Shown here in pieces: positions 1 to 64,000 of a stretch of 64,000 bases of DNA. Source of the DNA: Pseudonocardia sediminis (GTDB lineage Bacteria > Actinomycetota > Actinomycetes > Mycobacteriales > Pseudonocardiaceae); assembly GCF_004217185.1 (NCBI RefSeq), contig NZ_SHKL01000001.1:5144001-5208000 (forward strand), written 5' to 3'. A model generated the notes under the pieces. That model was not told the DNA's origin and searched no databases. It worked only from the letters and a program-made list of their open reading frames with translations. Made by a program: the position numbers and the translations under genes. Every line of letters begins with the position of its first letter. Within the stretch, counting starts at the first letter, position 1.

Positions 1-51
1 GACGCCCGGCTTGTCCTCGACGAGGACCGAGAGGGTGTGCAGCTCGGTCAC
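1..51 (-). CDS. ilvN: Acetolactate synthase small (regulatory) subunit, 5' end only
   Basis: Only the first 17 codons lie in the window. The minus strand reads from a GTG start at 51 as (V/M)[16 protein letters not shown], the usual opening of the ACT domain of the IlvN regulatory subunit, which binds valine and confers feedback control on IlvB. The GTG overlaps the ilvB TGA by 3 bases (GTGA), so translation is probably coupled. Identity rests on the short N-terminal match and on position directly after ilvB, the standard actinobacterial order. Confidence 0.9.
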
Positions 52-1988
52 TTCTCGCCCTCCAGGGCCTGCTCGGTGACGTCGGAGACGTCGTCGATCG
101 ACGCGGCCAGCTCGTCGCCGTCGAACTCGGGACGGATGTCGCGCGAGACCTTGATCTCGTCGTTGCTCGTGCCGGCGGCCACCATCGGCCACACCTGGGC
201 GTCCGCCCCGACCACGAACTCCACCACGACCGGACGGTCGTTGATCTCCATTGCCTGGTGGATGACGCGGTCGACGTCCTCCTTGGACTCGACCCGCAGC
301 CCCACGCAGCCCATCGCCTCGGCCAGCATCGGGAAGTCCGGGATGCGCAGCTTGTGGGTGTTGAGGTTCGTGTTGGAGTAGCGCTCGCCGTAGAACAGGT
401 TCTGCCACTGCCGGACCATGCCCAGGTTGCCGTTGTTGATCACGGCGACCTTGATCGGGATGCCCTCGATGGCGCAGGTGGCGAGCTCCTGGTTGGTCAT
501 CTGGAAGCAGCCGTCGCCGTCGATGCACCACACGACGGTGTCCGGCTCGCCGACCTTGGCGCCCATCGCGGCCGGGACCGCGTAGCCCATGGTCCCGAGG
601 CCACCGGAGTTCAGCCAGGTCCGCGGCTTCTCGTAGCGGACGAACTGCGCCGCCCACATCTGGTGCTGCCCGACGCCGGCGGCGTAGATCGCGTCCGGGC
701 CGGCGATGGCGCCGATCCGCTCGATCACGTACTCCGGCGACAGCGAGCCGTCGGCCGGGTCGTCGTAGCCGAGCGGGTAGCGGTCGCGCAGCCCGCCGAC
801 CTGCTTCCACCAGGACGTCAGGTCCGGCTCGCCGTGCTCGGCACGGTCGGCGCGCACGGCCTCGACCAGCTCGGCGATGACCTCCTTGCAGTCGCCCACG
901 ATCGGGACGTCGGCGCGGCGGTTCTTGGAGATCTCGGCCGGGTCGATGTCGGCGTGCACGACCTTGGCGCCGGGCGCGAAGCTCTCCAGCTTGCCGGTGA
1001 CCCGGTCGTCGAACCGGGACCCGAGCGCGACCAGCAGGTCCGAGCGCTGCATGGCCGCCACCGCGGCGACGGTGCCGTGCATGCCGGGCATGCCCAGGTG
1101 CAGCGGGTGGCTGTCCGGGAACACGCCGCGGGCCATCAGCGTGGTGACGACGGGTGCCCCGGTCAGCTCGGCGAGCTCCTTGAGCTCGTCGGCGGCCTCG
1201 GCCTTGAGCACGCCGCCGCCGACGTAGAGCACCGGCTTGGACGACTCACGGATGAGACGCGCGGCCTCGCGGATCTGCTTGCCGTGCGGCCGGGTCGTCG
1301 GCCGGTAGCCGGGCAGCTGCAGCTCCGGGGGCCAGGAGAAGGTCGTCGCCTCCTGCAGGACGTCCTTCGGGATGTCGACCAGGACGGGTCCGGGCCGGCC
1401 GGTGGACGCCAGGTGGAAGGCCTCGGCGATCGCGCGCGGGATCTCCGCGGCGTCGGTCACCAGCATGTTGTGCTTGGTCACCGGCAGGGTGATGCCGGTG
1501 ATGTCGGCCTCCTGGAAGGCGTCGGTGCCGATCAGCGGACGGCTCTGCTGACCGGTGATGGCCACCAGCGGCACCGAGTCCATGTGCGCGTCCGCGATCG
1601 GGGTGACCAGGTTCGTGGCCCCCGGCCCGGACGTCGCCATGCAGACCCCGACCTTGCCGGTGGCCTGCGCGTACCCGGTCGCCGCATGGCCCGCGCCCTG
1701 CTCGTGGCGGACGAGGATGTGGCGGACCTTCTCCGAGTCCAGCAGCGGGTCGTAGGCCGGGAGGATCGTGCCGCCCGGGAGACCGAACACGACCTCGCAG
1801 CCGATCTCCTCGAGCGAGCGGACGAGGGACTGCGCCCCGGTCATCGGCTCGTTGTCGACGCGCGGGCCGGGAACGGTCGCCTCGCCGCGCACGGCGGCCG
1901 GGGAGTCGCTCCGCTGGGTGGCCGTGCGGCCGGGCGGCGGTGCCGGTTTCGGCCCGGCGGACCCGGTTCGGGAGGGTGCGGTGGTCAT
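48..1988 (-). CDS. ilvB: Acetolactate synthase large (catalytic) subunit
   Basis: ThDP- and FAD-dependent enzyme that condenses two pyruvates to acetolactate, or pyruvate and 2-oxobutyrate to acetohydroxybutyrate, the first common step of valine, leucine and isoleucine synthesis. The 646-residue protein has a proline-rich N-terminal extension of about 48 residues, as in other actinobacterial IlvB proteins, then the pyrimidine-binding domain with catalytic Glu96 in [11 protein letters not shown]. The ThDP/Mg site is the GDG...NNGNLG segment near residue 500, followed by the MVRQWQ segment of the herbicide/FAD site. It sits behind a branched-chain-rich leader peptide and terminator-like hairpin (2034-2150) and overlaps ilvN. 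The start could be a later Met (residue 49, MTGAQSLV), but the extension is family-typical. Confidence 0.97.
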
Positions 1989-2033
1989 CTCGGTCTGCCT
2001 CGCTGGAGATCGGTTCGAGCAGGTGTGAACATG

Positions 2034-2099
2034 AAAAAACCCCCGCCGCCCGGTTGTGGGCTGGTGCGAGGGTGGGCGCGTCGTCGTCCGAGAACGGAC
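2034..2099 (-). promoter_or_regulatory. ilvB-ilvN transcription attenuator
   Basis: Between the leader-peptide stop and ilvB the minus strand carries a small perfect hairpin (GUCCG-UUCU-CGGAC, plus coordinates 2086-2099). A GC-rich segment follows, able to pair CGCC/CCC blocks with GGG/GGCG blocks (about 2041-2080), and it ends in GGGGG then six T residues (2034-2039). A T6 run is rare in this genome and fits an intrinsic terminator about 45 nt upstream of the ilvB start. With the branched-chain-rich leader peptide this is the classic ribosome-mediated attenuation layout known for actinobacterial ilvBN operons. I paired the bases by eye; no folding was computed. Confidence 0.75.
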
Positions 2100-2102
2100 T
2101 GC

Positions 2103-2150
2103 TCAGGCGTCGACGCGCCCGGGAAGTACGAGAATTCGGATGACGGACAT
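2103..2150 (-). CDS. ilv operon leader peptide (15 aa)
   Basis: A 16-codon frame from ATG (2150) to TGA (2103) encodes MSVIRILVLPGRVDA. Seven of 15 residues are Val, Ile or Leu, the amino acids made by the downstream enzymes. Ribosome stalling at these codons when charged branched-chain tRNAs are scarce would favour read-through into ilvB. A promoter-like pair (TTGACG at 2183-2188, TAGCGT at 2158-2163) puts the transcription start at or next to the ATG, so the leader may be translated from a leaderless transcript, as known for some actinobacterial leader peptides. Confidence 0.8.
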   Translation of the reverse strand: MSVIRILVLPGRVDA

Positions 2151-2157
2151 GGGCTCG

Positions 2158-2188
2158 ACGCTAGCACGCAGGTCACACCGGCCGTCAA
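2158..2188 (-). promoter_or_regulatory. Probable ilvB promoter
   Basis: Minus strand TTGACG (2183-2188) and TAGCGT (2158-2163) with a 19-bp spacer lie just upstream of the leader peptide ATG at 2150. The predicted +1 falls at about 2150-2151. The spacer is slightly long, and CTAGCG with 18 bp is an alternative -10. The call rests on sequence only. Confidence 0.5.
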
Positions 2189-2231
2189 CGGCCTGCGAGC
2201 CTGCTCACCCCTCCGGTGCGAGAATGGCGCC

Positions 2232-2666
2232 GTGAGCAGCACCGACCCGTCCACCCCGGCCGAGACCGACGCCGAGAGCGCCCCCGCCCCGCCGCCGCGG
2301 CTGGTCTTCAAGCACTCCGCGCTGGGGATCCTGGCCGGCGCCCTGTTCGTCGTCTGCGCGCTGCCGCTGATGCTGTCGGTGCCGTACTTCTGGCTGGTCC
2401 TGCTGGTGCCGGTCGGCTTCGCGGTGTGGCTGCTGCGCGTCCGGACCACGGTGGACACCGACTCGGTCACGGCACGGTCGTTCCGCGGCTCGCGGCGCGT
2501 ACCGTGGGACGACATCAGCTCGCTGCGCCTGGGCGCACGGTCCAGTGTCAGCGCGGTGCTGAAGGACGACACCGAGCTACCGCTCCCGGCCGTCCACCTC
2601 CGAGACCTGCCCGCGCTGGCCGTCGTCAGCGGGGGCCGTATTTCCGACCCGGCTGGAGACCTCTGA
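2232..2666 (+). CDS. cfp6: PH-domain membrane-anchored protein (CFP6-like)
   Basis: A 144-residue protein with a GTG start, chosen because the frame from here gives a coherent protein divergent from ilvB. Residues about 30-75 contain two hydrophobic segments, followed by a basic turn and a small beta-rich domain ([27 protein letters not shown]) typical of bacterial PH-like domains. Its position beside ilvB matches M. tuberculosis Rv3004 (CFP6). The stop overlaps the ilvD start as TGATG, so the two genes are probably cotranscribed and coupled. Function is unknown; CFP6 was described as a culture-filtrate antigen. Confidence 0.75.
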
Positions 2667-4507
2667 TGCCCGCCCTCCGTTCCCGTGTCACCACCCACGG
2701 CCGCAACGCCGCCGGAGCGCGTTCGCTCTGGCGCGCGACCGGGATGGGCGACGACGACTTCGGCAAGCCGATCGTGGCGATCGCGAACTCCTACACCCAG
2801 TTCGTGCCCGGCCACGTGCACCTCAAGGACATGGGCGACCTCGTCGCCGGTGCCATCCGCGAGGCCGGCGGGGTCTCCAAGGAGTTCAACACGATCGCCG
2901 TCGACGACGGCATCGCGATGGGCCACGGCGGGATGCTCTACTCGCTGCCCAGCCGCGAGATCATCTCCGACTCCGTCGAGTACATGGTCAACGGCCACGC
3001 CGCGGACGCGCTGGTCTGCATCTCCAACTGCGACAAGATCACGCCCGGGATGCTCAACGCCGCGATGCGGCTCAACATCCCGACCGTGTTCGTCTCCGGC
3101 GGGCCGATGGAGGCCGGCAAGGCCGTCGTCGTCGGTGGCGTCGCGCAGGCCCCGACCGACCTGATCACCGCGATCTCGGCGTCCGCATCGAGTGACGTCG
3201 ACGAGGCGGGACTCACCGAGGTGGAGCGCTCCGCGTGCCCGACCTGCGGTTCCTGCTCCGGGATGTTCACCGCGAACTCGATGAACTGCCTGACCGAGGC
3301 GCTCGGCCTCGCGCTGCCCGGCAACGGCTCGACGCTGGCCACGCACGCGGCGCGCAAGGAGCTCTTCCTCAATGCCGGCCGGACCGTGATGGATCTGGCC
3401 ACCCGCTGGTACCGCGACGACGACGCGTCGGTCCTGCCGCGGAACATCGCGACCAAGGAGGCGTTCGAGAACGCGATGGCGCTCGACGTCGCCATGGGCG
3501 GCTCGACGAACACGGTGCTGCACATCCTCGCCGCCGCGCAGGAGGGCGAGATCGCGTTCACCCTCGCCGACATCGACGCGATCTCGCGCCGGGTGCCGTG
3601 CCTGAGCAAGGTCGCACCGAACTCCGACTACCACATGGAGGACGTGCACCGGGCCGGCGGAATCCCCGCCATCCTGGGCGAGCTCTACCGCGGCGGGCTG
3701 CTCAACACCGACGTCCACACGGTGCACTCGCCGACGATGGAGCAGTGGCTGGGCGAGTGGGACATCCGTGCGGAGTCCCCGTCCGAGACCGCCATCGAGC
3801 TCTACCACGCCGCCCCCGGCGGGGTCCGGACCACCGAGGCGTTCTCGACCACCAACCGCTGGTCCTCCCTCGACACCGACGCCGCGGGCGGCTGCATCCA
3901 CGACGTGGAGCACGCGTTCTCCGCCGACGGCGGCCTGGCCGTGCTGCACGGCAACCTCGCCGAGAAGGGTGCCGTGATCAAGACGGCCGGCATCCCGGAG
4001 GACATCTGGAACTTCGAGGGCCCGGCCGTGGTCCTGGAGAGCCAGGAGGACGCCGTCTCGGCGATCCTGAAGAAGGAGATCAAGCCGGGTGACGTGCTCG
4101 TCATCCGCTACGAGGGCCCGGCCGGCGGTCCGGGGATGCAGGAGATGCTGCACCCGACGGCGTTCCTCAAGGGCGCGGGCCTGGGCAAGGTCTGCGCACT
4201 CGTCACCGACGGCCGGTTCTCCGGCGGTTCGAGTGGCATCTCGGTCGGGCACATCTCCCCCGAGGCCGCGCACGGCGGGACGATCGGGCTGGTGGAGAAC
4301 GGCGACCGAGTCGCGCTCGACGTCCGGGCACGCAGCCTGACGCTGCTCGTCGACGACGACGTGCTCGCCGAGCGCCGCGCCAAGATGGAGGCCTCCGAGC
4401 GTCCGTGGCAGCCGGTGGACCGCGACCGCGTCGTGTCCAAGGCCCTGCGCGCCTACGCGGCCCTGACCACCTCGGCCGACACCGGCGCCGTCCGCGAGGT
4501 GCGCTGA
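2666..4507 (+). CDS. ilvD: Dihydroxy-acid dehydratase
   Basis: The enzyme dehydrates 2,3-dihydroxy-isovalerate (or 3-methylvalerate) to the 2-oxo acid, the third step of branched-chain amino-acid synthesis. The 613 residues match the usual length of about 615. The Fe-S ligands are visible in [10 protein letters not shown] and [17 protein letters not shown], and the C-terminal [20 protein letters not shown] segment is the family signature. The ATG overlaps the upstream stop (TGATG). In M. tuberculosis ilvD lies elsewhere, so placement opposite ilvBN is a local arrangement. A perfect palindrome starts 6 nt after its stop. Confidence 0.97.
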
Positions 4508-4513
4508 CGCGCC

Positions 4514-4555
4514 CGTGCGCGGATATCGCTGCCAGAGCAGCGATATCCGCGCACG
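4514..4555. repeat. 42-bp palindrome, family A copy 1 (terminator-like)
   Basis: Perfect inverted repeat: CGTGCGCGGATATCGCTGC, a 4-nt loop (CAGA), and the exact reverse complement. It begins 6 nt after the ilvD stop. The same 42-bp element recurs at 11397, 12541, 26129, 35610 and 42848, always 2-7 nt beyond a stop codon. There is no T tract. It probably acts as a transcription terminator or 3'-end stabiliser. Confidence 0.9.
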
Positions 4556-4604
4556 ACCGTCCCGAGTTGCGTTCGAGCGCGCTCGAAGGCCTAGCGTCAC
4601 CCGT

Positions 4605-5591
4605 ATGACGATCGGAACACGGCAGCTGGGCTCACTCACCGTCTCCTCGCAGGGGCTCGGGTGCATGGGCATGAGCCAGGCCTACGGGGACACCTCCGAC
4701 CGGACCGAGTCGATCGCGACGATCCACCGGGCCCTCGAGCTCGGCGTGACGCTGCTCGACACCGCGAACGTCTACGGCTCCGGCGCGAACGAGGAGCTGG
4801 TCGGGCAGGCGATCGCCGACCGTCGCGACCAGGTCGTCCTCGCGACGAAGTTCGGCATCGTCCGCGACGCCGAGGGCAACCAGTCCGCGCAGGGCGACCC
4901 GGACTACGTGCGGCAGTGCTGCGACGAGTCGCTGCGCCGCCTGGGCGTCGACCACATCGACCTCTACTACCAGCACCGGATCGACTCCGACGTCCCGACC
5001 GAGGACACCGTCGGAGCACTCGCGGAGCTGATCGAGGCGGGCAAGATCCGTCACTACGGGCTCTCCGAGTGCGGCGCCGACACGATCCGCCGCGCACACG
5101 CCGTGCACCCGGTGACCGCGGTGCAGAGCGAGTGGTCGCTGTGGACGCGCGGCATCGAGGACACCGTCGCGCCGACGTGCGCCGAGCTCGGCATCGGCGT
5201 CGTGCCGTTCTCCCCGCTGGGACGCGGGTTCCTCACCGGCGCGATCACCTCGGCCGCCCAGCTCGGCGAGGGCGACATGCGCAAGGGCATGCCCCGCTTC
5301 GGTGAGGACAACATGGCGGCGAACCTGGCCATCGTCGACGCGCTGAAGGTGCTGGCGGACGAGCGTGGCGTGACGGCCGGGCAGCTCGCCCTGGCCTGGG
5401 TGCAGAGCCGCGGGGAGAACGTCGTCCCGATCCCGGGCACGAAGCGCCGCACCTACCTGGAGCAGAACGTCACGGCCGCGGAGCTGGAGCTGACCGCGGA
5501 CGAGATCGCCGCGATCGAGGCCGCCGCTCCCCCGGAGGCCGTCGCCGGCGACCGCTACCCCGCCCACCTGCAGCGCAACGTGGGTCGCTGA
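4605..5591 (+). CDS. Aldo/keto reductase
   Basis: A 328-residue NADPH-dependent oxidoreductase with a TIM-barrel fold. The catalytic tetrad is visible as Asp52 and Tyr57 ([11 protein letters not shown]), Lys82 (LATKFG) and His124 (YYQHRID). The pattern, with [12 protein letters not shown] at the N terminus, places it in the group of YakC/pyridoxal-reductase-like enzymes. ATG at 4605 was chosen because the family start ([10 protein letters not shown]) begins there; upstream in-frame codons run through palindrome A1. The substrate cannot be inferred. The gene stands alone, and a further hairpin follows its stop. Confidence 0.9.
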
Positions 5592-5953
5592 GCGAGCCAC
5601 TCATGCGGTTTCGGTGCCGCTACGGCGAGCTGAAACCGCAGGAGCACGATCCCCCACACCGCCGTCAGCACGACCTGGGTCCGGCGGAAGCCCGCGTACC
5701 GCCACAGCCCGTTCCACCACTGGATCCGTGCCGGCGCACCGCCGGTGGCGAAGCGGCGGCCGAAGTAGAACATCAACGGGTGTGGCGCCACGGCCGGCGC
5801 CCCGAGCAGGATCAGCCCGAACAGCGCCGTCTCCACCGACTCCTCGACCAGGAACAGACGCGGGTCGGAGAAGATCGACGACGTGACGACGCCGACGGCC
5901 AGGAACGCCAGCACGATGACGCTGAACTCGTCGACGCGGCGGCTGAGCACCAT
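5555..5953 (-). pseudogene. VC0807-like membrane protein, probable truncated remnant
   Basis: A 132-residue frame starting at ATG 5953. Its central part (DPRLFLVEESVETALFGLILLGAP, then PLMFYFGRRFATGG and a WNGLW...RR...LTAVWG segment) resembles the middle and C-terminal half of VC0807/DUF3159 integral membrane proteins of about 220 residues. The N-terminal membrane segments are missing, and the last 20 or so residues read through the inverted repeat into the 3' end of the aldo/keto reductase gene. I read it as a decaying gene whose end was lost or replaced by the hairpin. A short functional membrane protein cannot be excluded. Confidence 0.5.
5604..5640. repeat. Inverted repeat after the aldo/keto reductase gene
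   Basis: TGCGGTTTC (5604-5612) is matched by GAAACCGCA (5632-5640). Inside lies a second small stem GCCG-CTA-CGGC, and flanking CTC/GAG extends the outer stem with one mismatch. It starts 12 nt after the stop of the upstream gene, a terminator-like position, and overlaps the 3' end of the VC0807-like remnant on the other strand. Confidence 0.6.
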
Positions 5954-5989
5954 CGTGACCGTCCTGATGTGACGAGAGGCTTCACGAGC

Positions 5990-6829
5990 GTGAGCGAAAG
6001 TGTAGGGCCAACGGCGGGATCATCGCGACCCCGGCGGAGCCCGACGAGCGGTCTCGTCGCCACGCTGTTCCAGCTCTCCGGGCGCAGCGAGCTCCCCGGC
6101 GTCGCGCTCGTCGCGCTGCTCGGCGAGTTCGGGCTCAGCACGGCCGCGGCCCGGCGGCACCTGGCCCGGATGCGCGACGACGGGCAGCTGGCCGGGGTCC
6201 GGTCCGGGCGGGGCACCACCTACCGGATGGCCGGGCCGTTCGGTCGTCGCGTCGTGCAGCTCGGCGAGGAGATCGGGACCGGCCCGCCGGTCTGGGAGGG
6301 TCACTTCCACGCGTTGCTGTTCGCCGTACCGGAGAGCCGGCGGCCCTACCGGGACCGGCTGCGGCGGGTCGCGTCGCTGGTCGGGTACGGCCAGCTGCAG
6401 GCGGGCGTGCTGATCAGCGTCGGGGACCGGTCGGCCCAGATCGCGGAGGTCCTCGCCGAGTGTCCCGACGACGCCCGCGTCACCCGGGCGACGATCTCCC
6501 TGGACACCGCGGAGGCCGCTCGGGTGGCGATCCCGGCCTGGGACCTCGACGACGTCGCCGCCACGCTCGCCGGGCACGCCGACACACTCGAGTCGGTGCT
6601 CGCCGAGGACACCGCGCCGGCCGCGGACGGTGCGACCATGCGGCGGTTCGGGGAGCTGTTCAACGCCGTGTTCATCGACCTGGTCCGGGACCCGCGGCTG
6701 CCGGAAGAGCTGCGCCCGCCGGACTGGCCGTACCACCGTCTGCTGGTCGCGATGGACGAGGTGCGCCACCGCTTCGGCCCGCCCGCCGTCGAGTTCCTGC
6801 AGACCCGCCTGGAAGAGCTGGACCGCTGA
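5990..6829 (+). CDS. PaaX-family transcriptional regulator
   Basis: A 279-residue protein. Residues about 20-85 form a winged helix (LVATLFQLSGRSELPGVALVALLGEFGLSTAAARRHLARMRDDGQL), followed by the PaaX central region (VWEGHFHALLFAVPESRRPYRDRLRRVASLVGYGQL) and a C-terminal domain ending in LPEELRPPDWPYHRLLVAMDEVR. PaaX proteins repress phenylacetate catabolism in proteobacteria; actinobacterial paralogues regulate varied catabolic genes. No paa genes are nearby, so the target is unknown. GTG 5990 was chosen because GAGAGG lies about 10 nt upstream; GTG 5969 is an alternative. Confidence 0.85.
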   Translation: MSESVGPTAGSSRPRRSPTSGLVATLFQLSGRSELPGVALVALLGEFGLSTAAARRHLARMRDDGQLAGVRSGRGTTYRMAGPFGRRVVQLGEEIGTGPPVWEGHFHALLFAVPESRRPYRDRLRRVASLVGYGQLQAGVLISVGDRSAQIAEVLAECPDDARVTRATISLDTAEAARVAIPAWDLDDVAATLAGHADTLESVLAEDTAPAADGATMRRFGELFNAVFIDLVRDPRLPEELRPPDWPYHRLLVAMDEVRHRFGPPAVEFLQTRLEELDR

Positions 6830-6839
6830 GGCGGCCGGA

Positions 6840-7769
6840 TCAGCCGAGGGCGGACAGGGCAGGGCCGAGGCGGTCCAGTGCGGCCGCGGCGACGGTCGTC
6901 ATGCCGTGGACGCGGTCGGGGCCCTGGTGGTCGGCGGCGAAGCCGAGGTACTGCAGGTGCGCCTGGAACGTCCCCCACTCCCGCTCGACGGCGACGAGCT
7001 CCGGCGGGTCGGCACCGCCGAGGCCGTGGGCGAGTCCGGCGGCGAGGGTGTCGGTGTAGGCGTCCGGCACCGGGTGCGGTTCGGCGTCCGCGGGGCCGGA
7101 CGGGTCCGGGGCGCGCAGGACCGCGACGTCGAGGCCGGCGGGGGCGACGCGGGCGTTGCCCCAGTCGATCAGCACCGGGCCGTCCGGGTCGAGCAGCACG
7201 TTGCCGCGGTGGGCGTCGCCGTGGCACAGCGTCCTCGGCAGCACGGTCAGGGCCCGGCCGACGCGCTCGTCGGTCGCCCAGGGGCGCACGGTCGCGGCGG
7301 CCTCGACGAGAGCGGCGCCGTCCAGCGCGGTGAGCACGGTCGTGCACAGCCGCCGCCACCACGCCGGGTCGACGACGGGGACCCCGCGCGGGCGGTTGCG
7401 GCGCCAGTGGGCGTGCACCCGTGCCAGCGTCGCCCAGATCTCGTCCGGCGCCGGGCCCTGCGCCGGTGCGGGCGGGCCGGGGTGATGGGTCTGGACCAGC
7501 CAGTCCGGACCCGAGGCCAGCATCCGCGGCCGGTCCACCCCGACCACGACGGCGACCGCCCGCAGGGCGGCGACCTCCTCCGGCCGGGCGGCCTTGAGCA
7601 CCACCGAGCGGCCGTCGTCGAGGTCCACCCGCTCGACCGCCGAGGAGACGTATCCGCCGGTCAGCGCCTCGCGGCGCAGGATCGCCGGGGTGGTGCGGGT
7701 GCGGCGAGCCAGGGCTCGCAACCACACGTCGTCGGGCGGCAGGGCGCCGGCGGAGACCGCGGCGCTCAC
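6840..7769 (-). CDS. Aminoglycoside phosphotransferase (APH)-family kinase-like protein
   Basis: A 309-residue protein with the bilobal APH/choline-kinase pattern: catalytic-loop motif LCHGDAHRGNVLLD (HxDxxxxN) and the metal-binding Asp in VLIDWGNA. The N-terminal lobe has the Lys-bearing strand SVVLKAA. GTG 7769 was chosen because it overlaps the DoxX TGA (GTGA), giving a coupled two-gene unit. Such proteins phosphorylate small hydroxylated molecules, and many actinobacterial members have no resistance role. No particular drug can be assigned. Confidence 0.8.
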   Translation of the reverse strand: MSAAVSAGALPPDDVWLRALARRTRTTPAILRREALTGGYVSSAVERVDLDDGRSVVLKAARPEEVAALRAVAVVVGVDRPRMLASGPDWLVQTHHPGPPAPAQGPAPDEIWATLARVHAHWRRNRPRGVPVVDPAWWRRLCTTVLTALDGAALVEAAATVRPWATDERVGRALTVLPRTLCHGDAHRGNVLLDPDGPVLIDWGNARVAPAGLDVAVLRAPDPSGPADAEPHPVPDAYTDTLAAGLAHGLGGADPPELVAVEREWGTFQAHLQYLGFAADHQGPDRVHGMTTVAAAALDRLGPALSALG

Positions 7770-8359
7770 CGGCGCAGGAGCAGCAGCACGGCCAGCGCCA
7801 CCCCGACGCCGATGAACAGCGAGAGCCACGCGTAGGGCAGCGGGCGGCGCTGCCAGGTCCGTCCGGAGTCCAGCGAGACACGACCGGCCCCGGCGAACAG
7901 CAGGGCCGCCGCGCCGCCGCCGAGCAGCAGGTTCAGCTCCAGCGAGTTCGCGCCGTCCGCGGCGAAGAGCGGCACGCCGCCCCAGGTCACCGCCACCGCG
8001 ACGATCTTGGTGGCGAGCAGCCCGGCCGCCGTGATCGGCGTCATCAGACCGACGACGAGGAAGATCCCGAGCACGAGCTGCCCGATCCCGAGTCCCCAGG
8101 CCAGCGTCGAGCCGTGCACGACGAACCCGAGACCGGACACGACGCGGGTGGTCTCGTCCAGGCCCAGCCCGCCGAGCACGCCGAACACCTTCTGCGCCCC
8201 GTGCGCGGCGAAGATCCCGCCGACGACCAGGCGCAGGATCAGCAGCCCGATGTCGTAGGAGCCGTGCGCCGGGACCGGGAGCCGCTGCGGGGCCGTCTTC
8301 TCCGGCGGCTCGGTCCCGCCGATCGAACCCCAGTCGTACTGCTGGGTGGGCTGGGTCAT
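7766..8359 (-). CDS. DoxX-family membrane protein
   Basis: 197 residues: a hydrophilic N terminus of about 35 residues with a QYDWGSIGG motif, then four hydrophobic segments with the DoxX signatures LRLVVGGIFAAHGAQKVFG and GLMTPITAAGLL. The place between the ilv genes and the LppZ-like lipoprotein matches M. tuberculosis Rv3005c, the DoxX reported to form a membrane complex with superoxide dismutase SodA and the thiosulfate sulfurtransferase SseA. The downstream kinase-like gene overlaps its stop by 4 nt. Confidence 0.85.
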   Translation of the reverse strand: MTQPTQQYDWGSIGGTEPPEKTAPQRLPVPAHGSYDIGLLILRLVVGGIFAAHGAQKVFGVLGGLGLDETTRVVSGLGFVVHGSTLAWGLGIGQLVLGIFLVVGLMTPITAAGLLATKIVAVAVTWGGVPLFAADGANSLELNLLLGGGAAALLFAGAGRVSLDSGRTWQRRPLPYAWLSLFIGVGVALAVLLLLRR

Positions 8360-8404
8360 GCGGGCGAGGCTACCGCTCGGCGGGCCCGCGTCGACGCATT
8401 TCCC

Positions 8405-9325
8405 CTAGTAGGCGCCGTGCACGACGTTCGGCGGCTCCTCGCCGCGGACGACGTACGCCAGCTGCTCGGCGGCCACGCCGTAGGCCCGCGTCGTGGCCAG
8501 CGGGACGCTGCCGCCGACGTGCGGGGTGAGCAGCAGGCCCGGGACCTTCCACAGCGGGTGGCCCTCGGTCAGCGGCTCCGGGTCGGTGACGTCCACGGCG
8601 GCGCGCAGGCGCTCGCTGGTCAGCTCCGCGGCGAGCGCATCGGTGTCGCAGACGGGGCCGCGCGCCCCGTTGACCAGGACGGCGCCGTCGGGCATCGCGG
8701 CGAGGAACTCCGCGTCGACCATGCCGCGGGTCTCGTCGGTCAGCGGGACGATCAGCACGGTCGCGTCGTGCTCGGGCAGCAGCGACGGCAGCTCGTCCAT
8801 GCCGCGGACGCCGTCGCGGGCGGTGCGCCCGACCAGCGTGATCTCGACGTCGAACCCGTCGAGGCGGCGCACGGTGTTCTCCGCGACGTCCCCGGCCCCG
8901 ACGATGAGGATCTTCTTCCCGGCCAGCTCCTCGGTCCGGTGGTAGTCCCAGCGGCCCTCGTCCTGGGCGCGCACGAAGCGCGGCAGGTGCCGGTAGACCG
9001 CGAGCAGCACCGACACGACCCACTCCGCGGTCGCGCCACCGTGCGCGCCCCGGCCGTCGGAGAGCGCGACGCCCTCGGGCAGGCGCCCGATCCAGGCCTC
9101 GGCCCCGGCGGTGAGCAGCTGCACCAGCTCCAGCTTCGGCAGGCCGTCGGTGAGCGCGACGGCGTCCGAGCCGGCCAGGAACGGCGCCACCAGCACGCGG
9201 GCGTCTCTTGCCTCGTCCGGCATCGCGGCGTCCGGGTCGTAGACGACCGGGCGCAGACCGGAGACCTCGGCGAGGATGTCCGCGCCCTCGGAGTGCGGGA
9301 CCAGGACGACGACGGGATCGCTCAT
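8405..9325 (-). CDS. D-2-hydroxyacid dehydrogenase (NAD-dependent)
   Basis: A 306-residue member of the D-isomer-specific 2-hydroxyacid dehydrogenase family. The Rossmann segment is KILIVGAGDVAENTVRRL; the dinucleotide motif is slightly unusual, with GAGDVA where GxGxIG is typical. Catalytic Arg lies in VNGARGPV, the Glu in DVTDPEPL, and the His in LLTPHVGGS. It should reduce a 2-oxo acid or oxidise a D-2-hydroxy acid in the cytoplasm; the exact substrate is not visible. It is divergent from the LppZ-like gene, with about 50 nt between the starts. Confidence 0.88.
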   Translation of the reverse strand: MSDPVVVLVPHSEGADILAEVSGLRPVVYDPDAAMPDEARDARVLVAPFLAGSDAVALTDGLPKLELVQLLTAGAEAWIGRLPEGVALSDGRGAHGGATAEWVVSVLLAVYRHLPRFVRAQDEGRWDYHRTEELAGKKILIVGAGDVAENTVRRLDGFDVEITLVGRTARDGVRGMDELPSLLPEHDATVLIVPLTDETRGMVDAEFLAAMPDGAVLVNGARGPVCDTDALAAELTSERLRAAVDVTDPEPLTEGHPLWKVPGLLLTPHVGGSVPLATTRAYGVAAEQLAYVVRGEEPPNVVHGAY

Positions 9326-9377
9326 ATCCGCACGGTACTCACGGGGCGCTCACCCCCGTCCGCCTAGCCTGGGTCCC

Positions 9378-10547
9378 ATGCACGGAGTCCGGCCGCGTGA
9401 TCGCGCACGCACCACGGCCGGATCCGGCGCACCCGCTCGGATCCTGGCCGGGCTGATGCTCGTCGTCGCGATGCTGGCGTCGGGCTGCGCGACGTTCCCC
9501 GACGACGGCGCCCGCGACTGGCGCGAACGGGCCGAGGGCCAGGGCGAGCTCGGCGGACCACCCGCCCTCGCCTCCCCCGAACCGCCTCCGCCGGAGGGGT
9601 CGCAGCCCGACCAGCAGCCCCAGGGTGGTTCGCCGTCGGCACCGCAGCCGTGCGTCGACCCGGACCCGCAGGTCGTCGCGACGTGCCTGGGCCCGGTCGG
9701 TGCGGTCGCGGTCCTGCCGGCCGGCGACGAGGCCCTCGTCGGCGAGCGCACGACCGGCCGCGTGCTGCGGGTGAAGAAGGGCAGCGCCCCGCAGCTGGTC
9801 ACGACGGTCCCGGTGGATCCGGCGGCCGGCCTGACCGGCCTGGTGCTCTCCCCCGGCTACGCCGAGGACCGGCTCGTCTACGCCCTGGCCGGGACCGCGT
9901 CCGACGTCCAGGTCCTGCGCCTGGCCCCCGGCGAACCGCCGAAGCCGGTGCTGACCGGGATCCCGCGCGGGGCGGGCGGCGCGCTCGCGGTCGACCCGGA
10001 CGGCTCGTTGCTGGTCGCGACGGGTGCCGGCGCCGGGCCGCTGGCCGGCAAGGTCCTGCGGATCGACACGCTCGGACGCCCGGCGCCGGGCAACCCGGAC
10101 CCGGCCTCGCCGGTCCTGTCCTCCGGGCTGGTCGCACCGGGCGGGCTGTGCGTGGACCCGTCGACCCGCACGGTCTGGGCGACCGACCGCACCCCCACCC
10201 GCGACGTCCTGCACCGTGTCGTGCCGGGCGCGCTCGGGACGCCGGCCTGGACGTGGCCGGACAAGCCGGGCGTCGCCGGGTGCACGGTGCTGCCCGGGAC
10301 GCTGGCCGTCGCCGAGCGCGGCGCCGGGGCCCTGTTCGTCCTGCGACCGGGCGAGAACGGCAGCTTCACCGGTGATCCGAAACCGGTGCTGACCGGCACC
10401 TACGGCGCGCTCGCGGCGATCACGCTGGCCCCGGACGGTCTGATCTGGCTGGGCACGGTCAACAAGGACGGCGGCAGGCCCGGCGCCACCGACGACCGCG
10501 TGATCCGCATCCAGCCGCCCAGCGGGGGCGCGGGCTCCGCGGCCTGA
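9378..10547 (+). CDS. lppZ: LppZ-like lipoprotein, glucose/sorbosone dehydrogenase fold
   Basis: A 389-residue exported lipoprotein. Residues 1-40 carry a basic start, a hydrophobic core and the lipobox LASGC. A Pro/Gly/Gln-rich tether follows, then a beta-propeller resembling PQQ-dependent soluble glucose dehydrogenase-like (GSDH) proteins (GLTGLVLSPGYAEDRLVYAL, GSLLVATGAGAG, LRIDTLGRPAPGNP). Position next to DoxX matches M. tuberculosis Rv3006 (lppZ). Whether it binds PQQ or a sugar is not evident. ATG 9378 is the only start just ahead of the signal peptide. Confidence 0.85.
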   Translation: MHGVRPRDRARTTAGSGAPARILAGLMLVVAMLASGCATFPDDGARDWRERAEGQGELGGPPALASPEPPPPEGSQPDQQPQGGSPSAPQPCVDPDPQVVATCLGPVGAVAVLPAGDEALVGERTTGRVLRVKKGSAPQLVTTVPVDPAAGLTGLVLSPGYAEDRLVYALAGTASDVQVLRLAPGEPPKPVLTGIPRGAGGALAVDPDGSLLVATGAGAGPLAGKVLRIDTLGRPAPGNPDPASPVLSSGLVAPGGLCVDPSTRTVWATDRTPTRDVLHRVVPGALGTPAWTWPDKPGVAGCTVLPGTLAVAERGAGALFVLRPGENGSFTGDPKPVLTGTYGALAAITLAPDGLIWLGTVNKDGGRPGATDDRVIRIQPPSGGAGSAA

Positions 10548-10548
10548 C

Positions 10549-11272
10549 CTACGCGCGCTGCTCCGGGATCCGGACAGTGACCGCACCATCCGGGTCGACG
10601 GTCCACTCCCGCGGCAGCGGCACGACCGCGGCGGTCGCGTTGTCGCGGGTCCCGGCGGCCAGCGCGGCCTCGACGAGCGCCCTCGCCGTGGCCGACGAGC
10701 CCCGCGGCACGGCGAGCTCGGCCGCGATCGCGCCCGCGTCGAGACTCCGGTGCACGCCGTCGCTGAGCAGCACGAGCGTGCCCGGGCCGGCCGGTCCGCG
10801 GACGTGGCCCGCGGTGGCCGGGCCGGCCGTGGCGACGGTGGTGGTCACGACGTTCTCCCAGGTCCCGCCCGCGTCGACGCCGGCGGCACGCAGCTCCTCG
10901 GCCATGGTGTGGTCGCGGGTCAGCGCCAGCAGGGTGTGCCCGTCCCAGAGCAGGGCGCGGGCGTCGCCGACCCAGGAGACCTCCCACCCTCCGCCGGGCG
11001 TTCCCGCGGCGACGACGAGCACCGCGTCGCCGCTGCCGGGGACCGCGCGCACGGCGTCGCGGGCGGCCCGCAGCGCGCCGGCCGTGCCGAGCAGCGGTGC
11101 CGTGCGCACAGCGGTCGCGGCGGCGGTCCGTGCGGCGCTCGCTGCGGCGGTGGAGTCGCCGATCCCGTCCGCGACGGCCGCGGCGAGCCCGGTGCCGTGC
11201 CCGGCGACGGCCCCGCACGCTGGCGGACCCGGCGTCGGGACGCGGGACGGCGGGGTGGTCGAGCACGGTCAT
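10549..11272 (-). pseudogene. PP2C-type Ser/Thr phosphatase, frameshifted
   Basis: From ATG 11272, preceded by a strong GGAGGAGG site, the frame reads MTVLDHPAVPRPDAGSASV and then leaves the family. The next frame picks up at once with CGAVAGHGTGLAAAVADGIGDS, containing the PP2C metal-site motif VADGIGD, and runs to a stop at 10549 (WVGDARALLW, LVLLSDGVHR, GTRDNATAAVV are further PP2C motifs). One surplus base near 11216-11224 (minus strand GTGCGGGG; GTCGGGG would restore it) explains the break. The downstream frame has no plausible start upstream of the motif. It is either a recent pseudogene or a sequencing/assembly error. Intact, it would be a protein of about 240 residues. Confidence 0.8.
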
Positions 11273-11396
11273 CACGCACCTCCTCCAGGAGCGGCGGCAG
11301 GCGATGGCCCGGTCGGGGGTGGTCGCGGACCGCCTGCTCCGTACCAAGACTGCCCGCGGATCCTGTGCACCGGCCGTGAGGCGCAGCTTCGCTGCC

Positions 11397-11438
11397 CGTG
11401 CGCGGATATCGTCGCTCCGGCAGCGATATCCGCTCACG
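11397..11438. repeat. 42-bp palindrome, family A copy 2
   Basis: Arms CGTGCGCGGATATCGTCGC and GCAGCGATATCCGCTCACG around a TCCG loop: 17 of 19 positions pair (one G-U) on either strand. It lies 2 nt beyond the stop of the minus-strand AbiEi-like gene. Confidence 0.85.
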
Positions 11439-11440
11439 AT

Positions 11441-12454
11441 CTAGCGGTCGAGCGCGAGCGACCGGCGCCCCGCACAGGCCGGGCACAGTGTGGACCGGCC
11501 GGTCCACCCGTGGCGGCGCAGGACCTGCTCGACCTCCTCCGCACCGCCGCAGGGATCCGCCGACAGGTCCGTCCAGCCGAACGTCAGCCGCGAACGTCCG
11601 GCCAGCTCGGCTGCGTTGTCCCGGCGCCGGTCCCGGAAGCTCACGTCGTTGCGCAGGTGCGTCCGACCGTCGAGCCGGACGGTGAGCGGGATCCCGACGT
11701 GGTCGTACGTGGCGTCCTCCCACAGGGTGACGCCGTCGACGACGAACGGGCTCTGCCGGTGCGCCGGCGGCAGGCCGTGTGCCTGCTCCACCTGCACGGC
11801 GAAGACCTCCTCGAGCACCGAGTGGACGCCGTCGCGGACCATGCCGACCGCGGCGGCCAGGGCACGGCGGTAGCGACGGGGCGGTCGCTCCCGCAACCTC
11901 CGCTCCACCTCCAGTGGTCGCACCCCGCCACCGGTGAGCAGGCTGAGGAGGGCGGTCCGGGCGCTGAGCGCGTCCGGCTCCTCCACCGCCACGTCGACGG
12001 CCGTGTCGGCGCGCGACGTCCGCGGCGGGACGGTGCCCACCACGATGTGGGAATGGGCCCGTGAGCGATGGACGGTCACCAGGCCGGGCTGGGAGATCGC
12101 AGACGCCCCGTAGGGCACGGTCAGGTGCACCGGGCCGTCGACGACCGGGGTCAGGTGCCACTCCTCCGCCGCCGTCCGATGGCTCAGGATCGCGGCGGCA
12201 CCGCCGTACAGCAGAGCGGCCCAGATCCGGGACTCACGCGGAAGCGGACCCGTGAACGTCGCGTACACCCCGTGCACGACGGCCCGCCACCGCGCCGCCT
12301 CGACCTGCGCGAGCAGCGACGACCACGTGACGCCGAGCCGCCTCAGCTGGGCGACGTGCACCATGCCGGCCTGGTCGGCCAGCAGCCGATCCCATTCCTG
12401 GAGCCGCCCGGAGGCGAGGACCTCCCGGGGAACATCGCGTCGCATGGTCGTCAT
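11441..12454 (-). CDS. AbiEi-like N-terminal domain protein with DUF559/Vsr-like C-terminal domain
   Basis: A 337-residue protein of a type frequent in actinobacteria. Residues about 18-70 form a winged-helix AbiEi-like domain (LLADQAGMVHVAQLRRLGVTWSSLLAQVEAARWRAVVHGVY). The C-terminal part (VDGVTLWEDATYDHVGIPLTVRLDGRTH followed by RDRRRDNAAELAGRSRLTFGW) looks like the PD-(D/E)XK fold of DUF559/Vsr nucleases. It ends with a CPAC pair plus an upstream CGG that could bind a metal. No AbiEii-type nucleotidyltransferase toxin is adjacent, so a toxin-antitoxin function is not supported. Function unknown. Confidence 0.7.
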   Translation of the reverse strand: MTTMRRDVPREVLASGRLQEWDRLLADQAGMVHVAQLRRLGVTWSSLLAQVEAARWRAVVHGVYATFTGPLPRESRIWAALLYGGAAAILSHRTAAEEWHLTPVVDGPVHLTVPYGASAISQPGLVTVHRSRAHSHIVVGTVPPRTSRADTAVDVAVEEPDALSARTALLSLLTGGGVRPLEVERRLRERPPRRYRRALAAAVGMVRDGVHSVLEEVFAVQVEQAHGLPPAHRQSPFVVDGVTLWEDATYDHVGIPLTVRLDGRTHLRNDVSFRDRRRDNAAELAGRSRLTFGWTDLSADPCGGAEEVEQVLRRHGWTGRSTLCPACAGRRSLALDR

Positions 12455-12540
12455 GCATCGACGGTGAACCGAAACCGGGCCGGCGAAGCGACCGACCGCG
12501 CCGCTGTGGATGAGCGGCTCAGGTTGTGGACGAACGGGGT

Positions 12541-12582
12541 CGTGCGCGGATATCGCTGCTCTGGCAGCGATATCCGCGCACG
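12541..12582. repeat. 42-bp palindrome, family A copy 3
   Basis: Perfect 19-bp arms identical to copy 1 (CGTGCGCGGATATCGCTGC) with loop TCTG. It ends 7 nt from the gatB stop, so it would close the gatCAB transcript on the minus strand. Confidence 0.9.
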
Positions 12583-12589
12583 GGCAGCG

Positions 12590-14095
12590 TCAGCTGCTCG
12601 TACACCGCTCGACGACGAGCTCGCGGACGCGCTTGGCGTCGGCCTGGCCCTTCGTCGCCTTCATGACGGCACCGACGATCGCACCGGCGGCCTGGACCTT
12701 GCCGCCGCGGATCTTCTCCGCGACGTCGGGCTGGGCGGCCAGGGCCTCGTCGACGGCGGCGATGAGCGAACCCTCGTCGGAGACGACCTTGAGGCCGCGC
12801 TTCTCGACGACCTGGTCCGGGTCGCCCTCACCCTCCAGGACACCGTCGACGACCTGGCGCCCCATCTTGTTGGTCAGCTCCCCGGAGGCGATCAGCGCGA
12901 TCACCCGCGCCACCTGCGCCGGGGTGATCGGCAGGTCGGTGAGTTCCTGCTCGCGGGTGTTGGCCTGCTGCGACAGGTACGAGACCCACCACGAGCGCGC
13001 CTCACCGGATGGCGCACCGGCCGCGACGGTCGCCTCGACGAGGTCGAGCGCACCGGCGTTGACCAGGTCGCGGATCTCCTCGTCGGAGACGCCCCACTCG
13101 GCCTGGATCCGGTGCCGGCGCTCCCACGGCAGCTCCGGCAGCGTCCCGCGCAGCTCCTCGATCCACTCGGTGCTCGGTGCGATCGGGACCAGGTCGGGCT
13201 CCGGGAAGTACCGGTAGTCCTCCGAGGTCTCCTTGCGCCGCCCGGCGCGGGTGGAGCCGGACTGCTCCTCGAAGTGCCGCGTCTCCTGGACGATCTCCCC
13301 GCCCTCGTCGAGGACACCCGCCTGCCGCGTCATCTCGTAGCGCACGGCCCGCTCGACCGAGCGCAACGAGTTGACGTTCTTCGTCTCGGTACGGGTCCCG
13401 AGCACCCCGGAGCCGCGGGGCGAGAGCGACAGATTCACGTCGCAGCGCATCGAGCCCTGGTCCATCCGGACGTCGGAGACGCCGAGGGACTTGACGAGCT
13501 CGCGGAGCTGGGTGACGTAGGCGCGCGCCACCTCCGGCGCGCGGGCGTCGGTGCCCGGGATCATCTTCGTGACGATCTCGATCAGCGGGACGCCGGCCCG
13601 GTTGTAGTCGAGCAGCGAGTACTCGGCGCCGTGGATCCGGCCGGTCGCGCCGCCGACGTGCAGCGACTTGCCGGTGTCCTCCTCCATGTGGGCGCGCTCG
13701 ATGCCGACCCGCACGGTGGAGCCGTCGTCGAGCTGGACGTCGAGGTACCCGTCCACGGCGATCGGCTCGTCGTACTGGCTCGTCTGGAAGTTCTTCGGCA
13801 TGTCCGGGTAGTAGTAGTTCTTCCGGGCGAACCGGCCCCAGGGGGCGATCGAGCAGTTCAGCGCCAGCCCGATCCGGATCGCCGACTCCACCGCGGTCCG
13901 GTTGACCACCGGCAGCGAGCCGGGCAGGCCGAGGCAGGTCGGGCAGACCTGGGTGTTCGGCTCGGCGCCGAACTCGGTCGGGCAGCCGCAGAACATCTTC
14001 GTGTTCGTGGACAGCTCGACGTGCACCTCGAGCCCGAGCGTCGGGTCGAAGCGGGCGACGACGTCGTCGAAGTCCACCAGGGTCGGAGCCGTCAT
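12590..14095 (-). CDS. gatB: Asp-tRNA(Asn)/Glu-tRNA(Gln) amidotransferase subunit B
   Basis: A 501-residue subunit of the GatCAB complex, which amidates misacylated Glu-tRNA(Gln) (and Asp-tRNA(Asn)) using ammonia from GatA. N-terminal signatures are [20 protein letters not shown] and [13 protein letters not shown]; the former carries Zn-binding Cys residues. The middle has the kinase-like GatB domain ([18 protein letters not shown] segment reading [17 protein letters not shown]). The C-terminal YqeY-like tail ([14 protein letters not shown]) contacts the tRNA. ATG overlaps the gatA stop (ATGA). It is last in the operon, followed by palindrome A3. Confidence 0.97.
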
Positions 14096-15603
14096 CGGGA
14101 GACCTCCGGAACTCGCGCGATCAGGGGACCGCCGTCGTCGGCGTCGCGGGCGGCCTCGAACGCGGCCCCGACGCGGTACATCACGGCCTCACCCAGCGCC
14201 GGCGCCATGATCTGCAGGCCGGTCGGCAGACCGTCCGCGAGACCGCTGGGCACCGACATGCCGGCCGTACCGGCCAGGTTCGTCGGGATCGTGGCCAGGT
14301 CGTTGAGGTACATCGACAGCGGGTCGTCGATCTTGTCCCCGATCGGGAACGGGGTGGTCGGTGTCGTCGGGGAGACGAGCACGTCGGCCTGGGCGAACGC
14401 GGCGTCGAAGTCCCGGCTGATCAGCGTGCGGACCTTCTGCGCCTGCCCGTAGTAGGCGTCGTAGTAGCCGCTCGACAGGGCGTAGGTGCCCAGGATGATC
14501 CGGCGCTTGACCTCGGGGCCGAACCCGGCCTCGCGGGTCGCGGCCATGACCTCCTCGGCACTGGTGCCGGTGCTCGACCGCATGCCGTAGCGCATGGCGT
14601 CGAACCGGGCCAGGTTCGACGAGACCTCGCTGGGCAGGATGAGGTAGTAGGCGGCCATGCCGTACTCGAAGTGCGGGCAGCTCACCTCCACCAGCTCGGC
14701 GCCGAGCTTCTCCAGCCGGCGCAGCGACGCGTCGTAGGCCGCGCGGACGCCGGGCTCGTAGCCCTCGCCGCCCAGCTCGCGCACGACGCCGACCTTCAGG
14801 CCCGACAGGTCGCCCCGCGCACCCTGGCGGGCCGCCTCGACGACAGACGGGACGGGCTGATCGATCGAGGTGGAGTCGAGCGGGTCGTGCCCGCCGATCA
14901 CCTCGTGCAGCAACGCGGCGTCGAGCACGGTGCGCGCACACGGCCCGGCCTGGTCCAGCGACGACGCGCAGGCGACCAGGCCGTAGCGGGAGACCCCGCC
15001 GTAGGTGGGCTTGACGCCGACGGTGCCGGTGAACGCGGCCGGCTGGCGGATCGAGCCCCCGGTGTCGGTGCCGATCGCCAGCGGCGCCTCTAACGCGGCC
15101 AGCGACGCGGCGGAGCCACCGCCGGACCCGCCGGGGACCCGGCTGCGGTCCCACGGGTTGCGGGTGACGCCGTACGCGGAGTGCTCGGTGGAGGAGCCCA
15201 TCGCGAACTCGTCCATGTTCGTCTTGCCCAGGATCGTGATCCCGGCCGCGCGCAACCGCGCGGTGACGGTCGCGTCGTAGGGCGGCTGCCAGCCCTCGAG
15301 GATCTTCGACCCGCAGGTGGTGGGCATGTCCTGGGTGGTGAACACGTCCTTGAGTGCCAGCGGTACCCCGGCCAGCGGCGACGCCGGCGCGGTGCCCGCG
15401 GAGATCCCGGCGTCGACCAGCTCGGCCGCGGCCAGCGCGGACTCGCCCGCGACGTGCAGGAACGCGTGCACGCCGTCGTGCCCGCCGTCGACGGCGGCGA
15501 TCCGGTCCAGGTGCGCCTGGGCGGCCTCGACCGCGGAGATCTCCCCCGCGTGGATCTTCCCGGCCAGCTCGGCCGCGGTCAGACGGATGATGTCGGTACT
15601 CAC
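14092..15603 (-). CDS. gatA: Asp-tRNA(Asn)/Glu-tRNA(Gln) amidotransferase subunit A
   Basis: A 503-residue amidase-signature enzyme that releases ammonia from glutamine for GatB. The Ser-Ser-Lys triad is visible: Lys in LALKDVFTT, Ser in the glycine/serine-rich run [14 protein letters not shown], and Ser in [13 protein letters not shown]. Length equals the family norm. The GTG start overlaps the gatC stop and its own stop overlaps gatB, so the three subunits are translationally coupled. Confidence 0.97.
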
Positions 15604-15929
15604 TGCTCCTCCCCCAGGATGCGCGGCACGCGGAAGCGGCCCTCCTCCGAGGCCGGGGCCCCGGACAGCGCCTGCTCCTGGTCCAGACCGGGACGGCGCT
15701 CGTCGGCGCGGAACACGTTCTGCAGGGGCACGGCGTGCGACGTCGGCGGGATGTCCTCGGCGGCGACCTCACCGACCCGGGCGACCGAGCTCAGGATGAC
15801 GTCGAGCTGGCCGGCGAACACGTCCAGCTCCGCATCGGTGACGGCCAGGCGCGAGAGCCGGGCGAGATGCGCGACCTCGTCCCGGGTGATGACCCCGCCC
15901 GTGGGGTCGGCGGGGGAATCGGCGGACAT
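15600..15929 (-). CDS. gatC: Asp-tRNA(Asn)/Glu-tRNA(Gln) amidotransferase subunit C
   Basis: A 109-residue GatC, the small belt-like subunit that stabilises GatA-GatB. It contains the family pattern [23 protein letters not shown] near the N terminus and the C-terminal [15 protein letters not shown]...[11 protein letters not shown]. It is first gene of gatCAB on the minus strand. The region upstream (15930-16330) is shared with the divergent ACT-domain gene. Confidence 0.96.
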
Positions 15930-16330
15930 GCCCCTCCTCGGGTGTTCGGCGTGGGCGCGACGCCCGGTGGAACGGGCGGTCGGCGACGGTGCGGCGCCGA
16001 TCCGCGCGGGAACCGGCGCGATGCCCCGGTGCAGCGGCCCAGTCTAGGCCCGTCCGGCGAGAGCCCGGCGGGCGGTGCGCGGCCCGTCCCCGTGCACCGC
16101 ACGCACCGGTTCCCCGCCGGGTCCCGCCGCGCCCGCGGCACCCCGGCGGTGGGCGGGGGTCGATGCAGGGCGTCGTGGGGTCGTGACGCGGAGTGGCGAC
16201 CGTCATCCGGCACGGGTTGCGATCGACCGGGCCGCGGACTGGCAGGATCACCGTCCGGGCCCGCACCACGCCGGGCGCGGGCCGCGTGCTGCCATCACAC
16301 CGGTCGGAAGCCGAGGAGAGGACCCCGCAC
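15930..16330. other. Intergenic region between gatC and the ACT-domain gene
   Basis: About 400 bases between two divergent genes, expected to hold both promoters. I see a GAGGAGAGG ribosome-binding site directly upstream of the ACT gene, but no convincing -35/-10 pair, no repeat of the families described here and no coding frame with family resemblance. Confidence 0.6.
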
Positions 16331-16987
16331 GTGTCGTTCCTGCTCCGGGTGATCCTCCCGGACAAGCCCGGAAACCTCGGCGCGGTCGCCTCCGCACTGG
16401 GCGGTGCGGGAGCCGACATCCTCAGCGTGGACGTCGTCGAGCGCGGCGACGGCCAGGCGATCGACGACCTGGCCGTGGAACTGCCCGCGGGTCGGCCGCC
16501 GGACGTCCTGATCACCGCGGCCGAGTCCGTACCCGGGGTCTCCGTCGAGTCGGTCCGGCCGCACTCCGGGCATCTGGACACCCATCGGGAGCTGGAGCTC
16601 GTCGACGAGATCGCGGGTGCGCCGTCGCAGGGGCTGGAACGGCTCGCCGCCGAGGTCCCGCGCCTGTTCCGGGCCGGCTGGGCGCTGGTGGCCGTGAGCG
16701 AGAAGGGCCGGTCCTACCGGATCGCGGAGAGCGCCGCCGCCCCGGAGACCCGGGCCGGGGACCTGCCGTGGCTGCCGCTGACCTCCGCCGTCGCGCTGGA
16801 CGAACGGCACTGGGTGCCCGACCCGTGGCGCGCGCTCGACACCGAGCTCGCCGCCGCCCCGTTCGGCACCGGCACCCCGCCGAAGACGCTGGTCGTCGGG
16901 CGTCCCGGTGGCCCGATCTTCCGCCCGTCGGAGCTGGCCCGCCTGGCGCACCTCGCCGGCATCGTCGCGACCGTCCTCAACGCCTGA
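16331..16987 (+). CDS. ACT-domain protein (Rv3013-like)
   Basis: A 218-residue protein starting at GTG 16331, chosen for the GAGGAGAGG ribosome-binding site 10-18 nt upstream and the immediate ACT motif FLLRVILPDKPGNLGAVASALGGAGADILSVDVVERG. ACT domains bind amino acids or other small ligands. The remainder shows a PxxLF-type segment (VPRLFRAGWALVAV) but no recognisable enzyme domain. Placement between gatC and ligA equals that of M. tuberculosis Rv3013. A regulatory or sensory role is plausible; the ligand is unknown. Confidence 0.8.
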   Translation: MSFLLRVILPDKPGNLGAVASALGGAGADILSVDVVERGDGQAIDDLAVELPAGRPPDVLITAAESVPGVSVESVRPHSGHLDTHRELELVDEIAGAPSQGLERLAAEVPRLFRAGWALVAVSEKGRSYRIAESAAAPETRAGDLPWLPLTSAVALDERHWVPDPWRALDTELAAAPFGTGTPPKTLVVGRPGGPIFRPSELARLAHLAGIVATVLNA

Positions 16988-17011
16988 CCGCCTCCGCGCC
17001 CCCGGACTCAC

Positions 17012-17046
17012 GGACCTTCCGTGCGGTGCCGCCGCACGAATGGGCC
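17012..17046. repeat. 35-bp inverted repeat, family B copy 1
   Basis: An imperfect palindrome with core CCGTGCGG / CCGCACG and flanks GGAC / GGCC, 24 nt past the ACT gene stop. The same 35-bp unit recurs at 60061 (perfect) and 60135 (inverted, imperfect). Terminator-like placement without a T tract. Confidence 0.65.
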
Positions 17047-17053
17047 ATCAGTG

Positions 17054-17088
17054 CGGCGAGGTGCGTGCGGCACGGCGAGGTGCGTGCG
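17054..17088. repeat. 16-bp direct repeat
   Basis: CGGCGAGGTGCGTGCG occurs twice, at 17054-17069 and 17073-17088, with a 19-bp period. A second small repeat, CCGGGCGGAT, follows at about 17091 and 17143. The whole stretch between the ACT and BKACE stops is low-complexity, and no gene is visible in it. Confidence 0.7.
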
Positions 17089-17166
17089 TTCCGGGCGGAT
17101 GGCCAGGCGGGATCGGCGGGCTGGATCGGCCGGGCGGGGTCACCGGGCGGATCGAGCCGGTCTCAC

Positions 17167-17886
17167 TCAGACGCGGATGGACAGCGCCGTGCGGACGAGG
17201 TCGTCGTTGCCGGTGGCGAGCCAGCCGTCCGGGCGGACCAGGACGTCCTCGAAGCCGATCCGGGTGTCGATCTTGACCCGGGTCGCGTACTCCAGGACGG
17301 GCCAGGCGCCCTCCTCCTCGCCGTGCAGCAGCACCGGCACGGGGGGCTGACCGAGCGCGCGCAGGATCCGGATGCCCTCGGCGACGGCGGTCTCCGGGTC
17401 GGTCACGGTGGACTCGGCCAGCACGCGCCGGGTACCCGGGGGCAGGCCGTTCTGGCGCAATGTGACCGCGTCGCCGCTGGTCCAGACGCCGAGCTCGACG
17501 GCGATGCCGACCGACGCGGCGGCGGCGCAGACGTCGGTCCAGCCGCGCTCGTGCACGTTGATCGAGCAGACGTCCGGCTTGCCCTCGCCGAGACGGCCCC
17601 AGGCCAGGACGGTCTCCACCCGGCGCTGGGGGTCGGGCTGGATCCAGCGGCCGGTGGTCACACCGATCTCGATGCCGGGAGCCTCCTGGCGGATCAGTGA
17701 CACCGCGTCGCCGACGTGCATCGGGTCGATCGTCTCGGCGCCGGTCTCGTCGCGCGGGTGCACGTGCACCGAGCTCACACCGAGGCGGGCGACGGCCCGG
17801 GCGTCCCGGGCGAGGTGCCGGGACAGGACCGGCAGCGCGGGATGCGCGTCCGCCGGGCGAGACCCGTTGAGCACCGCCTGCAGCAC
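17167..17886 (-). CDS. BKACE-family enzyme (beta-keto acid cleavage, DUF849)
   Basis: A 239-residue TIM-barrel protein with the family's N-terminal LQAVLNGSR, the metal-site motif VSSVHVHPRDETGAETID (HxH), and VCSINVHERGW and VELGVWTSGDAV later. BKACE enzymes cleave a beta-keto acid with acetyl-CoA, as in the 3-keto-5-aminohexanoate step of lysine fermentation, but family members use many substrates. It is somewhat shorter than typical members of 270-310 residues. GTG 17886 is preceded by AGGAG. Substrate unknown. Confidence 0.8.
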   Translation of the reverse strand: MLQAVLNGSRPADAHPALPVLSRHLARDARAVARLGVSSVHVHPRDETGAETIDPMHVGDAVSLIRQEAPGIEIGVTTGRWIQPDPQRRVETVLAWGRLGEGKPDVCSINVHERGWTDVCAAAASVGIAVELGVWTSGDAVTLRQNGLPPGTRRVLAESTVTDPETAVAEGIRILRALGQPPVPVLLHGEEEGAWPVLEYATRVKIDTRIGFEDVLVRPDGWLATGNDDLVRTALSIRV

Positions 17887-17989
17887 CGAGGTGCTCCTTC
17901 CGATCGCGACGACGCCGCGCCGGAGCCCGGCGCGACTCGCCGAGACTAATCGACGCCTCCCCGGACGCGCCGCTCACCGGTGGTGCACA

Positions 17990-18010
17990 CCGGACACGGT
18001 CGGTGTCCGG
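17990..18010. terminator. Strong hairpin downstream of ligA
   Basis: CCGGACAC-GGTCG-GTGTCCGG, perfect 8-bp arms with a 5-nt loop, in the 229-nt gap between ligA (stop at 18116) and the BKACE start. It lies about 105 nt beyond the ligA stop. No T tract follows, so a terminator role is only likely, not certain. Confidence 0.45.
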
Positions 18011-18115
18011 GACGGACGACGCGGCAGACGGCGGACAATCTCCTCCCGAGGTCGCGAGATGATCACGCTCCGTCGCCGGGGTGCACCTCTCGCCCGGAGT
18101 CGTTTCCCTTGCCGC

Positions 18116-20847
<2,732 letters not shown>

Positions 20848-21249
20848 GTGCAGATCGACGACGAGGCCCTCGAGCTCGCGCACCGGATGTTCGACCTCGC
20901 CCGCGGTGGCGAGACCGGTCGGCTCGCGGGCTACCTGGACGCCGGGGTACCGGTGGAGATCACCGATCCGAAGGGCGACACCCTGCTGATCCTGGCCGCC
21001 TACCACGGCCACCCGGACACGGTCGCCGCGTTGCTGGCCCGTGACGCCGACCCGAACCGGGTCAACGACCGCGGCCAGACGGCGCTGGCGGCGGCCACGT
21101 TCGCGCAGTCCGAGGCGTCGGTGACGGCGCTGCTGGACGCCGGCGGGGACCCGTCGGCGGGCAGCCCGTCCGCGCTCGGGGCGGCCGAGCACTTCGACCT
21201 GCCGCGCATGCGGGAGCTGCTGCGGGAGCACCGCGCCGCGGGGTCGTGA
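20848..21249 (+). CDS. Ankyrin-repeat protein
   Basis: A 133-residue cytoplasmic protein made of about three ankyrin repeats: DPKGDTLLILAAYHGHPDTVAALLARDADPNRVNDRGQTALAAATFAQSEASVTALLDAGGDPS shows the TPLhxAaxxGhxxxvxxLLxxGAdpN pattern. Its short length and lack of signal suggest a protein-binding adaptor. GTG start. It precedes prfC by 55 nt on the same strand and may share a transcript. Confidence 0.85.
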   Translation: MQIDDEALELAHRMFDLARGGETGRLAGYLDAGVPVEITDPKGDTLLILAAYHGHPDTVAALLARDADPNRVNDRGQTALAAATFAQSEASVTALLDAGGDPSAGSPSALGAAEHFDLPRMRELLREHRAAGS

Positions 21250-21304
21250 GCCCGGGAGACGGTGCCCCGACCGGGAACGGGGCGCGGAGACCTACCCTGG
21301 AGGG

Positions 21305-22906
21305 GTGACCGACCAGCAGGACGCCCGCGTACTCGACGAGACCGCGCGGCGGCGCACCTTCGCCGTGATCAGCCACCCGGACGCGGGCAAGTCGACGCTG
21401 ACCGAGGCGCTGGCGCTGCACGCGGAGGTCATCGACTCCGCCGGGGCCGTGCACGGGAAGTCCGGTCGCAAGGGCGTCACCTCGGACTGGATGGAGATGG
21501 AGCGCACCCGCGGCATCTCGGTCAGCTCCGCGGTGCTGCAGTTCGCCTACCGCGACAACGTGATCAACCTGCTGGACACGCCGGGTCACGGCGACTTCTC
21601 CGAGGACACCTACCGGGTGCTCGCCGCCGTCGACGCCGCGGTGATGCTGCTCGACGCGGCGAAGGGCCTCGAGCCGCAGACGCTCAAGCTCTTCGACGTC
21701 TGCCGTTCCCGGGGCGTCCCGGTCATCACGTTCGTCAACAAGTGGGACCGGCCGGGCCGCGAGGCGCTGGAGCTGCTCGACGAGGTGGAGCAGACGATCG
21801 GCCTGCGTCCGATGCCGATGACCTGGCCGCTGGGCATCGCGGGCCAGTTCAAGGGCCTGATCGAACGCGAGACCGGTGAGTACACGGCGTTCCTGCGGGC
21901 CGCGGGCGGCGCGACCAAGGCGACCGCGACCGTCGTCGACGCCGAGACCGCCAAGGCCGAGGAGCCGCTGTACTGGCAGGCCGCCCAGGACGAGCTGGAG
22001 CTGCTCGACGAGATCGGCGCCGTCTGGGACGAGAAGGACTTCCTGACCGGGAAGGCCACGCCGGTGCTGTTCGGCTCCGCGCTGTCCAACATCGGCGTCG
22101 CCCGGCTGCTGGACACCCTCGTCGACCTCGCGCCGGCCCCGGCCCCGCGACCGGACGCCGAGGGCCACGACCGCCCGCTCGCCGCGCCGACGGCCGGCCT
22201 GGTCTTCAAGGTGCAGGCCGGGATGGACCGCGCGCACCGCGACCGGATGGCGTTCCTGCGGATATGCTCCGGCCGGTTCGAGCGCGGCATGGTGCTCACC
22301 CACGCCGAGACCGGCAAGCCGTTCGCCACCAAGTACGCGCAGTCGGTGTTCGGCAACCAGCGCACCACCGTCGAGGAGGCGTTCCCGGGCGATATCGTCG
22401 GCCTGGTCAACGCGAACGCTCTGCGCCCCGGGGACACGCTCTACGCCTCGGACCCGGTCGAGTTCCCGACCATCCCGGCGTTCGCGCCGGAGCACTTCGC
22501 CGTCGTGCGCTGCAAGGACGCCGGCAAGACCAAGCAGTTCCGGCGCGGCATCGAGCAGCTGGGCAACGAGGCCGTCATCCAGGTCCTGCGCTCGGACCTG
22601 CGCGGTGACCAGGCCCCGGTGCTCGCCGCCGTCGGGCCGCTGCAGTTCGACGTCGTCACCGCGCGCCTGGAGACCGAGTTCAACGCCCCGGTCACGCTGG
22701 ACCGGCTGCCGTTCCAGATCGCGCGGCTGACCGACGCCGAGGGCGCCGCGGCGCTGTCGGCGCAGTCCGAGACCGAGGTGCTGCGCCGCGACTCCGACGG
22801 CGAGTACCTGGCGCTGTTCAGCAACAAGTGGCGGATGGACATCGTCATCCGCAAGTTCCCGGACGTCCGGATGGACGCGATGCCCGCCGGGTCGTCGATC
22901 TCCTAG
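21305..22906 (+). CDS. prfC: Peptide chain release factor 3
   Basis: A 533-residue translational GTPase that recycles RF1/RF2 from the ribosome after peptide release. G1 is SHPDAGKSTL, G2 lies in the RTRGISVSSA-like ERTRGISVSS, G3 is LLDTPGHGDF and G4 is FVNKWDR. The segment GRKGVTSDWMEMERTRGIS is an RF3 signature. Domains II and III follow, ending in NKWRMDIVIRKFPDVRMDAMP. GTG start after an AGGGG site. Not every actinobacterium has RF3. Confidence 0.95.
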   Translation: MTDQQDARVLDETARRRTFAVISHPDAGKSTLTEALALHAEVIDSAGAVHGKSGRKGVTSDWMEMERTRGISVSSAVLQFAYRDNVINLLDTPGHGDFSEDTYRVLAAVDAAVMLLDAAKGLEPQTLKLFDVCRSRGVPVITFVNKWDRPGREALELLDEVEQTIGLRPMPMTWPLGIAGQFKGLIERETGEYTAFLRAAGGATKATATVVDAETAKAEEPLYWQAAQDELELLDEIGAVWDEKDFLTGKATPVLFGSALSNIGVARLLDTLVDLAPAPAPRPDAEGHDRPLAAPTAGLVFKVQAGMDRAHRDRMAFLRICSGRFERGMVLTHAETGKPFATKYAQSVFGNQRTTVEEAFPGDIVGLVNANALRPGDTLYASDPVEFPTIPAFAPEHFAVVRCKDAGKTKQFRRGIEQLGNEAVIQVLRSDLRGDQAPVLAAVGPLQFDVVTARLETEFNAPVTLDRLPFQIARLTDAEGAAALSAQSETEVLRRDSDGEYLALFSNKWRMDIVIRKFPDVRMDAMPAGSSIS

Positions 22907-22926
22907 ACGACCCGGCGAGGGGCTTC

Positions 22927-23322
22927 TCAGCCCGCCAGGTGGAAGAACTCCAGCGCGTTGCCGTCGGGGTCCTTGAACGACAGCGCGAGCCCGTAGTCGG
23001 CCTCGACGACGCCGGAGTGCTCGATGCCGACCGAGTCGAGGTGGTCGCGCCACTGCTCGATCTCCTCGCGGCCGGAGACGCCGAAGCCGACGTGGTCCAT
23101 GCCGGGCGCCGACGGGACGAACGTCGCCGACTTGTCGACCGCGTCGTGCTGGGTCAGCCCCATCAGCTGCCCGGACGGCAGCGCGAACACGCGACGCTGG
23201 AACGGGCCGTCGGACAGGGTCATGGCGGGCTCGGCGCCGACCAGCTTGACGTACCAGGGCTCGCTCACCGTGAGGTCGGTGACCGAGAGGGCCAGGTGAT
23301 GGATCGCGGGGAACGTGGGCAC
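22927..23322 (-). CDS. VOC-family protein (glyoxalase/dioxygenase fold)
   Basis: A 131-residue single-domain vicinal-oxygen-chelate protein: IHHLALSVTDL at the start, MDHVGFGVS in the middle and FKDPDGNALEFFHLA at the end supply the usual His/Glu metal ligands (His8, His76-region and Glu near 125). Members include glyoxalases, fosfomycin-type enzymes and dioxygenases, and nothing here narrows the substrate. It is convergent with prfC. Confidence 0.85.
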   Translation of the reverse strand: MPTFPAIHHLALSVTDLTVSEPWYVKLVGAEPAMTLSDGPFQRRVFALPSGQLMGLTQHDAVDKSATFVPSAPGMDHVGFGVSGREEIEQWRDHLDSVGIEHSGVVEADYGLALSFKDPDGNALEFFHLAG

Positions 23323-23409
23323 GGGTGCTCCTCAGAAGGTCGTCCAGTGATCGTTCCGGGCGAACCTATCGCCTCGTGCGCATGGGTGCCGGACGACGAC
23401 GGGCTCCCC

Positions 23410-23916
23410 TCAGGAGGCCTGGTCCATCCCCGCCAGCAGGCGGCGCAGCAGGTCGTCGAGTGTGCGCAGATCGGCGTCGTCGAGGCCGGCGAGCAGCGCC
23501 CGCTCGTTGCGGACGTGCTCGGTCACCGCGGCGTCGACGAGCTCGCGCCCGGCGTCGGTCAGCGAGACCAGGATGCTGCGGCGGTTGTCCGGGTCGAGGC
23601 GTCGCGCGACGTGTCCGGCCTGGTCGAGGCGGTCGAGACGGTTGGTCGTCGCGGCCGGCGAGAGCATCAGCGTCCGGGCCAGCGCGGACGGCGTGAGCGT
23701 GAACGGCTCGCCGGAGCGGCGCAGCGCAGCGAGCACGTCGAACTCGCCAATGCGCAGGCCGTGCCGGGCGAACACCCGCTCCACCAGCGGCCCGGCGACG
23801 GCGGCGATCCGCCCGAGACGCCCGATCGTCGCCATGGCGTCGAGGTCGCCGACGAGGTCGGGGCGCTCGCGACGCCACTGGTCGACGAACAGGTCCACGG
23901 CGTCGGGATCGCTCAC
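23410..23916 (-). CDS. MarR-family transcriptional regulator
   Basis: A 168-residue winged-helix repressor-type protein. The DNA-binding core is FDVLAALRRSGEPFTLTPSALARTLMLSPAATTNRLDRLDQAGHVARRLDPDNRRSILVSLTDAGRELV. GTG 23916 was chosen since AGGGTGG lies 6-8 nt upstream; GTG 23925 is possible. It is divergent from the SRPBCC gene with an 82-nt AT-richer spacer, so it probably controls that gene and itself. Confidence 0.88.
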   Translation of the reverse strand: MSDPDAVDLFVDQWRRERPDLVGDLDAMATIGRLGRIAAVAGPLVERVFARHGLRIGEFDVLAALRRSGEPFTLTPSALARTLMLSPAATTNRLDRLDQAGHVARRLDPDNRRSILVSLTDAGRELVDAAVTEHVRNERALLAGLDDADLRTLDDLLRRLLAGMDQAS

Positions 23917-23962
23917 GACGGCCACCCTAGTTCGTCCTCGAAATCCACGTCCTCGAAGTACC

Positions 23963-23992
23963 TTGACCACTGATATTTCGATGTCGTACTTT
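23963..23992 (+). promoter_or_regulatory. Promoter of the SRPBCC gene, probably leaderless
   Basis: TTGACC (23963-23968) and TACTTT (23987-23992) are 18 bp apart, and +1 would fall at about 23999, which is the A of the ATG. No Shine-Dalgarno precedes that ATG, consistent with a leaderless transcript. A TCGAA...TTCGA inverted repeat (about 23953-23981) spans the -35 and could be the MarR operator. Confidence 0.5.
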
Positions 23993-23998
23993 TCTGTC

Positions 23999-24571
23999 AT
24001 GGAAACCATGAACATCGCCGCTCGCGGCGTGATCGCCGTGGACGCCGTCGTGGAGGTCGACGCGCCGGCGGCGGAGGCGTGGGCGGTGCTCGCCGACTAC
24101 GCCCGTGACGTCGAGTGGCGCGACGGCGTCCGATCGATGGTGCCGACACCGCCGGGTCCCGTGCGCGCCGGCACGAGGACGGCGGAGACGATGCGCGCGG
24201 CCGGGCGCACGCTGCGCAACGACGGCGAGGTCACCACCGTCGAGGACGGGCGCCGCTTCACCTGGCGCACCACGTCCGGCGTGCGCGCCGAGGGGTCCCG
24301 GGCGGTCGTGCCGCGCGACGGCGAGAGCTGCCGGATCGAGCTCACGCTGCGGGTCGTGCCGCCGGGCCTGCTGCGGCTCGTCCCGTGGGCGGTGACCGGG
24401 ATGCTGCGGCGCGGGCTGCGGCGCGACGCCGGGCGGCTGCGTGCGGTGATCGAGCTGGGCGGGCACGACGACCGCCCGGACGGGGTCGACCTCACCGAGA
24501 GCGGCGTCACCTCCGGTGAGGACTCCCCGTCCGGGGACACGGGCCGTTCCGGGTCGTTCCCGGACTGGTGA
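23999..24571 (+). CDS. SRPBCC (polyketide cyclase / START-like) protein
   Basis: A 190-residue protein. Residues about 10-145 show the SRPBCC pattern: VDAVVEVDAPAAEAWAVLADYARDVEWRDGVRSM at the front, TTVEDGRRFTWRTTSG in the middle and LLRLVPWAVTGMLRRGLRRDAGRLRAVIE as the C-terminal helix. A disordered acidic tail of about 35 residues follows. Such domains bind hydrophobic ligands. ATG 23999 was preferred because of the promoter geometry; ATG 24008 is possible. It converges on the halohydrin-dehalogenase-like gene with a 10-nt gap. Confidence 0.8.
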   Translation: METMNIAARGVIAVDAVVEVDAPAAEAWAVLADYARDVEWRDGVRSMVPTPPGPVRAGTRTAETMRAAGRTLRNDGEVTTVEDGRRFTWRTTSGVRAEGSRAVVPRDGESCRIELTLRVVPPGLLRLVPWAVTGMLRRGLRRDAGRLRAVIELGGHDDRPDGVDLTESGVTSGEDSPSGDTGRSGSFPDW

Positions 24572-24581
24572 CCGGCGTCGG

Positions 24582-25283
24582 TCAGGTCGCCCAGCCGCCG
24601 GAGATCGGGATGATCTGCCCGGCCAGGAAGTCGCTCGCGTCGGTGGCCAGGGCGAGGGCGAGAGCGGCCGCGTCGGCGCCCTCACCGAGCCGTCCGGCCG
24701 GGATCTGCGACTCGAACGACTCACGCACGGCGTCGTCGGCCAGCATCTCGTCGGTGTAGTACATGTTGTTCTTGATGTGGGCCGGTCCGAGCCCGTTGAC
24801 CTGCACGTTGTGCGGTGCCGCCTCGGCGCCGACGACCTGCAGGAACGCGTTCTGCGCGCCGCGGGCGGCGGAGTACACGGCCAGGCCCGGGATGGCCCGC
24901 ACCGGCGTCGCGCTGGTCGCGGCGACGACCTTCCCTTCGCGCCGTTCGATCATCTGCGGCAGCACGGCGCGCACCACTCGCAGCAGGGGCCAGACGAGCT
25001 GGTCGAGGTAGTCCTGGAACTCCGCGTCGGTGAACGCGGTCGCGTCGCCGATCATGGACGTGACCGGCATCCGCTCGTGCGGACCGGCGAAGTTCGCGAC
25101 CAGCACGTCGATCCGGCCGGCCTCGCGGACGGTCTCGTCGATCGCGTCCGGGGCGGCCGTGTAGTCGGTCGTGTCGGCGACGACCTCGGCACCCTCGGCC
25201 CGGAACCGTTCGACGACCGGCGGGCCTATGTAGCGGTCGGCGTGGGTGACGAGTACGCGCTTGCCCTCGAGACGTCCGGTCAT
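24582..25283 (-). CDS. Predicted halohydrin dehalogenase (HHDH), SDR-related
   Basis: A 233-residue SDR-fold protein that lacks both SDR cofactor hallmarks and instead carries both halohydrin-dehalogenase motifs. The N-terminal loop, normally TGxxxGxG, reads T13-HADR-Y18-I-G20, matching T-X4-(F/Y)-X-G. The catalytic triad reads S124-X12-Y137-X3-R141, with Arg replacing the Lys of the usual YxxxK (HheC has S132, Y145, R149). HHDHs interconvert vicinal halohydrins and epoxides without NAD(P)H. Length fits the family's 235-265. ATG 25283 follows GAGGAGGAA by 9 nt. It is cotranscribed behind an atypical SDR, downstream of the diol/hydroxyacid operon. Motif evidence is strong, but activity is inferred. 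Confidence 0.82.
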   Translation of the reverse strand: MTGRLEGKRVLVTHADRYIGPPVVERFRAEGAEVVADTTDYTAAPDAIDETVREAGRIDVLVANFAGPHERMPVTSMIGDATAFTDAEFQDYLDQLVWPLLRVVRAVLPQMIERREGKVVAATSATPVRAIPGLAVYSAARGAQNAFLQVVGAEAAPHNVQVNGLGPAHIKNNMYYTDEMLADDAVRESFESQIPAGRLGEGADAAALALALATDASDFLAGQIIPISGGWAT

Positions 25284-25360
25284 GTCGAGCGGTTCCTCCT
25301 CGTTCGTCGGATTCGAACGCACGCTATCGATCTTGGACCGACGTCGCCGGACGAGCGCGG

Positions 25361-26023
25361 TCAGCCCGCGGCGTCGGCGGGGTCGCCGTGGCGGACCTCG
25401 TGCTCCCACGATCCGGCGGGCTGGGTGTGCAGGGCCCAGTAGTGCTCGGCGATGTCGTCGGGGTCGTAGGCGGTACCGGGCGCGACCGGCCCGCACACGG
25501 TGACGGTGGCGACGTGCACGTCCGGCGCGAACTGCCGGTCCAGCAGCGAGACCAGCGCGCGGACCCCGGCCTTGCCCAGCGACAGGCTCGTCAGCTGCGG
25601 CAACGGCTCGGGCATGCCCCCGGTCAGGAGGAACGTCCCGGACATCCGCGGCAGCAGGAACGACGCCGCCGAGACCGCGCCGACGACGTTGACGGCCCAG
25701 GCGTCACGGTGCCCGGCCGCGTCGAGGTCGCCGATCCCGTCGGCCTGGATGATCGCGGCGTTGTAGACGAGTACGTCCGGCACACCGAGCTCGCCGACCA
25801 GTCGTTCCAGCGCGGCGTGCAGCGCCGCCTCGTCGGTGACGTCGGCGTCCGCGGTCACGACCCGCCCCGCGGAACCGGCTGCGGAGCCGACCGACGACGC
25901 GGCCCGGGACAGGGTCTCGGGCGAGCGGGCGAGCAGCCCGACGTCGAAGCCCTCGCGGGCGAAGCGGCGCGCGACGGCCGTCCCGATGCCGGGACCTGCT
26001 CCGAGGACGAACACAGTGGACAC
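25361..26023 (-). CDS. Atypical short-chain dehydrogenase without the catalytic Tyr
   Basis: A 220-residue Rossmann protein with a good NADP-binding motif (VFVLGAGPGIGTAVARRFAREGFDVGLLAR) and the NAA-I segment (LVYNAAIIQ). The catalytic region reads GGMPEPLPQLTSLSLGKAGVRAL. Lys is present, but the residue four before it is Leu, where a normal SDR has Tyr. The upstream position expected for Ser is also changed (TGG). It is therefore probably not a standard SDR oxidoreductase. It lies 77 nt upstream of the HHDH-like gene on the same strand, and the two may act together. Confidence 0.75.
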   Translation of the reverse strand: MSTVFVLGAGPGIGTAVARRFAREGFDVGLLARSPETLSRAASSVGSAAGSAGRVVTADADVTDEAALHAALERLVGELGVPDVLVYNAAIIQADGIGDLDAAGHRDAWAVNVVGAVSAASFLLPRMSGTFLLTGGMPEPLPQLTSLSLGKAGVRALVSLLDRQFAPDVHVATVTVCGPVAPGTAYDPDDIAEHYWALHTQPAGSWEHEVRHGDPADAAG

Positions 26024-26128
26024 GGGGACTCCCGTCCGCAGGGTCGGTCCGGGGACGGGTCCGCCCCCGGACCGACCATGATCGCCGAACGGGCGGGTGC
26101 CCGCCCGGCGATCGGCTGCGGCCCGGGT

Positions 26129-26170
26129 CGTGCGCGGACATCACCGCCCTGGCAGCGATATCCGCGCACG
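26129..26170. repeat. 42-bp palindrome, family A copy 4
   Basis: It lies 4 nt beyond the stop of the GMC oxidoreductase gene. On the minus-strand transcript all 19 arm positions pair, three of them as G-U. On the plus strand those three would be C-A mismatches. This strand bias, in the direction of the gene that ends here, supports an RNA hairpin role. Confidence 0.88.
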
Positions 26171-26174
26171 GAGG

Positions 26175-27827
26175 TCACATGTCCGGGGCGTCGGCGTTGC
26201 TCGGCGTCGTCTTCTGCGCGGTGATCGCGTCGAACTGGCGCAGGATGTACTCACCGGTGCGCTGCGAGAGCGCACCGATCGTCGACGTCGGGTTGACCGC
26301 CCCACCGGTGGTCAGCGTGCTGCCGTCGACCACGAACAGGTTGGGCACGTCCCAGGTCTGGCACCACTTGTTCAGGACCGAGTCCTCCGGGTTGTTACCC
26401 ATCCGGCAGGTCCCCATCAGGTGCCAGGCCGGCGGCGGGTAGAGGACGCCGGTGTCGTTGGTCTCCACCGCCCCCACCGCGCGGGTGGCCTCGAAGATCT
26501 TCTCGATGCCGTACTTCGCGAGCGCGATGTCGTTCGGGTGCAGCTCGTAGTTGACGTGCGCGGCCGGCAGCCCCGAGGAGTCCTTGACGTCGGGGTTGAG
26601 CGTGACCGTGTTCGTCGCCACCGGCAGGTCCTCACCGAACATGAAGACCATCAGGTGGTTGGCGAAGTGGCCGTCGAAGAACTCGCGGTGCTTCTCGCCC
26701 CACGGCGCCGTGTAGCCGGTGTGCGTGCCCATCGCGGCGTAGGCCGGTCCGAAGCTGCGCGCCACCTGCATGCCGAAACCGTTGACGAATCCCCGGTTGA
26801 CGTCCGTGTGATAGAACTCGTGCGAGTACAGCGGCGCACCGAACGAGCCCTTGAAGCCCTCGATCGGCTCGTCGAACCACGAGTCGCAGAACGCGAACAC
26901 GTGGTGCATCAGGTACTTGCCGACGATCCCGTTCGAGTTCGCCAGCCCGTCCGGGTGCCCCTTCTGGGCGCTCTGCAGCAGCAGGCGCGGGGACCCGATC
27001 CCGTTCGCCGCGAGCACGACGATCTTGGCCCGGACCTCGTGCCGGTCGCCGGTCTTGCGGTCGATGTAGGTCGCGCCGGTGGCCTTGCCGCCCTCGGCGT
27101 TGATCGTCTCGACGCGGGCGTAGGTGCGCAGGTCGGCACCGTGGCGGATCGCGTAGGGCCAGTGGGCGTTCGCCGGGGTGGACAGCGACCCGGTCGGGCT
27201 GCCGGAGAGCTCGTTGCCCATCGCCTGGTCGGCCTTGCGGTTCTCCCGGTCGACGGTGATGACCGCGTTGTCCGACGGCCACCAGTGCCAGCCCAGGTCC
27301 CGCGACGCACGGGCGTACTTGAGCCCGAGCTTGCCGGGCAGCACCTCCGGGTCACGGACGGCCTGCTTGCGGTCCGGGTAGGACGGGTCGCCGATCCGGC
27401 CGGAGATGCCGTAGATCTCGTCGTTCTCGTCGTAGAACGGGGCGAGGTCCTCGTAGCTGATCGGCCAGTCGATCGTGCCCTCGAGGCCGTGCTCGGTGCC
27501 CTTGCGGAAGTCGACCGGCTTGTACCGGGGCCAGTGGCCCGCGTAGTGCATCGTCGAGCCGCCGACGTTGTTCATCATGTACGGCGTCGTCGTCCCGGTC
27601 ACCGGGTAGTCCTCGGGCAGCTGACGCACGTTCGGGTCGTAGGCCCACCCGCGCTGCTTCTCCAGCTCCCACTCGTTGTGGTAGTGCGCGTGGTCGGACG
27701 CGTCCAGCCACGGGCCCTGCTCCAGGCACACCACGTTCACGCCGGCCTTGGCCAGCTTGAGCGCGATGCCGGCCCCGCCGGGGCCTGCGCCGATGATCAG
27801 GACGTCGGTCTCCTCATATGCGGCCAT
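26175..27827 (-). CDS. GMC-family oxidoreductase (MpdB-like diol dehydrogenase)
   Basis: A 550-residue FAD-dependent GMC oxidoreductase. The FAD motif is VLIIGAGPGGAGIALKLAKAGVNVVCLEQG (residues about 8-37); the C-terminal catalytic region is PPAWHLMGTCRMGNNP and FVVDGSTLTTGGAVNPTSTIGALSQR. With the aldehyde dehydrogenase and the small gene between them, it reproduces the mpdC-orf1-mpdB order known from Mycobacterium austroafricanum IFP 2012. There MpdB oxidises 2-methyl-1,2-propanediol and MpdC the resulting 2-hydroxyisobutyraldehyde. Substrate assignment is inference from gene order. ATG 27827 follows the preceding stop by 8 nt. Confidence 0.8.
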   Translation of the reverse strand: MAAYEETDVLIIGAGPGGAGIALKLAKAGVNVVCLEQGPWLDASDHAHYHNEWELEKQRGWAYDPNVRQLPEDYPVTGTTTPYMMNNVGGSTMHYAGHWPRYKPVDFRKGTEHGLEGTIDWPISYEDLAPFYDENDEIYGISGRIGDPSYPDRKQAVRDPEVLPGKLGLKYARASRDLGWHWWPSDNAVITVDRENRKADQAMGNELSGSPTGSLSTPANAHWPYAIRHGADLRTYARVETINAEGGKATGATYIDRKTGDRHEVRAKIVVLAANGIGSPRLLLQSAQKGHPDGLANSNGIVGKYLMHHVFAFCDSWFDEPIEGFKGSFGAPLYSHEFYHTDVNRGFVNGFGMQVARSFGPAYAAMGTHTGYTAPWGEKHREFFDGHFANHLMVFMFGEDLPVATNTVTLNPDVKDSSGLPAAHVNYELHPNDIALAKYGIEKIFEATRAVGAVETNDTGVLYPPPAWHLMGTCRMGNNPEDSVLNKWCQTWDVPNLFVVDGSTLTTGGAVNPTSTIGALSQRTGEYILRQFDAITAQKTTPSNADAPDM

Positions 27828-27835
27828 GGTGCTCC

Positions 27836-28474
27836 TCACTTCGCCCAGGACAGCTGGGACAGGTCGACCCGGACGACCTCGTCGGTCTCCAGGTAGGAAC
27901 CGTGCTCCTCGGCCTGGGCGAGGAGTTCCTCGTCCCAGGGCTCCGTGGTCTGCAGGTAGCCGTAGGGCAGCGGCGGGCCGTGGAAGTCCCGGCCGGCCGG
28001 CAGGTTGTCGTTGATCGCCAGCGTGACCCTCGGGCGCGAGTAGTAGCCGTAGTAGAACAACGCCCGCAGCTGCTCGAACAGCGGATCCTCGGCCTTCTCC
28101 AGCGCGGAGATCGCCTCGGTCCGTCCCGCGACGTCCGCGTCCACGAAGGACTGTCCGAGCTTGTCCAGGCCGGACTTGAACTCGTCCTCGGTGGCGAACG
28201 GGAAGTGCTTGTTCTTGTACCCGCTCGGCGTGACGTACCGGCCGACGAACTCGACCATGCCGATCTCGCTCGCGGTGGGCCACTTCGGGTGCGGCGGGAT
28301 GATCGTGTCCGCCGCGGCCTTGATGACCTTCTCCTGCAGGTCGCTGAACGCGACCGGGTGCAGCAGGCCGCCGATGCGGGGCCGGCCGCTCTCGAAGAAT
28401 CCGCCGGCCTCCCCCGGCAGTGCCGTCTCCTCGGGCGCGCCGAACGGTGCGGGCGCCTCTCCCAATGCACTCAC
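27836..28474 (-). CDS. Gluconate 2-dehydrogenase subunit 3-like protein
   Basis: A 212-residue protein with the subunit-3 pattern FSDLQEKVIKAAADTIIPPHPKWPTASEIGMVEFVGRY and a C-terminal GYYSRPRVTLAIND...FHGPPLPYGYLQTTEPW. Related small proteins accompany GMC dehydrogenases and probably assist their maturation or electron transfer. I see no Tat signal at its N terminus. It occupies the place of orf1 between mpdC and mpdB, with short gaps (8 nt to the GMC gene, 34 nt from the aldehyde dehydrogenase). Confidence 0.78.
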   Translation of the reverse strand: MSALGEAPAPFGAPEETALPGEAGGFFESGRPRIGGLLHPVAFSDLQEKVIKAAADTIIPPHPKWPTASEIGMVEFVGRYVTPSGYKNKHFPFATEDEFKSGLDKLGQSFVDADVAGRTEAISALEKAEDPLFEQLRALFYYGYYSRPRVTLAINDNLPAGRDFHGPPLPYGYLQTTEPWDEELLAQAEEHGSYLETDEVVRVDLSQLSWAK

Positions 28475-28508
28475 GGTGTCTCCTCTCGGGGTCTGAAAGG
28501 GGTGATCG

Positions 28509-30032
28509 CTACAGCGGGGCGCCGGGCCACTCGGTCCCGGCCCTCAACGAGTCGTCGAGGTTGATGCTCACGTGCTTGACCTGGGTGTAGCCGTAGACGG
28601 CCTCGAGGCCCTCCTCGCGTCCGGTGCCGCTCTGCTTGTGCCCGCCGTGCGGGGTCATCGGGAGCTCGCCGAACCAGTCGTTGATCATCACGCCGCCCAC
28701 CTGCAGGCGGCGGGCGGTGGACAGCAGCCGCTTGATGTCGCTGCCGAGCAGCACCGCGAACAGGCCGTAGGGGCTGTCGTTGACGGCCTCGACCAGCTCG
28801 TCCTCGCTGGACCAGGTGATCACCGACGCGACCGGGCCGAAGATCTCCTCCTGGGCGATCCGCGCGGAGTTGGTGACGTCGGTGAAGACGGTCGGCTCGA
28901 CGAAGAAGCCGTTCTCGTCGGTGCCCTCCGGGCGCCCGCCGCCGTAGAACAGCGTGCCCTCGGTCTTGCCGATCTCGATGTACTCGCGGACCTTGTCGTA
29001 CTGGGTCTTCGAGATCAGCGGGCCCATGTCGGTGCCGTCGGCGAACCCGTCACCGATCGTGGTCTCGCGCAGCCGGGCGGTGAGCGCCTCCAGGAACCGG
29101 TCCTTGATGTCGGCGTGCACGAACAGCCGGGTACCGGCCACACAGACCTGCCCGGTGTGCGAGCAGAAGCCCTGCACCGCGGCCTCGACGGCGTCCTCCA
29201 GTCCGGCGTCCGGGAAGACCACCGTCGGGCTCTTGCCCCCGAGCTCCAGGTTGACCTGCGCCACGTGGTCGGCCGCGAGTTTCGCGACCTCCTTGCCCGT
29301 GGCCGTGGAACCGGTGAACGTCACGCCTGCGACGTCCGGGTGCGCGGCCAGCGACGCGCCCGCCTCGGCCCCGTAGCCGGTGACGACGTTGAACACGCCG
29401 TCCGGCAAACCTGCTTCCTTCACCAGCTCGGCGAACTTCAGCGCCGAGAGCGAGGTGTCCTCGGCCGGCTTGACCACGACGGTGTTGCCCAGCGCGAGCG
29501 CCGGCGCGACCGAACGGGTCAGGATCAGCAGCGGGTAGTTCCACGGCACGATGTGCGCGGTCACGCCCAGCGGTTCCAGGATCGTGAACGAGAGCTTGTT
29601 GCCCGGGACCTCGATCTGGCGCCCGCCGACCTTGTCCGCGAGCGAGGCCCAGTAGTCCAGCCAGAGCGGGATCGCCCCGACCAGCTCCTGGGCCTTGGCC
29701 AGGTAGTGCCCGGAGTCCAGGGCCTCCAGGCGCGCCAGCTCGTCGGCGTTCTCGGTGACCTTCGCGGCCAGGGCCCGCAGCAGCGCGGCCCGGCCGAGGG
29801 CGTCGGTGAACTGCCAGTCCACGGCGACGCGTTTGGCCGCCGCGACCGCCCTGTCGACGTCGGTGCCGTCGGCGCGGGGTACCTGGGCGATCGTCTTCCC
29901 GTTGTTCGGGTCGACGGTGCCGAACGTGGCGCCCGCCGAGGCCGGGACGAACGCGCCGTCGATGAACATCGAGGCGTGCTCGGCGGTCCGTGCGTCCTGG
30001 TCCACGGTGAGCCTCTGCTCCGTGGTCGTCAT
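28509..30032 (-). CDS. Aldehyde dehydrogenase (MpdC-like)
   Basis: A 507-residue NAD(P)-dependent aldehyde dehydrogenase. The catalytic Cys297 lies in SHTGQVCVAGTRLFV, the general base Glu263 in NLELGGKSPTVVFP, and the oxyanion Asn in IVPWNYPLLI. The cofactor loop is FTGSTATGKEVAKLA. In this operon the expected substrate is 2-hydroxyisobutyraldehyde, giving 2-hydroxyisobutyrate for the CoA ligase encoded just upstream. That is inferred from the neighbours. A start at GTG/ATG 30032 leaves 27 nt after the ligase stop. Confidence 0.88.
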   Translation of the reverse strand: MTTTEQRLTVDQDARTAEHASMFIDGAFVPASAGATFGTVDPNNGKTIAQVPRADGTDVDRAVAAAKRVAVDWQFTDALGRAALLRALAAKVTENADELARLEALDSGHYLAKAQELVGAIPLWLDYWASLADKVGGRQIEVPGNKLSFTILEPLGVTAHIVPWNYPLLILTRSVAPALALGNTVVVKPAEDTSLSALKFAELVKEAGLPDGVFNVVTGYGAEAGASLAAHPDVAGVTFTGSTATGKEVAKLAADHVAQVNLELGGKSPTVVFPDAGLEDAVEAAVQGFCSHTGQVCVAGTRLFVHADIKDRFLEALTARLRETTIGDGFADGTDMGPLISKTQYDKVREYIEIGKTEGTLFYGGGRPEGTDENGFFVEPTVFTDVTNSARIAQEEIFGPVASVITWSSEDELVEAVNDSPYGLFAVLLGSDIKRLLSTARRLQVGGVMINDWFGELPMTPHGGHKQSGTGREEGLEAVYGYTQVKHVSINLDDSLRAGTEWPGAPL

Positions 30033-30059
30033 TCCTTACCTCCGTGCGTACGGGTGCGT

Positions 30060-31460
30060 CTACTTCTTCTGCGTGTGCTCGCGGTCGTCGATCACGCGCT
30101 TGGCCTTGTGCTCGCTGCGCTCGAACGTGTTCGCCGCGACGACCTCGACGCCGACCCGCAGGCCGACGACGCGGTGCAGGCCGGACGTGGCGGCCTTCTC
30201 GAACTCGGCCGTGTCGGCGTCGGTGCACTCGGCCCGGACCTTGATCTCGTCCATCGAGCCGGTGCGCGAGACCAGGACCCGGTGCTCGCCGCCGTAACCG
30301 GAGATCTCACGCAGGACGTTGTCGATCTCGGTGGGGTACACGTTCTCGCCCCGGATGTGGATCATGTCGTCGATCCGCCCGTAGACGCCCGACGGCAGGC
30401 TCGGGTAGGTGCGCCCGCAGCCGTTGTCCTTCATCTCCCAGCGCGACAGGTCCTTCGACGCGAGCCGGATCATCGGCTGCGAGGTGCGCTCGAGGTGGGT
30501 GTAGACCGGTGTGCCCTCGTCGCCGTAGGGGACGGTGCGGTAGGTGTCCGGGTCGCAGATCTCGTGCCAGACGATGTCCTGCCAGAGCAGCATCCCGTCC
30601 GGGCTGCCGTCGGTCGCCGACGCCGACATGAACGGCGTCATCTCGGCCATCGTCCCGCAGTCCACGACCCGGGTGTCGAACGCCTTCTCGATCTTGTTCC
30701 GCACCGCGGGCACGGACGCGCCGGGCTCGCCGGAGAAGAACATGATCTTGATGCCGAACTCGCGCGGGTCGACCTTCTCCTGCTCCGCGACCTCGGCCAG
30801 GCGCAGTGCGTAGGACGGCGTCGAGTAGAACGCCTTGGGCTGCGTGCGGGTCAGCCACCCGATGGCCCGGCTGGTCATGCCCGACGCACCGGCGCCGTAC
30901 GGGAAGACCTTGCACCGCAGGCGCTCCGCGCCGGACATCGCACCCCAGGACCCGAGGTAGAGCGAGAACAACGCGGAGACGAACACGGTGTCGCCGGGCC
31001 GCACGCCCATCCCCCACAGGATCCGGGCGTGGTTGTCGGCGATGACCTCCCAGTCCCGGCGGCCCATCGCGAAGCCGGTCGGGGTGCCGGTGGTGCCGGA
31101 CGTGCCGTGGATGTGGTGGATCTCCGAGTCCGGCACGCAGATGTAGTCACCGAACGGCGGCGCGTCCACCTGGGACTGACGCAGCTCCTCCTTGACCACG
31201 ACGGGGACCTGCTCGAAGGCCTCCCACGTCGTGATGTCCTTCGGGTCGAGGCCCGCGGCGTCGTACTTGCGCCGATAGAACGGCGAGTTGTCGTAGGCGT
31301 GCTGGATGACCAGCGGCAGCCGCTCCAGGACGGCGGCGTCCCGCTCCTGCGGGTCCATCGTCTCCCGGTTCGGGAACCAGTACGGGCTGCCCGGGTCGGG
31401 GAGATAGTTCTGGTCGTACCCCGCCGGCCAGTGCCACTCCTCCATCTTCTCGCCTGCCAT
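30060..31460 (-). CDS. Phenylacetate-CoA-ligase-type CoA ligase (probable 2-hydroxyisobutyrate-CoA ligase)
   Basis: A 466-residue adenylate-forming enzyme of the PaaK class: N-terminal QHAYDNSPFYRRKYDAAGLDP, ATP loop HGTSGTTGTPTGFA, FFSGEPGASVPAVRNKIEKAF, and C-terminal GRIDDMIHIRGENVYPTEIDNVLREI. Phenylacetate itself is unlikely because no paa genes are near. The gene is coupled (TGATG) to a ThDP-dependent acyl-CoA lyase-type enzyme, and a ligase/lyase pair of this kind degrades 2-hydroxyisobutyrate in Actinomycetospora chiangmaiensis. ATG 31460 was chosen for the GGAGGAAGG site. The family call is firm; the substrate is inferred. Confidence 0.82.
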   Translation of the reverse strand: MAGEKMEEWHWPAGYDQNYLPDPGSPYWFPNRETMDPQERDAAVLERLPLVIQHAYDNSPFYRRKYDAAGLDPKDITTWEAFEQVPVVVKEELRQSQVDAPPFGDYICVPDSEIHHIHGTSGTTGTPTGFAMGRRDWEVIADNHARILWGMGVRPGDTVFVSALFSLYLGSWGAMSGAERLRCKVFPYGAGASGMTSRAIGWLTRTQPKAFYSTPSYALRLAEVAEQEKVDPREFGIKIMFFSGEPGASVPAVRNKIEKAFDTRVVDCGTMAEMTPFMSASATDGSPDGMLLWQDIVWHEICDPDTYRTVPYGDEGTPVYTHLERTSQPMIRLASKDLSRWEMKDNGCGRTYPSLPSGVYGRIDDMIHIRGENVYPTEIDNVLREISGYGGEHRVLVSRTGSMDEIKVRAECTDADTAEFEKAATSGLHRVVGLRVGVEVVAANTFERSEHKAKRVIDDREHTQKK

Positions 31461-33196
31461 CAGACCTTCCTCCGCTCGATCTCTGCGTCGTTCCACGGTG
31501 TGAGTGCCTGGTACTCCCCGACCCAGCCCAGGCCCTTGCCGGCGTCCGGGGACGGGGCGTCCTGGCTGGTCACGACGTCGACGACGGCCGGTGCGTTCTC
31601 GAACGCCCGCTTGAGCGCCCCCTCCAGCTCCGCCGGGTCGGTCACCCGCTCGCCGTGCGCGCCGAGGGCCCGGCCGAGGGCGGCGTAGTCGTTGCCCTCC
31701 AGCTCGGTGCCGACGACGAGGCCGTAGTTCTCGTCCTGGTCGAAGCGCTCGATGTTCCAGGCCGAGTTGTTGGAGACGATCACGACGATCGGGGCGCCGT
31801 GGCGCACCGCCGTGTTGACCTCCATGGCGTTGATGCCGAACGCGCCGTCGCCCGTCACCGCGACCGCGGGCTTCCCGGGCCGGGCCAGCGCCGCCGCGAT
31901 CGCGAACGGGACGCCGACGCCGAGGCAGCCGAACGCACCGGCGTCGAGGTAGCGCACGTGCGACGGGACGCCGAGGCGGGCGAAGCTCAGGAAGTCTCCG
32001 CCGTCGGCGACGACGGTGGCGCCGTCGAGGTCCTGCGCCTGCAGCGCCGCGAAGATCCGGTTCGGGTGCATCTTGCCGTCCGAGCCGGCCTCGGCCGAGG
32101 CGAGCTTGTCGCGGTAGCCGGAGAACCGCTCCAGGTGCGCGGCACGCAGCTCGTCGCGCCAGTGCCCTCGGTCCTCGTCGCCGTCACCCGAGACCTGCTC
32201 GGCCAGCGCGCCGAGGGTGGCGCCGACGTCGGCGAGCACCTCGACCTCACCGCGGCGGTTGTCGTAGAGCTCGCTCGCCGAGTCCGAGATCCGCACGAAC
32301 CGCGCGGACGGGAACGCGACCGGGGATCCGAACCCGAGCTGGTAGTCGAGCTGGCGCCCGACGGTGATCACGAGGTCCGCGTCGCGCATGACCCGCGAGC
32401 GCAGCGCGCCGACCACGGCCGGGTGCGACTCCGGGACCAGCCCGCGTCCCTCCTGGGTGTCCAGGTACGCGGCGCCGGAGGCGTCGAGGAACCGGACGAG
32501 CTCCTCCTGCGCCCGGCGCGCCCCACGGCCGGTGATCACGACCGGCTTGCTCGCCCCGCGCACCAGCTCGGCGACGGCGGCCACGTCGTCGGGGTGCGGC
32601 AGCGACCGCCGGCGCGGAGGCAGGCGCAGGTGCTCGTCGAGCACGACGGCGGCGGGCACCGTCTCGCGCAGGACGTCGGTCGGGATCTCCAGGTAGACCG
32701 GGCCCGGCTCGGACGCGTCGCCGGTGGCGCGGGCCCAGCCCTCGTCGAACTCGCGGAGCATCTCGTCGGCCACCCGCAGCGTTCGGGACTGCCGTGTGAC
32801 CGGACGCAGGATCTCGGTGTGCGGGATGTCCTGCAGCGGGTGCTTGTTGGCCTGCGCCCGCGGCGGGCAGCCGCCGATCAGGATCAGCGGGATCCGCGAG
32901 ACCGAGGCGTTCGCGACCGCGGTGACGGTGTTGGTCACCCCGGGCCCGGCGGTGGCCAGCGCGATCCCCATCTCGCCGGTGATCTCCGAGTGCGCGTGCG
33001 CCATGTGGACGGCGGCGGCCTCGTCCCGGACGTCGACGATCTGCACGCCGAGCCGGGCCAGACGGTCCCAGATGGGTTGGATGTGGCCGCCCTGCAGGCC
33101 GAACACGCGTCTCACCCCGCGTTCGTGCAGGAACCTGGCGATCAGCTCCGCGGCGGTCCGTGACGCCGGGGTGGAGTCGGACGTGTCCTGAGCCAT
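31460..33196 (-). CDS. ThDP-dependent 2-hydroxyacyl-CoA lyase (probable 2-hydroxyisobutyryl-CoA lyase)
   Basis: A 578-residue three-domain ThDP enzyme. Activating Glu59 lies in [15 protein letters not shown], and the ThDP/Mg motif runs from GDG at 449 to NN at 477 ([12 protein letters not shown]...SNNSAW). Annotation pipelines would probably call it acetolactate synthase, but ilvB is present elsewhere. The coupled CoA ligase and downstream aldehyde dehydrogenase instead fit the actinobacterial lyase that splits 2-hydroxyisobutyryl-CoA into acetone and formyl-CoA. Oxalyl-CoA decarboxylase is an alternative. It is first gene of a five-gene minus-strand operon; a CTGAATTCAG palindrome lies 68 nt upstream. 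Confidence 0.8.
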
Positions 33197-33263
33197 GCAG
33201 CGTGCTCCTCGTCGAGCGTTCGATCGTGGCGGTACGTGACCCGCCTCACCACCTTGGGGCATA

Positions 33264-33273
33264 CTGAATTCAG
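33264..33273. promoter_or_regulatory. Candidate GntR operator, lyase operon/regulator
   Basis: CTGAATTCAG, a perfect 10-bp palindrome in an otherwise GC-rich spacer between the divergent lyase operon (start 33196) and GntR gene (start 33404). The same core, extended to 14 bp, occurs upstream of the MFS gene at 34201-34214. Two copies flanking one regulator gene suggest its binding site. Confidence 0.65.
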
Positions 33274-33403
33274 ACCGCAACTCGGAGCACGATGTGCCCG
33301 GGGCACCACCCCGAACCCCGGTGGAGGCTCGATAGCCTGAACGGCCAGGTCCGACGAGATCCCGCAGGAACGAGCGAGGTGGCGCGATGCACACGGTGCC
33401 GCG

Positions 33404-34078
33404 ATGACGGCGCTCCCCACCCCGCCGTCACGCGTCGAGCAGGTCTACGACGCGATCGTCGACGACATCTGCACGGGCCGTCTCGCGCCCGGCACCCGGC
33501 TGCGGCAGGAGGAGCTGGCCGAACGGTTCAACGTCTCCCGCCAGCCGGTCCAGCAGGCCCTGTTGCTGCTGCGGACCCAGGGCCTGCTGCGTGACACCGG
33601 CCGGCGCGGCCTGGAGGTCGCCCCCGTCGACCGCGAGTTCGTCCAGCACCTCTACGGCCTGCGCGCGGTGATGGACGGCTACGCCGCGCGCTGCGCCGCG
33701 GGCAAGCTCTCACCGGCTGCTCTCGATCGCGGGCGGTCGCTCGTCATCGCAGGTCAGGAGGCCGAGCGGGACCGGGCCTACGCCCACATGGTGGGCTCCG
33801 ACGTCGAGTTCCACCAGTTCGTCATGGAGCAGTCGGGCAACCCGCTACTGGTGGAGAGCGCAGGAGTCATCTGGCGCAACGTGCAGCGTGTGATGGGCGA
33901 GCTGCTCTACCGGGGCGGCGCACCGAGCTGGGTGTGGGAGGACCACGCGGCGATCTTCGACGCGATCGCCTCCGGTGCCCCGGACGCCGCCGAGCGGCTC
34001 GCGCGCCGGCACGCCGAGCACGGCGAGGAGCTCATCCTCGACGCGCTGGACTCGCTCCCGGCCGTCGACCGGGCCTGA
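33404..34078 (+). CDS. GntR-family regulator (FCD subfamily)
   Basis: A 224-residue regulator. The N-terminal winged helix is [53 protein letters not shown], followed by an all-helical FCD ligand domain ([17 protein letters not shown]...[17 protein letters not shown]...[14 protein letters not shown]). FadR/FCD proteins usually bind carboxylic acids or acyl metabolites. It is divergent from the hydroxyacyl-CoA lyase operon and upstream of the MFS gene, so the natural reading is a pathway repressor responding to a hydroxy acid or CoA intermediate. Confidence 0.9.
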
Positions 34079-34195
34079 CGGCCCCGCCCGGCCCTCGCCC
34101 CGACGCCGGGCGACCGTGACTCCGGCGGTGCCTGGACGCGCGGACGCGGGGCTCAACGTGGTGCGGTGAGGCGGCATCCGCGTCGTCGGTACATC

Positions 34196-34214
34196 TTGAC
34201 TTCTGAATTCAGAA
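34196..34214 (+). promoter_or_regulatory. MFS gene promoter element with candidate GntR operator
   Basis: TTGACT (34196-34201) is followed directly by TTCTGAATTCAGAA (34201-34214), a perfect 14-bp palindrome sharing its core with 33264-33273. A repressor bound there would cover the region between -35 and -10. No clear -10 could be picked by eye. Confidence 0.6.
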
Positions 34215-34292
34215 TGTCCCAGAGTGTGCGTATTCGCGCCGCTCGTCCGCGGCCGGGCACCCCTGGCACTTCAAGGATGAGGAGCCGAACCG

Positions 34293-35603
34293 ATGCCGTC
34301 CACCGCTGACCCCGACCAGGTCTTCCGGAAGGTCGCCTGGCGGCTCGTCCCGTTCCTGTTCCTCTGCTACGCCGTCGCCTACCTCGACCGCGTCAACGTC
34401 GGCTTCGCCAAGCTGCAGATGCAGGACGAGCTGTGGTTCTCCGACGTCGTCTACGGCATCGGCGCCGGGATCTTCTTCGTCGGCTACATCCTGTTCGAAG
34501 TCCCGAGCAACGTCATCCTGCACAAGGTCGGCGCGCGGCGGTGGATCGCGCGGATCATGGTCAGCTGGGGCGTGGTGTCGGCGGCGATGGCGCTGGCGAA
34601 CTCGGAGTGGACGTTCTACCTGCTGCGGTTCCTGCTCGGCGTCGCCGAGGCCGGGTTCATCCCGGGCATCCTGCTGTACCTGACGTACTGGTTCCCGGCG
34701 CACCGCCGCGGACGGATCACCGCGCTGTTCCTCACCGCGATCCCGGTGGCCACGATCTTCGGCGGGCCGCTGTCGGGCTGGATCATGACCTCGCTCGGCG
34801 GGGCCGGCGGACTGGCCGGGTGGCAGTGGCTGTTCGTGGTGGAGGCGATCCCGGCGGTGCTGCTCGGGTTCGTCGTCCTGCGCCGTCTCGACGACGACGT
34901 CGCGTCCGCCACCTGGCTCACCGACGCCGAGAAGACCGTCGTGACCGAGGCCGTCGCCGAGGGTGAGCAGGCGAAGCCGGACGCGCACGCCCGCGTCCGG
35001 GACACGCTGCGGAGCGGGACGATGTGGCTGCTCGGCGGGATCTACTTCTGCGTCGCGCTGGGCATCTACACGATCAGCTTCTGGCTGCCGACGATCATCT
35101 CCGACAGCGGCGTCGACTCCGCCCTGACCGTCGGGCTGCTCTCGGCGCTGCCCTACCTCGTCGCCGTGGTCGCGATGGTCGCCGTCGCGGCGCACGGGGA
35201 CCGCACCGGTGAACGTCGCTGGCACACCGCGGTGCCCTGTGCCGTCGGCGGGCTCGGGCTGGTGGCCACGGCGATGTCGCTGCAGAGCACGGTGTTCGCC
35301 CTGCTCGCGCTGACCGTGGCCGCCGCCGCGATCTCCAGCGCACAGGCCGCGTTCTGGAGCCTGCCCTCGGCGCTGCTCACCGGGGCCGGGGCGGCCGCGG
35401 GGATCGCGCTGGTCAACTCCGTCGGCAACGTCTCCGGCGCGGTCAGCACGTCGCTGGTCGGGTTCCTGACCTCGCTGACCGGGAGCACCGCGTCGAGCCT
35501 GTACCTGTTCGGGGCCGTGCTGGTGGTCGGCGGGGCTCTGGTCCTGGTCCTCTCCCCGTCGCGGGTCGACGACCGGACGGGGCGCAGCACCACCGACGCC
35601 TGA
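34293..35603 (+). CDS. MFS transporter (anion:cation symporter type)
   Basis: A 436-residue permease with about 12 hydrophobic segments. The opening WRLVPFLFLCYAVAYLDRVNVGFAKLQM is the signature of the ACS (anion:cation symporter / phthalate-glucarate-type) MFS family, and a loop between helices 2 and 3 reads FEVPSNVILHKVGARRWIARIM. Family members carry organic acids. Placement after the GntR gene with a shared operator palindrome suggests uptake of the hydroxy acid used by the adjacent operon. ATG 34293 follows GGATGAGGAG. Palindrome A5 follows its stop. Confidence 0.88.
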   Translation: MPSTADPDQVFRKVAWRLVPFLFLCYAVAYLDRVNVGFAKLQMQDELWFSDVVYGIGAGIFFVGYILFEVPSNVILHKVGARRWIARIMVSWGVVSAAMALANSEWTFYLLRFLLGVAEAGFIPGILLYLTYWFPAHRRGRITALFLTAIPVATIFGGPLSGWIMTSLGGAGGLAGWQWLFVVEAIPAVLLGFVVLRRLDDDVASATWLTDAEKTVVTEAVAEGEQAKPDAHARVRDTLRSGTMWLLGGIYFCVALGIYTISFWLPTIISDSGVDSALTVGLLSALPYLVAVVAMVAVAAHGDRTGERRWHTAVPCAVGGLGLVATAMSLQSTVFALLALTVAAAAISSAQAAFWSLPSALLTGAGAAAGIALVNSVGNVSGAVSTSLVGFLTSLTGSTASSLYLFGAVLVVGGALVLVLSPSRVDDRTGRSTTDA

Positions 35604-35609
35604 CCCGGT

Positions 35610-35651
35610 CGTGAGTGGATATCGCTGCGGGAGCAGTGATATCCGCGCACG
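35610..35651. repeat. 42-bp palindrome, family A copy 5
   Basis: It sits between convergent genes, 6 nt after the MFS stop and 2 nt from the MetE-like stop. Arms CGTGAGTGGATATCGCTGC and GCAGTGATATCCGCGCACG: the plus-strand RNA pairs at 18 of 19 positions (two G-U), the minus-strand RNA at 16. Confidence 0.88.
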
Positions 35652-35653
35652 GC

Positions 35654-36808
35654 TCAGCTGAGCTCGGGCGGCTCGGCGAAGCCCTTGCCCATCTCGCGGC
35701 TGAGGGCGAGCGCGCGGCGCGCCCACTCCGGCGTCGCGCCGGCCAGGCCGCACGCCGGAGTCGGGACGCCGAGCCGGGCCAGGCGCAGGCGGTCGAAGCC
35801 GAGACGGTCGGCGAGGTCGTAGCCCAGGCGGGCCAGGTCGCCGATCCTCGGCTCGACGGCCGGCGCGGTCCCGGGCAGGAAGCCCAGCATCATCGGGATG
35901 CCCGCGTCCCAGGTCTCGCCGATCGCGTCGAGCGCGGCGGGCAGTGCGGTGTCGCCGGCGAACGCGGGGCGGGTCGCGTCGATCCCGATCGCGGCGGCGC
36001 CGGTCGTGGCGAGCATCCGGATCGGCGGCCGGTCGGCGCAGCAGTGCACGACGACGGGCGACCCGATCTGCCCGATCAGGTCGCGCAGCGTGTCCGCGGC
36101 GTCCTGCGACCGGATCGAGCGGACCGTGCCGTAGCCCGACGCGGTGGGCAGCGACCCGGCCATGACCGCGGGCAGGGACGGCTCGTCGAGCTGCACGAGG
36201 ACCGTCGCCCCGGTCCGCTCGGCGACCTCGGCGACATGGATGCGCAGCCCCTCGGCGAGGCTCGCGGCGAACTCGGCGATGGCGCCGCGGTCGGTCAGCA
36301 CACGGTGCCCCGACACCACCTCGACCGAGGCTGCGAGCGTCCACGGACCGACGGCCTGGACCTTCACCCAGGACGGGCGGATCCGGTCGCAGGCGTCGTG
36401 GAACGCGTCCAGGTCGGCCTGCATCAGATCGGTGCCGCGGCGGTGGTCGCGGCCCGGGCGGGCGGTCACCCGCCAGCCGGTCGGCACGACCTCGGCGGCG
36501 ATGTCGACGAGCAGGCCGAGGGTCCGCCCGATCATGTCGGCGCCGACGCCCCGGGCGGGCAGCTCCGGCAGCGCGGGCATCTGCGGCGTCTCCCCGGTGA
36601 CGATCGCGGACGCCTCGACCGGGTCGGTCCCGGGCAGTGAGCCGACACCGGTGCCGATGCCCTCGGGCCACAGCTCGACCGGCTCCGGCTCGACGGGAGT
36701 GGAGTCGACGACCTCGATCCGGGGCGCCGGGGGCAGGGTCTCGCCGGGGCGCACGTCGCCCAGCCCGGCGGCGGCGAGCGCGGCGGCCAGTGGATCGTCG
36801 GATGTCAC
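35654..36808 (-). CDS. Short MetE-like methyltransferase (Rv3015c-like)
   Basis: A 384-residue protein resembling only the C-terminal catalytic barrel of cobalamin-independent methionine synthase (about 750 residues). Possible zinc ligands are His and Cys in VVVHCCADRPP and Cys in VPTPACGLAGATP; substrate-side elements are GTGVGSLPGTD and VQLDEPSLPAV. It is too short for a complete MetE, and the same shorter paralogue lies beside ligA in M. tuberculosis (Rv3015c). It may transfer methyl groups from another donor to homocysteine or another thiol. GTG start. Confidence 0.78.
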   Translation of the reverse strand: MTSDDPLAAALAAAGLGDVRPGETLPPAPRIEVVDSTPVEPEPVELWPEGIGTGVGSLPGTDPVEASAIVTGETPQMPALPELPARGVGADMIGRTLGLLVDIAAEVVPTGWRVTARPGRDHRRGTDLMQADLDAFHDACDRIRPSWVKVQAVGPWTLAASVEVVSGHRVLTDRGAIAEFAASLAEGLRIHVAEVAERTGATVLVQLDEPSLPAVMAGSLPTASGYGTVRSIRSQDAADTLRDLIGQIGSPVVVHCCADRPPIRMLATTGAAAIGIDATRPAFAGDTALPAALDAIGETWDAGIPMMLGFLPGTAPAVEPRIGDLARLGYDLADRLGFDRLRLARLGVPTPACGLAGATPEWARRALALSREMGKGFAEPPELS

Positions 36809-36855
36809 CGCGCCTGTCTAACACCGCCCCCTCGACCCCGCGACGGCGCCTCGGC

Positions 36856-38502
36856 TCAGAGCTCGGCGGCCCACTCGCGCAGGGTCGCGGCGCGGATCTT
36901 CGTGCCGTTGGTGCCGGACGTCGTGGGCATCTCGTCGATCACGCGCACGGAGTGCGGGACCTTGAACCGGGCCAGGCCCTCGGCGCACCAGTCGCGCAAC
37001 GCGTCCGGGTCCGGCTTCGTGCCGTCCTCGGCGACGACGAACGCGACGGCCAGGGTCGCCCCGTCGGGGTCGGTGGCGCCGACGACCTTCGCCGTGTGGA
37101 CCTCCGGGTGCGCGGCGAGGCGGACCTCGATCTCGGCCGGGTCGACCAGGAACCCGCGCAGGCGCAGCGCATCGCCCATCCGGCAGGTGTAGACGAACAC
37201 CCCCGGCTCGACGAGGAACCCCAGGTCACCGCTGCGGAACCACCCGTCACCGGTGAACGAGCGCGCGATCACCTCGGGCGAACCCAGGTAGTCGTCGACG
37301 ACGTTCGGCCCGCGGAACTGCAGCTCGCCCTCGGTGCCGTCGGGCAGCAGCTCCTCGGTGACCGGGTCGGCCACCCGGATCTCGATGCCGTCGTGCACGA
37401 CGCGACCGCCGGCGGACCGTCGTCGCGGCGCGGGCTCGTCGTCCGGCCAGAACGACAGCAGCGCGAACGCCTCGGACGAGCCGTAGATGCCGGTCACGGA
37501 CGTCCCGAACGCCGCCCCGGCCCATTCGGCGAGCTCGCGGGAGCGGCCCTGGAAGTCGCCGAGGCCCCACCACCGCCACGACGACAGGTCCCGGGGACGG
37601 GCGGCCTGCGCCTGCTGCAGCCGCAGGCCGAGGTCGTCGCCGGTGGCGAGATGGGTGATCCGGTGACCCTCGATGTGGTCGAGGACGGTGTCCGGGTCGA
37701 ACACCGGCTCCAGGACGCACGTCGCGCCGCCGGCCAGGCCCGCCATCGCGGCGTTGAAGCCGAACACCCCGGACAGCGGCAGCACGCAGAGCACGGCGTC
37801 GTCGTCGGTGACGCCCATCGCGGCGGCGTCGGCGACGGCGTGTGCGATCACCCCGGCGCCACGGTGCGCGGCGAGCTTGGGCAGGCCCGTGGATCCGGAC
37901 GTGGTGAACGCGGCGACCAGGTCGGACGGGTCCGACGGCTCCGGGTCCGGCGCGTCGCCGTCCGCTGCCGGCGACCAGGCACCGGCGCCGACGTCGGACC
38001 CGGACGGGTCGTCGACCGGCGCGCGTCCGGGGCCGGGCACCACCGCGACGGCCGGGGCCGGGGCGCTCGAGGCGTCGACGGCCGCGCGCAGCCTTGAGAA
38101 CAGGTCGAGGCCGTGGAAGTCGTGGGCCAGCGCCACCAGCACCGGGCGGGCACGGTCGAGCAGGTGCGTGACGTCGTCGACCTGGTAGCGGGTGTTGATG
38201 CCGATCACGTGCGCGCCGCGGGCCGCGACGGCGAACTGCCAGGCCAGGGCGTCGGACCAGTTCGGCATCCAGACCGCGACGCAGTCGCCGCGGCCGACAC
38301 CGGCCGTCTCCAGCTCGGTGGCGAGACGGCGGGTCCGGGTCCACAGCTCGGCACGGGTCACCGGGATCGTCTCCCCGGCGGGACCGGTGTCGACGGCGAT
38401 CGTCCGGTCCGGGTCCCGGTGCACCAGGCGCCGCAGGAGGTCGGGCAGGTCGCGCGGGGCGTCCGTCACCGGACCCGCAGCGTGCTCGGACACCCCACCC
38501 AT
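36856..38502 (-). CDS. Acyl-CoA synthetase (AMP-binding)
   Basis: A 548-residue adenylate-forming enzyme. The ATP loop is FTTSGSTGLPKLA, the A5-type motif GIYGSSEAFALL, the hinge FRSGDLGF and RLRGFLVDPAEIEVRLAAHP, and the C-terminal catalytic Lys lies in TNGTKIRAATLREWA. An acidic Pro/Ala/Asp-rich loop of about 40 residues near 165-205 precedes the ATP loop. It activates a carboxylic acid as acyl-AMP and transfers it to CoA; substrate unknown. ATG 38502 was preferred, with GTG 38511 equally possible. Confidence 0.85.
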   Translation of the reverse strand: MGGVSEHAAGPVTDAPRDLPDLLRRLVHRDPDRTIAVDTGPAGETIPVTRAELWTRTRRLATELETAGVGRGDCVAVWMPNWSDALAWQFAVAARGAHVIGINTRYQVDDVTHLLDRARPVLVALAHDFHGLDLFSRLRAAVDASSAPAPAVAVVPGPGRAPVDDPSGSDVGAGAWSPAADGDAPDPEPSDPSDLVAAFTTSGSTGLPKLAAHRGAGVIAHAVADAAAMGVTDDDAVLCVLPLSGVFGFNAAMAGLAGGATCVLEPVFDPDTVLDHIEGHRITHLATGDDLGLRLQQAQAARPRDLSSWRWWGLGDFQGRSRELAEWAGAAFGTSVTGIYGSSEAFALLSFWPDDEPAPRRRSAGGRVVHDGIEIRVADPVTEELLPDGTEGELQFRGPNVVDDYLGSPEVIARSFTGDGWFRSGDLGFLVEPGVFVYTCRMGDALRLRGFLVDPAEIEVRLAAHPEVHTAKVVGATDPDGATLAVAFVVAEDGTKPDPDALRDWCAEGLARFKVPHSVRVIDEMPTTSGTNGTKIRAATLREWAAEL

Positions 38503-38593
38503 TCGCTCCACCCCTGTCGTCGCACCGGCGTCTCCCGCCCACCCTGCAACAGCGAGGCGCGCAAGGCCATGACGCGCCGCGAACGCGGAACGG

Positions 38594-39682
38594 TCAGGCG
38601 GTGGCGGTGATGGTGGCGGAGCCGAGGACGACGTCGCCGCCGGCGTCCGGACGGTAGAACGCGACGGCCTGCCCGGGCGCGACGCCGCGCAGCGGCTCGG
38701 ACAGCTCCACCCGCAGGCCGTCGTCGACCGGGACGACCTCGCACGGCGCGATCCCGCCGTGCGCGCGGACCTGCGCGACGGCGGAGAACGGGCCGTCCGG
38801 GGCGGTGCCGGAGCTCCAGACGGGGGTCCGGGCCTCGATCGTCGACACGTCCAGGGCGGCGTCCGAGCCGACCCGCACGGTCCCGCTGACCGGCTCGATG
38901 CCCAGCACGTAGCGCGGGCGGCCGTCGGCGGCCGGGCGGTCGATCCCGAGTCCCTTGCGCTGCCCGACGGTGAAACCGTGCACGCCGGAGTGCGTGCCCA
39001 GCACCTCGCCGGTGGAGTCGACGATCTCGCCGGGCCGCTCCCCCAGGCGCTCGGACAGGAAACCCTGCGTGTCGCCGGTGGGGATGAAGCAGATGTCGTG
39101 GCTGTCCGGCTTGCCCGCGACGCGCAGGCCCAGCGCGGCCGCCTCGTCGCGGATCACCGGCTTCGGGGTGTCGCCGATCGGGAACATCGCGTGGCGCAGC
39201 TGGTCGGCGCGCAGTACGGCCAGGACGTAGGACTGGTCCTTGTCGTCGTCGGCCGAGCGGCGCAGCTCGGGCCCGTCCGGGGCGTCGGCGTCGAGACGTG
39301 CGTAGTGACCGGTGCACACGGCGTCGAAGCCCAGTGCCAGCGCCCGGTCCAGCACCGCCGCGAACTTGATCTTCTCGTTGCAGCGCAGGCACGGGTTCGG
39401 GGTCTCGCCGGCGGCGTAGGCGGCGACGAAGTCGTCCACCACGTCGCGGGCGAACTCCTCGGACAGGTCCCACACGTAGTACGGGATCTCGAGCATGTCC
39501 GCGGCGCGGGCGGCGTCGGCGGCGTCCTCGCGGGAGCAGCAGCCCCGCGAGCCCGACCTCAGCGCGTCGCGGGTGCGGGCCAGCGCCAGGTGCACGCCGA
39601 CGACCTCGTGCCCGGCGGCCACGGCGCGCGCCGCCGCCACGGCCGAGTCGACACCGCCGCTCATCGCGGCCAGGACGCGCAC
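38594..39682 (-). CDS. mnmA: tRNA-specific 2-thiouridylase
   Basis: A 362-residue enzyme that thiolates U34 of tRNAs for Lys, Glu and Gln. The ATP PP-loop is [13 protein letters not shown]; the two catalytic Cys are in [12 protein letters not shown] and [21 protein letters not shown] is a family signature. The GTG start is 1 nt from the stop of the cysteine desulfurase gene upstream, which supplies sulfur, as in M. tuberculosis Rv3024c-Rv3025c. Confidence 0.96.
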
Positions 39683-39683
39683 G

Positions 39684-40892
39684 TCAGGCCGTCATCGCGG
39701 CGGGCGCACGGCCACCGGCGCGGCGGGCGCGCTCGACGACCGACCCGATCGCCTCGGCCACGGCACGGACGTCCTCGGTGGTGCTCGTGTGCCCGAGCGA
39801 GAAGCGCAGGGACCCGCGGGCCGAGCCCTCGTCGGCACCCATCGCCAGCAGCACGTGGCTGGGCTGTGCGACGCCGGCGGTGCAGGCCGAGCCGGTCGAG
39901 CAGTCGACGCCGTTGGCGTCGAGCAGCATCAGCAGGCTGTCGCCCTCGCAGCCGGGGAACGACAGGTGCACGTTGCCCGGCAGCCGTCCGGGCCCGCCGT
40001 TCAGGACGCTGGTCAGCGCGTCGCCGTTGAGCTGCGCGTCCGGGACGACGGCGGTGATCTCGCGGACCATCTCGTCGCGCAGCCCGGCCAGCTGGGCCCG
40101 GCGCCGCGGGGCGTCGGCGACCGCCTGCTCGACGGCCGTCGCGAGCCCGACCACCGACGGGACGTCGAGGGTGCCGGACCGCACGTCGCGCTCCTGGCCG
40201 CCACCGTGCAGCAGCGGGGTGCAGGCGATGTCGCGGCCCAGCAGCAGCGCGCCGGCACCGTACGGGCCGCCGAGCTTGTGCCCGGTGAGGGTGAGCGCGT
40301 CCGCGCCGGAGGCGGCGAAGTCGACGTCGAGGATACCGACGGCCTGCACGGCGTCGGTGTGCAGCGGGATCGCGTACTCGTGGCAGACGTCGGCCAGCTC
40401 GCGGATCGGGTTGACGGTCCCGACCTCGTTGTTCGCCCACATCACCGAGACCACGGCGACCTTCTCCGGGGCCTCGGAGATCGCCTCGCGCAGCGTCTCC
40501 GGGCTCACCCGCCCGACCGCGTCGACCTCGAGCAGCCGCAGGTCGGCGCGCTCGTGGGAGGCCAGCCACTCCGCCGCGTCGAGCACGGCGTGGTGCTCGA
40601 CGGCCGAGACCAGCACCCGGGTGCGGCGCGGGTCGGCACCACGGCGGGCCCAGTACAGGCCCTTGAGCGCCAGGTTGTCGCTCTCGGTGCCACCGGTGGT
40701 GAACAGCACCTCGGACGGGCGCGCACCGACCGCCTCGGCGATCCGTTCGCGGCCCTCCTCCACCGAACGGCGGGCACGGCGGCCCGCCGAGTGCAGGGAC
40801 GACGCGTTGCCGGTGCGCAGCAGCGCGTCGCTCATCGCGGCGACGGCGGCCGGCAGCATCGGTGTGGTCGCCGCGTGGTCCAGGTACGTCAT
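39684..40892 (-). CDS. iscS: Cysteine desulfurase (IscS/NifS-type)
   Basis: A 402-residue PLP enzyme that mobilises sulfur from cysteine. [14 protein letters not shown] starts the protein, [15 protein letters not shown] is the PLP phosphate region, the PLP Lys is in [17 protein letters not shown], and the catalytic Cys is in STGSACTAG. Coupling to mnmA points to tRNA thiolation, with possible Fe-S supply as well. ATG 40892 was preferred to the two preceding GTG codons. Confidence 0.94.
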
Positions 40893-40971
40893 CACCACTC
40901 AGGATAATCTCCCGGCGCCGGGGCGTCCCCCCGGATCCACCCCGTTCGCGCCACACCCGCCCCGGCGCGGG

Positions 40972-41886
40972 TCACGCCGACCGGACGACGGCCTCGGCCC
41001 GGCGGGCGAGCGAGCGGCGGTCGCCGGTCGGTTCGAGCACCGGGGAGATCGTCATCGCGCACACCACCGACGGCATCCGCAGCACGCGGAGCAGCGAGTC
41101 GCCGAGGGTCTGGTCCCCGACGAACGACGCCGCCGTCGTCGGCCGCCCGTCCGCGGTACGCAGGGCGAACGTCACCGGACGGACCGGCGCGCCCGCGTCG
41201 ATCGCGGCCTGGAACGGGGCGCGGCGGAACTCCCCCGACGCGGCGCCGCACCAGGTCGTCGCCTCCGGGAACACGCCGATCAGCGCGCCGTCGCGCAGGG
41301 CGGCCGCGGTGTCGTCGACGACGCCGGGCAGCGTGCTCAGACCCTCCCGGTCGACGAACAGCGTGCCGACCTTGCCGGCCAGCGTTCCGATCACCGGCCA
41401 CTGCGCGACCTCGCGCTTGGCCAGCATCCGGACCGGCGAGACGGCGCCGAGGGCGAGCACGTCGATCCAGGACAGGTGGTTGGCCACGACGAGCGCGCCG
41501 CGGCCGTCGTCCGGGCGCAGCGTGTCGGAGCCGGTGACCTCCAGACGGACCCCGGCCGCGCGCAGCGCACCGCCCAGCAGGGCCCGCAGCAGACGGTCCC
41601 GCCCGGCGGGGCGCAGCAACGGCAGGACGAACCCGGCGACGACGGCGGACGCGACGACGCACGCCAGCGCGCACAACCGTCGCGACGCCCGCAGCCACCC
41701 GGCCCGCGGACGGGGCGGCAGGCACTCGTCGCCGCACGGGGACCACGGCGCCCAGGGGCCGCCCGGACGCTCGCGCGCCGGCAGGACACCGGGGTGGGTG
41801 GGGTGGTCCCGCAGATCGCCGAGGACCGGTACCGGCCGGGTGGACGGCCGGACCGGGACGCCCGGCCGTTCGACGACCTCGGTCAT
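40972..41886 (-). CDS. PlsC/OlsA-type 1-acylglycerophosphate or lyso-lipid acyltransferase
   Basis: A 304-residue membrane-associated acyltransferase with the HX4D motif in VVANHLSWIDVLALG, the block II/III segments KREVAQWPVIGTLAGKVGTLFVDRE and GVFPEATTW, and a hydrophobic stretch near residues 70-95. A Pro-rich N terminus of about 60 residues precedes the domain. Its start overlaps (ATGA) an OlsB-like N-acyltransferase gene. Such a pair makes ornithine-type aminolipids (OlsB then OlsA) in other bacteria; M. tuberculosis has the equivalent Rv3026c-Rv3027c. Confidence 0.85.
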   Translation of the reverse strand: MTEVVERPGVPVRPSTRPVPVLGDLRDHPTHPGVLPARERPGGPWAPWSPCGDECLPPRPRAGWLRASRRLCALACVVASAVVAGFVLPLLRPAGRDRLLRALLGGALRAAGVRLEVTGSDTLRPDDGRGALVVANHLSWIDVLALGAVSPVRMLAKREVAQWPVIGTLAGKVGTLFVDREGLSTLPGVVDDTAAALRDGALIGVFPEATTWCGAASGEFRRAPFQAAIDAGAPVRPVTFALRTADGRPTTAASFVGDQTLGDSLLRVLRMPSVVCAMTISPVLEPTGDRRSLARRAEAVVRSA

Positions 41887-42653
41887 GCCCCCGCCTCGCC
41901 ACCCAGGAAGAACCGCAGGTAGCGGTCGTCGATGTGGTCCAGGCCGAGGAGCACGAAGAAGTCCGCGACGTCGAAGTCGGCGTCGTACGCCGGCGGGCCG
42001 CACACCCACGCGCCGAGGCGGACGTAGCCGCGCAGCAGCGGCGGCAGGGCCGTCTTGCGGTGCCGCGGGGCCGAACGGACGTCCCACGGGGTCAGCGGCT
42101 GCACCCGGTACTGCTCGGGCGCCATGTGGTCGGCCAGGACCTTGTCCCAGACGCCCGCGGCCTGCACGCCACCGTCGGCCAGCGGGACGCTCGCGCAGCC
42201 GGCCAGCCAGCGGTTGCCGGTCAGCAGCATGTAGCGCGCGATACCCGCCCAGACCAGCCCGACCACGGACCCGGCCCGGTGGTCGGGGTGCACGCAGGAA
42301 CGCCCGGCCTCGACGAGCTGCCCGCGCAGCGGGTCCAGACGCCCCAGCCGGAACTCGCCGTCGGAGTAGAGCCCGCCGGCCTCGGTCGCGCGGTGCGGCG
42401 GCAGCATCCGGTAGGTCCCGACGATCTCCCCCGTCGCGTCCTCGCGGACCACGAGGTGGTCGCAGAACGCGTCGAAGCGGTCGACGTCGAGGCCCTCGAC
42501 CGGGCTGTCGAGGCGGGCGCCGAGCTCACCGGCGAACACGGAGTGCCGCAGCGCCTGGGCGGCGGCGACGTCGTCGGCGTCGGTGGTCAGGAGCAGCGAG
42601 TACCGGGCGGCAGCGGCCTCCGGCGTTCGGACGATCACCTGGGATTCCGTCAC
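41883..42653 (-). CDS. OlsB-like GNAT N-acyltransferase
   Basis: A 256-residue GNAT-fold protein of the acyl-ACP-type Acetyltransf_5 group: DVAAAQALRHSVFAGELGARLDSPVEGLDVDRFDAFCDHLVVRE, VGTYRMLPPH, and VEAGRSCVHPDHRAGSVVGLVWAGIARYML. OlsB homologues attach a 3-hydroxyacyl chain to ornithine. The adjoining OlsA-like gene, overlapping by 4 nt, would add the second acyl chain. The amino-acid acceptor cannot be read from sequence. Confidence 0.83.
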   Translation of the reverse strand: MTESQVIVRTPEAAAARYSLLLTTDADDVAAAQALRHSVFAGELGARLDSPVEGLDVDRFDAFCDHLVVREDATGEIVGTYRMLPPHRATEAGGLYSDGEFRLGRLDPLRGQLVEAGRSCVHPDHRAGSVVGLVWAGIARYMLLTGNRWLAGCASVPLADGGVQAAGVWDKVLADHMAPEQYRVQPLTPWDVRSAPRHRKTALPPLLRGYVRLGAWVCGPPAYDADFDVADFFVLLGLDHIDDRYLRFFLGGEAGA

Positions 42654-42794
42654 GGGGGTATGGGTACCGGGCGCGGGAGTCCGCCGGACGGGTCCGCGAC
42701 GACACCCGGATGGCCCAACGGTGAACGGGACCGGACATCACGCGTCCCGGCGACGGCGAGGCCGCGCCGACGTGAACGGCACCCCCACACGCGA

Positions 42795-42827
42795 CGACGC
42801 CCGGGTGCGTGGTGCACCCGGGCGTCG
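42795..42827. repeat. Strong hairpin, 14-bp arms
   Basis: CGACGCCCGGGTGC (42795-42808), loop GTGGT, then GCACCCGGGCGTCG (42814-42827): perfect. A second perfect stem, GTCGGT-CT-ACCGAC, follows at 42832-42845, and palindrome A6 starts at 42848. Three hairpins in under 100 bp separate etfA from the OlsB-like gene, both on the minus strand. Confidence 0.85.
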
Positions 42828-42847
42828 ACACGTCGGTCTACCGACCT

Positions 42848-42889
42848 CGTGAGCGGAAATCGTCGCCAGGGCGACGGTTTTCACTCACG
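42848..42889. repeat. 42-bp palindrome, family A copy 6 (divergent)
   Basis: Arms CGTGAGCGGAAATCGTCGC and GCGACGGTTTTCACTCACG with loop CAGG, 6 nt after the etfA stop. Relative to copy 1, several positions changed on both arms so that pairing is kept (compensatory changes). The plus strand pairs at 18 of 19 positions, the minus strand at 17. Confidence 0.85.
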
Positions 42890-42895
42890 GGGGGG

Positions 42896-43843
42896 TCAGC
42901 TCTTGCGCTTGGCGACTTCCTCCTGCAGCTGCGGCGCGACCTTGAACAGGTCGCCCACGATGCCGTAGTCGGCGATCTCGAAGATCGGCGCCTCGTCGTC
43001 CTTGTTGATGGCGATGATCGTCTTCGAGGTCTGCATCCCGGCGCGGTGCTGGATCGCACCGGAGATGCCGAGCGCGATGTAGAGCTGCGGCGACACCGTC
43101 TTGCCGGTCTGCCCGACCTGGAACTGCGGCGGGTAGTAGCCGGAGTCGACCGCAGCACGCGAGGCACCGACGGCGGCGCCGAGCGAGTCGGCCAGGCCCT
43201 CGATGACGGTGAAGTCGTCCTGCGAGCCCACGCCGCGCCCACCGGAGACGACGACGGTCGCCTCGGTCAGCTCCGGGCGGTCGCCGGCCTCGACCAGCTC
43301 GCGGCCGGTGACGGTGGCCTGCGGCGACGGCGCGGCGGGGACCTCGACGGTCTCCTGCGCGCCGGCACCGGCGGTCTCGGCGATCTCGATCGAGCCCGGG
43401 CGCACGGTGATGACCGGGTGCTCGGTGTTCGACTTCGCCTCGGCGGTGTAGGCGCCACCGAAGACCGAGTGCGACACCGAACCGTCGGCGACACCGACGA
43501 CGTCGCCGAGCAGTCCGGAGTTCGTCCGCACCGCGACGCGGCCGGCGACCTCCTTGCCGTCGGCGGAGCCGCTGATCAGGACCGCGGCCGGGGAGGCCGA
43601 GCCGATCAGGGACTCGAGCACCGTCACCTCGGGGGTGAGGAAGTCGGTCGAGTCGGACTCGGCGACGTAGATCTTCTCCGCGCCGTGCGCGGTGAGCCCG
43701 TCGGCCAGCTTCGCCGCGGTGCCCGGGGCGCCGACGACGACCGCGGACGGCTCGCCGAGCGCCCGCGCCGCGGTCAGCAGCTCGTAGGTGGTCTTCTTGA
43801 TCTCGCCCTCGACGTGGTCGACGAGGACCAGGACCTCAGCCAT
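42896..43843 (-). CDS. etfA: Electron transfer flavoprotein alpha subunit
   Basis: A 315-residue FAD-binding subunit (FixB). The N-terminal domain begins [27 protein letters not shown]; the C-terminal FAD domain has [41 protein letters not shown] and [34 protein letters not shown] carries electrons from acyl-CoA and other flavin dehydrogenases to the quinone pool. It is second gene of etfBA, matching M. tuberculosis Rv3028c. Confidence 0.96.
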
Positions 43844-43879
43844 GTTCGCTTCTCCTGCCTTCGCTTCGTGTCGGGGTGA

Positions 43880-44665
43880 TCAGATGAGCTTCTGGCCGAC
43901 CAGGTACTCGGCGATCTTCGCGCCGCCGTCGCCCTCGTCGGTGACCTTCTCGCCGGCCTGCTTCGGCGGCTTCGGGGCGGCGCTCGTGACGCTGGTGAGC
44001 GCGTTGGCCAGACCGACCTCGGAGGCGTCGATCCCGGCACCGGCCAGGTCGAGCGTGGTGACCGGCTTCTTCTTCGCGGCCATGATCCCCTTGAACGAGG
44101 GGTAGCGGGGCTCGTTGGCCTTCTCGCCGATCGACACCACGGCCGGGAGCTCGGCGGTCAGACGGGTCACGCCGTCGTCGGTCTCGCGCTTGGCGTTGAC
44201 CGTCGAACCGGCGACCTCGAGCTCGACCACGTGGGTCAGCGACGGGACGCCCAGCACGTCACCGATCATCGCCGGGACGGCGCCGATCTGGCCGTCGGAG
44301 GCCTGCTCGCCGGCGACGATCAGGTCCCAGCCCTCGACGGTGCCGATCACCTTCGACAGCGCCTTCGCGGTCTGCACCGCGCACGAGCCGTGGATGGCCT
44401 CGTCCGAGAGGTGCACCGCGGAGTCCGCGCCCATCGACAGCGCCTTGCGGATCGCGTCGGTCGCGCGGTCCGGGCCCATCGACACGACGACGACCTCGGA
44501 GCCGTCGTTGGCCTCCTTGAGCAACAGCGCCGCCTCGACCGCGCGCTCGTTGATCTCGTCGATGACGGCCTCGGTGCCCTCACGGTCCAGAGTCTGGTCG
44601 GAGTCGGAGAGCTTGCGTTCGGAGTAGGTGTCGGGCACCTGCTTGATCAGTGCGACGATCTTCAT
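43880..44665 (-). CDS. etfB: Electron transfer flavoprotein beta subunit
   Basis: A 261-residue AMP-binding ETF subunit (FixA): MKIVALIKQVPDTYSERKL at the start, AVEAALLLKEANDGSEVVVVSMGPDRATDAIRKALSMGAD in the middle and VSIGEKANEPRYPSFKGIMAAKKKP as the family signature. ATG 44665 was chosen as the conserved start. A 36-nt gap separates it from etfA. The 485-nt region upstream should hold the operon promoter. Confidence 0.96.
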   Translation of the reverse strand: MKIVALIKQVPDTYSERKLSDSDQTLDREGTEAVIDEINERAVEAALLLKEANDGSEVVVVSMGPDRATDAIRKALSMGADSAVHLSDEAIHGSCAVQTAKALSKVIGTVEGWDLIVAGEQASDGQIGAVPAMIGDVLGVPSLTHVVELEVAGSTVNAKRETDDGVTRLTAELPAVVSIGEKANEPRYPSFKGIMAAKKKPVTTLDLAGAGIDASEVGLANALTSVTSAAPKPPKQAGEKVTDEGDGGAKIAEYLVGQKLI

Positions 44666-45150
44666 CGGACCTCTTCGACCTCCTGCCGCGACGGCCTGCC
44701 TCACGCACGCCGCCTAGTTCTTCCTCGGCCGGCGCCGTGCGCCGACCGTGCCCGGCTGTCCCGGGATGGACGCCGATCCTGCCCGGGTGGGCACTCGGCG
44801 CCGGTACCTTCGCGCATCTCCGCGGGGCGGTCGTGCCGACCTCGTCGGGGCCGGTGGCCGATCGCGTCGATGCGTGACGTCAGTTCGGCGACGACTCTGC
44901 CAGTGATGGTTGCGTTCCGGCATGTCGGGCCGTGTGATCCCGATTGTTACCGACGAGTAGCCTCTCCGCAACGTGCTCGTCGGTGACCCGTCTCACCTGC
45001 GGGCGTCGCCGACCGTCACCGGATCGTGGACGCAGCGTTGTGCGCTCCCCCACGTGCGCGCGACGTCACGGGCCACGCCCGGGGACCCGCCCGGCCGCCT
45101 TCGCTACGGTCGACGTCGTCGATGGGTGTCGGCGACGGAGGGATCGAAGC
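44666..45150. other. Intergenic region upstream of etfBA
   Basis: About 485 bases between divergent genes. A small dyad TAC-N6-GTA (44948-44959, within GTTACCGACGAGTAG) is the only operator-like element I noticed; TetR-type regulators of fatty-acid genes often use TAC...GTA dyads, but this match is weak. A GGAGGG ribosome-binding site precedes the next gene at 45151. I see no RNA gene here. Confidence 0.4.
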
Positions 45151-45441
45151 GTGCAGGTGACCGGGTTCGACGACCGTCTCGGCTCGGGCTATGTCCTGAG
45201 TACCGGCGCGCACGCCGAGGAGGCGGTCCCGGGCAGTCGCGTGGTCACCCACGACGGCCGCAGCGTGCGGGTCACCGACGGGCTGGCCGGGATGCTGGAG
45301 GACGCGCTCGCGCACCGCCCCGTCACCCCGATGGGCTGGTCCGGCCCGGAGGTCCCGCTGACCCTCGACGACCCGGTGATCCTCGCCTGGCTGACCTACG
45401 TCGTCGGCGGGGTCGTCAGCGTCAGCGGCGGCCCGGCCTGA
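45151..45441 (+). CDS. Small hypothetical protein (96 aa)
   Basis: A GTG frame preceded by GGAGGG at about 9 nt, encoding 96 residues without signal peptide or cysteine. The segment VTDGLAGMLEDALAHRPVTPMGWSGPEVPLTLDDPVILAWLTYVVGG is moderately hydrophobic at the end. I recognise no family. Codon use looks genuine, with G/C in third positions. It stands upstream of the methyltransferase gene on the same strand, 88 nt away. Confidence 0.5.
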   Translation: MQVTGFDDRLGSGYVLSTGAHAEEAVPGSRVVTHDGRSVRVTDGLAGMLEDALAHRPVTPMGWSGPEVPLTLDDPVILAWLTYVVGGVVSVSGGPA

Positions 45442-45529
45442 GGCTGCGGCCCGACCGGCGGCCGCGACCCCGCCCGGGGCGACCGCCCTCCTGTGGGTCG
45501 TCCCGGTGCGGTCTGAAACCGTCACCCGG

Positions 45530-46291
45530 GTGAGCACCCACCCCGACGTCGACACCGGCCTCCCGCTGACCGGTGAGCGGACCGTGCCCGGCATCGCCGA
45601 GGAGAACTACTGGTTCCGCCGCCACGAGGTCGTCTACGCCGCGATCGCCGCGGACTGCTCGGGCGCGGTGGTGCTGGAGGCCGGCTGCGGTGAGGGCTAC
45701 GGCGCGGACCTCCTGGCCGGGACCGCACGCCAGGTGCTCGCCCTGGACTACGACGTCCTGACCGCGGAGCACGTCCACCGCCGCTACCCGCGGGTCGGGA
45801 TCGCGCGGGCGAACCTGGTCGCGCTGCCGGTCGCCACCGGGTCGGTCGACGTGCTGGTGTCGCTGCAGGTGATCGAGCACCTGTGGGAGCAGGAGCGGTT
45901 CCTGCGCGAGTGCGCCCGGGTACTGCGACCGGGCGGGCGGCTGCTGGTCTCGACGCCGAACCGGATCACGTTCTCCCCCGGCCGCGACACCCCGCTCAAC
46001 CCGTTCCACACCCGCGAGCTCGACCCCGACGAGCTCGCCGGGCTCGTCACCGGCGCCGGGTTCGACGACGTCTCGGTGCGCGGGCTCTCCCACGGCCGCC
46101 ACATCCGGGCGCTGGACCGGAAGTACCGGGGCTCGTTCGTCGACGCGCAGCTGGCCGTCGCGGTGTCCGGGAAGCCGTGGCCGGCGGAGCTGCGCGAGGA
46201 CGTCACCGGCATCCGCGCGAGCGACTTCGTACTGCACGACGACGACCTGCGCGACAGCCTCGACCTGCTGGTCGCGGCCCGCCGCCCGTGA
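45530..46291 (+). CDS. SAM-dependent methyltransferase (Rv3030-like)
   Basis: A 253-residue class I methyltransferase. SAM motif I is VVLEAGCGEGYGADLLAG, motif II/post-I is VLALDYDVLTAEHVHRRYP, and LVSLQVIEHLWEQERFLRECARVLRPGGRLLVSTPN follows. It opens a three-gene set with GH57 (4-nt overlap) and GT4 that matches M. tuberculosis Rv3030-Rv3032, linked to 6-O-methylglucose lipopolysaccharide (MGLP) and alpha-glucan synthesis; the methyltransferase is a candidate for sugar O-methylation. Whether this organism makes MGLP is not shown. GTG 45530 was chosen just ahead of STHPDVDTGLPLTGERTVPG. Confidence 0.85.
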   Translation: MSTHPDVDTGLPLTGERTVPGIAEENYWFRRHEVVYAAIAADCSGAVVLEAGCGEGYGADLLAGTARQVLALDYDVLTAEHVHRRYPRVGIARANLVALPVATGSVDVLVSLQVIEHLWEQERFLRECARVLRPGGRLLVSTPNRITFSPGRDTPLNPFHTRELDPDELAGLVTGAGFDDVSVRGLSHGRHIRALDRKYRGSFVDAQLAVAVSGKPWPAELREDVTGIRASDFVLHDDDLRDSLDLLVAARRP

Positions 46292-47850
46292 CGGGGGCGG
46301 GCGATCCACAGAACCCGGTCGGCACGTTCTGCCTGGTCCTGCACTCGCACCTGCCGCTGCTGGCGCACCACGGGCGCTGGCCGGTCGGCGAGGAGTGGCT
46401 CTACCAGTCCTGGGCGCACGCTTACCTCCCGGTGACGGCGATGCTGCGCCGTCTCGCCGCGGAGGGCCGTCGCGACCTGCTCACCCTCGGCGTCACCCCG
46501 GTGCTCGCCTCGCAGCTCGACGACCCGCACTGCCTGCGCGGGGTGCACGACTGGCTCGGCGGCTGGACGCTGCGCGCGCACTCCGCCGCGACCCGCCTGC
46601 CCGACCTGGCCGCGCACGAGCACCGCGTCTCCACGGCCGCGACGGAGGAGTTCGAGCGGCACTGGCGCCACGGCGGGTCCCCGGTGCTGCGCGGGCTGTC
46701 CGACGCCGGCGCCGTCGAGCTGCTGGGCGGTCCGGCCGCGCACCCGTTCGCACCCCTGCTCGACCCGCGGGTGCGCCGCTTCTCGTTGACCTCCGGGCTG
46801 GCCGACCACGCGCTGCGGCTCGGCTCCGCGCCGTCCGGGATCTGGGCGCCGGAGTGCGGCTACGCGCCGGGGATGGAGCGCGGGTACGCCGACGCCGGGG
46901 TGTCCCGGTTCCTCGTCGACGGCCCGGCGCTGCGCGGGCGCACCGGGCTGGCCCGGCCGGTCGGCGACTCCGACGTGCTGTGCGTCGGGCGTGACCTGGA
47001 GATCACCTACCGGGTGTGGTCGCCGCGCAAGGGCTACCCCGGCTCGGCCGAGTACCGGGACTTCCACACCTGGGACCACGACTCCGGGCTCAAGCCGGCG
47101 CGGGTGACCGGGCGCCGGGTCCCGTCCGAACGCAAGCGCGGCTACGACCCGGACCTGGCCGCGGCCGCGGTGCAGCGGGACGCGCGGGACTTCGTCGACA
47201 CCGTCGTCGCGCGTCTGACGGGGCTGCGCGACGAGCTCGGCCGTCCGGGGCTGACCGTCGCCGCGTTCGACACCGAGCTGTTCGGGCACTGGTGGCACGA
47301 GGGGCCGCAGTGGCTCGAGGCCGTCCTGCGCGCGCTGCCCGAGGCCGGGGTGGCGGTGCGCACGCTGGGCGGTGCCGTCGCCGACGGGCTGGTCGGCGAT
47401 CCCGTGGAGCTCGACGAGTGCTCGTGGGGTTCGGGCAAGGACTGGCGGGTCTGGGCCGGGCCGCAGGTCTGCGACATCGTCGAGCGCAACGCCGAGGTGC
47501 AGCGTGACCTGCTCGCGGCCGTCGACGCCGTCCCGGCCGCCACCGGCCCGGACGCCGCGCTCACCCGGTCCGGCGGCGGCCCGGTCCGCGACCCGCTGCG
47601 CGACCTGCTCGCCGACCAGGCGTTGCACGCGCTGTCCAGCGACTGGGCGTTCATGGTCAGCAAGGACTCCGCGGCCGGCTACGCCCGCGACCGCGCCGGT
47701 CTGCACGCCGGCCGGGTCCGCGAGCTGTCCGGGCTGCTCCGCGACGGCCGCCGCCGCGCCGCCACCCGCCGGGTGGAGCACTGGACCGACGCCCGCACAC
47801 CCACGTTCGGCCACCTCGACGCCCGCGACCTCCTCGCCCCGCCGGACTGA
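46288..47850 (+). CDS. GH57 1,4-alpha-glucan branching enzyme (Rv3031-like)
   Basis: A 520-residue GH57 protein. The opening GTFCLVLHSHLPLLAHHGRWPVGEEWLYQSWA is characteristic; the nucleophile Glu lies in GIWAPECGYAPGME and the acid/base Asp in AAFDTELFGHWWHEGP. A C-terminal domain includes DWAFMVSKDSAAGYARDR. The family makes alpha-1,6 branches. GTG 46288 overlaps the methyltransferase stop (GTGA). With the GT4 downstream it should act on a maltosyl chain or MGLP/glycogen precursor. Confidence 0.9.
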   Translation: MTGAGDPQNPVGTFCLVLHSHLPLLAHHGRWPVGEEWLYQSWAHAYLPVTAMLRRLAAEGRRDLLTLGVTPVLASQLDDPHCLRGVHDWLGGWTLRAHSAATRLPDLAAHEHRVSTAATEEFERHWRHGGSPVLRGLSDAGAVELLGGPAAHPFAPLLDPRVRRFSLTSGLADHALRLGSAPSGIWAPECGYAPGMERGYADAGVSRFLVDGPALRGRTGLARPVGDSDVLCVGRDLEITYRVWSPRKGYPGSAEYRDFHTWDHDSGLKPARVTGRRVPSERKRGYDPDLAAAAVQRDARDFVDTVVARLTGLRDELGRPGLTVAAFDTELFGHWWHEGPQWLEAVLRALPEAGVAVRTLGGAVADGLVGDPVELDECSWGSGKDWRVWAGPQVCDIVERNAEVQRDLLAAVDAVPAATGPDAALTRSGGGPVRDPLRDLLADQALHALSSDWAFMVSKDSAAGYARDRAGLHAGRVRELSGLLRDGRRRAATRRVEHWTDARTPTFGHLDARDLLAPPD

Positions 47851-47911
47851 CCGCCACCCCGTCCGGCTACCCGCCGGTAACCGGCCGGGCCGGGTTTGCC
47901 AGGATCTGGTG

Positions 47912-49171
47912 ATGCGGGTGCTGATGGTCAGCTGGGAGTTCCCGCCGGTGGTCGTCGGCGGTCTGGGGCGGCACGTGCACGCCCTGTCCCGTGAGCTCGT
48001 CGCGGCCGGGCACGAGGTCGTGGTGCTCTCCCGGCAGCCGATCGGGACCGACGCGACGACGCATCCGACCGTCACCGACGACGTCGACGGGGTGCGGGTG
48101 CTGCGCGTCGCGGAGGACCCGCCGCACCTGGAGTTCTTCACCGACATGGTCGCGTGGACGCTCGCGATGGGGCACGCGCTCGTGCGGCACGCGCTGGTCT
48201 CGCTGCTGCCGGACTGGCGTCCGGACGTCGTGCACGCCCACGACTGGCTCGTCGCGCACCCGGCGGTCGCGCTCGCCGACATCGCCGGGGTCCCGCTGGT
48301 GGCGACGCTGCACGCCACCGAGGCGGGCCGGCACGCCGGGTGGCTCTCGGCCCCGCTGAACCGGCAGGTGCACTCGTGCGAGTGGTGGCTGGCGAACCGG
48401 GCCGACGCCGTCGTCACGTGCTCGGAGGCGATGCGCACCGAGGTGGCGACGCTCTACGACCTCGACCCGGACCGGGTCTCGGTGGTGCACAACGGCATCG
48501 ACGCCGGCCGCTGGCGGGTCCCGCGGGCCGCGGCGCAGGCCGCCCGGGACGCGCGCGCGGCCTCACCGGGACCGCAGCTCGTCTACTTCGGACGGCTGGA
48601 GTACGAGAAGGGCGTCCAGGACCTGATCGCGGCGCTGCCCCGGATCCGCCGGCGCCACCCCGGCACGCGGCTGCTGGTCGCCGGGTCCGGGACGCAGCGG
48701 GAGTTCCTCGACGAACGGGTCGCCGCGCACCGGGTCGGGCGCAGCGTGGAGTTCCTCGGGCACCTGCCCGACGCCGAGCTGGCCGCTCTGCTGCGCACCG
48801 CGGACGCGGTCGTGCTGCCGAGCCGCTACGAGCCGTTCGGGATCGTCGCGCTGGAGGCGGCCGCGGTCGGGGCGACGCTCGTGGCGTCGACGGCCGGTGG
48901 TCTCGGCGAGGTCGTCCGCGACGGCGAGACGGGTCTCGCCTTCGCCCCCGGCGACGTGCCGGGGATCGCCGACGCCGTCTCCCGGGCCCTGTCCGACCCC
49001 GCCGCGGCCGCCCGCCGGGCCCGCGCCGGGAAGGCCCGCCTGCGCCGCGACTTCGACTGGACGGCCATCGCCGCCGACACCGCCGCGATCTACGCCGGCG
49101 CCCCGAACGGCGGCCCCCGTCCACTGGCCCGCCCGAAGATCCCCACCGGCAACGTCCTCGGTCGCTCCTGA
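47912..49171 (+). CDS. GT4 alpha-glucan glycosyltransferase (Rv3032-like)
   Basis: A 419-residue GT-B enzyme. The N-terminal glycine loop is VSWEFPPVVVGGLGRHVHALSRELVAAGHEV, typical of glycogen-synthase-like GT4 proteins. The C-terminal nucleotide site is FGRLEYEKGVQDLIAALP, and the EX7E motif reads SRYEPFGIVALEAAAVG. M. tuberculosis Rv3032 is an alpha-1,4-glucosyltransferase involved in elongation of MGLP and glucan. ATG 47912 is 61 nt after the GH57 stop. The protein ends in a short Pro/Lys tail. Confidence 0.9.
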   Translation: MRVLMVSWEFPPVVVGGLGRHVHALSRELVAAGHEVVVLSRQPIGTDATTHPTVTDDVDGVRVLRVAEDPPHLEFFTDMVAWTLAMGHALVRHALVSLLPDWRPDVVHAHDWLVAHPAVALADIAGVPLVATLHATEAGRHAGWLSAPLNRQVHSCEWWLANRADAVVTCSEAMRTEVATLYDLDPDRVSVVHNGIDAGRWRVPRAAAQAARDARAASPGPQLVYFGRLEYEKGVQDLIAALPRIRRRHPGTRLLVAGSGTQREFLDERVAAHRVGRSVEFLGHLPDAELAALLRTADAVVLPSRYEPFGIVALEAAAVGATLVASTAGGLGEVVRDGETGLAFAPGDVPGIADAVSRALSDPAAAARRARAGKARLRRDFDWTAIAADTAAIYAGAPNGGPRPLARPKIPTGNVLGRS

Positions 49172-49175
49172 CCGG

Positions 49176-49901
49176 TCAGCCGCGGTGCAGGCGGGCCTGG
49201 ACGGCCTTGTCGGCCTTGCGGGCCATGTCGGCGATGGCGGCGCGTTCGGCGGCGGCGGCCTCGTAGTCGGCCTGCCGGTCGCGGACGACGCGGGCCGGGG
49301 CGCCGACGGCGATCGCGTAGGCGGGCAGGTCACCGCGGGCGACGGCGTGCGCCCCGAGCACGGAGCCCCGCCCGATCCGGGTGCCGCGCAGCACCGACGT
49401 CTTCACCCCGAGCCAGCACTCGGGCCCGATCCGCACCGGCGTCTTGGTGATGCCCTGATCCTTGATCGGGGTGTGCACGTCCGCGGTGACGTGGTCGAAG
49501 TCGGTGACGTAGACCCAGTCCGCGACCAGGGTCGCCGCGCCGATCTCGACGTCGAGGTAGCAGTTGACGGTGTTGTTGCGGCCGAACACGACCTTGTCGC
49601 CGATCCGCATCGAGCCCTCGTGGCATCGCAGCGACGTGCCGTCGCCGATGTGCACCCAGCGTCCGATCTCCAGGCGGCCGAACCCGGGGCGGGCCTCGAT
49701 CTCCACCCCGCGCCCGAGGAACACCATCCCGCGCAGCACCACCTGCGGGTGGGTGATCCGCAGCTTCAGCAGCCGCCAGTACCGCAGCAGGTACCAGGGC
49801 GTGTACGCGCGGTTGCCCAGCACCCAGCGCAGCGAGTCGAGGCCGAAGAGCCTCACCTGCTCGGGGTCGCGTCCGCGCACCCGGTCCCACGTCCTGCCCA
49901 T
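49176..49901 (-). CDS. Hexapeptide-repeat (LbH) acyltransferase (Rv3034c-like)
   Basis: A 241-residue left-handed beta-helix transferase. Hexad repeats run from LRGMVFLGRGVEIEARPGFGRLEIGRWVHIGDGTSLRCHEGSMRIGDKVVFGRNNTVNCY to RIGPECWLGVKTSVLRGTRIGRGSVLGAHAVARGDLPAYAIAVGAPARVVRDR, with the catalytic-type His in FDHVTADVHTPI. The position beside the GT4 gene on the opposite strand matches M. tuberculosis Rv3034c, proposed to acylate MGLP. The actual acyl group is unknown. ATG 49901 precedes MGRTWDRVRG. Confidence 0.85.
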   Translation of the reverse strand: MGRTWDRVRGRDPEQVRLFGLDSLRWVLGNRAYTPWYLLRYWRLLKLRITHPQVVLRGMVFLGRGVEIEARPGFGRLEIGRWVHIGDGTSLRCHEGSMRIGDKVVFGRNNTVNCYLDVEIGAATLVADWVYVTDFDHVTADVHTPIKDQGITKTPVRIGPECWLGVKTSVLRGTRIGRGSVLGAHAVARGDLPAYAIAVGAPARVVRDRQADYEAAAAERAAIADMARKADKAVQARLHRG

Positions 49902-50005
49902 GACCGTCGAGCCTATGGGGGTTGCCCCGCACCGCACGCGGGTACCCAGGGCGGATACCGCGTCCGCGCAGCGCCGCCGGGTGCGCCACGACACGGAGGC
50001 AGCAG

Positions 50006-50245
50006 ATGACCACGCCCGACGCACACCCGGACGACAGCACCAGCCCCGGCCCGGACGACGGCACCGACGTCGGGACCGGCGAGGTCACCGGGGCCGGGGC
50101 CGGCACCACCCGCGACGACTACGGCAAGGACGGCACCCCGCGCCCGGCGAGCAGCTCGAGCGCGTCCGGCGACTCCGGCGCGACCGACCGCGCCGCCCAG
50201 GAGGTCGCCGCGGACAACGAGGACGAGCCGACCCGCAGCGAGTAG
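50006..50245 (+). CDS. Small disordered acidic protein (79 aa)
   Basis: A 79-residue frame with GGAGG about 8 nt ahead of its ATG. Composition is almost entirely Asp, Glu, Ser, Thr, Gly, Ala and Pro with hardly any hydrophobic residues, so it is expected to be intrinsically disordered. One recognisable segment, TTRDDYGKDGTPRPASSS, is the only part with varied composition. No family recognised. It is oriented away from the hexapeptide transferase and converges on the ribokinase gene. Confidence 0.5.
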   Translation: MTTPDAHPDDSTSPGPDDGTDVGTGEVTGAGAGTTRDDYGKDGTPRPASSSSASGDSGATDRAAQEVAADNEDEPTRSE

Positions 50246-50249
50246 CCGC

Positions 50250-51185
50250 TCAGCCCCGGGCGGCGTCGATCTCCGCCGCGCGGGGCATCCCGGTCCGCGC
50301 GCCCTCGGACGCGACCGACAGCGACGCCGCGACGACGGCCGTGGCGGCGGCGTCGGACAGGTCGCGGCCCGCGGCGAGACCGGCGGCCAGCACCCCGTTG
50401 AACGTGTCGCCGGCGCCGGTGGTGTCGCGGACCTGCGCCGCCCCGGCGGGGATCTCCCGCACCGCGCCGTCCGGGTGGGCCAGCAGCACCCCGTCCCCGC
50501 CCAGGGTGACCACGACCGGCGCCCCGGTCCGCCCGGCCAGGGCCACCGCGCGGGCCCGGTCGTCGGCGGCGTCCGGCAACCCGGCGCGGGTGTGCAGGTC
50601 GGCCAGCTCGGAGCGGTTCGGGGTGAGCACCGGAGCGTCGCCGAGCAGGTCGAGCACGGCACCGGTGACCGGCGCCGGGTTGAGCACGCACGCCACGCCG
50701 GCCGCACCGGCGGCGCGCACGGCGGCGACGACCGCGTCGTCCGGGATCTCCGTGCTGACGAGCACGCACCCGGCCCGGTCCAGGACGCCGTCGAGCGCCG
50801 TGCGTACCGCGTCCGCGTCCACCCGGGCGTTCGCCCCGGCCCCGACCGCGATCTGGTTCTCCCCCGCGTCGTCGGTGACGATCAGCGCCACCCCGGTCGG
50901 GACGCCGTCGAGGCGGGCGACACCGCAGGTCCCGACGCCCTCCGCGCACAGCTCGTCGACGGCCCCGGTGCCCTCGGCGTCGGCGCCGACCGCGCCGACG
51001 AGCTCCACCGGCGCACCGGCCCGCGCCGCGGCGACCGCGGCGTTCGCGCCCTTGCCGCCGCCGTAGCGCGCCAGGTCCCCGCCGACGACGGTCTCCCCCG
51101 GCCCGGGCAGCCGCGCGGCCGCCACCACCAGGTCCACGTTGACCGCCCCGACCACGACGACCGCGTCGCCACACCGCTCCTGCAC
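50250..51185 (-). CDS. rbsK: Ribokinase (PfkB family)
   Basis: A 311-residue PfkB-fold sugar kinase. N-terminal GAVNVDLVVAAARLPGPGETVVGGDLARYGGGKGANAAVAAARAG carries the ribokinase sugar-binding region; ATP/catalytic signature RDTTGAGDTFNGVLAAGLAAG has the base Asp. It phosphorylates ribose (or a similar pentose) at C5. GTG 51185 is divergent from the nucleoside hydrolase gene with a 59-nt spacer, so the two probably form a nucleoside salvage pair: the hydrolase frees ribose, the kinase activates it. Confidence 0.88.
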   Translation of the reverse strand: MQERCGDAVVVVGAVNVDLVVAAARLPGPGETVVGGDLARYGGGKGANAAVAAARAGAPVELVGAVGADAEGTGAVDELCAEGVGTCGVARLDGVPTGVALIVTDDAGENQIAVGAGANARVDADAVRTALDGVLDRAGCVLVSTEIPDDAVVAAVRAAGAAGVACVLNPAPVTGAVLDLLGDAPVLTPNRSELADLHTRAGLPDAADDRARAVALAGRTGAPVVVTLGGDGVLLAHPDGAVREIPAGAAQVRDTTGAGDTFNGVLAAGLAAGRDLSDAAATAVVAASLSVASEGARTGMPRAAEIDAARG

Positions 51186-51244
51186 CGCTCCGATCGTAGG
51201 GGCATGCTGGTCCCGCGAACGGATCATCACAGGAGGAGGCGCGG

Positions 51245-52177
51245 GTGCCGACACCGCTGATCATCGACACCGACCCCGGCGTGGACGACGCGGTCGCGCT
51301 GGTCCTCGCGCTGCGCAGCCCCGAGGTCGACGTGCGCGCGGTCGTCGCCGCGTTCGGCAACGTCGCGCTCGACGACACGCTTCGCAACGCCCGTCAGCTG
51401 GTCGCGCTGCTCGGACGCTCCGACGTCCCGGTGGCCGCGGGCGCGTCCCGGCCGCTCGTCCACGACCTCCCCGCCCGGGCCGGGCACGTGCACGGCGTGG
51501 ACGGCCTCGGCGGGCGATCCGCCGGGCTCACCGACCTCGCGCCGCTCGACCCGCGCCCCGGCGTCGACCTGATGGCCGACGTCCTGCGCGGGGCGACCGA
51601 ACCGGTCACGATCGCCTCGATCGGGCCGCTGACCGACACCGCACTGCTGCTGGCCACCCATCCCGAGCTGACGGAGAGGATCGGCCGGGTCGTGGTCATG
51701 GGCGGCGCGCTGGGTGCCGGCAACGTGACCGGCGCGGCCGAGTTCAACGTCCACATCGACCCCGAGGCCGCGCACCGCGTGCTCACCCAGGCCGAGGTGC
51801 CGGTGACGCTCGTGCCGCTGGACCTGACGCTGCGCTGCATGGTCGGCACGCCGTGGCTGGAACGGCTGGCCGGGGCCGACCCGGTGTGCGCGGAGCTGGC
51901 CGCGATGATCGTCCCGTACCACGCGTTCTACTCGGCCGACCACGGCCGCGACGCCGTCGCGATGCACGACGCGCTGGCCCTGCTGGAGTGCGTCGCCCCG
52001 GGGTCGCTGCGCACCACGCCGCTGCCGGTACGGGTGGCCTGCGACCTCGGCCCGGCCCGCGGCGCCACGGTGGCCGACCACTCCGCAGACGCGACCGGCC
52101 CGCGGGTGCAGGTCGCCCTCGACGCCGACGTCCCCACCGTCCTGGAGGCGGTGCTCACCCGCCTGGCCTCGGTGTGA
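51245..52177 (+). CDS. Inosine-uridine-preferring nucleoside hydrolase
   Basis: A 310-residue N-ribohydrolase. The calcium/ribose-binding motif IIDTDPGVDDAVALVLAL is at the N terminus, GHVHGVDGLGG and VVMGGALGAGNVTGAAEFNVHIDPEAA follow. The C-terminal His in the DHGRDAVAMHDALALLECV region is the usual leaving-group site. It hydrolyses ribonucleosides to base and ribose. GTG start after AGGAGGAGG. Divergent from ribokinase. Confidence 0.92.
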   Translation: MPTPLIIDTDPGVDDAVALVLALRSPEVDVRAVVAAFGNVALDDTLRNARQLVALLGRSDVPVAAGASRPLVHDLPARAGHVHGVDGLGGRSAGLTDLAPLDPRPGVDLMADVLRGATEPVTIASIGPLTDTALLLATHPELTERIGRVVVMGGALGAGNVTGAAEFNVHIDPEAAHRVLTQAEVPVTLVPLDLTLRCMVGTPWLERLAGADPVCAELAAMIVPYHAFYSADHGRDAVAMHDALALLECVAPGSLRTTPLPVRVACDLGPARGATVADHSADATGPRVQVALDADVPTVLEAVLTRLASV

Positions 52178-52180
52178 GCG

Positions 52181-52834
52181 CTACGCCAGACCGTGCTCGA
52201 TCGCGTAGCGGACCAGGGCGCCGCGGCCGGGGACGCCGAACTTGCGCAGCAGCCGTTGGACGTGGTTCTCCACCGTGCGCGGGGAGAGCACCAGGCGTCC
52301 GGCGATCTGGCGTGCGGTGAGGCCCTCGACGACCAGGCGCAGGACGTCGGACTCGCGCGGGCTCAGCGGTGGTGCGCTCGCCGCGGCCGGAGCGGCGACG
52401 GCGTCGAGCACCACCGCGGCCAGTCCGGGGCTGAACGCCGGACGTCCCTCGACGACGGCGTCGACGATGCCGGCCATCGACGTCGGGTCCGCCCCGACCG
52501 CGTACCCGGTGGCCCCTGCGCGCACGGCGTCGAGGACGGTCGAGTGCTCGGCCGCGGCCGAGGAGGCGACGATCGGGACGTCCGGCGAGCGGGTGGCCAG
52601 GGTCGCGATGGCGACCACCCCCGCGTCACGGCCGGCGTCCAGGTCGATCAGGACCATCCGCGGACGGTGCCGGGCCACGGAGGCGGCCAGATCGGGCGGC
52701 GCCGGGGTGTCGAGGACGCGGACCGTCGACGGCACCGGGGGGCGTCCGACGACGACGACGCCGATGGACTCGTCGTGCTCCACCGTGCCGATTCCCCCGC
52801 CGCGTCCGCTCGTCACCCCGTATGGATCAGTCAT
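52181..52834 (-). CDS. LuxR-type regulator with degenerate receiver domain
   Basis: 217 residues. The C-terminal LuxR HTH is intact (LSPRESDVLRLVVEGLTARQIAGRLVLSPRTVENHVQRLLRKFGVPGRGALVRYAIEHGLA). The N-terminal receiver-like domain lacks the DD acidic pair expected after its first strand (IGVVVVGRPPVPSTV). It keeps a possible acceptor Asp in MVLIDLDAG but lacks the usual conserved Lys (GYAVGADP instead of GYLxKxxx). It is probably phosphorylation-independent. It lies 64 nt downstream of the MacR-like regulator, similar at the C terminus, suggesting duplication and divergence. Confidence 0.8.
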   Translation of the reverse strand: MTDPYGVTSGRGGGIGTVEHDESIGVVVVGRPPVPSTVRVLDTPAPPDLAASVARHRPRMVLIDLDAGRDAGVVAIATLATRSPDVPIVASSAAAEHSTVLDAVRAGATGYAVGADPTSMAGIVDAVVEGRPAFSPGLAAVVLDAVAAPAAASAPPLSPRESDVLRLVVEGLTARQIAGRLVLSPRTVENHVQRLLRKFGVPGRGALVRYAIEHGLA

Positions 52835-52898
52835 CGTGCCACCGAACGGACGTCCGCGCCCGCACCGATGTCGGGGTCCTGATCGGGCGGGGAGGTCC

Positions 52899-53579
52899 TC
52901 AGTCGTCCGCGAGGCCCTGCTCGATCGCGTACCGGACGAGCTGGGACCGGTTGTGCAGCTGCAGCTTGCGCAGCGTGTTCTGGATGTGGCTCTCCACGGT
53001 GCGGTGCGAGACGACGAGGCGCTCACCGATCTGCTTGGCCGTCAGGCCCTTGGCGACCAGGCGCAGCACCTCGGTCTCGCGCTCGGTCAGGGCCGGGACC
53101 GGGACATCCCCACCCGCCCCGCCCTGCGGGCGCGCGGGCGCGTCGGCCATCCGCCGGAACTCCCCCAGCACCAGCCCGGCCAGCCCCGGCGTGAACACCG
53201 CGACCCCGCGGGCGGTGCGCCGCACGGCGTCGAGCAGCTCGTCCACCCCGGCCGACTTCACCAGGTAGCCGGTGGCGCCGGCCTTGACCGCCTCCAGCAC
53301 GTCGGCATGCTCGCCGCTCGCGGAGAGCACCAGGATCCGGGTGTCGGGGAGCCGGCCCATGATCTCGCCGATCGCGTCCACACCGGACGTCGCGCCCAGG
53401 TTGAGGTCCATCAGGACCACGTCGGGGCGCACGGCGGTGGCGATCCGCACCGCGGCCGGGCCGTCGGGTGCGGTGGCCACGACCTCGCAGCCCCGGTCGG
53501 TCAGGTCACGGGCGACTCCCTCGCGCCAGATGGGGTGGTCGTCGACGACCATCACCCGCACCGCCTGCTCGTCCCCCAT
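52899..53579 (-). CDS. macR: NarL/LuxR-family response regulator (MacR-like)
   Basis: A 226-residue regulator. The receiver domain has the acidic pair in VMVVDDHPIWREG, phospho-acceptor Asp in VVLMDLNLGATSG and Lys in GYLVKSAG. The LuxR HTH is LTERETEVLRLVAKGLTAKQIGERLVVSHRTVESHIQNTLRKLQL. It is directly downstream of a MacS-type sensor kinase, so the two form a two-component system. ATG 53579 was chosen because MGDEQAVRVMVVDD gives the proper domain start. Confidence 0.85.
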   Translation of the reverse strand: MGDEQAVRVMVVDDHPIWREGVARDLTDRGCEVVATAPDGPAAVRIATAVRPDVVLMDLNLGATSGVDAIGEIMGRLPDTRILVLSASGEHADVLEAVKAGATGYLVKSAGVDELLDAVRRTARGVAVFTPGLAGLVLGEFRRMADAPARPQGGAGGDVPVPALTERETEVLRLVAKGLTAKQIGERLVVSHRTVESHIQNTLRKLQLHNRSQLVRYAIEQGLADD

Positions 53580-53653
53580 CGCCGCACCCCTCTCGCCCGC
53601 CGGACCGACCGTCACCGACGCTCCGTCACGACCGCCCTGCTACAACCGCCCTG

Positions 53654-54862
53654 CTACAACTGCGCTGCGCCGTCCGTCCGGGCCACCCGCAGCACCCATT
53701 CGGTCCCGCGGTCCGGTCCCGTGTCGAGAGTCAGCGTGCCACCCAGCTGCTCGACGCGGCCACGGATCGAGCGCGCCACGCCGAGCCGGCCCTCCGCCTC
53801 GGCCTTGGCCAGGCGCCCCTCCGGGATGCCGGGGCCGTCGTCGCGGACGCTGACCTCCAGCGCGTCGCCGCCCCTCTCATCGCGCACGGCCTCGACGAGC
53901 ACCCACGCCCGCGCGTCCGGACCGGCGTGCGCCACGACGTTGGCCAGCGCGGCCCGCACCGCGGCCTCGATCTCGTCGACGGTCGGCGCGGCGAGCTCCA
54001 GGGCGTGCGCCGGCGCGGAGACGGTGACGCGCGGCGAGGACAGCGTGCGCAGTGCGGCGCCGAGGTCACGGTGCCCGGAGGCGTCGGAGTTCCCGGCGCC
54101 GGCGGTGAGCAGGGTGCGCAGCGCGACCTCCTGCTCCCCGGCGAGCGTGCCCAGCTCGGCGGCACCGCCCCCGATCTCGGAGCCGCGGCGCTGCACGTGC
54201 GCGAGGACCTGCAGCACACCGTCGTGGATGGATCGGGTCAGGCGTTCGCGCTCGGCGTCGGCGGCCTGCTCCGCGGCGAGGCGGCGCAGGCGGGCCGCGG
54301 TGCGGGTGAGCACCCGGGAGGCGAACCCGACGGTCAGCCCGGCGAGCACGAGCAGCTGGATGTCACCGAGCTCGAGCACCCCGAGACGCTGCTTGGACAG
54401 CACCAGTGCTCCGGAGATCACCAGCGCCGCGGCCACGCCGCCGCGCACCCGGTGGGCGACGGCGCAGGCCAGCACCGAACCGGACGTCCAGATGGAGCCC
54501 ATGCCCGGTTGCCCGAGGTCGAGCGCCGCGTCGGTGACGATCAGCGGGGTGGTCGCCATGACCGCGACGCAGACGGCGAGGTCGGCCAGCGCCAGGCGCC
54601 CGCGATGGTCCGGGGCGCCGGGCAGTCCGCCCAGGTAGCCCCAGGACGTGACCAGGGTCCAGGCGGTCATCGCGACCAGCACCCCGACCGCGCCGAGCAT
54701 CGAGGAGTAGCCCGGAAGGTGGTAGAGCGTCACCGCGATGACGGTGATCAGCGTCAGCACCCGGTAGGCGATGATGCCGCGCCAGAACGGCTCGAGCGGA
54801 TGCTCCACGTCGTCGAGTGTGACGCGGGCCATCGCTGCGCGGAGCCGTTCCGGAGAAGTCAT
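53654..54862 (-). CDS. macS: Sensor histidine kinase, HisKA_3 type (MacS-like)
   Basis: A 402-residue membrane kinase. N-terminal five or so hydrophobic segments (residues about 30-185) are followed by the dimerisation/phosphorylation helix RLTRSIHDGVLQVLAHVQRRGSEIGG, with the phospho-His in SIHDGVLQ, and an ATPase domain (ANVVAHAGPDARAWV, VRDDGPGIPEG, GTEWVLRV). This architecture is that of the actinobacterial MacS family. ATG overlaps the stop of the upstream methyltransferase (ATGA). A 15-bp tandem repeat (ACCGCCCTGCTACAA) abuts its stop. Confidence 0.88.
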   Translation of the reverse strand: MTSPERLRAAMARVTLDDVEHPLEPFWRGIIAYRVLTLITVIAVTLYHLPGYSSMLGAVGVLVAMTAWTLVTSWGYLGGLPGAPDHRGRLALADLAVCVAVMATTPLIVTDAALDLGQPGMGSIWTSGSVLACAVAHRVRGGVAAALVISGALVLSKQRLGVLELGDIQLLVLAGLTVGFASRVLTRTAARLRRLAAEQAADAERERLTRSIHDGVLQVLAHVQRRGSEIGGGAAELGTLAGEQEVALRTLLTAGAGNSDASGHRDLGAALRTLSSPRVTVSAPAHALELAAPTVDEIEAAVRAALANVVAHAGPDARAWVLVEAVRDERGGDALEVSVRDDGPGIPEGRLAKAEAEGRLGVARSIRGRVEQLGGTLTLDTGPDRGTEWVLRVARTDGAAQL

Positions 54863-55815
54863 CGCGGCTTGGTGCCGGTGACCAGCGCGTTGTAGAACCA
54901 GGACCGCGGGACGACGCGCGAGAGCAGGTGCTCGTCCACCCAGGACAGTCGCTGCCAGCCGTGGAAGGCGAACATCGCCCAGTTCCAGCCCAGGCGCCCG
55001 GGCGGGACGGCGGCCTCGAACGTGCGCACCGGCCACCCGAGCATCGCGGCGCTGAACTCCTCGGTCGCGACGCGGACGTCACGGGCACCGGCCCGGCGTG
55101 CGGTCCCCTCCAGCTCGTCCGGGTCGAACGTGTGGATGTCGACGACCGACTCCAGCGCCGCCGCGCGCGAGGACTCGTCGAGCTCGTGCTGCGGACGCCG
55201 CCAGCCGGTCAGGCCGGGCAGCTTCGTCAGCGTGGTGGTCGCCTTCCAGGTCCACTGCCCGAGCTTGCGGGCGTAGGCGTCACCGACCGTCGTCGGCTCG
55301 CCGGCGAACACGAACCGCCCGCCCGGCTCCAGCACGCGCAGGACCTCGCGCAGCGCGGCCTCGACGTCCGGGATGTGGTGCAGCACCGCGTGCCCGACGA
55401 CGAGGTCGAAGCTGTCGTCGGGGTACGGGATCCGCTCGGCGTCGGCGACCCTGCCCTCGACGTCGAGGTCCAGGTGACGGGCGTTGCGCAGCGCCGCCTC
55501 GACCATGCCCGGGGACAGGTCGGTCACCGCTCCGCGGTCGGCCACCCCGGCCTGCATGAGGTTGAGCAGGAAGAAGCCGGTGCCGCTGCCCAGCTCCAGG
55601 GCCCGGAGGTACGGGCGCCCGTCCCAGGGCGCGGCGAGACGGAACCGTCCGGCGGCGTAGTCGATGCAGCGCTCGTCGTAGCTGATCGACCACTTCTCGT
55701 CGTAGGTCCCGGCCTCCCAGTCGTGGTAGAGCACGTTGGCGAGCTTCGGGTCCCCCCACGCGGCCTCGACCTGCTCGGCGGTGGCGTGCGGGGTGGGGAC
55801 CGGGTCCGTACTCAT
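54859..55815 (-). CDS. Class I SAM-dependent methyltransferase
   Basis: A 318-residue methyltransferase: SAM motif I ALELGSGTGFFLLNLMQAGVADRGAVTDLSPGMVEAALRNA, post-motif VEGRVADAERIPYPDDSFDLVVGHAVLHHIPDVEAALREVLRVLEPGGRFVFAGEP. A C-terminal half of about 130 residues (WTWKATTTLTKLPGLTGWRRP and TFEAAVPPGRLGWNWAMFAFHGWQRLSWVDEHLLSRVVP) suggests a membrane- or lipid-associated substrate. First gene of the unit with macS-macR. ATG 55815 was chosen for MSTDPVPTPHATAEQVE. Substrate unknown. Confidence 0.85.
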   Translation of the reverse strand: MSTDPVPTPHATAEQVEAAWGDPKLANVLYHDWEAGTYDEKWSISYDERCIDYAAGRFRLAAPWDGRPYLRALELGSGTGFFLLNLMQAGVADRGAVTDLSPGMVEAALRNARHLDLDVEGRVADAERIPYPDDSFDLVVGHAVLHHIPDVEAALREVLRVLEPGGRFVFAGEPTTVGDAYARKLGQWTWKATTTLTKLPGLTGWRRPQHELDESSRAAALESVVDIHTFDPDELEGTARRAGARDVRVATEEFSAAMLGWPVRTFEAAVPPGRLGWNWAMFAFHGWQRLSWVDEHLLSRVVPRSWFYNALVTGTKPR

Positions 55816-55880
55816 GGGTAGGAGCATCGCAGAGGCTCCGACCGGGCAGAACTGTCGGACCCCCGTGTCACGGTGGGACC

Positions 55881-56105
55881 ATGAGCGCCATGACGGACCA
55901 GGTGAGTGAGCCGCACCAGCTCGCACGACCGGCCGACGGCTGGACGGTCGACGACCTCGACCGGTGGCCGGAGTCGCACGAGCGCTACGAGCTGACCGGC
56001 GGAGCGCTCACGTCCGGGCCCGCTGAGCGTCGGCCTCCGACACGGCGACGGCCCGGTCGGACGCCGCACGCGACGTCCGGCCGGGCCGGTGGTGATGCCC
56101 TCTAG
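55881..56105 (+). pseudogene. Uma2/DUF820-like nuclease, N-terminal remnant
   Basis: A 74-residue frame whose first 45 residues (QLARPADGWTVDDLDRWPESHERYELTGGALTSGPA) follow the N terminus of Uma2-family PD-(D/E)XK proteins (GWTVDDLxxLPxxGxRYELxxGxLxVSPA). After that the similarity stops and the rest is Arg/Pro/Gly-rich, running into the 3' end of the enoyl-CoA hydratase gene. Intact members have about 180-200 residues, so the nuclease core is missing. I read it as a truncated gene. Confidence 0.65.
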
Positions 56106-56881
56106 CGTCCGGTGAAGGTGGCCTTGCCCGGGCCGTTCTGCACGAACGACTCCTTGCCCGCCCGGGCGTCCTCGCTGGCGAAGATCCCGGCGAACAGCTC
56201 GGACTCGATGTCCAGGCCGGTGCGCAGGTCGGTGTCCAGGCCGCCGTCGATCGCCTTCTTGGCCGCGGCCAGGGCGAGCGCGGGGCCGGCCTTGAACTGT
56301 GCGGCGTAGGCGACGGAGCGGGAGTAGACCTCGTCGGCGGGGACGACCTCGTCGACCAGCCCGATCGCCAGCGCCTCCTCGGCGGTGACCATCCGGCCGG
56401 TGTAGATCAGGTCCTTGGCCCGCGACGGGCCGATCAGGCGCGCCAGGCGCTGCGTCCCGCCGCCGCCCGGGAAGATGCCGAGCAGAATCTCCGGGAAGCC
56501 GAGCTTGGCGTTGTCGCCGACGATCCGGCGGTCGGCGCCGAGCGCGACCTCGAGGCCGCCGCCCAGGGCGTAGCCGGTCACCGCGGCGACGGTCGGCTTG
56601 GCGATCGTGGAGATCGCGCCGAGGCCGGCGGAGAGCTTCCGCGCGACCGGGGCCATGTCCGAGTAGGACATGGTCGCCATCTCCTTGACGTCCGCGCCCG
56701 CGGCGAACGTCTTCTCCCCGCCGTAGACGACGACGGCGCGCACGTCGGCGCGGGTGTCCGCCTCGTCGGAGACGGTCAGCAGCTCCTGCTGGATCTGGCG
56801 GTTCAACGCGTTCATCGGCGGCCGGTCGATCCGGATGGTCCCGACGCCGTCGTCCACGGACAGGCTCACGAATTCGGTCAC
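56102..56881 (-). CDS. Enoyl-CoA hydratase / crotonase-family protein
   Basis: A 259-residue crotonase fold. The oxyanion-hole segments are KTFAAGADVKEMATM and GYALGGGLEVALGADRRIVGDNAKLGFPEILLGIFPGGGGTQRLARLIG, carrying both catalytic Glu positions expected for hydratases. It hydrates trans-2-enoyl-CoA in fatty-acid beta-oxidation; many paralogues exist in actinobacteria, so the chain length is unknown. ATG 56881. Confidence 0.93.
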   Translation of the reverse strand: MTEFVSLSVDDGVGTIRIDRPPMNALNRQIQQELLTVSDEADTRADVRAVVVYGGEKTFAAGADVKEMATMSYSDMAPVARKLSAGLGAISTIAKPTVAAVTGYALGGGLEVALGADRRIVGDNAKLGFPEILLGIFPGGGGTQRLARLIGPSRAKDLIYTGRMVTAEEALAIGLVDEVVPADEVYSRSVAYAAQFKAGPALALAAAKKAIDGGLDTDLRTGLDIESELFAGIFASEDARAGKESFVQNGPGKATFTGR

Positions 56882-56985
56882 GAGCGGACCCTAACCCGTG
56901 GCCCGACCACCCACGGCGCCGCGACGCCCCGGCCCGCGCCCCCACGCTCCGGCCGTTCCCCAGCGCTCCGGTCGTTCCCCTCGCC

Positions 56986-57127
56986 ACGAGGGGACCCCCC
57001 GGGACCACAGGGTGAGCGAGGGGACCCCACGCGACACCCCGGCTCACCGGTCCGGGCCACCGCCGGGTGTCACGAGGGGAACCTTCGGGGCCGCCCGATG
57101 AGCGAGGGGACCCTTCGGGACACCCCT
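56986..57127. repeat. Tandem repeat downstream of the ABC ATPase gene
   Basis: The motif CGAGGGGA(C/A)CC occurs four times, at 56986, 57016, 57072 and 57102: two pairs, each 30 bp apart, and the pairs 86 bp apart. The second pair contains CCTTCGGG cores able to form C(UUCG)G tetraloops. It lies between the enoyl-CoA hydratase start and the ABC ATPase stop (57148), so it would end the ATPase transcript. The 266-nt gap holds nothing else that I can see. Confidence 0.8.
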
Positions 57128-57147
57128 CGACGGCGGCCCGGCGACGG

Positions 57148-57990
<843 letters not shown>

Positions 57991-58009
57991 ACCTCTATCC
58001 TCGCCGATC

Positions 58010-60031
58010 GTGCCGGTCTTCCCCTTGGGTGCCCATCCCGACGATCACGGAACGCGCTTCGCCGTGGCCTCCACCAGCGCGGAGGTGGTCGAGGTCTGCC
58101 TGGTGGACGGCCCTCCCGACGGAGGGCCCGGCGAGCTGACCGAGCGCCGGGTCGAGCTCGGCGAGCACACGTTCGGCGTGTGGCACGGGTACGTGCCCGG
58201 CGTGGCGCCCGGGCAGCGCTACGGGTTCCGGGTGCACGGGCCCTACCGGCCGTGGCAGGGCGTCCGGGCGAACCCGCAGAAGATCCTGGTCGACCCGTAC
58301 GCGAAGCAGGTCACCGGACGCGTCACCGACCTCGACGCCGCCCGCGGCTGGGTCGACGACCCGATGACGGGGCGGCCGAGCACCGTCAACTCGCTCGGGC
58401 ACGTCCCGCTGTCGGTCGTCGTGGCGCCGGACCGCGAGCCGCTGCGGCCCCGCCCGGACGTGCCGTGGTCGGACACCGTGATCTGCGAGCTGCACGTGCG
58501 CGGCTACACGCGCCTGCACCCCGAGGTGCCGCCCGAGCAGCGCGGGACCTACCTGGGCCTGGCGCACCCGGCCGTCGTCGAGCACCTGACACGGATCGGT
58601 GTGACGGCCGTCGAGCTGCTGCCGGTGAACGCGATCGCCGACGAGCCGCCGCTGCTCGAACGCGGCGCGGTGAACTACTGGGGCTACTCCACGCTGGGCT
58701 TCCTGGCCCCGCACCCGGGCTACGCGAGCGTCCCCGGCAACGAGGTCACCGAGTTCGCGACGATGGTCGACACGCTGCACGCGGCCGGGATCGAGGTGAT
58801 CCTCGACGTCGTCCCGAACCACACCTGCGAGGGCGGGGTCGGCGGCACGACGATCTCCTACCGCGGCCTCGACGCCCCGGCCTACTACTCGCTCGGCGGG
58901 TCCGGGCACGACAACGACATCACCGGCACCGGCAACACCCTCGACGCCGGCTCGCCCACGGTGATCCGCCTGATCTGCGACGCGCTGCGGCACTGGGTGA
59001 CCGCGTTCGGCGTCGACGGGTTCCGGATCGACCTGGCCAGCGTCCTCGGACGGCCGCGCTCGGGGGCGTTCGACCCCAGCTCGGCGCTGCTGACCGCCAT
59101 CGCCCAGGACCCGATCCTCTCCAGCGCCAAGCTGATCGCCGAGCCGTGGGACGCGACCGGCGAGGGCTACCGGGTCGGCGGGTTCGGCGTCGCCTGGTCG
59201 GAGTGGAACGGGCGCTACCGCGACGCCGTGCGGGACTTCTGGCGCGGGCACGGCGGGATCGCCGAGCTGGCGTCGCGGATGACCGGCAGCTCCGACATCT
59301 ACGGCCTGTCCGGGCGCCGACCGTGGGCCTCGGTCAACTTCGTCACCGCGCACGACGGGTTCACCCTGCGCGACCTCGTCTCCTACGAGCGCAAGCACAA
59401 CGAGGGCAACGGCGAGGACAACCGCGACGGCACCGACGACAACCGCTCGCAGAACTTCGGGGTCGAGGGCGAGACCGACTCCCCCGACGTCCGGCAGGCA
59501 CGTCTGGCCACCGCCCGGTCGATCATGGCCACGCTGCTGCTCTCGGTCGGCACACCGATGCTCGTCGGCGGTGACGAGCGCTGGCGCACCCAGGGCGGCA
59601 ACAACAACGCCTACTGCCGCGACGACGAGACGTCCTGGGTCGACTGGACCACCACCGACGAGACGCAGGCGCTGGCCGCGTTCACCGCACGGGTGGCCGA
59701 GCTGCGCCGGGAGTCGCCGGTGCTGCACCGCGACCAGTTCTACGTCGACGGCGAGGTGCTGTGGTGGCATCCGTCGGGGCGTCCGATGACCGACGACGAC
59801 TGGCACGACGGCGGCACCCGGACGCTCGCGGTGCTCCTCGCGGACTACTGGCTGCTGCTCCTGCACTCGGGGGACGAGGCGGGCGAGTGCGTCCTGCCGA
59901 CCGAGCACGGCTTCGACCCGGTCCTGGACACGACCACCGACGACGGCCGCCCCGCCGACACCACGACGGTCGACGCCGGCTCGACCGTGCCCCTGCCGCC
60001 CCGCTCGGTCCAGCTCCTGCGCAGCCGGTAG
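58010..60031 (+). CDS. glgX: Glycogen debranching enzyme
   Basis: A 673-residue GH13 isoamylase-type enzyme that removes alpha-1,6 branches from glycogen after phosphorylase trimming. An N-terminal CBM48-like domain (FPLGAHPDDHGTRFAVASTSAEVVEVCLVDG) precedes the barrel; the nucleophile Asp is in GVDGFRIDLASVLG, the acid Glu in KLIAEPWDATGEGY, and FVTAHDGFTLRDLVSYERKHNEGNGEDNRDG is a GlgX signature. GTG 58010 is where homology begins. glgP and glgE follow within 4 kb. Confidence 0.95.
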   Translation: MPVFPLGAHPDDHGTRFAVASTSAEVVEVCLVDGPPDGGPGELTERRVELGEHTFGVWHGYVPGVAPGQRYGFRVHGPYRPWQGVRANPQKILVDPYAKQVTGRVTDLDAARGWVDDPMTGRPSTVNSLGHVPLSVVVAPDREPLRPRPDVPWSDTVICELHVRGYTRLHPEVPPEQRGTYLGLAHPAVVEHLTRIGVTAVELLPVNAIADEPPLLERGAVNYWGYSTLGFLAPHPGYASVPGNEVTEFATMVDTLHAAGIEVILDVVPNHTCEGGVGGTTISYRGLDAPAYYSLGGSGHDNDITGTGNTLDAGSPTVIRLICDALRHWVTAFGVDGFRIDLASVLGRPRSGAFDPSSALLTAIAQDPILSSAKLIAEPWDATGEGYRVGGFGVAWSEWNGRYRDAVRDFWRGHGGIAELASRMTGSSDIYGLSGRRPWASVNFVTAHDGFTLRDLVSYERKHNEGNGEDNRDGTDDNRSQNFGVEGETDSPDVRQARLATARSIMATLLLSVGTPMLVGGDERWRTQGGNNNAYCRDDETSWVDWTTTDETQALAAFTARVAELRRESPVLHRDQFYVDGEVLWWHPSGRPMTDDDWHDGGTRTLAVLLADYWLLLLHSGDEAGECVLPTEHGFDPVLDTTTDDGRPADTTTVDAGSTVPLPPRSVQLLRSR

Positions 60032-60060
60032 GCCGCAGCCGGACTCGTCGCCGCAGTCCC

Positions 60061-60095
60061 GGAGCGTTCGTGCGGTGCGACCGCACGAACGCTCC
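60061..60095. repeat. 35-bp palindrome, family B copy 2 (perfect)
   Basis: GGAGCGTTCGTGCGGT (60061-60076), loop GCG, ACCGCACGAACGCTCC (60080-60095): perfect 16-bp arms, 29 nt after the glgX stop. Related to 17012-17046 and 60135-60169. Terminator-like. Confidence 0.85.
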
Positions 60096-60134
60096 ATGAG
60101 CCGGCCGCCCCGGGGACGGCGGCGGCGCAGTTGC

Positions 60135-60169
60135 GGCGCTTTCGTGCGGTGCGGCGACACGGAAGCTCC
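60135..60169. repeat. 35-bp inverted repeat, family B copy 3
   Basis: The reverse complement begins GGAGCTTCCGTG and ends CGCACGAAAGCGCC, aligning with copy 1 and copy 2 over 35 bp, but its arms pair less well. It sits 39 nt after copy 2, between glgX and the FmdB-like gene, in opposite orientation. Confidence 0.65.
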
Positions 60170-60224
60170 GCGAGCGGTGCCGGAGCGGTTCTCCGCAGGG
60201 CCCGGGCGGCGTAATCTTCCGCAC

Positions 60225-60464
60225 ATGCCTCGGTACGAGTTCCGCTGTCGGGTGTGCGCGTCGACGTTCGACGTCGATCGGCCGATGGCGGCCTCCGGCG
60301 ATCCGGCGGACTGCCCGGCGGGGCACTCCGACACCGTCAAGCTGCTGTCGACGATCTCGCTGGGCGGCCGCGCCGGCGGGGGCGGCGGCGTGCCCCGTCC
60401 GGCGATGGCCCCGGCCGGTGGCGGGGGCGGCTGCTGCGGCGGAGGGTGCTGCGGCGGGGGCTGA
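60225..60464 (+). CDS. FmdB-family zinc-ribbon protein with Cys/Gly tail
   Basis: 79 residues. MPRYEFRCRVCASTFDVDRPM and CPAGH supply the zinc-ribbon Cys/His ligands, as in FmdB-type regulatory proteins. The C terminus is a run of Gly with two Cys-Cys pairs (GGGCCGGG), a feature often seen in this family and possibly metal-binding. Role unknown; a regulatory or metal-handling function is inferred. ATG 60225. Confidence 0.85.
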   Translation: MPRYEFRCRVCASTFDVDRPMAASGDPADCPAGHSDTVKLLSTISLGGRAGGGGGVPRPAMAPAGGGGGCCGGGCCGGG

Positions 60465-60500
60465 GCCCCGCCCCAGACCCCCTACCGCAGATCCCCGGGC

Positions 60501-63089
60501 TCAGCCCGCCAGCACGACCTTCGCCAGTTCCGCCGACGACGCCAGGTGCGGGTGCTGCGGCAGGACCCGCACCGTGTACCCGGTCAGCCCGGCGTGCGGC
60601 AGCGGCACGACGACCTCGTAGCGGTCGCCGCCGCCGTCGCAGGCTCCGGCGTGCTCCATCGCGACCGTGGTCGGCTCGGCCAGCTCGTCGGTGTCGTCCA
60701 CCCGTCCGACGACGGCCTCGACCGTCACGTCCGCCGGGTCCAGGCCGGCCAGGTCGACCGTCGCACGCACCGTCATCGGCGACCCGACGACGGGGGTGTC
60801 CGGCAGCCCGGACGCGTCGACGCCGGTGACCTGCAGCTTGTTCCACGCCGCGTTGAGGCGGGCGCGGTAGCCGGCCACGTCCCGGGCGGCGGCGTAGTCG
60901 TCGGCGACGGCCTCGGCGGCCGCGCGGGCGGCCGGGAGGTACCAGTCGTGGACGTACTCGCCGACCATCCGGGTCGCCTGCACCTGCGGGCGCAGGGTCT
61001 CCAGCGTGTGGCGGACCAGCTCCACCCACCGCGTCGGGACGCCGTCGGTGCGGTCGTAGAACGCGGGCGTGACCTGGGTGGCGAGCAGCTCGTAGAGGGC
61101 GTTGGCCTCCAGGTCGTCGCGCCGGGTCGGGTCCTCGACGCCGTCCGCGGTCGGGATGGCCCAGCCGTTGGAGCCGTCGTAGAGCTCGTCCCACCAGCCG
61201 TCACGGATGGAGAGGTTGAGCCCGCCGTTGAGCGCGGACTTCATGCCGGACGTGCCGCAGGCCTCGAGCGGGCGCAGCGGGTTGTTCAGCCAGACGTCGC
61301 AGCCCCAGTAGAGGTAGCGGGCCATCGACATGTCGTAGTCGGGCAGGAAGACGATCCGGTCGCGGACCTCGGGGTCGTCGGCGAACCGGACGATCTGCTG
61401 GATCAGCGCCTTGCCGCCGTCGTCGGCGGGGTGCGACTTGCCGGCCACGATCAGCTGCACCGGACGGTGCGGGTCGAGCAGCAGGCTGCGCAGCCGGTCG
61501 GGGTCGCGCAGCATCAGCGTCAGGCGCTTGTAGGTCGGCACCCGGCGGGCGAAGCCGACGGTGAGCACGCCCGGGTCGAAGACGTGGTCGGTCCAGCCCA
61601 GCTCCGGGGTGGACGCTCCGCGCTCCAGCCAGGCCGCGCGGACGCGGCGGCGGACCTCGTCGACGAGACGGGACCGCAGCGTGTTGCGCAGCGCCCACAG
61701 CTCGCCGTCGCTGACCTCGGACGGCGCGCTCCCGGCGTGGTGACGCCCGCCCGGGGTCGGGTCGCCGAGCAGCGCGGTGATCTCGCGGGCCTCCCAGGTG
61801 TGCCCGTGCACGCCGTTGGTGACCGACCCGATCGGCACCTCGTCCTGGTCGAACCCGTCCCACATCCCGCCGAACATCCCGCGCGAGACGGCGCCGTGCA
61901 GCCGCGAGACGCCGTTCGCGCGCTGGGCCAGGCGAAGGCCCATGTGGGCCATGTTGAACGTCTCGGGGTTCTCCTCGGCGCCGAGCGCGAGCAGCCGGTC
62001 GGTCGGCAGGCCGGGCAGCAGCCGGTCGGTGAGGTAGCGCCGGACCAGGTCCAGGCCGAACCGGTCGATGCCGGCCGGGACCGGGGTGTGGGTGGTGAAC
62101 ACGGTGCCGGCCCGGACCGCGGCGAGAGCCTGGTCGAAGTCCAGCGGCGTCGAGCCGTTCGACTCCGCCGACGCTCCTCCCGGCACCCCGGCCACCAGCT
62201 CCCGGATCCGCTCGAGCCCGAGGAACCCGGCGTGTCCCTCGTTCGTGTGGAAGACCTCCGGGCTTGGGTGCCCGGTGGCGGCGCAGTAGGCGCGCACGGC
62301 GCGGACGCCGCCGACGCCGATCAGGATCTCCTGGGAGATCCGGTGGTCCTGGTCGCCGCCGTAGAGACGGTCGGTGATGCCGCGCAGGTCCGCCTCGTTG
62401 TCCTCGATGTCGGTGTCGAGCAGCAGCAGCGGCACCCGTCCGACCTGGGCCTGCCAGACGCGGGCGGTCAGGGTGCGGTCGTCGGGCATCGCGACCTGGA
62501 CGTGCACCGGCTCGTCGTCCGCGCCGGTGAGCAGCTGCAGCGGCAGTCCCTGCGGGTCGAGCGCCGGGTAGTGCTCGAGCTGCCAGCCGTCGAGCGACAG
62601 GGACTGGCGGAAGTAGCCCGACCGGTAGAGCAGGCCGACGGCGATCAGCGGCACACCCAGGTCGGAGGCGGCCTTGAGGTGGTCGCCGGCCAGCACGCCG
62701 AGGCCACCGGAGTAGTTCGGGAGGACCTCGGAGACGCCGAACTCCATCGAGAAGTAGGCCACCGCGCCCGGCAGGTCGGGGGTGTCCTCGCGGCTGTCCT
62801 GGTACCAGCGCGGGCCGGCCAGGTAGTCGCCCAGCTCGTCGGCGAGCTCGCGCACCGTCACGACGGTCTCGGCGTCGGTGGCCAGCTCCGCCAGGCGTGA
62901 GCTGGGGATCTCCCCCAGCAGCCGGACCGGGTCCTGCCCGCAGCGTTCCCACGCCTCGGGGTCGAGGGAGGCGAACAGATCGCGGGTCGGGGCGTGCCAG
63001 GTCCAGCGCAGGTTCGTGGCCAGCGTCTGGAGCGGGGCCAGCTGGGTCGGCAGCTGGGCACGGACGGTGAATCGGCGCAGGGCTCTCAC
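60501..63089 (-). CDS. glgP: Alpha-glucan phosphorylase (GT35)
   Basis: An 862-residue phosphorylase of the actinobacterial/archaeal type (M. tuberculosis GlgP has a similar length). N-terminal LPTQLAPLQTLATNLRWTWHAPTRDLFASLDPEAW; VAYFSMEFGVSEVLPNYSGGLGVLAGDHLKAASDLG; the PLP-binding region LEACGTSGMKSALNGGLNLSIRDGWWDE. It releases glucose-1-phosphate from linear glucan ends. GTG 63089 begins VRALRRFTVRAQLP. Divergent from glgE; with glgX it degrades glycogen while GlgE builds alpha-glucan. Confidence 0.95.
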   Translation of the reverse strand: MRALRRFTVRAQLPTQLAPLQTLATNLRWTWHAPTRDLFASLDPEAWERCGQDPVRLLGEIPSSRLAELATDAETVVTVRELADELGDYLAGPRWYQDSREDTPDLPGAVAYFSMEFGVSEVLPNYSGGLGVLAGDHLKAASDLGVPLIAVGLLYRSGYFRQSLSLDGWQLEHYPALDPQGLPLQLLTGADDEPVHVQVAMPDDRTLTARVWQAQVGRVPLLLLDTDIEDNEADLRGITDRLYGGDQDHRISQEILIGVGGVRAVRAYCAATGHPSPEVFHTNEGHAGFLGLERIRELVAGVPGGASAESNGSTPLDFDQALAAVRAGTVFTTHTPVPAGIDRFGLDLVRRYLTDRLLPGLPTDRLLALGAEENPETFNMAHMGLRLAQRANGVSRLHGAVSRGMFGGMWDGFDQDEVPIGSVTNGVHGHTWEAREITALLGDPTPGGRHHAGSAPSEVSDGELWALRNTLRSRLVDEVRRRVRAAWLERGASTPELGWTDHVFDPGVLTVGFARRVPTYKRLTLMLRDPDRLRSLLLDPHRPVQLIVAGKSHPADDGGKALIQQIVRFADDPEVRDRIVFLPDYDMSMARYLYWGCDVWLNNPLRPLEACGTSGMKSALNGGLNLSIRDGWWDELYDGSNGWAIPTADGVEDPTRRDDLEANALYELLATQVTPAFYDRTDGVPTRWVELVRHTLETLRPQVQATRMVGEYVHDWYLPAARAAAEAVADDYAAARDVAGYRARLNAAWNKLQVTGVDASGLPDTPVVGSPMTVRATVDLAGLDPADVTVEAVVGRVDDTDELAEPTTVAMEHAGACDGGGDRYEVVVPLPHAGLTGYTVRVLPQHPHLASSAELAKVVLAG

Positions 63090-63348
63090 GGGCGCGAAGC
63101 GTACGAGACGACGGGAAGGGAGCGGGAACGAGAGGGGCGGAGCGGGAACGAGCACGGGACGAACGGGCGCCGACACCACGCTTACGGTTGCGACACGCTC
63201 TCCCGGCCCGGCCGGACACACGTCGACAGTCTCGGTACGGTTGGCGGGTACGCGGCCGCTTCGGGGAAGTCGTCGCGGTGAACCGGCGCTGAGCTGTAGT
63301 GACGTCCGCTCGCGCCGAGTGCTCACCCGATGCCCGACGTCCGGCCGA

Positions 63349-63358
63349 TCTGATCAGA
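63349..63358. promoter_or_regulatory. Palindrome in the glgP-glgE spacer
   Basis: TCTGATCAGA, a perfect 10-bp palindrome 21 nt upstream of the glgE ATG in the 290-nt divergent spacer. Candidate operator, with no second copy seen. A direct repeat AGCGGGAACGAG (63121-63132 and 63141-63152) also lies in this spacer, near the glgP start. Confidence 0.35.
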
Positions 63359-63379
63359 ACAACACCGGGGGTGAGGCCG

Positions 63380-64000
63380 ATGACGGGTCGGCTCGGAATC
63401 GATGATGTAACCCCTCTGGTGGAGACCGGGGACCCGAGCAAGGCCGTCGTGGGCGAGGTCGTCCCGATCCGCGCCACGGTCTGGCGCGAGGGGCACGACG
63501 CGGTCGCCGCGAACGTCGTCTGGACGAAGCTCGCCGACGCCGAGACCGACGACGACGGCGAGCCCGAGCACGTCCGGATGGTGCCCGAGGGTGTGGGCAC
63601 CGACCGGTTCGTCGCCACCGTCGTGCCGGACGTCCCGGGCCGCTGGAGCTTCCGCGTGGACGCCTGGAGCGACCCGTGGGCCACCTGGCGCCACGCCGTC
63701 GAGGCCAAGCTCGCCGCCGGTCAGACCGCCGAGGAGCTGGCCAACGACCTGGAGACCGGTGCCCGGCTGCTGCACCGGGTCGGGCGCCGCCCGTCGGAGA
63801 AGGCCAACCGGGACCTGCTGCTCGGTGCCGCGAACACGTTGCGCGACACCGCCCTGCCGCTGCGCTCGCGCGTCGCGCCCGCGTTGTTCCCGGCCGTCGT
63901 CACGATCATGACCGACCGCCCGGTGCGCGAGCTGATCACCCACGGCCCGGAGCGCGAGGTCTTCGTCGACCGTCGCCGCGCGCTCTACGGCTCCTGGTAC
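63380..64000 (+). CDS. glgE: Alpha-1,4-glucan:maltose-1-phosphate maltosyltransferase, N-terminal part
   Basis: The first 207 codons of GlgE, running off the window end. ATG 63380 follows GTGAGG. The sequence LVETGDPSKAVVGEVVPIRATVWREGHDAVAANVVW, FVATVVPDVPGRWSFRVDAWSDPWATWRHAVEAKLAAGQ and a helix bundle up to ERERVFVDRRRALYGSWY-like residues matches the N and S domains of GlgE (DUF3416 region), which precede the GH13 barrel. GlgE extends alpha-glucan from maltose-1-phosphate, the trehalose-derived route to glycogen in actinobacteria. Confidence 0.92.
   Translation, partial: MTGRLGIDDVTPLVETGDPSKAVVGEVVPIRATVWREGHDAVAANVVWTKLADAETDDDGEPEHVRMVPEGVGTDRFVATVVPDVPGRWSFRVDAWSDPWATWRHAVEAKLAAGQTAEELANDLETGARLLHRVGRRPSEKANRDLLLGAANTLRDTALPLRSRVAPALFPAVVTIMTDRPVRELITHGPEREVFVDRRRALYGSWY

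Follow-up and report, generated by a model that had tools for sequence, protein, structure and literature searches.

A lyase-based gene cluster predicted to degrade 2-hydroxyisobutyrate in Pseudonocardia sediminis, and its candidate operator

Which compound is broken down by the enzymes encoded at positions 26,175 to 35,603 of the 64,000-nucleotide stretch of Pseudonocardia sediminis DNA analysed here (the window), and how is their synthesis controlled? The locus comprises seven genes, all with intact frames and short gaps. Five of them lie on the minus strand; the other two, which encode a GntR regulator and a transporter of the MFS type, diverge from them on the plus strand. We propose that the operon, downstream genes located elsewhere in the genome and GntR control together very probably serve the degradation of 2-methylpropane-1,2-diol (MPD) and 2-hydroxyisobutyrate (2-HIBA) to acetone and formyl-CoA. 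This proposal draws on homology, active-site identity, synteny, downstream genes and operator distribution, from which we infer activities, substrate, inducer, repression and binding.

Gene content and identity of the lyase

The features of the locus are as follows.

26175-27827, minus strand: MpdB-like GMC flavoprotein, putative 2-methylpropane-1,2-diol dehydrogenase large subunit, 550 aa (GMC_oxred_C/N)
27836-28474, minus strand: putative MPD dehydrogenase small subunit, Gluconate_2-dh3 family, 212 aa, GTG start (PF13618)
28509-30032, minus strand: MpdC-like putative 2-hydroxyisobutyraldehyde dehydrogenase (ALDH), 507 aa (Aldedh PF00171)
30060-31460, minus strand: putative 2-hydroxyisobutyrate-CoA ligase (HCL), 466 aa (similarity to 6hdw)
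31460-33196, minus strand: putative ThDP-dependent 2-hydroxyacyl-CoA (2-hydroxyisobutyryl-CoA) lyase, 578 aa (NF058623, similarity to AcHACL)
33264-33273, no strand assigned: predicted operator CTGAATTCAG, between the lyase gene and gntR (genome copy count, conservation at lyase loci)
33404-34078, plus strand: GntR/FCD-family regulator, presumed repressor, 224 aa (PF00392 and PF07729)
34203-34212, no strand assigned: predicted operator CTGAATTCAG, before the transporter gene, preceded by TTGACTT (second genome copy)
34293-35603, plus strand: MFS transporter, presumed to take up 2-HIBA, 436 aa (PF07690, own predicted operator copy)

A first-pass annotation had already described a five-gene operon with short gaps, adjoined by a GntR regulator and a transporter, and this layout is borne out. 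The raw open reading frames of the lyase and GMC genes were overlong due to upstream starts; the starts adopted here agree with those of relatives. The ATG of the HCL gene overlaps the stop codon of the lyase gene.

In a profile search, the lyase scores 981.8 bits against the NCBIfam equivalog NF058623 (cut-off 600), and its closest solved chain is AcHACL (7pt1, 860 bits). All 18 published AcHACL residues that were checked, with roles taken from PMC8760513 and PMC13327070, are identical in the lyase, among them E65, Q128, E493 and the size-limiting L127/I492. The C-terminal lid is present as well, with its residues L566 and V569 kept. The same superfamily includes oxalyl-CoA decarboxylase (OXC) and acetolactate synthase, and the protein could in principle be one of these enzymes of ordinary metabolism; it draws 364 bits from an acetolactate synthase model and 247 and 232 bits from two oxalyl-CoA decarboxylase models. 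These scores, however, fall far under the respective curated cut-offs of 587, 557 and 739 bits. Moreover, E493 is absent from OXC according to PMC8760513, residues filling the ADP site of OXC are present in the lyase, and a separate acetolactate synthase large subunit (1138 bits) is encoded within the same window. At sequence level this alternative is refuted and we give it practically no credence; the protein is closest to 2-hydroxyacyl-CoA lyases, as had been supposed.

The equivalog is blind to subgroups, with a betaproteobacterial homologue from a locus without HCL (L029) reaching 978.8 bits. In a phylogenetic tree the lyase falls within an 18-row set of HCL-bearing loci (SH-aLRT 99), made up of 17 Pseudonocardiaceae and one Solirubrobacterales MAG. 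Because the outgroup, consisting of its own paralogues, has very long branches and the rooting is unsure, the tree serves to identify nearest relatives only.

Proposed pathway and competing substrates

The remaining enzymes resemble those of Actinomycetospora chiangmaiensis. The closest solved chain to the ligase is 6hdw, a 2-hydroxyisobutyryl-CoA synthetase (651 bits), followed by PaaK with 221 bits; the PaaK equivalog yields 256 bits at a cut-off of 646. Identity to A. chiangmaiensis HCL is 74%. The aldehyde dehydrogenase (PF00171, 544 bits) contains LELGGK and GQVC motifs and is 83% identical to A. chiangmaiensis MpdC. The small subunit (PF13618, 36.0 bits, cut-off 23.4) is 67% identical to its counterpart, and inspection of its N-terminus by eye revealed no twin-arginine motif. 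The MpdB-like protein, with its GMC_oxred_C/N domains, is 86% identical to A. chiangmaiensis MpdB; the solved chains nearest to it are glucose and fructose dehydrogenase subunits, at about 148 bits. MpdB and MpdC of A. chiangmaiensis have in turn been compared with the pair from Mycolicibacterium austroafricanum, at 76 and 72% (PMC7176365). Among 17 loci with an MpdB relative of at least 60%, 7 are without an MpdC relative passing the cut.

In the proposed pathway, MpdB and the small subunit would convert MPD to 2-hydroxyisobutyraldehyde, MpdC would convert this aldehyde to 2-HIBA, HCL would form 2-HIB-CoA at the expense of ATP, and the ThDP lyase would cleave the latter to acetone and formyl-CoA. 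This enzymatic reading is strongly supported because of family membership, active-site identity, synteny and the presence of relatives of acetone and formate genes. A Mim-type monooxygenase would take over the acetone, and a selenocysteine formate dehydrogenase the formate; both are encoded elsewhere in the genome. The genome contains relatives of MimA (90%) and MimC (81.5%) of the A. chiangmaiensis acetone monooxygenase, conserves further neighbours of that cluster, and encodes a selenocysteine-type formate dehydrogenase (75% to A. chiangmaiensis) together with tRNA-Sec (79 bits).

A route through a B12-dependent mutase was also considered. No mutase gene stands beside hcl among the seven genes of the locus. 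Four matches to PF01642 occur in the genome; the three compared are 77-84% identical to A. chiangmaiensis counterparts and at most 42% identical to HcmA, the mutase large subunit of Methylibium petroleiphilum PM1. A. chiangmaiensis itself is reported to be without 2-HIB-CoA mutase. The three of four matches compared thus leave a mutase route unsupported.

The similarity of the lyase to AcHACL has a second side, as the enzymes might mainly serve a C5 compound, 2-hydroxy-2-methylbutyrate or an isoprene-derived diol, and release butanone or methyl vinyl ketone besides formyl-CoA. AcHACL accepts 2-hydroxy-2-methylbutyryl-CoA for cleavage, with equal rates according to one report and 70% of kcat according to another (PMC7176365, PMC13327070), the window lyase matches it at the checked sites, and an isoprene-linked use was proposed in PMC7176365. 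Nevertheless, the MpdB/MpdC pair is linked to MPD oxidation by the same paper, and the only PF02332 large chains in the genome are MimA-like: of the three proteins matched by this family, two are large chains resembling MimA and the third resembles MimC. We regard a C5 compound as an unlikely candidate for the main substrate.

The first-pass annotation had gone further and expected growth on fuel ethers or isobutene-derived compounds. MPD and 2-HIBA are indeed intermediates of fuel-ether, tert-butanol and isobutene routes (PMC7176365). Such growth is nevertheless unsupported, because none of the seven genes encodes an enzyme attacking an ether, an alkene or tert-butanol, and the genome search for such enzymes, made with PF02332, gave only Mim-like matches. 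Participation of the cluster in mineralisation of these compounds is, in our opinion, improbable, and degradation of MPD and 2-HIBA as such is the reading retained below.

Predicted operator and lyase loci in other bacteria

The GntR protein exceeds the cut-offs of PF00392 and PF07729 and is 66% identical to the A. chiangmaiensis GntR. The transporter belongs to MFS_1 (PF07690), and its best NCBIfam models, a D-galactonate type (TIGR00893, 322 bits) and HpaX (316 bits), both score below their cut-offs; it is a putative anion:cation symporter. The 6.6 Mb genome contains only two exact copies of the sequence CTGAATTCAG, one preceding the lyase operon and the other the transporter gene. Lyase loci that include a GntR relative number 48; near the gntR start, 32 of them carry the sequence unchanged and 46 carry it with one mismatch or none. 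One-mismatch copies also precede a transporter relative in two other loci (L027 and L149). Because of its two genome copies and its position by gntR starts across lyase loci, CTGAATTCAG appears to be the operator of the GntR regulator. Of the 56 genomes of the genus that are without the lyase, 11 also carry CTGAATTCAG, with 12 copies among them. A scan around the two predicted operators found neither a sigma-70 consensus promoter nor a terminator. The GntR/FCD protein would most likely repress the operon as well as the divergent transporter gene by binding CTGAATTCAG, and 2-HIBA or its CoA ester would be the inducer releasing it. A transporter with its own predicted operator copy would fit uptake of 2-HIBA.

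In the best 80 lyase loci, the lyase gene is accompanied by a gene for an unrelated, FadD-type ligase in 57 cases, by HCL in 19, by neither in 4 and by both in none. Among the loci seen, most actinobacterial ones carry HCL and most proteobacterial ones the FadD-type ligase. We see roughly even chances that one GntR/FCD-CTGAATTCAG code governs the lyase pathway in Actinomycetota as well as in Pseudomonadota, with the unrelated HCL and FadD-type ligases replacing each other. The FadD-type proteins would then be 2-HIBA-CoA ligases of a second type that has yet to be described, and short-chain tertiary hydroxy acids would be a widespread natural carbon source.

The few neighbourhoods of proteobacterial lyase-ligase pairs that were scanned showed no common pathway theme. 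In one of them (L087), a Hydantoinase_B gene first looked like a promising acetone carboxylase, but this idea was dropped, because the gene and its neighbour match caprolactamase models (best, though under cut-offs) and hydantoinase structures more strongly, acetone carboxylase much more weakly. A literature search for 2-hydroxyacyl-CoA lyase with an acyl-CoA synthetase gene cluster returned only unrelated papers. Among the matches listed, which covered few subscription journals, no title of a paper containing CTGAATTCAG dealt with the regulator described here, and none of those listed for TGAATTCA with GntR concerned the present system.

For branched hydroxy acids, the lyase route has been studied in one actinobacterium; it looks complete in a relative, whose locus now has a testable predicted operator and transporter. 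The predicted operator ties this locus to many proteobacterial lyase loci with an unrelated ligase, so that the natural substrate and the spread of the pathway become directly testable. Interest in lyases of the AcHACL kind also comes from one-carbon chemistry (PMC8760513).

Comparison with known systems

Methylibium petroleiphilum PM1, which uses the 2-HIB-CoA mutase route (hcl, hcmAB and meaH), has a ligase 59% identical and a GntR protein 43% identical over 176 aa to those of the window, both figures being based on annotated coordinates. It carries B12 mutase genes at its locus, whereas the window locus has none. A 49% homologue of the lyase (annotated coordinates) is encoded within the same plasmid region, and CTGAATTCAG is absent from the PM1 stretch examined. 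The isobutylene plasmid of Mycolicibacterium sp. ELW1, likened here by its description, has a 2-HIBA pathway, a FadR/GntR regulator and an MFS transporter; its ThDP lyase is called a possible minor route and the mutase the likely main one (PMC13188929).

The closest characterised system is that of A. chiangmaiensis DSM 45062, with identities of 66-86%, where the cluster proteins were induced on 2-HIBA and the lyase was assayed (Rohwerder et al. 2020, PMC7176365). Its locus (L018) has the same order, lyase-HCL-MpdC-small subunit-MpdB, with a divergent GntR gene, and its lyase has identical residues at the 18 checked sites. With 70% identity for the lyase and 74% for HCL, the likeness of this pair to Actinomycetospora, pointed out in the first-pass annotation, is upheld. 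The A. chiangmaiensis genome likewise has Mim-type and selenocysteine-type formate dehydrogenase genes, and the predicted operator precedes its lyase gene too. The window differs by the added transporter with its own predicted operator; no relative of this transporter turned up in the 21.7 kb of L018.

Within the genus, the lyase is over the cut-off in 6 of 62 genomes, that of P. sediminis included. Because the 2020 paper reports lyase-HCL clusters in Pseudonocardia, for example in EC080625-04, known here by the naming in that paper (PMC7176365), the window cluster is of an already known kind. What appears to be new is the predicted operator CTGAATTCAG, which is rare and also occurs next to lyases of this type in distantly related bacteria.

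Gene layout and enzyme identities

The locus consists of five genes on the minus strand and two divergent genes for a regulator and a transporter. The boundaries proposed by the first-pass annotation are correct: the GMC gene ends at 26175 and the transporter gene at 35603. Functions of all the genes are putative and deduced from homology; their refined positions are as follows.

Refined genes of the locus
26175-27827, minus strand, GMC protein (MpdB)
27836-28474, minus strand, small subunit, Gluconate_2-dh3 family
28509-30032, minus strand, aldehyde dehydrogenase (MpdC)
30060-31460, minus strand, 2-hydroxyisobutyrate-CoA ligase (HCL), start overlapping the lyase stop
31460-33196, minus strand, lyase
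33404-34078, plus strand, GntR regulator
34293-35603, plus strand, MFS transporter

A short repeat, GTGCGCGGATATC, borders the locus on both sides (26157-26169 and 35638-35650). This 13-mer is a REP-like element: it has 38 + 43 copies genome-wide, and inverted pairs with starts 27 bases apart are common (reversed control: 0).

Against NF058623, the NCBIfam equivalog for 2-hydroxyacyl-CoA lyase, the lyase reaches 981.8 bits (cut-off 600). This model is unable to tell subgroups apart, because 978.8 bits are reached by a betaproteobacterial homologue that lacks HCL. Acetolactate synthase and oxalyl-CoA decarboxylase were rejected as identities, the scores falling far below the cut-offs of the respective models. 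The nearest solved structure is the Actinomycetospora chiangmaiensis lyase, AcHACL (7pt1, 860 bits), the next enzyme kind reaching 239 bits. The match to this enzyme asserted by the first-pass annotation holds at the level of single residues: all 18 positions checked from the available parts of the two AcHACL papers (PMC8760513, PMC13327070) are identical in the window. In the numbering of the 590-aa A. chiangmaiensis enzyme, these include E65, Q128, E493, the size-limiting L127 and I492, the lid residues L566 and V569, and the six residues filling the ADP site of oxalyl-CoA decarboxylase. For HCL, the nearest solved structure is that of 2-hydroxyisobutyryl-CoA synthetase, at 651 bits (PaaK: 221 bits).

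According to a table in the available part of PMC7176365, MpdB reduces NAD(P)+. Since the GMC protein is a distant relative of glucose and fructose dehydrogenase subunits, it may possibly use another electron acceptor. Mycofactocin maturase scores above cut-off in both this genome and that of A. chiangmaiensis, which offers a lead only.

Ligases beside the lyase

Lyase loci were compared among the best 80 of 218 relatives, the best-scoring and mutually related part. Closest to the window's lyase are those of Pseudonocardia endophytica (L009) and P. sp. ICBG1293 (L027); in the genus of the window, 6 of 62 genomes, its own counted, carry a lyase above cut-off. FadD-type ligases were defined by PF00501 plus PF13193 and lie within 1.5 kb of the lyase, with 53-70% identity to the query copy from the betaproteobacterial locus L029, itself counted. 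Within this distance, 57 of the 80 loci have a FadD-type ligase (within the range L029-L088), 19 have HCL, four have neither and none has both. In two of the four (L055 and L079) less than 1 kb separates the lyase from the edge of the locus. The other two, L025 (Rubrobacter marinus) and L045, are genuine exceptions judging by the DNA available; in L045 a GntR gene immediately precedes the lyase. Of the HCL loci, 17 are actinobacterial and the remaining two (L026, L028) come from Hyphomicrobiales MAGs. HCL is missing from three actinobacterial loci, namely L025 and two from Acidimicrobiales MAGs (L069, L085), the latter two bearing the FadD-type ligase.

The lyase alignment has 83 rows (the window, the 80 loci, and one homologue each from Methylibium petroleiphilum and Cupriavidus). 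Outside the main actinobacterial group (64 rows), each checked active-site residue deviates in at most one row, and E493 in none. Such near-invariance suggests that lyases of FadD-type loci, and others outside that group, probably act on a similar short 2-hydroxyacyl-CoA. In an Aquincola MAG (L036:13747-15288), the lyase and FadD-type ligase are followed by an epoxide hydrolase (EHN) gene, whose product might yield a diol from the epoxide of an alkene.

In M. petroleiphilum PM1, a 49% lyase homologue lies inside the mutase region of plasmid RPME01 (L125:8782-19314), together with gntR and genes for the B12-binding subunit, an AMP-binding ligase, meaB, the mutase, a gamma carbonic anhydrase and 3-hydroxybutyryl-CoA dehydrogenase.

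A predicted operator of the GntR regulator

The palindrome CTGAATTCAG, which we predict to be the operator, occurs at 33264 and 34203, the sole copies in the 6.6 Mb genome. A GntR relative is present in 48 of the 80 lyase loci. In the stretch that begins 300 bp ahead of its gene and reaches 30 bp into it, 32 of these have an exact copy and 46 a copy with at most one mismatch, L068 and L077 having none. Random 330-bp windows from the same loci, true sites left in, gave 110/9600 and 194/9600, respectively. Of the other 32 loci, which have no GntR relative, one (L037) holds exact copies.

Genomes of the window's genus have the palindrome at contig positions identical to those in P. endophytica and P. 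sp. ICBG1293, which makes Pseudonocardia the most likely genus of the window. In this genus, the palindrome is found in 6/6 lyase-bearing and 11/56 other genomes (Fisher p 0.0002, uncorrected for relatedness). The former hold 7 copies, one adjoining each lyase plus one before the window's transporter; the latter hold 12. Read backwards, it appears once apiece in 6 genomes of the genus. Eight genomes searched individually hold 1 to 3 copies each.

TTGAC immediately precedes the palindrome at the transporter site and at 7 of 8 printed Pseudonocardiaceae lyase sites, the odd one out being the window's own (TTGCGG). A repressor bound there would therefore occupy a -35-like box; a search for consensus promoters at the operators found none. 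L027 and L149 have one-mismatch copies ahead of their transporter relatives. In L016 a transporter relative sits elsewhere, with no such site in the stretch examined, and L148 has no transporter relative. Exact copies are absent from the printed gntR regions of PM1 and Cupriavidus, which speaks against a universal operator code.

Predicted downstream metabolism and the A. chiangmaiensis cluster

The genome contains two MimA-like genes, 90 and 88% identical to MimA of A. chiangmaiensis, taken from the single PF02332 cluster of that genome, which we take to be the Mim cluster of PMC7176365 (as available). One copy is clustered with MimC (81.5%) and relatives of the intervening and following genes (74, 72 and 82%). 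The second (88%), in L133 (G000:C1:2184000-2199000), has none of the remaining A. chiangmaiensis cluster genes as neighbours at the threshold applied. The formate dehydrogenase is 75% identical to its A. chiangmaiensis counterpart over 621 aa, and a single in-frame TGA falls at the corresponding position in both; tRNA-Sec scores above the gathering score (79 bits).

A PF01642 search of the genome returned four mutase matches, the fourth adjoining the first. The three compared are 79, 77 and 84% identical to A. chiangmaiensis counterparts and 42, 34 and 37% to HcmA of PM1; the available part of PMC7176365 reports 2-HIB-CoA mutase as absent from A. chiangmaiensis. Growth on fuel ethers or isobutene, suggested at first pass, drew no support from anything seen among the seven genes and in the PF02332 search of the genome.

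MpdC relatives were undetected in the Actinomycetospora clusters L010, L013, L014, L017, L021, L022 and L023, where lyase, HCL, small subunit and MpdB are present. The available part of PMC7176365 describes the A. chiangmaiensis cluster as induced on 2-hydroxyisobutyrate, with acetone and formate as products, and its lyase as active when expressed in Escherichia coli; occurrence of the cluster in Pseudonocardia is already stated there. Gene order in the window is that of the A. chiangmaiensis DSM 45062 locus (L018), and identities to it are 70% for the lyase, 74% for HCL, 83% for MpdC, 67% for the small subunit, 86% for MpdB and 66% for GntR.
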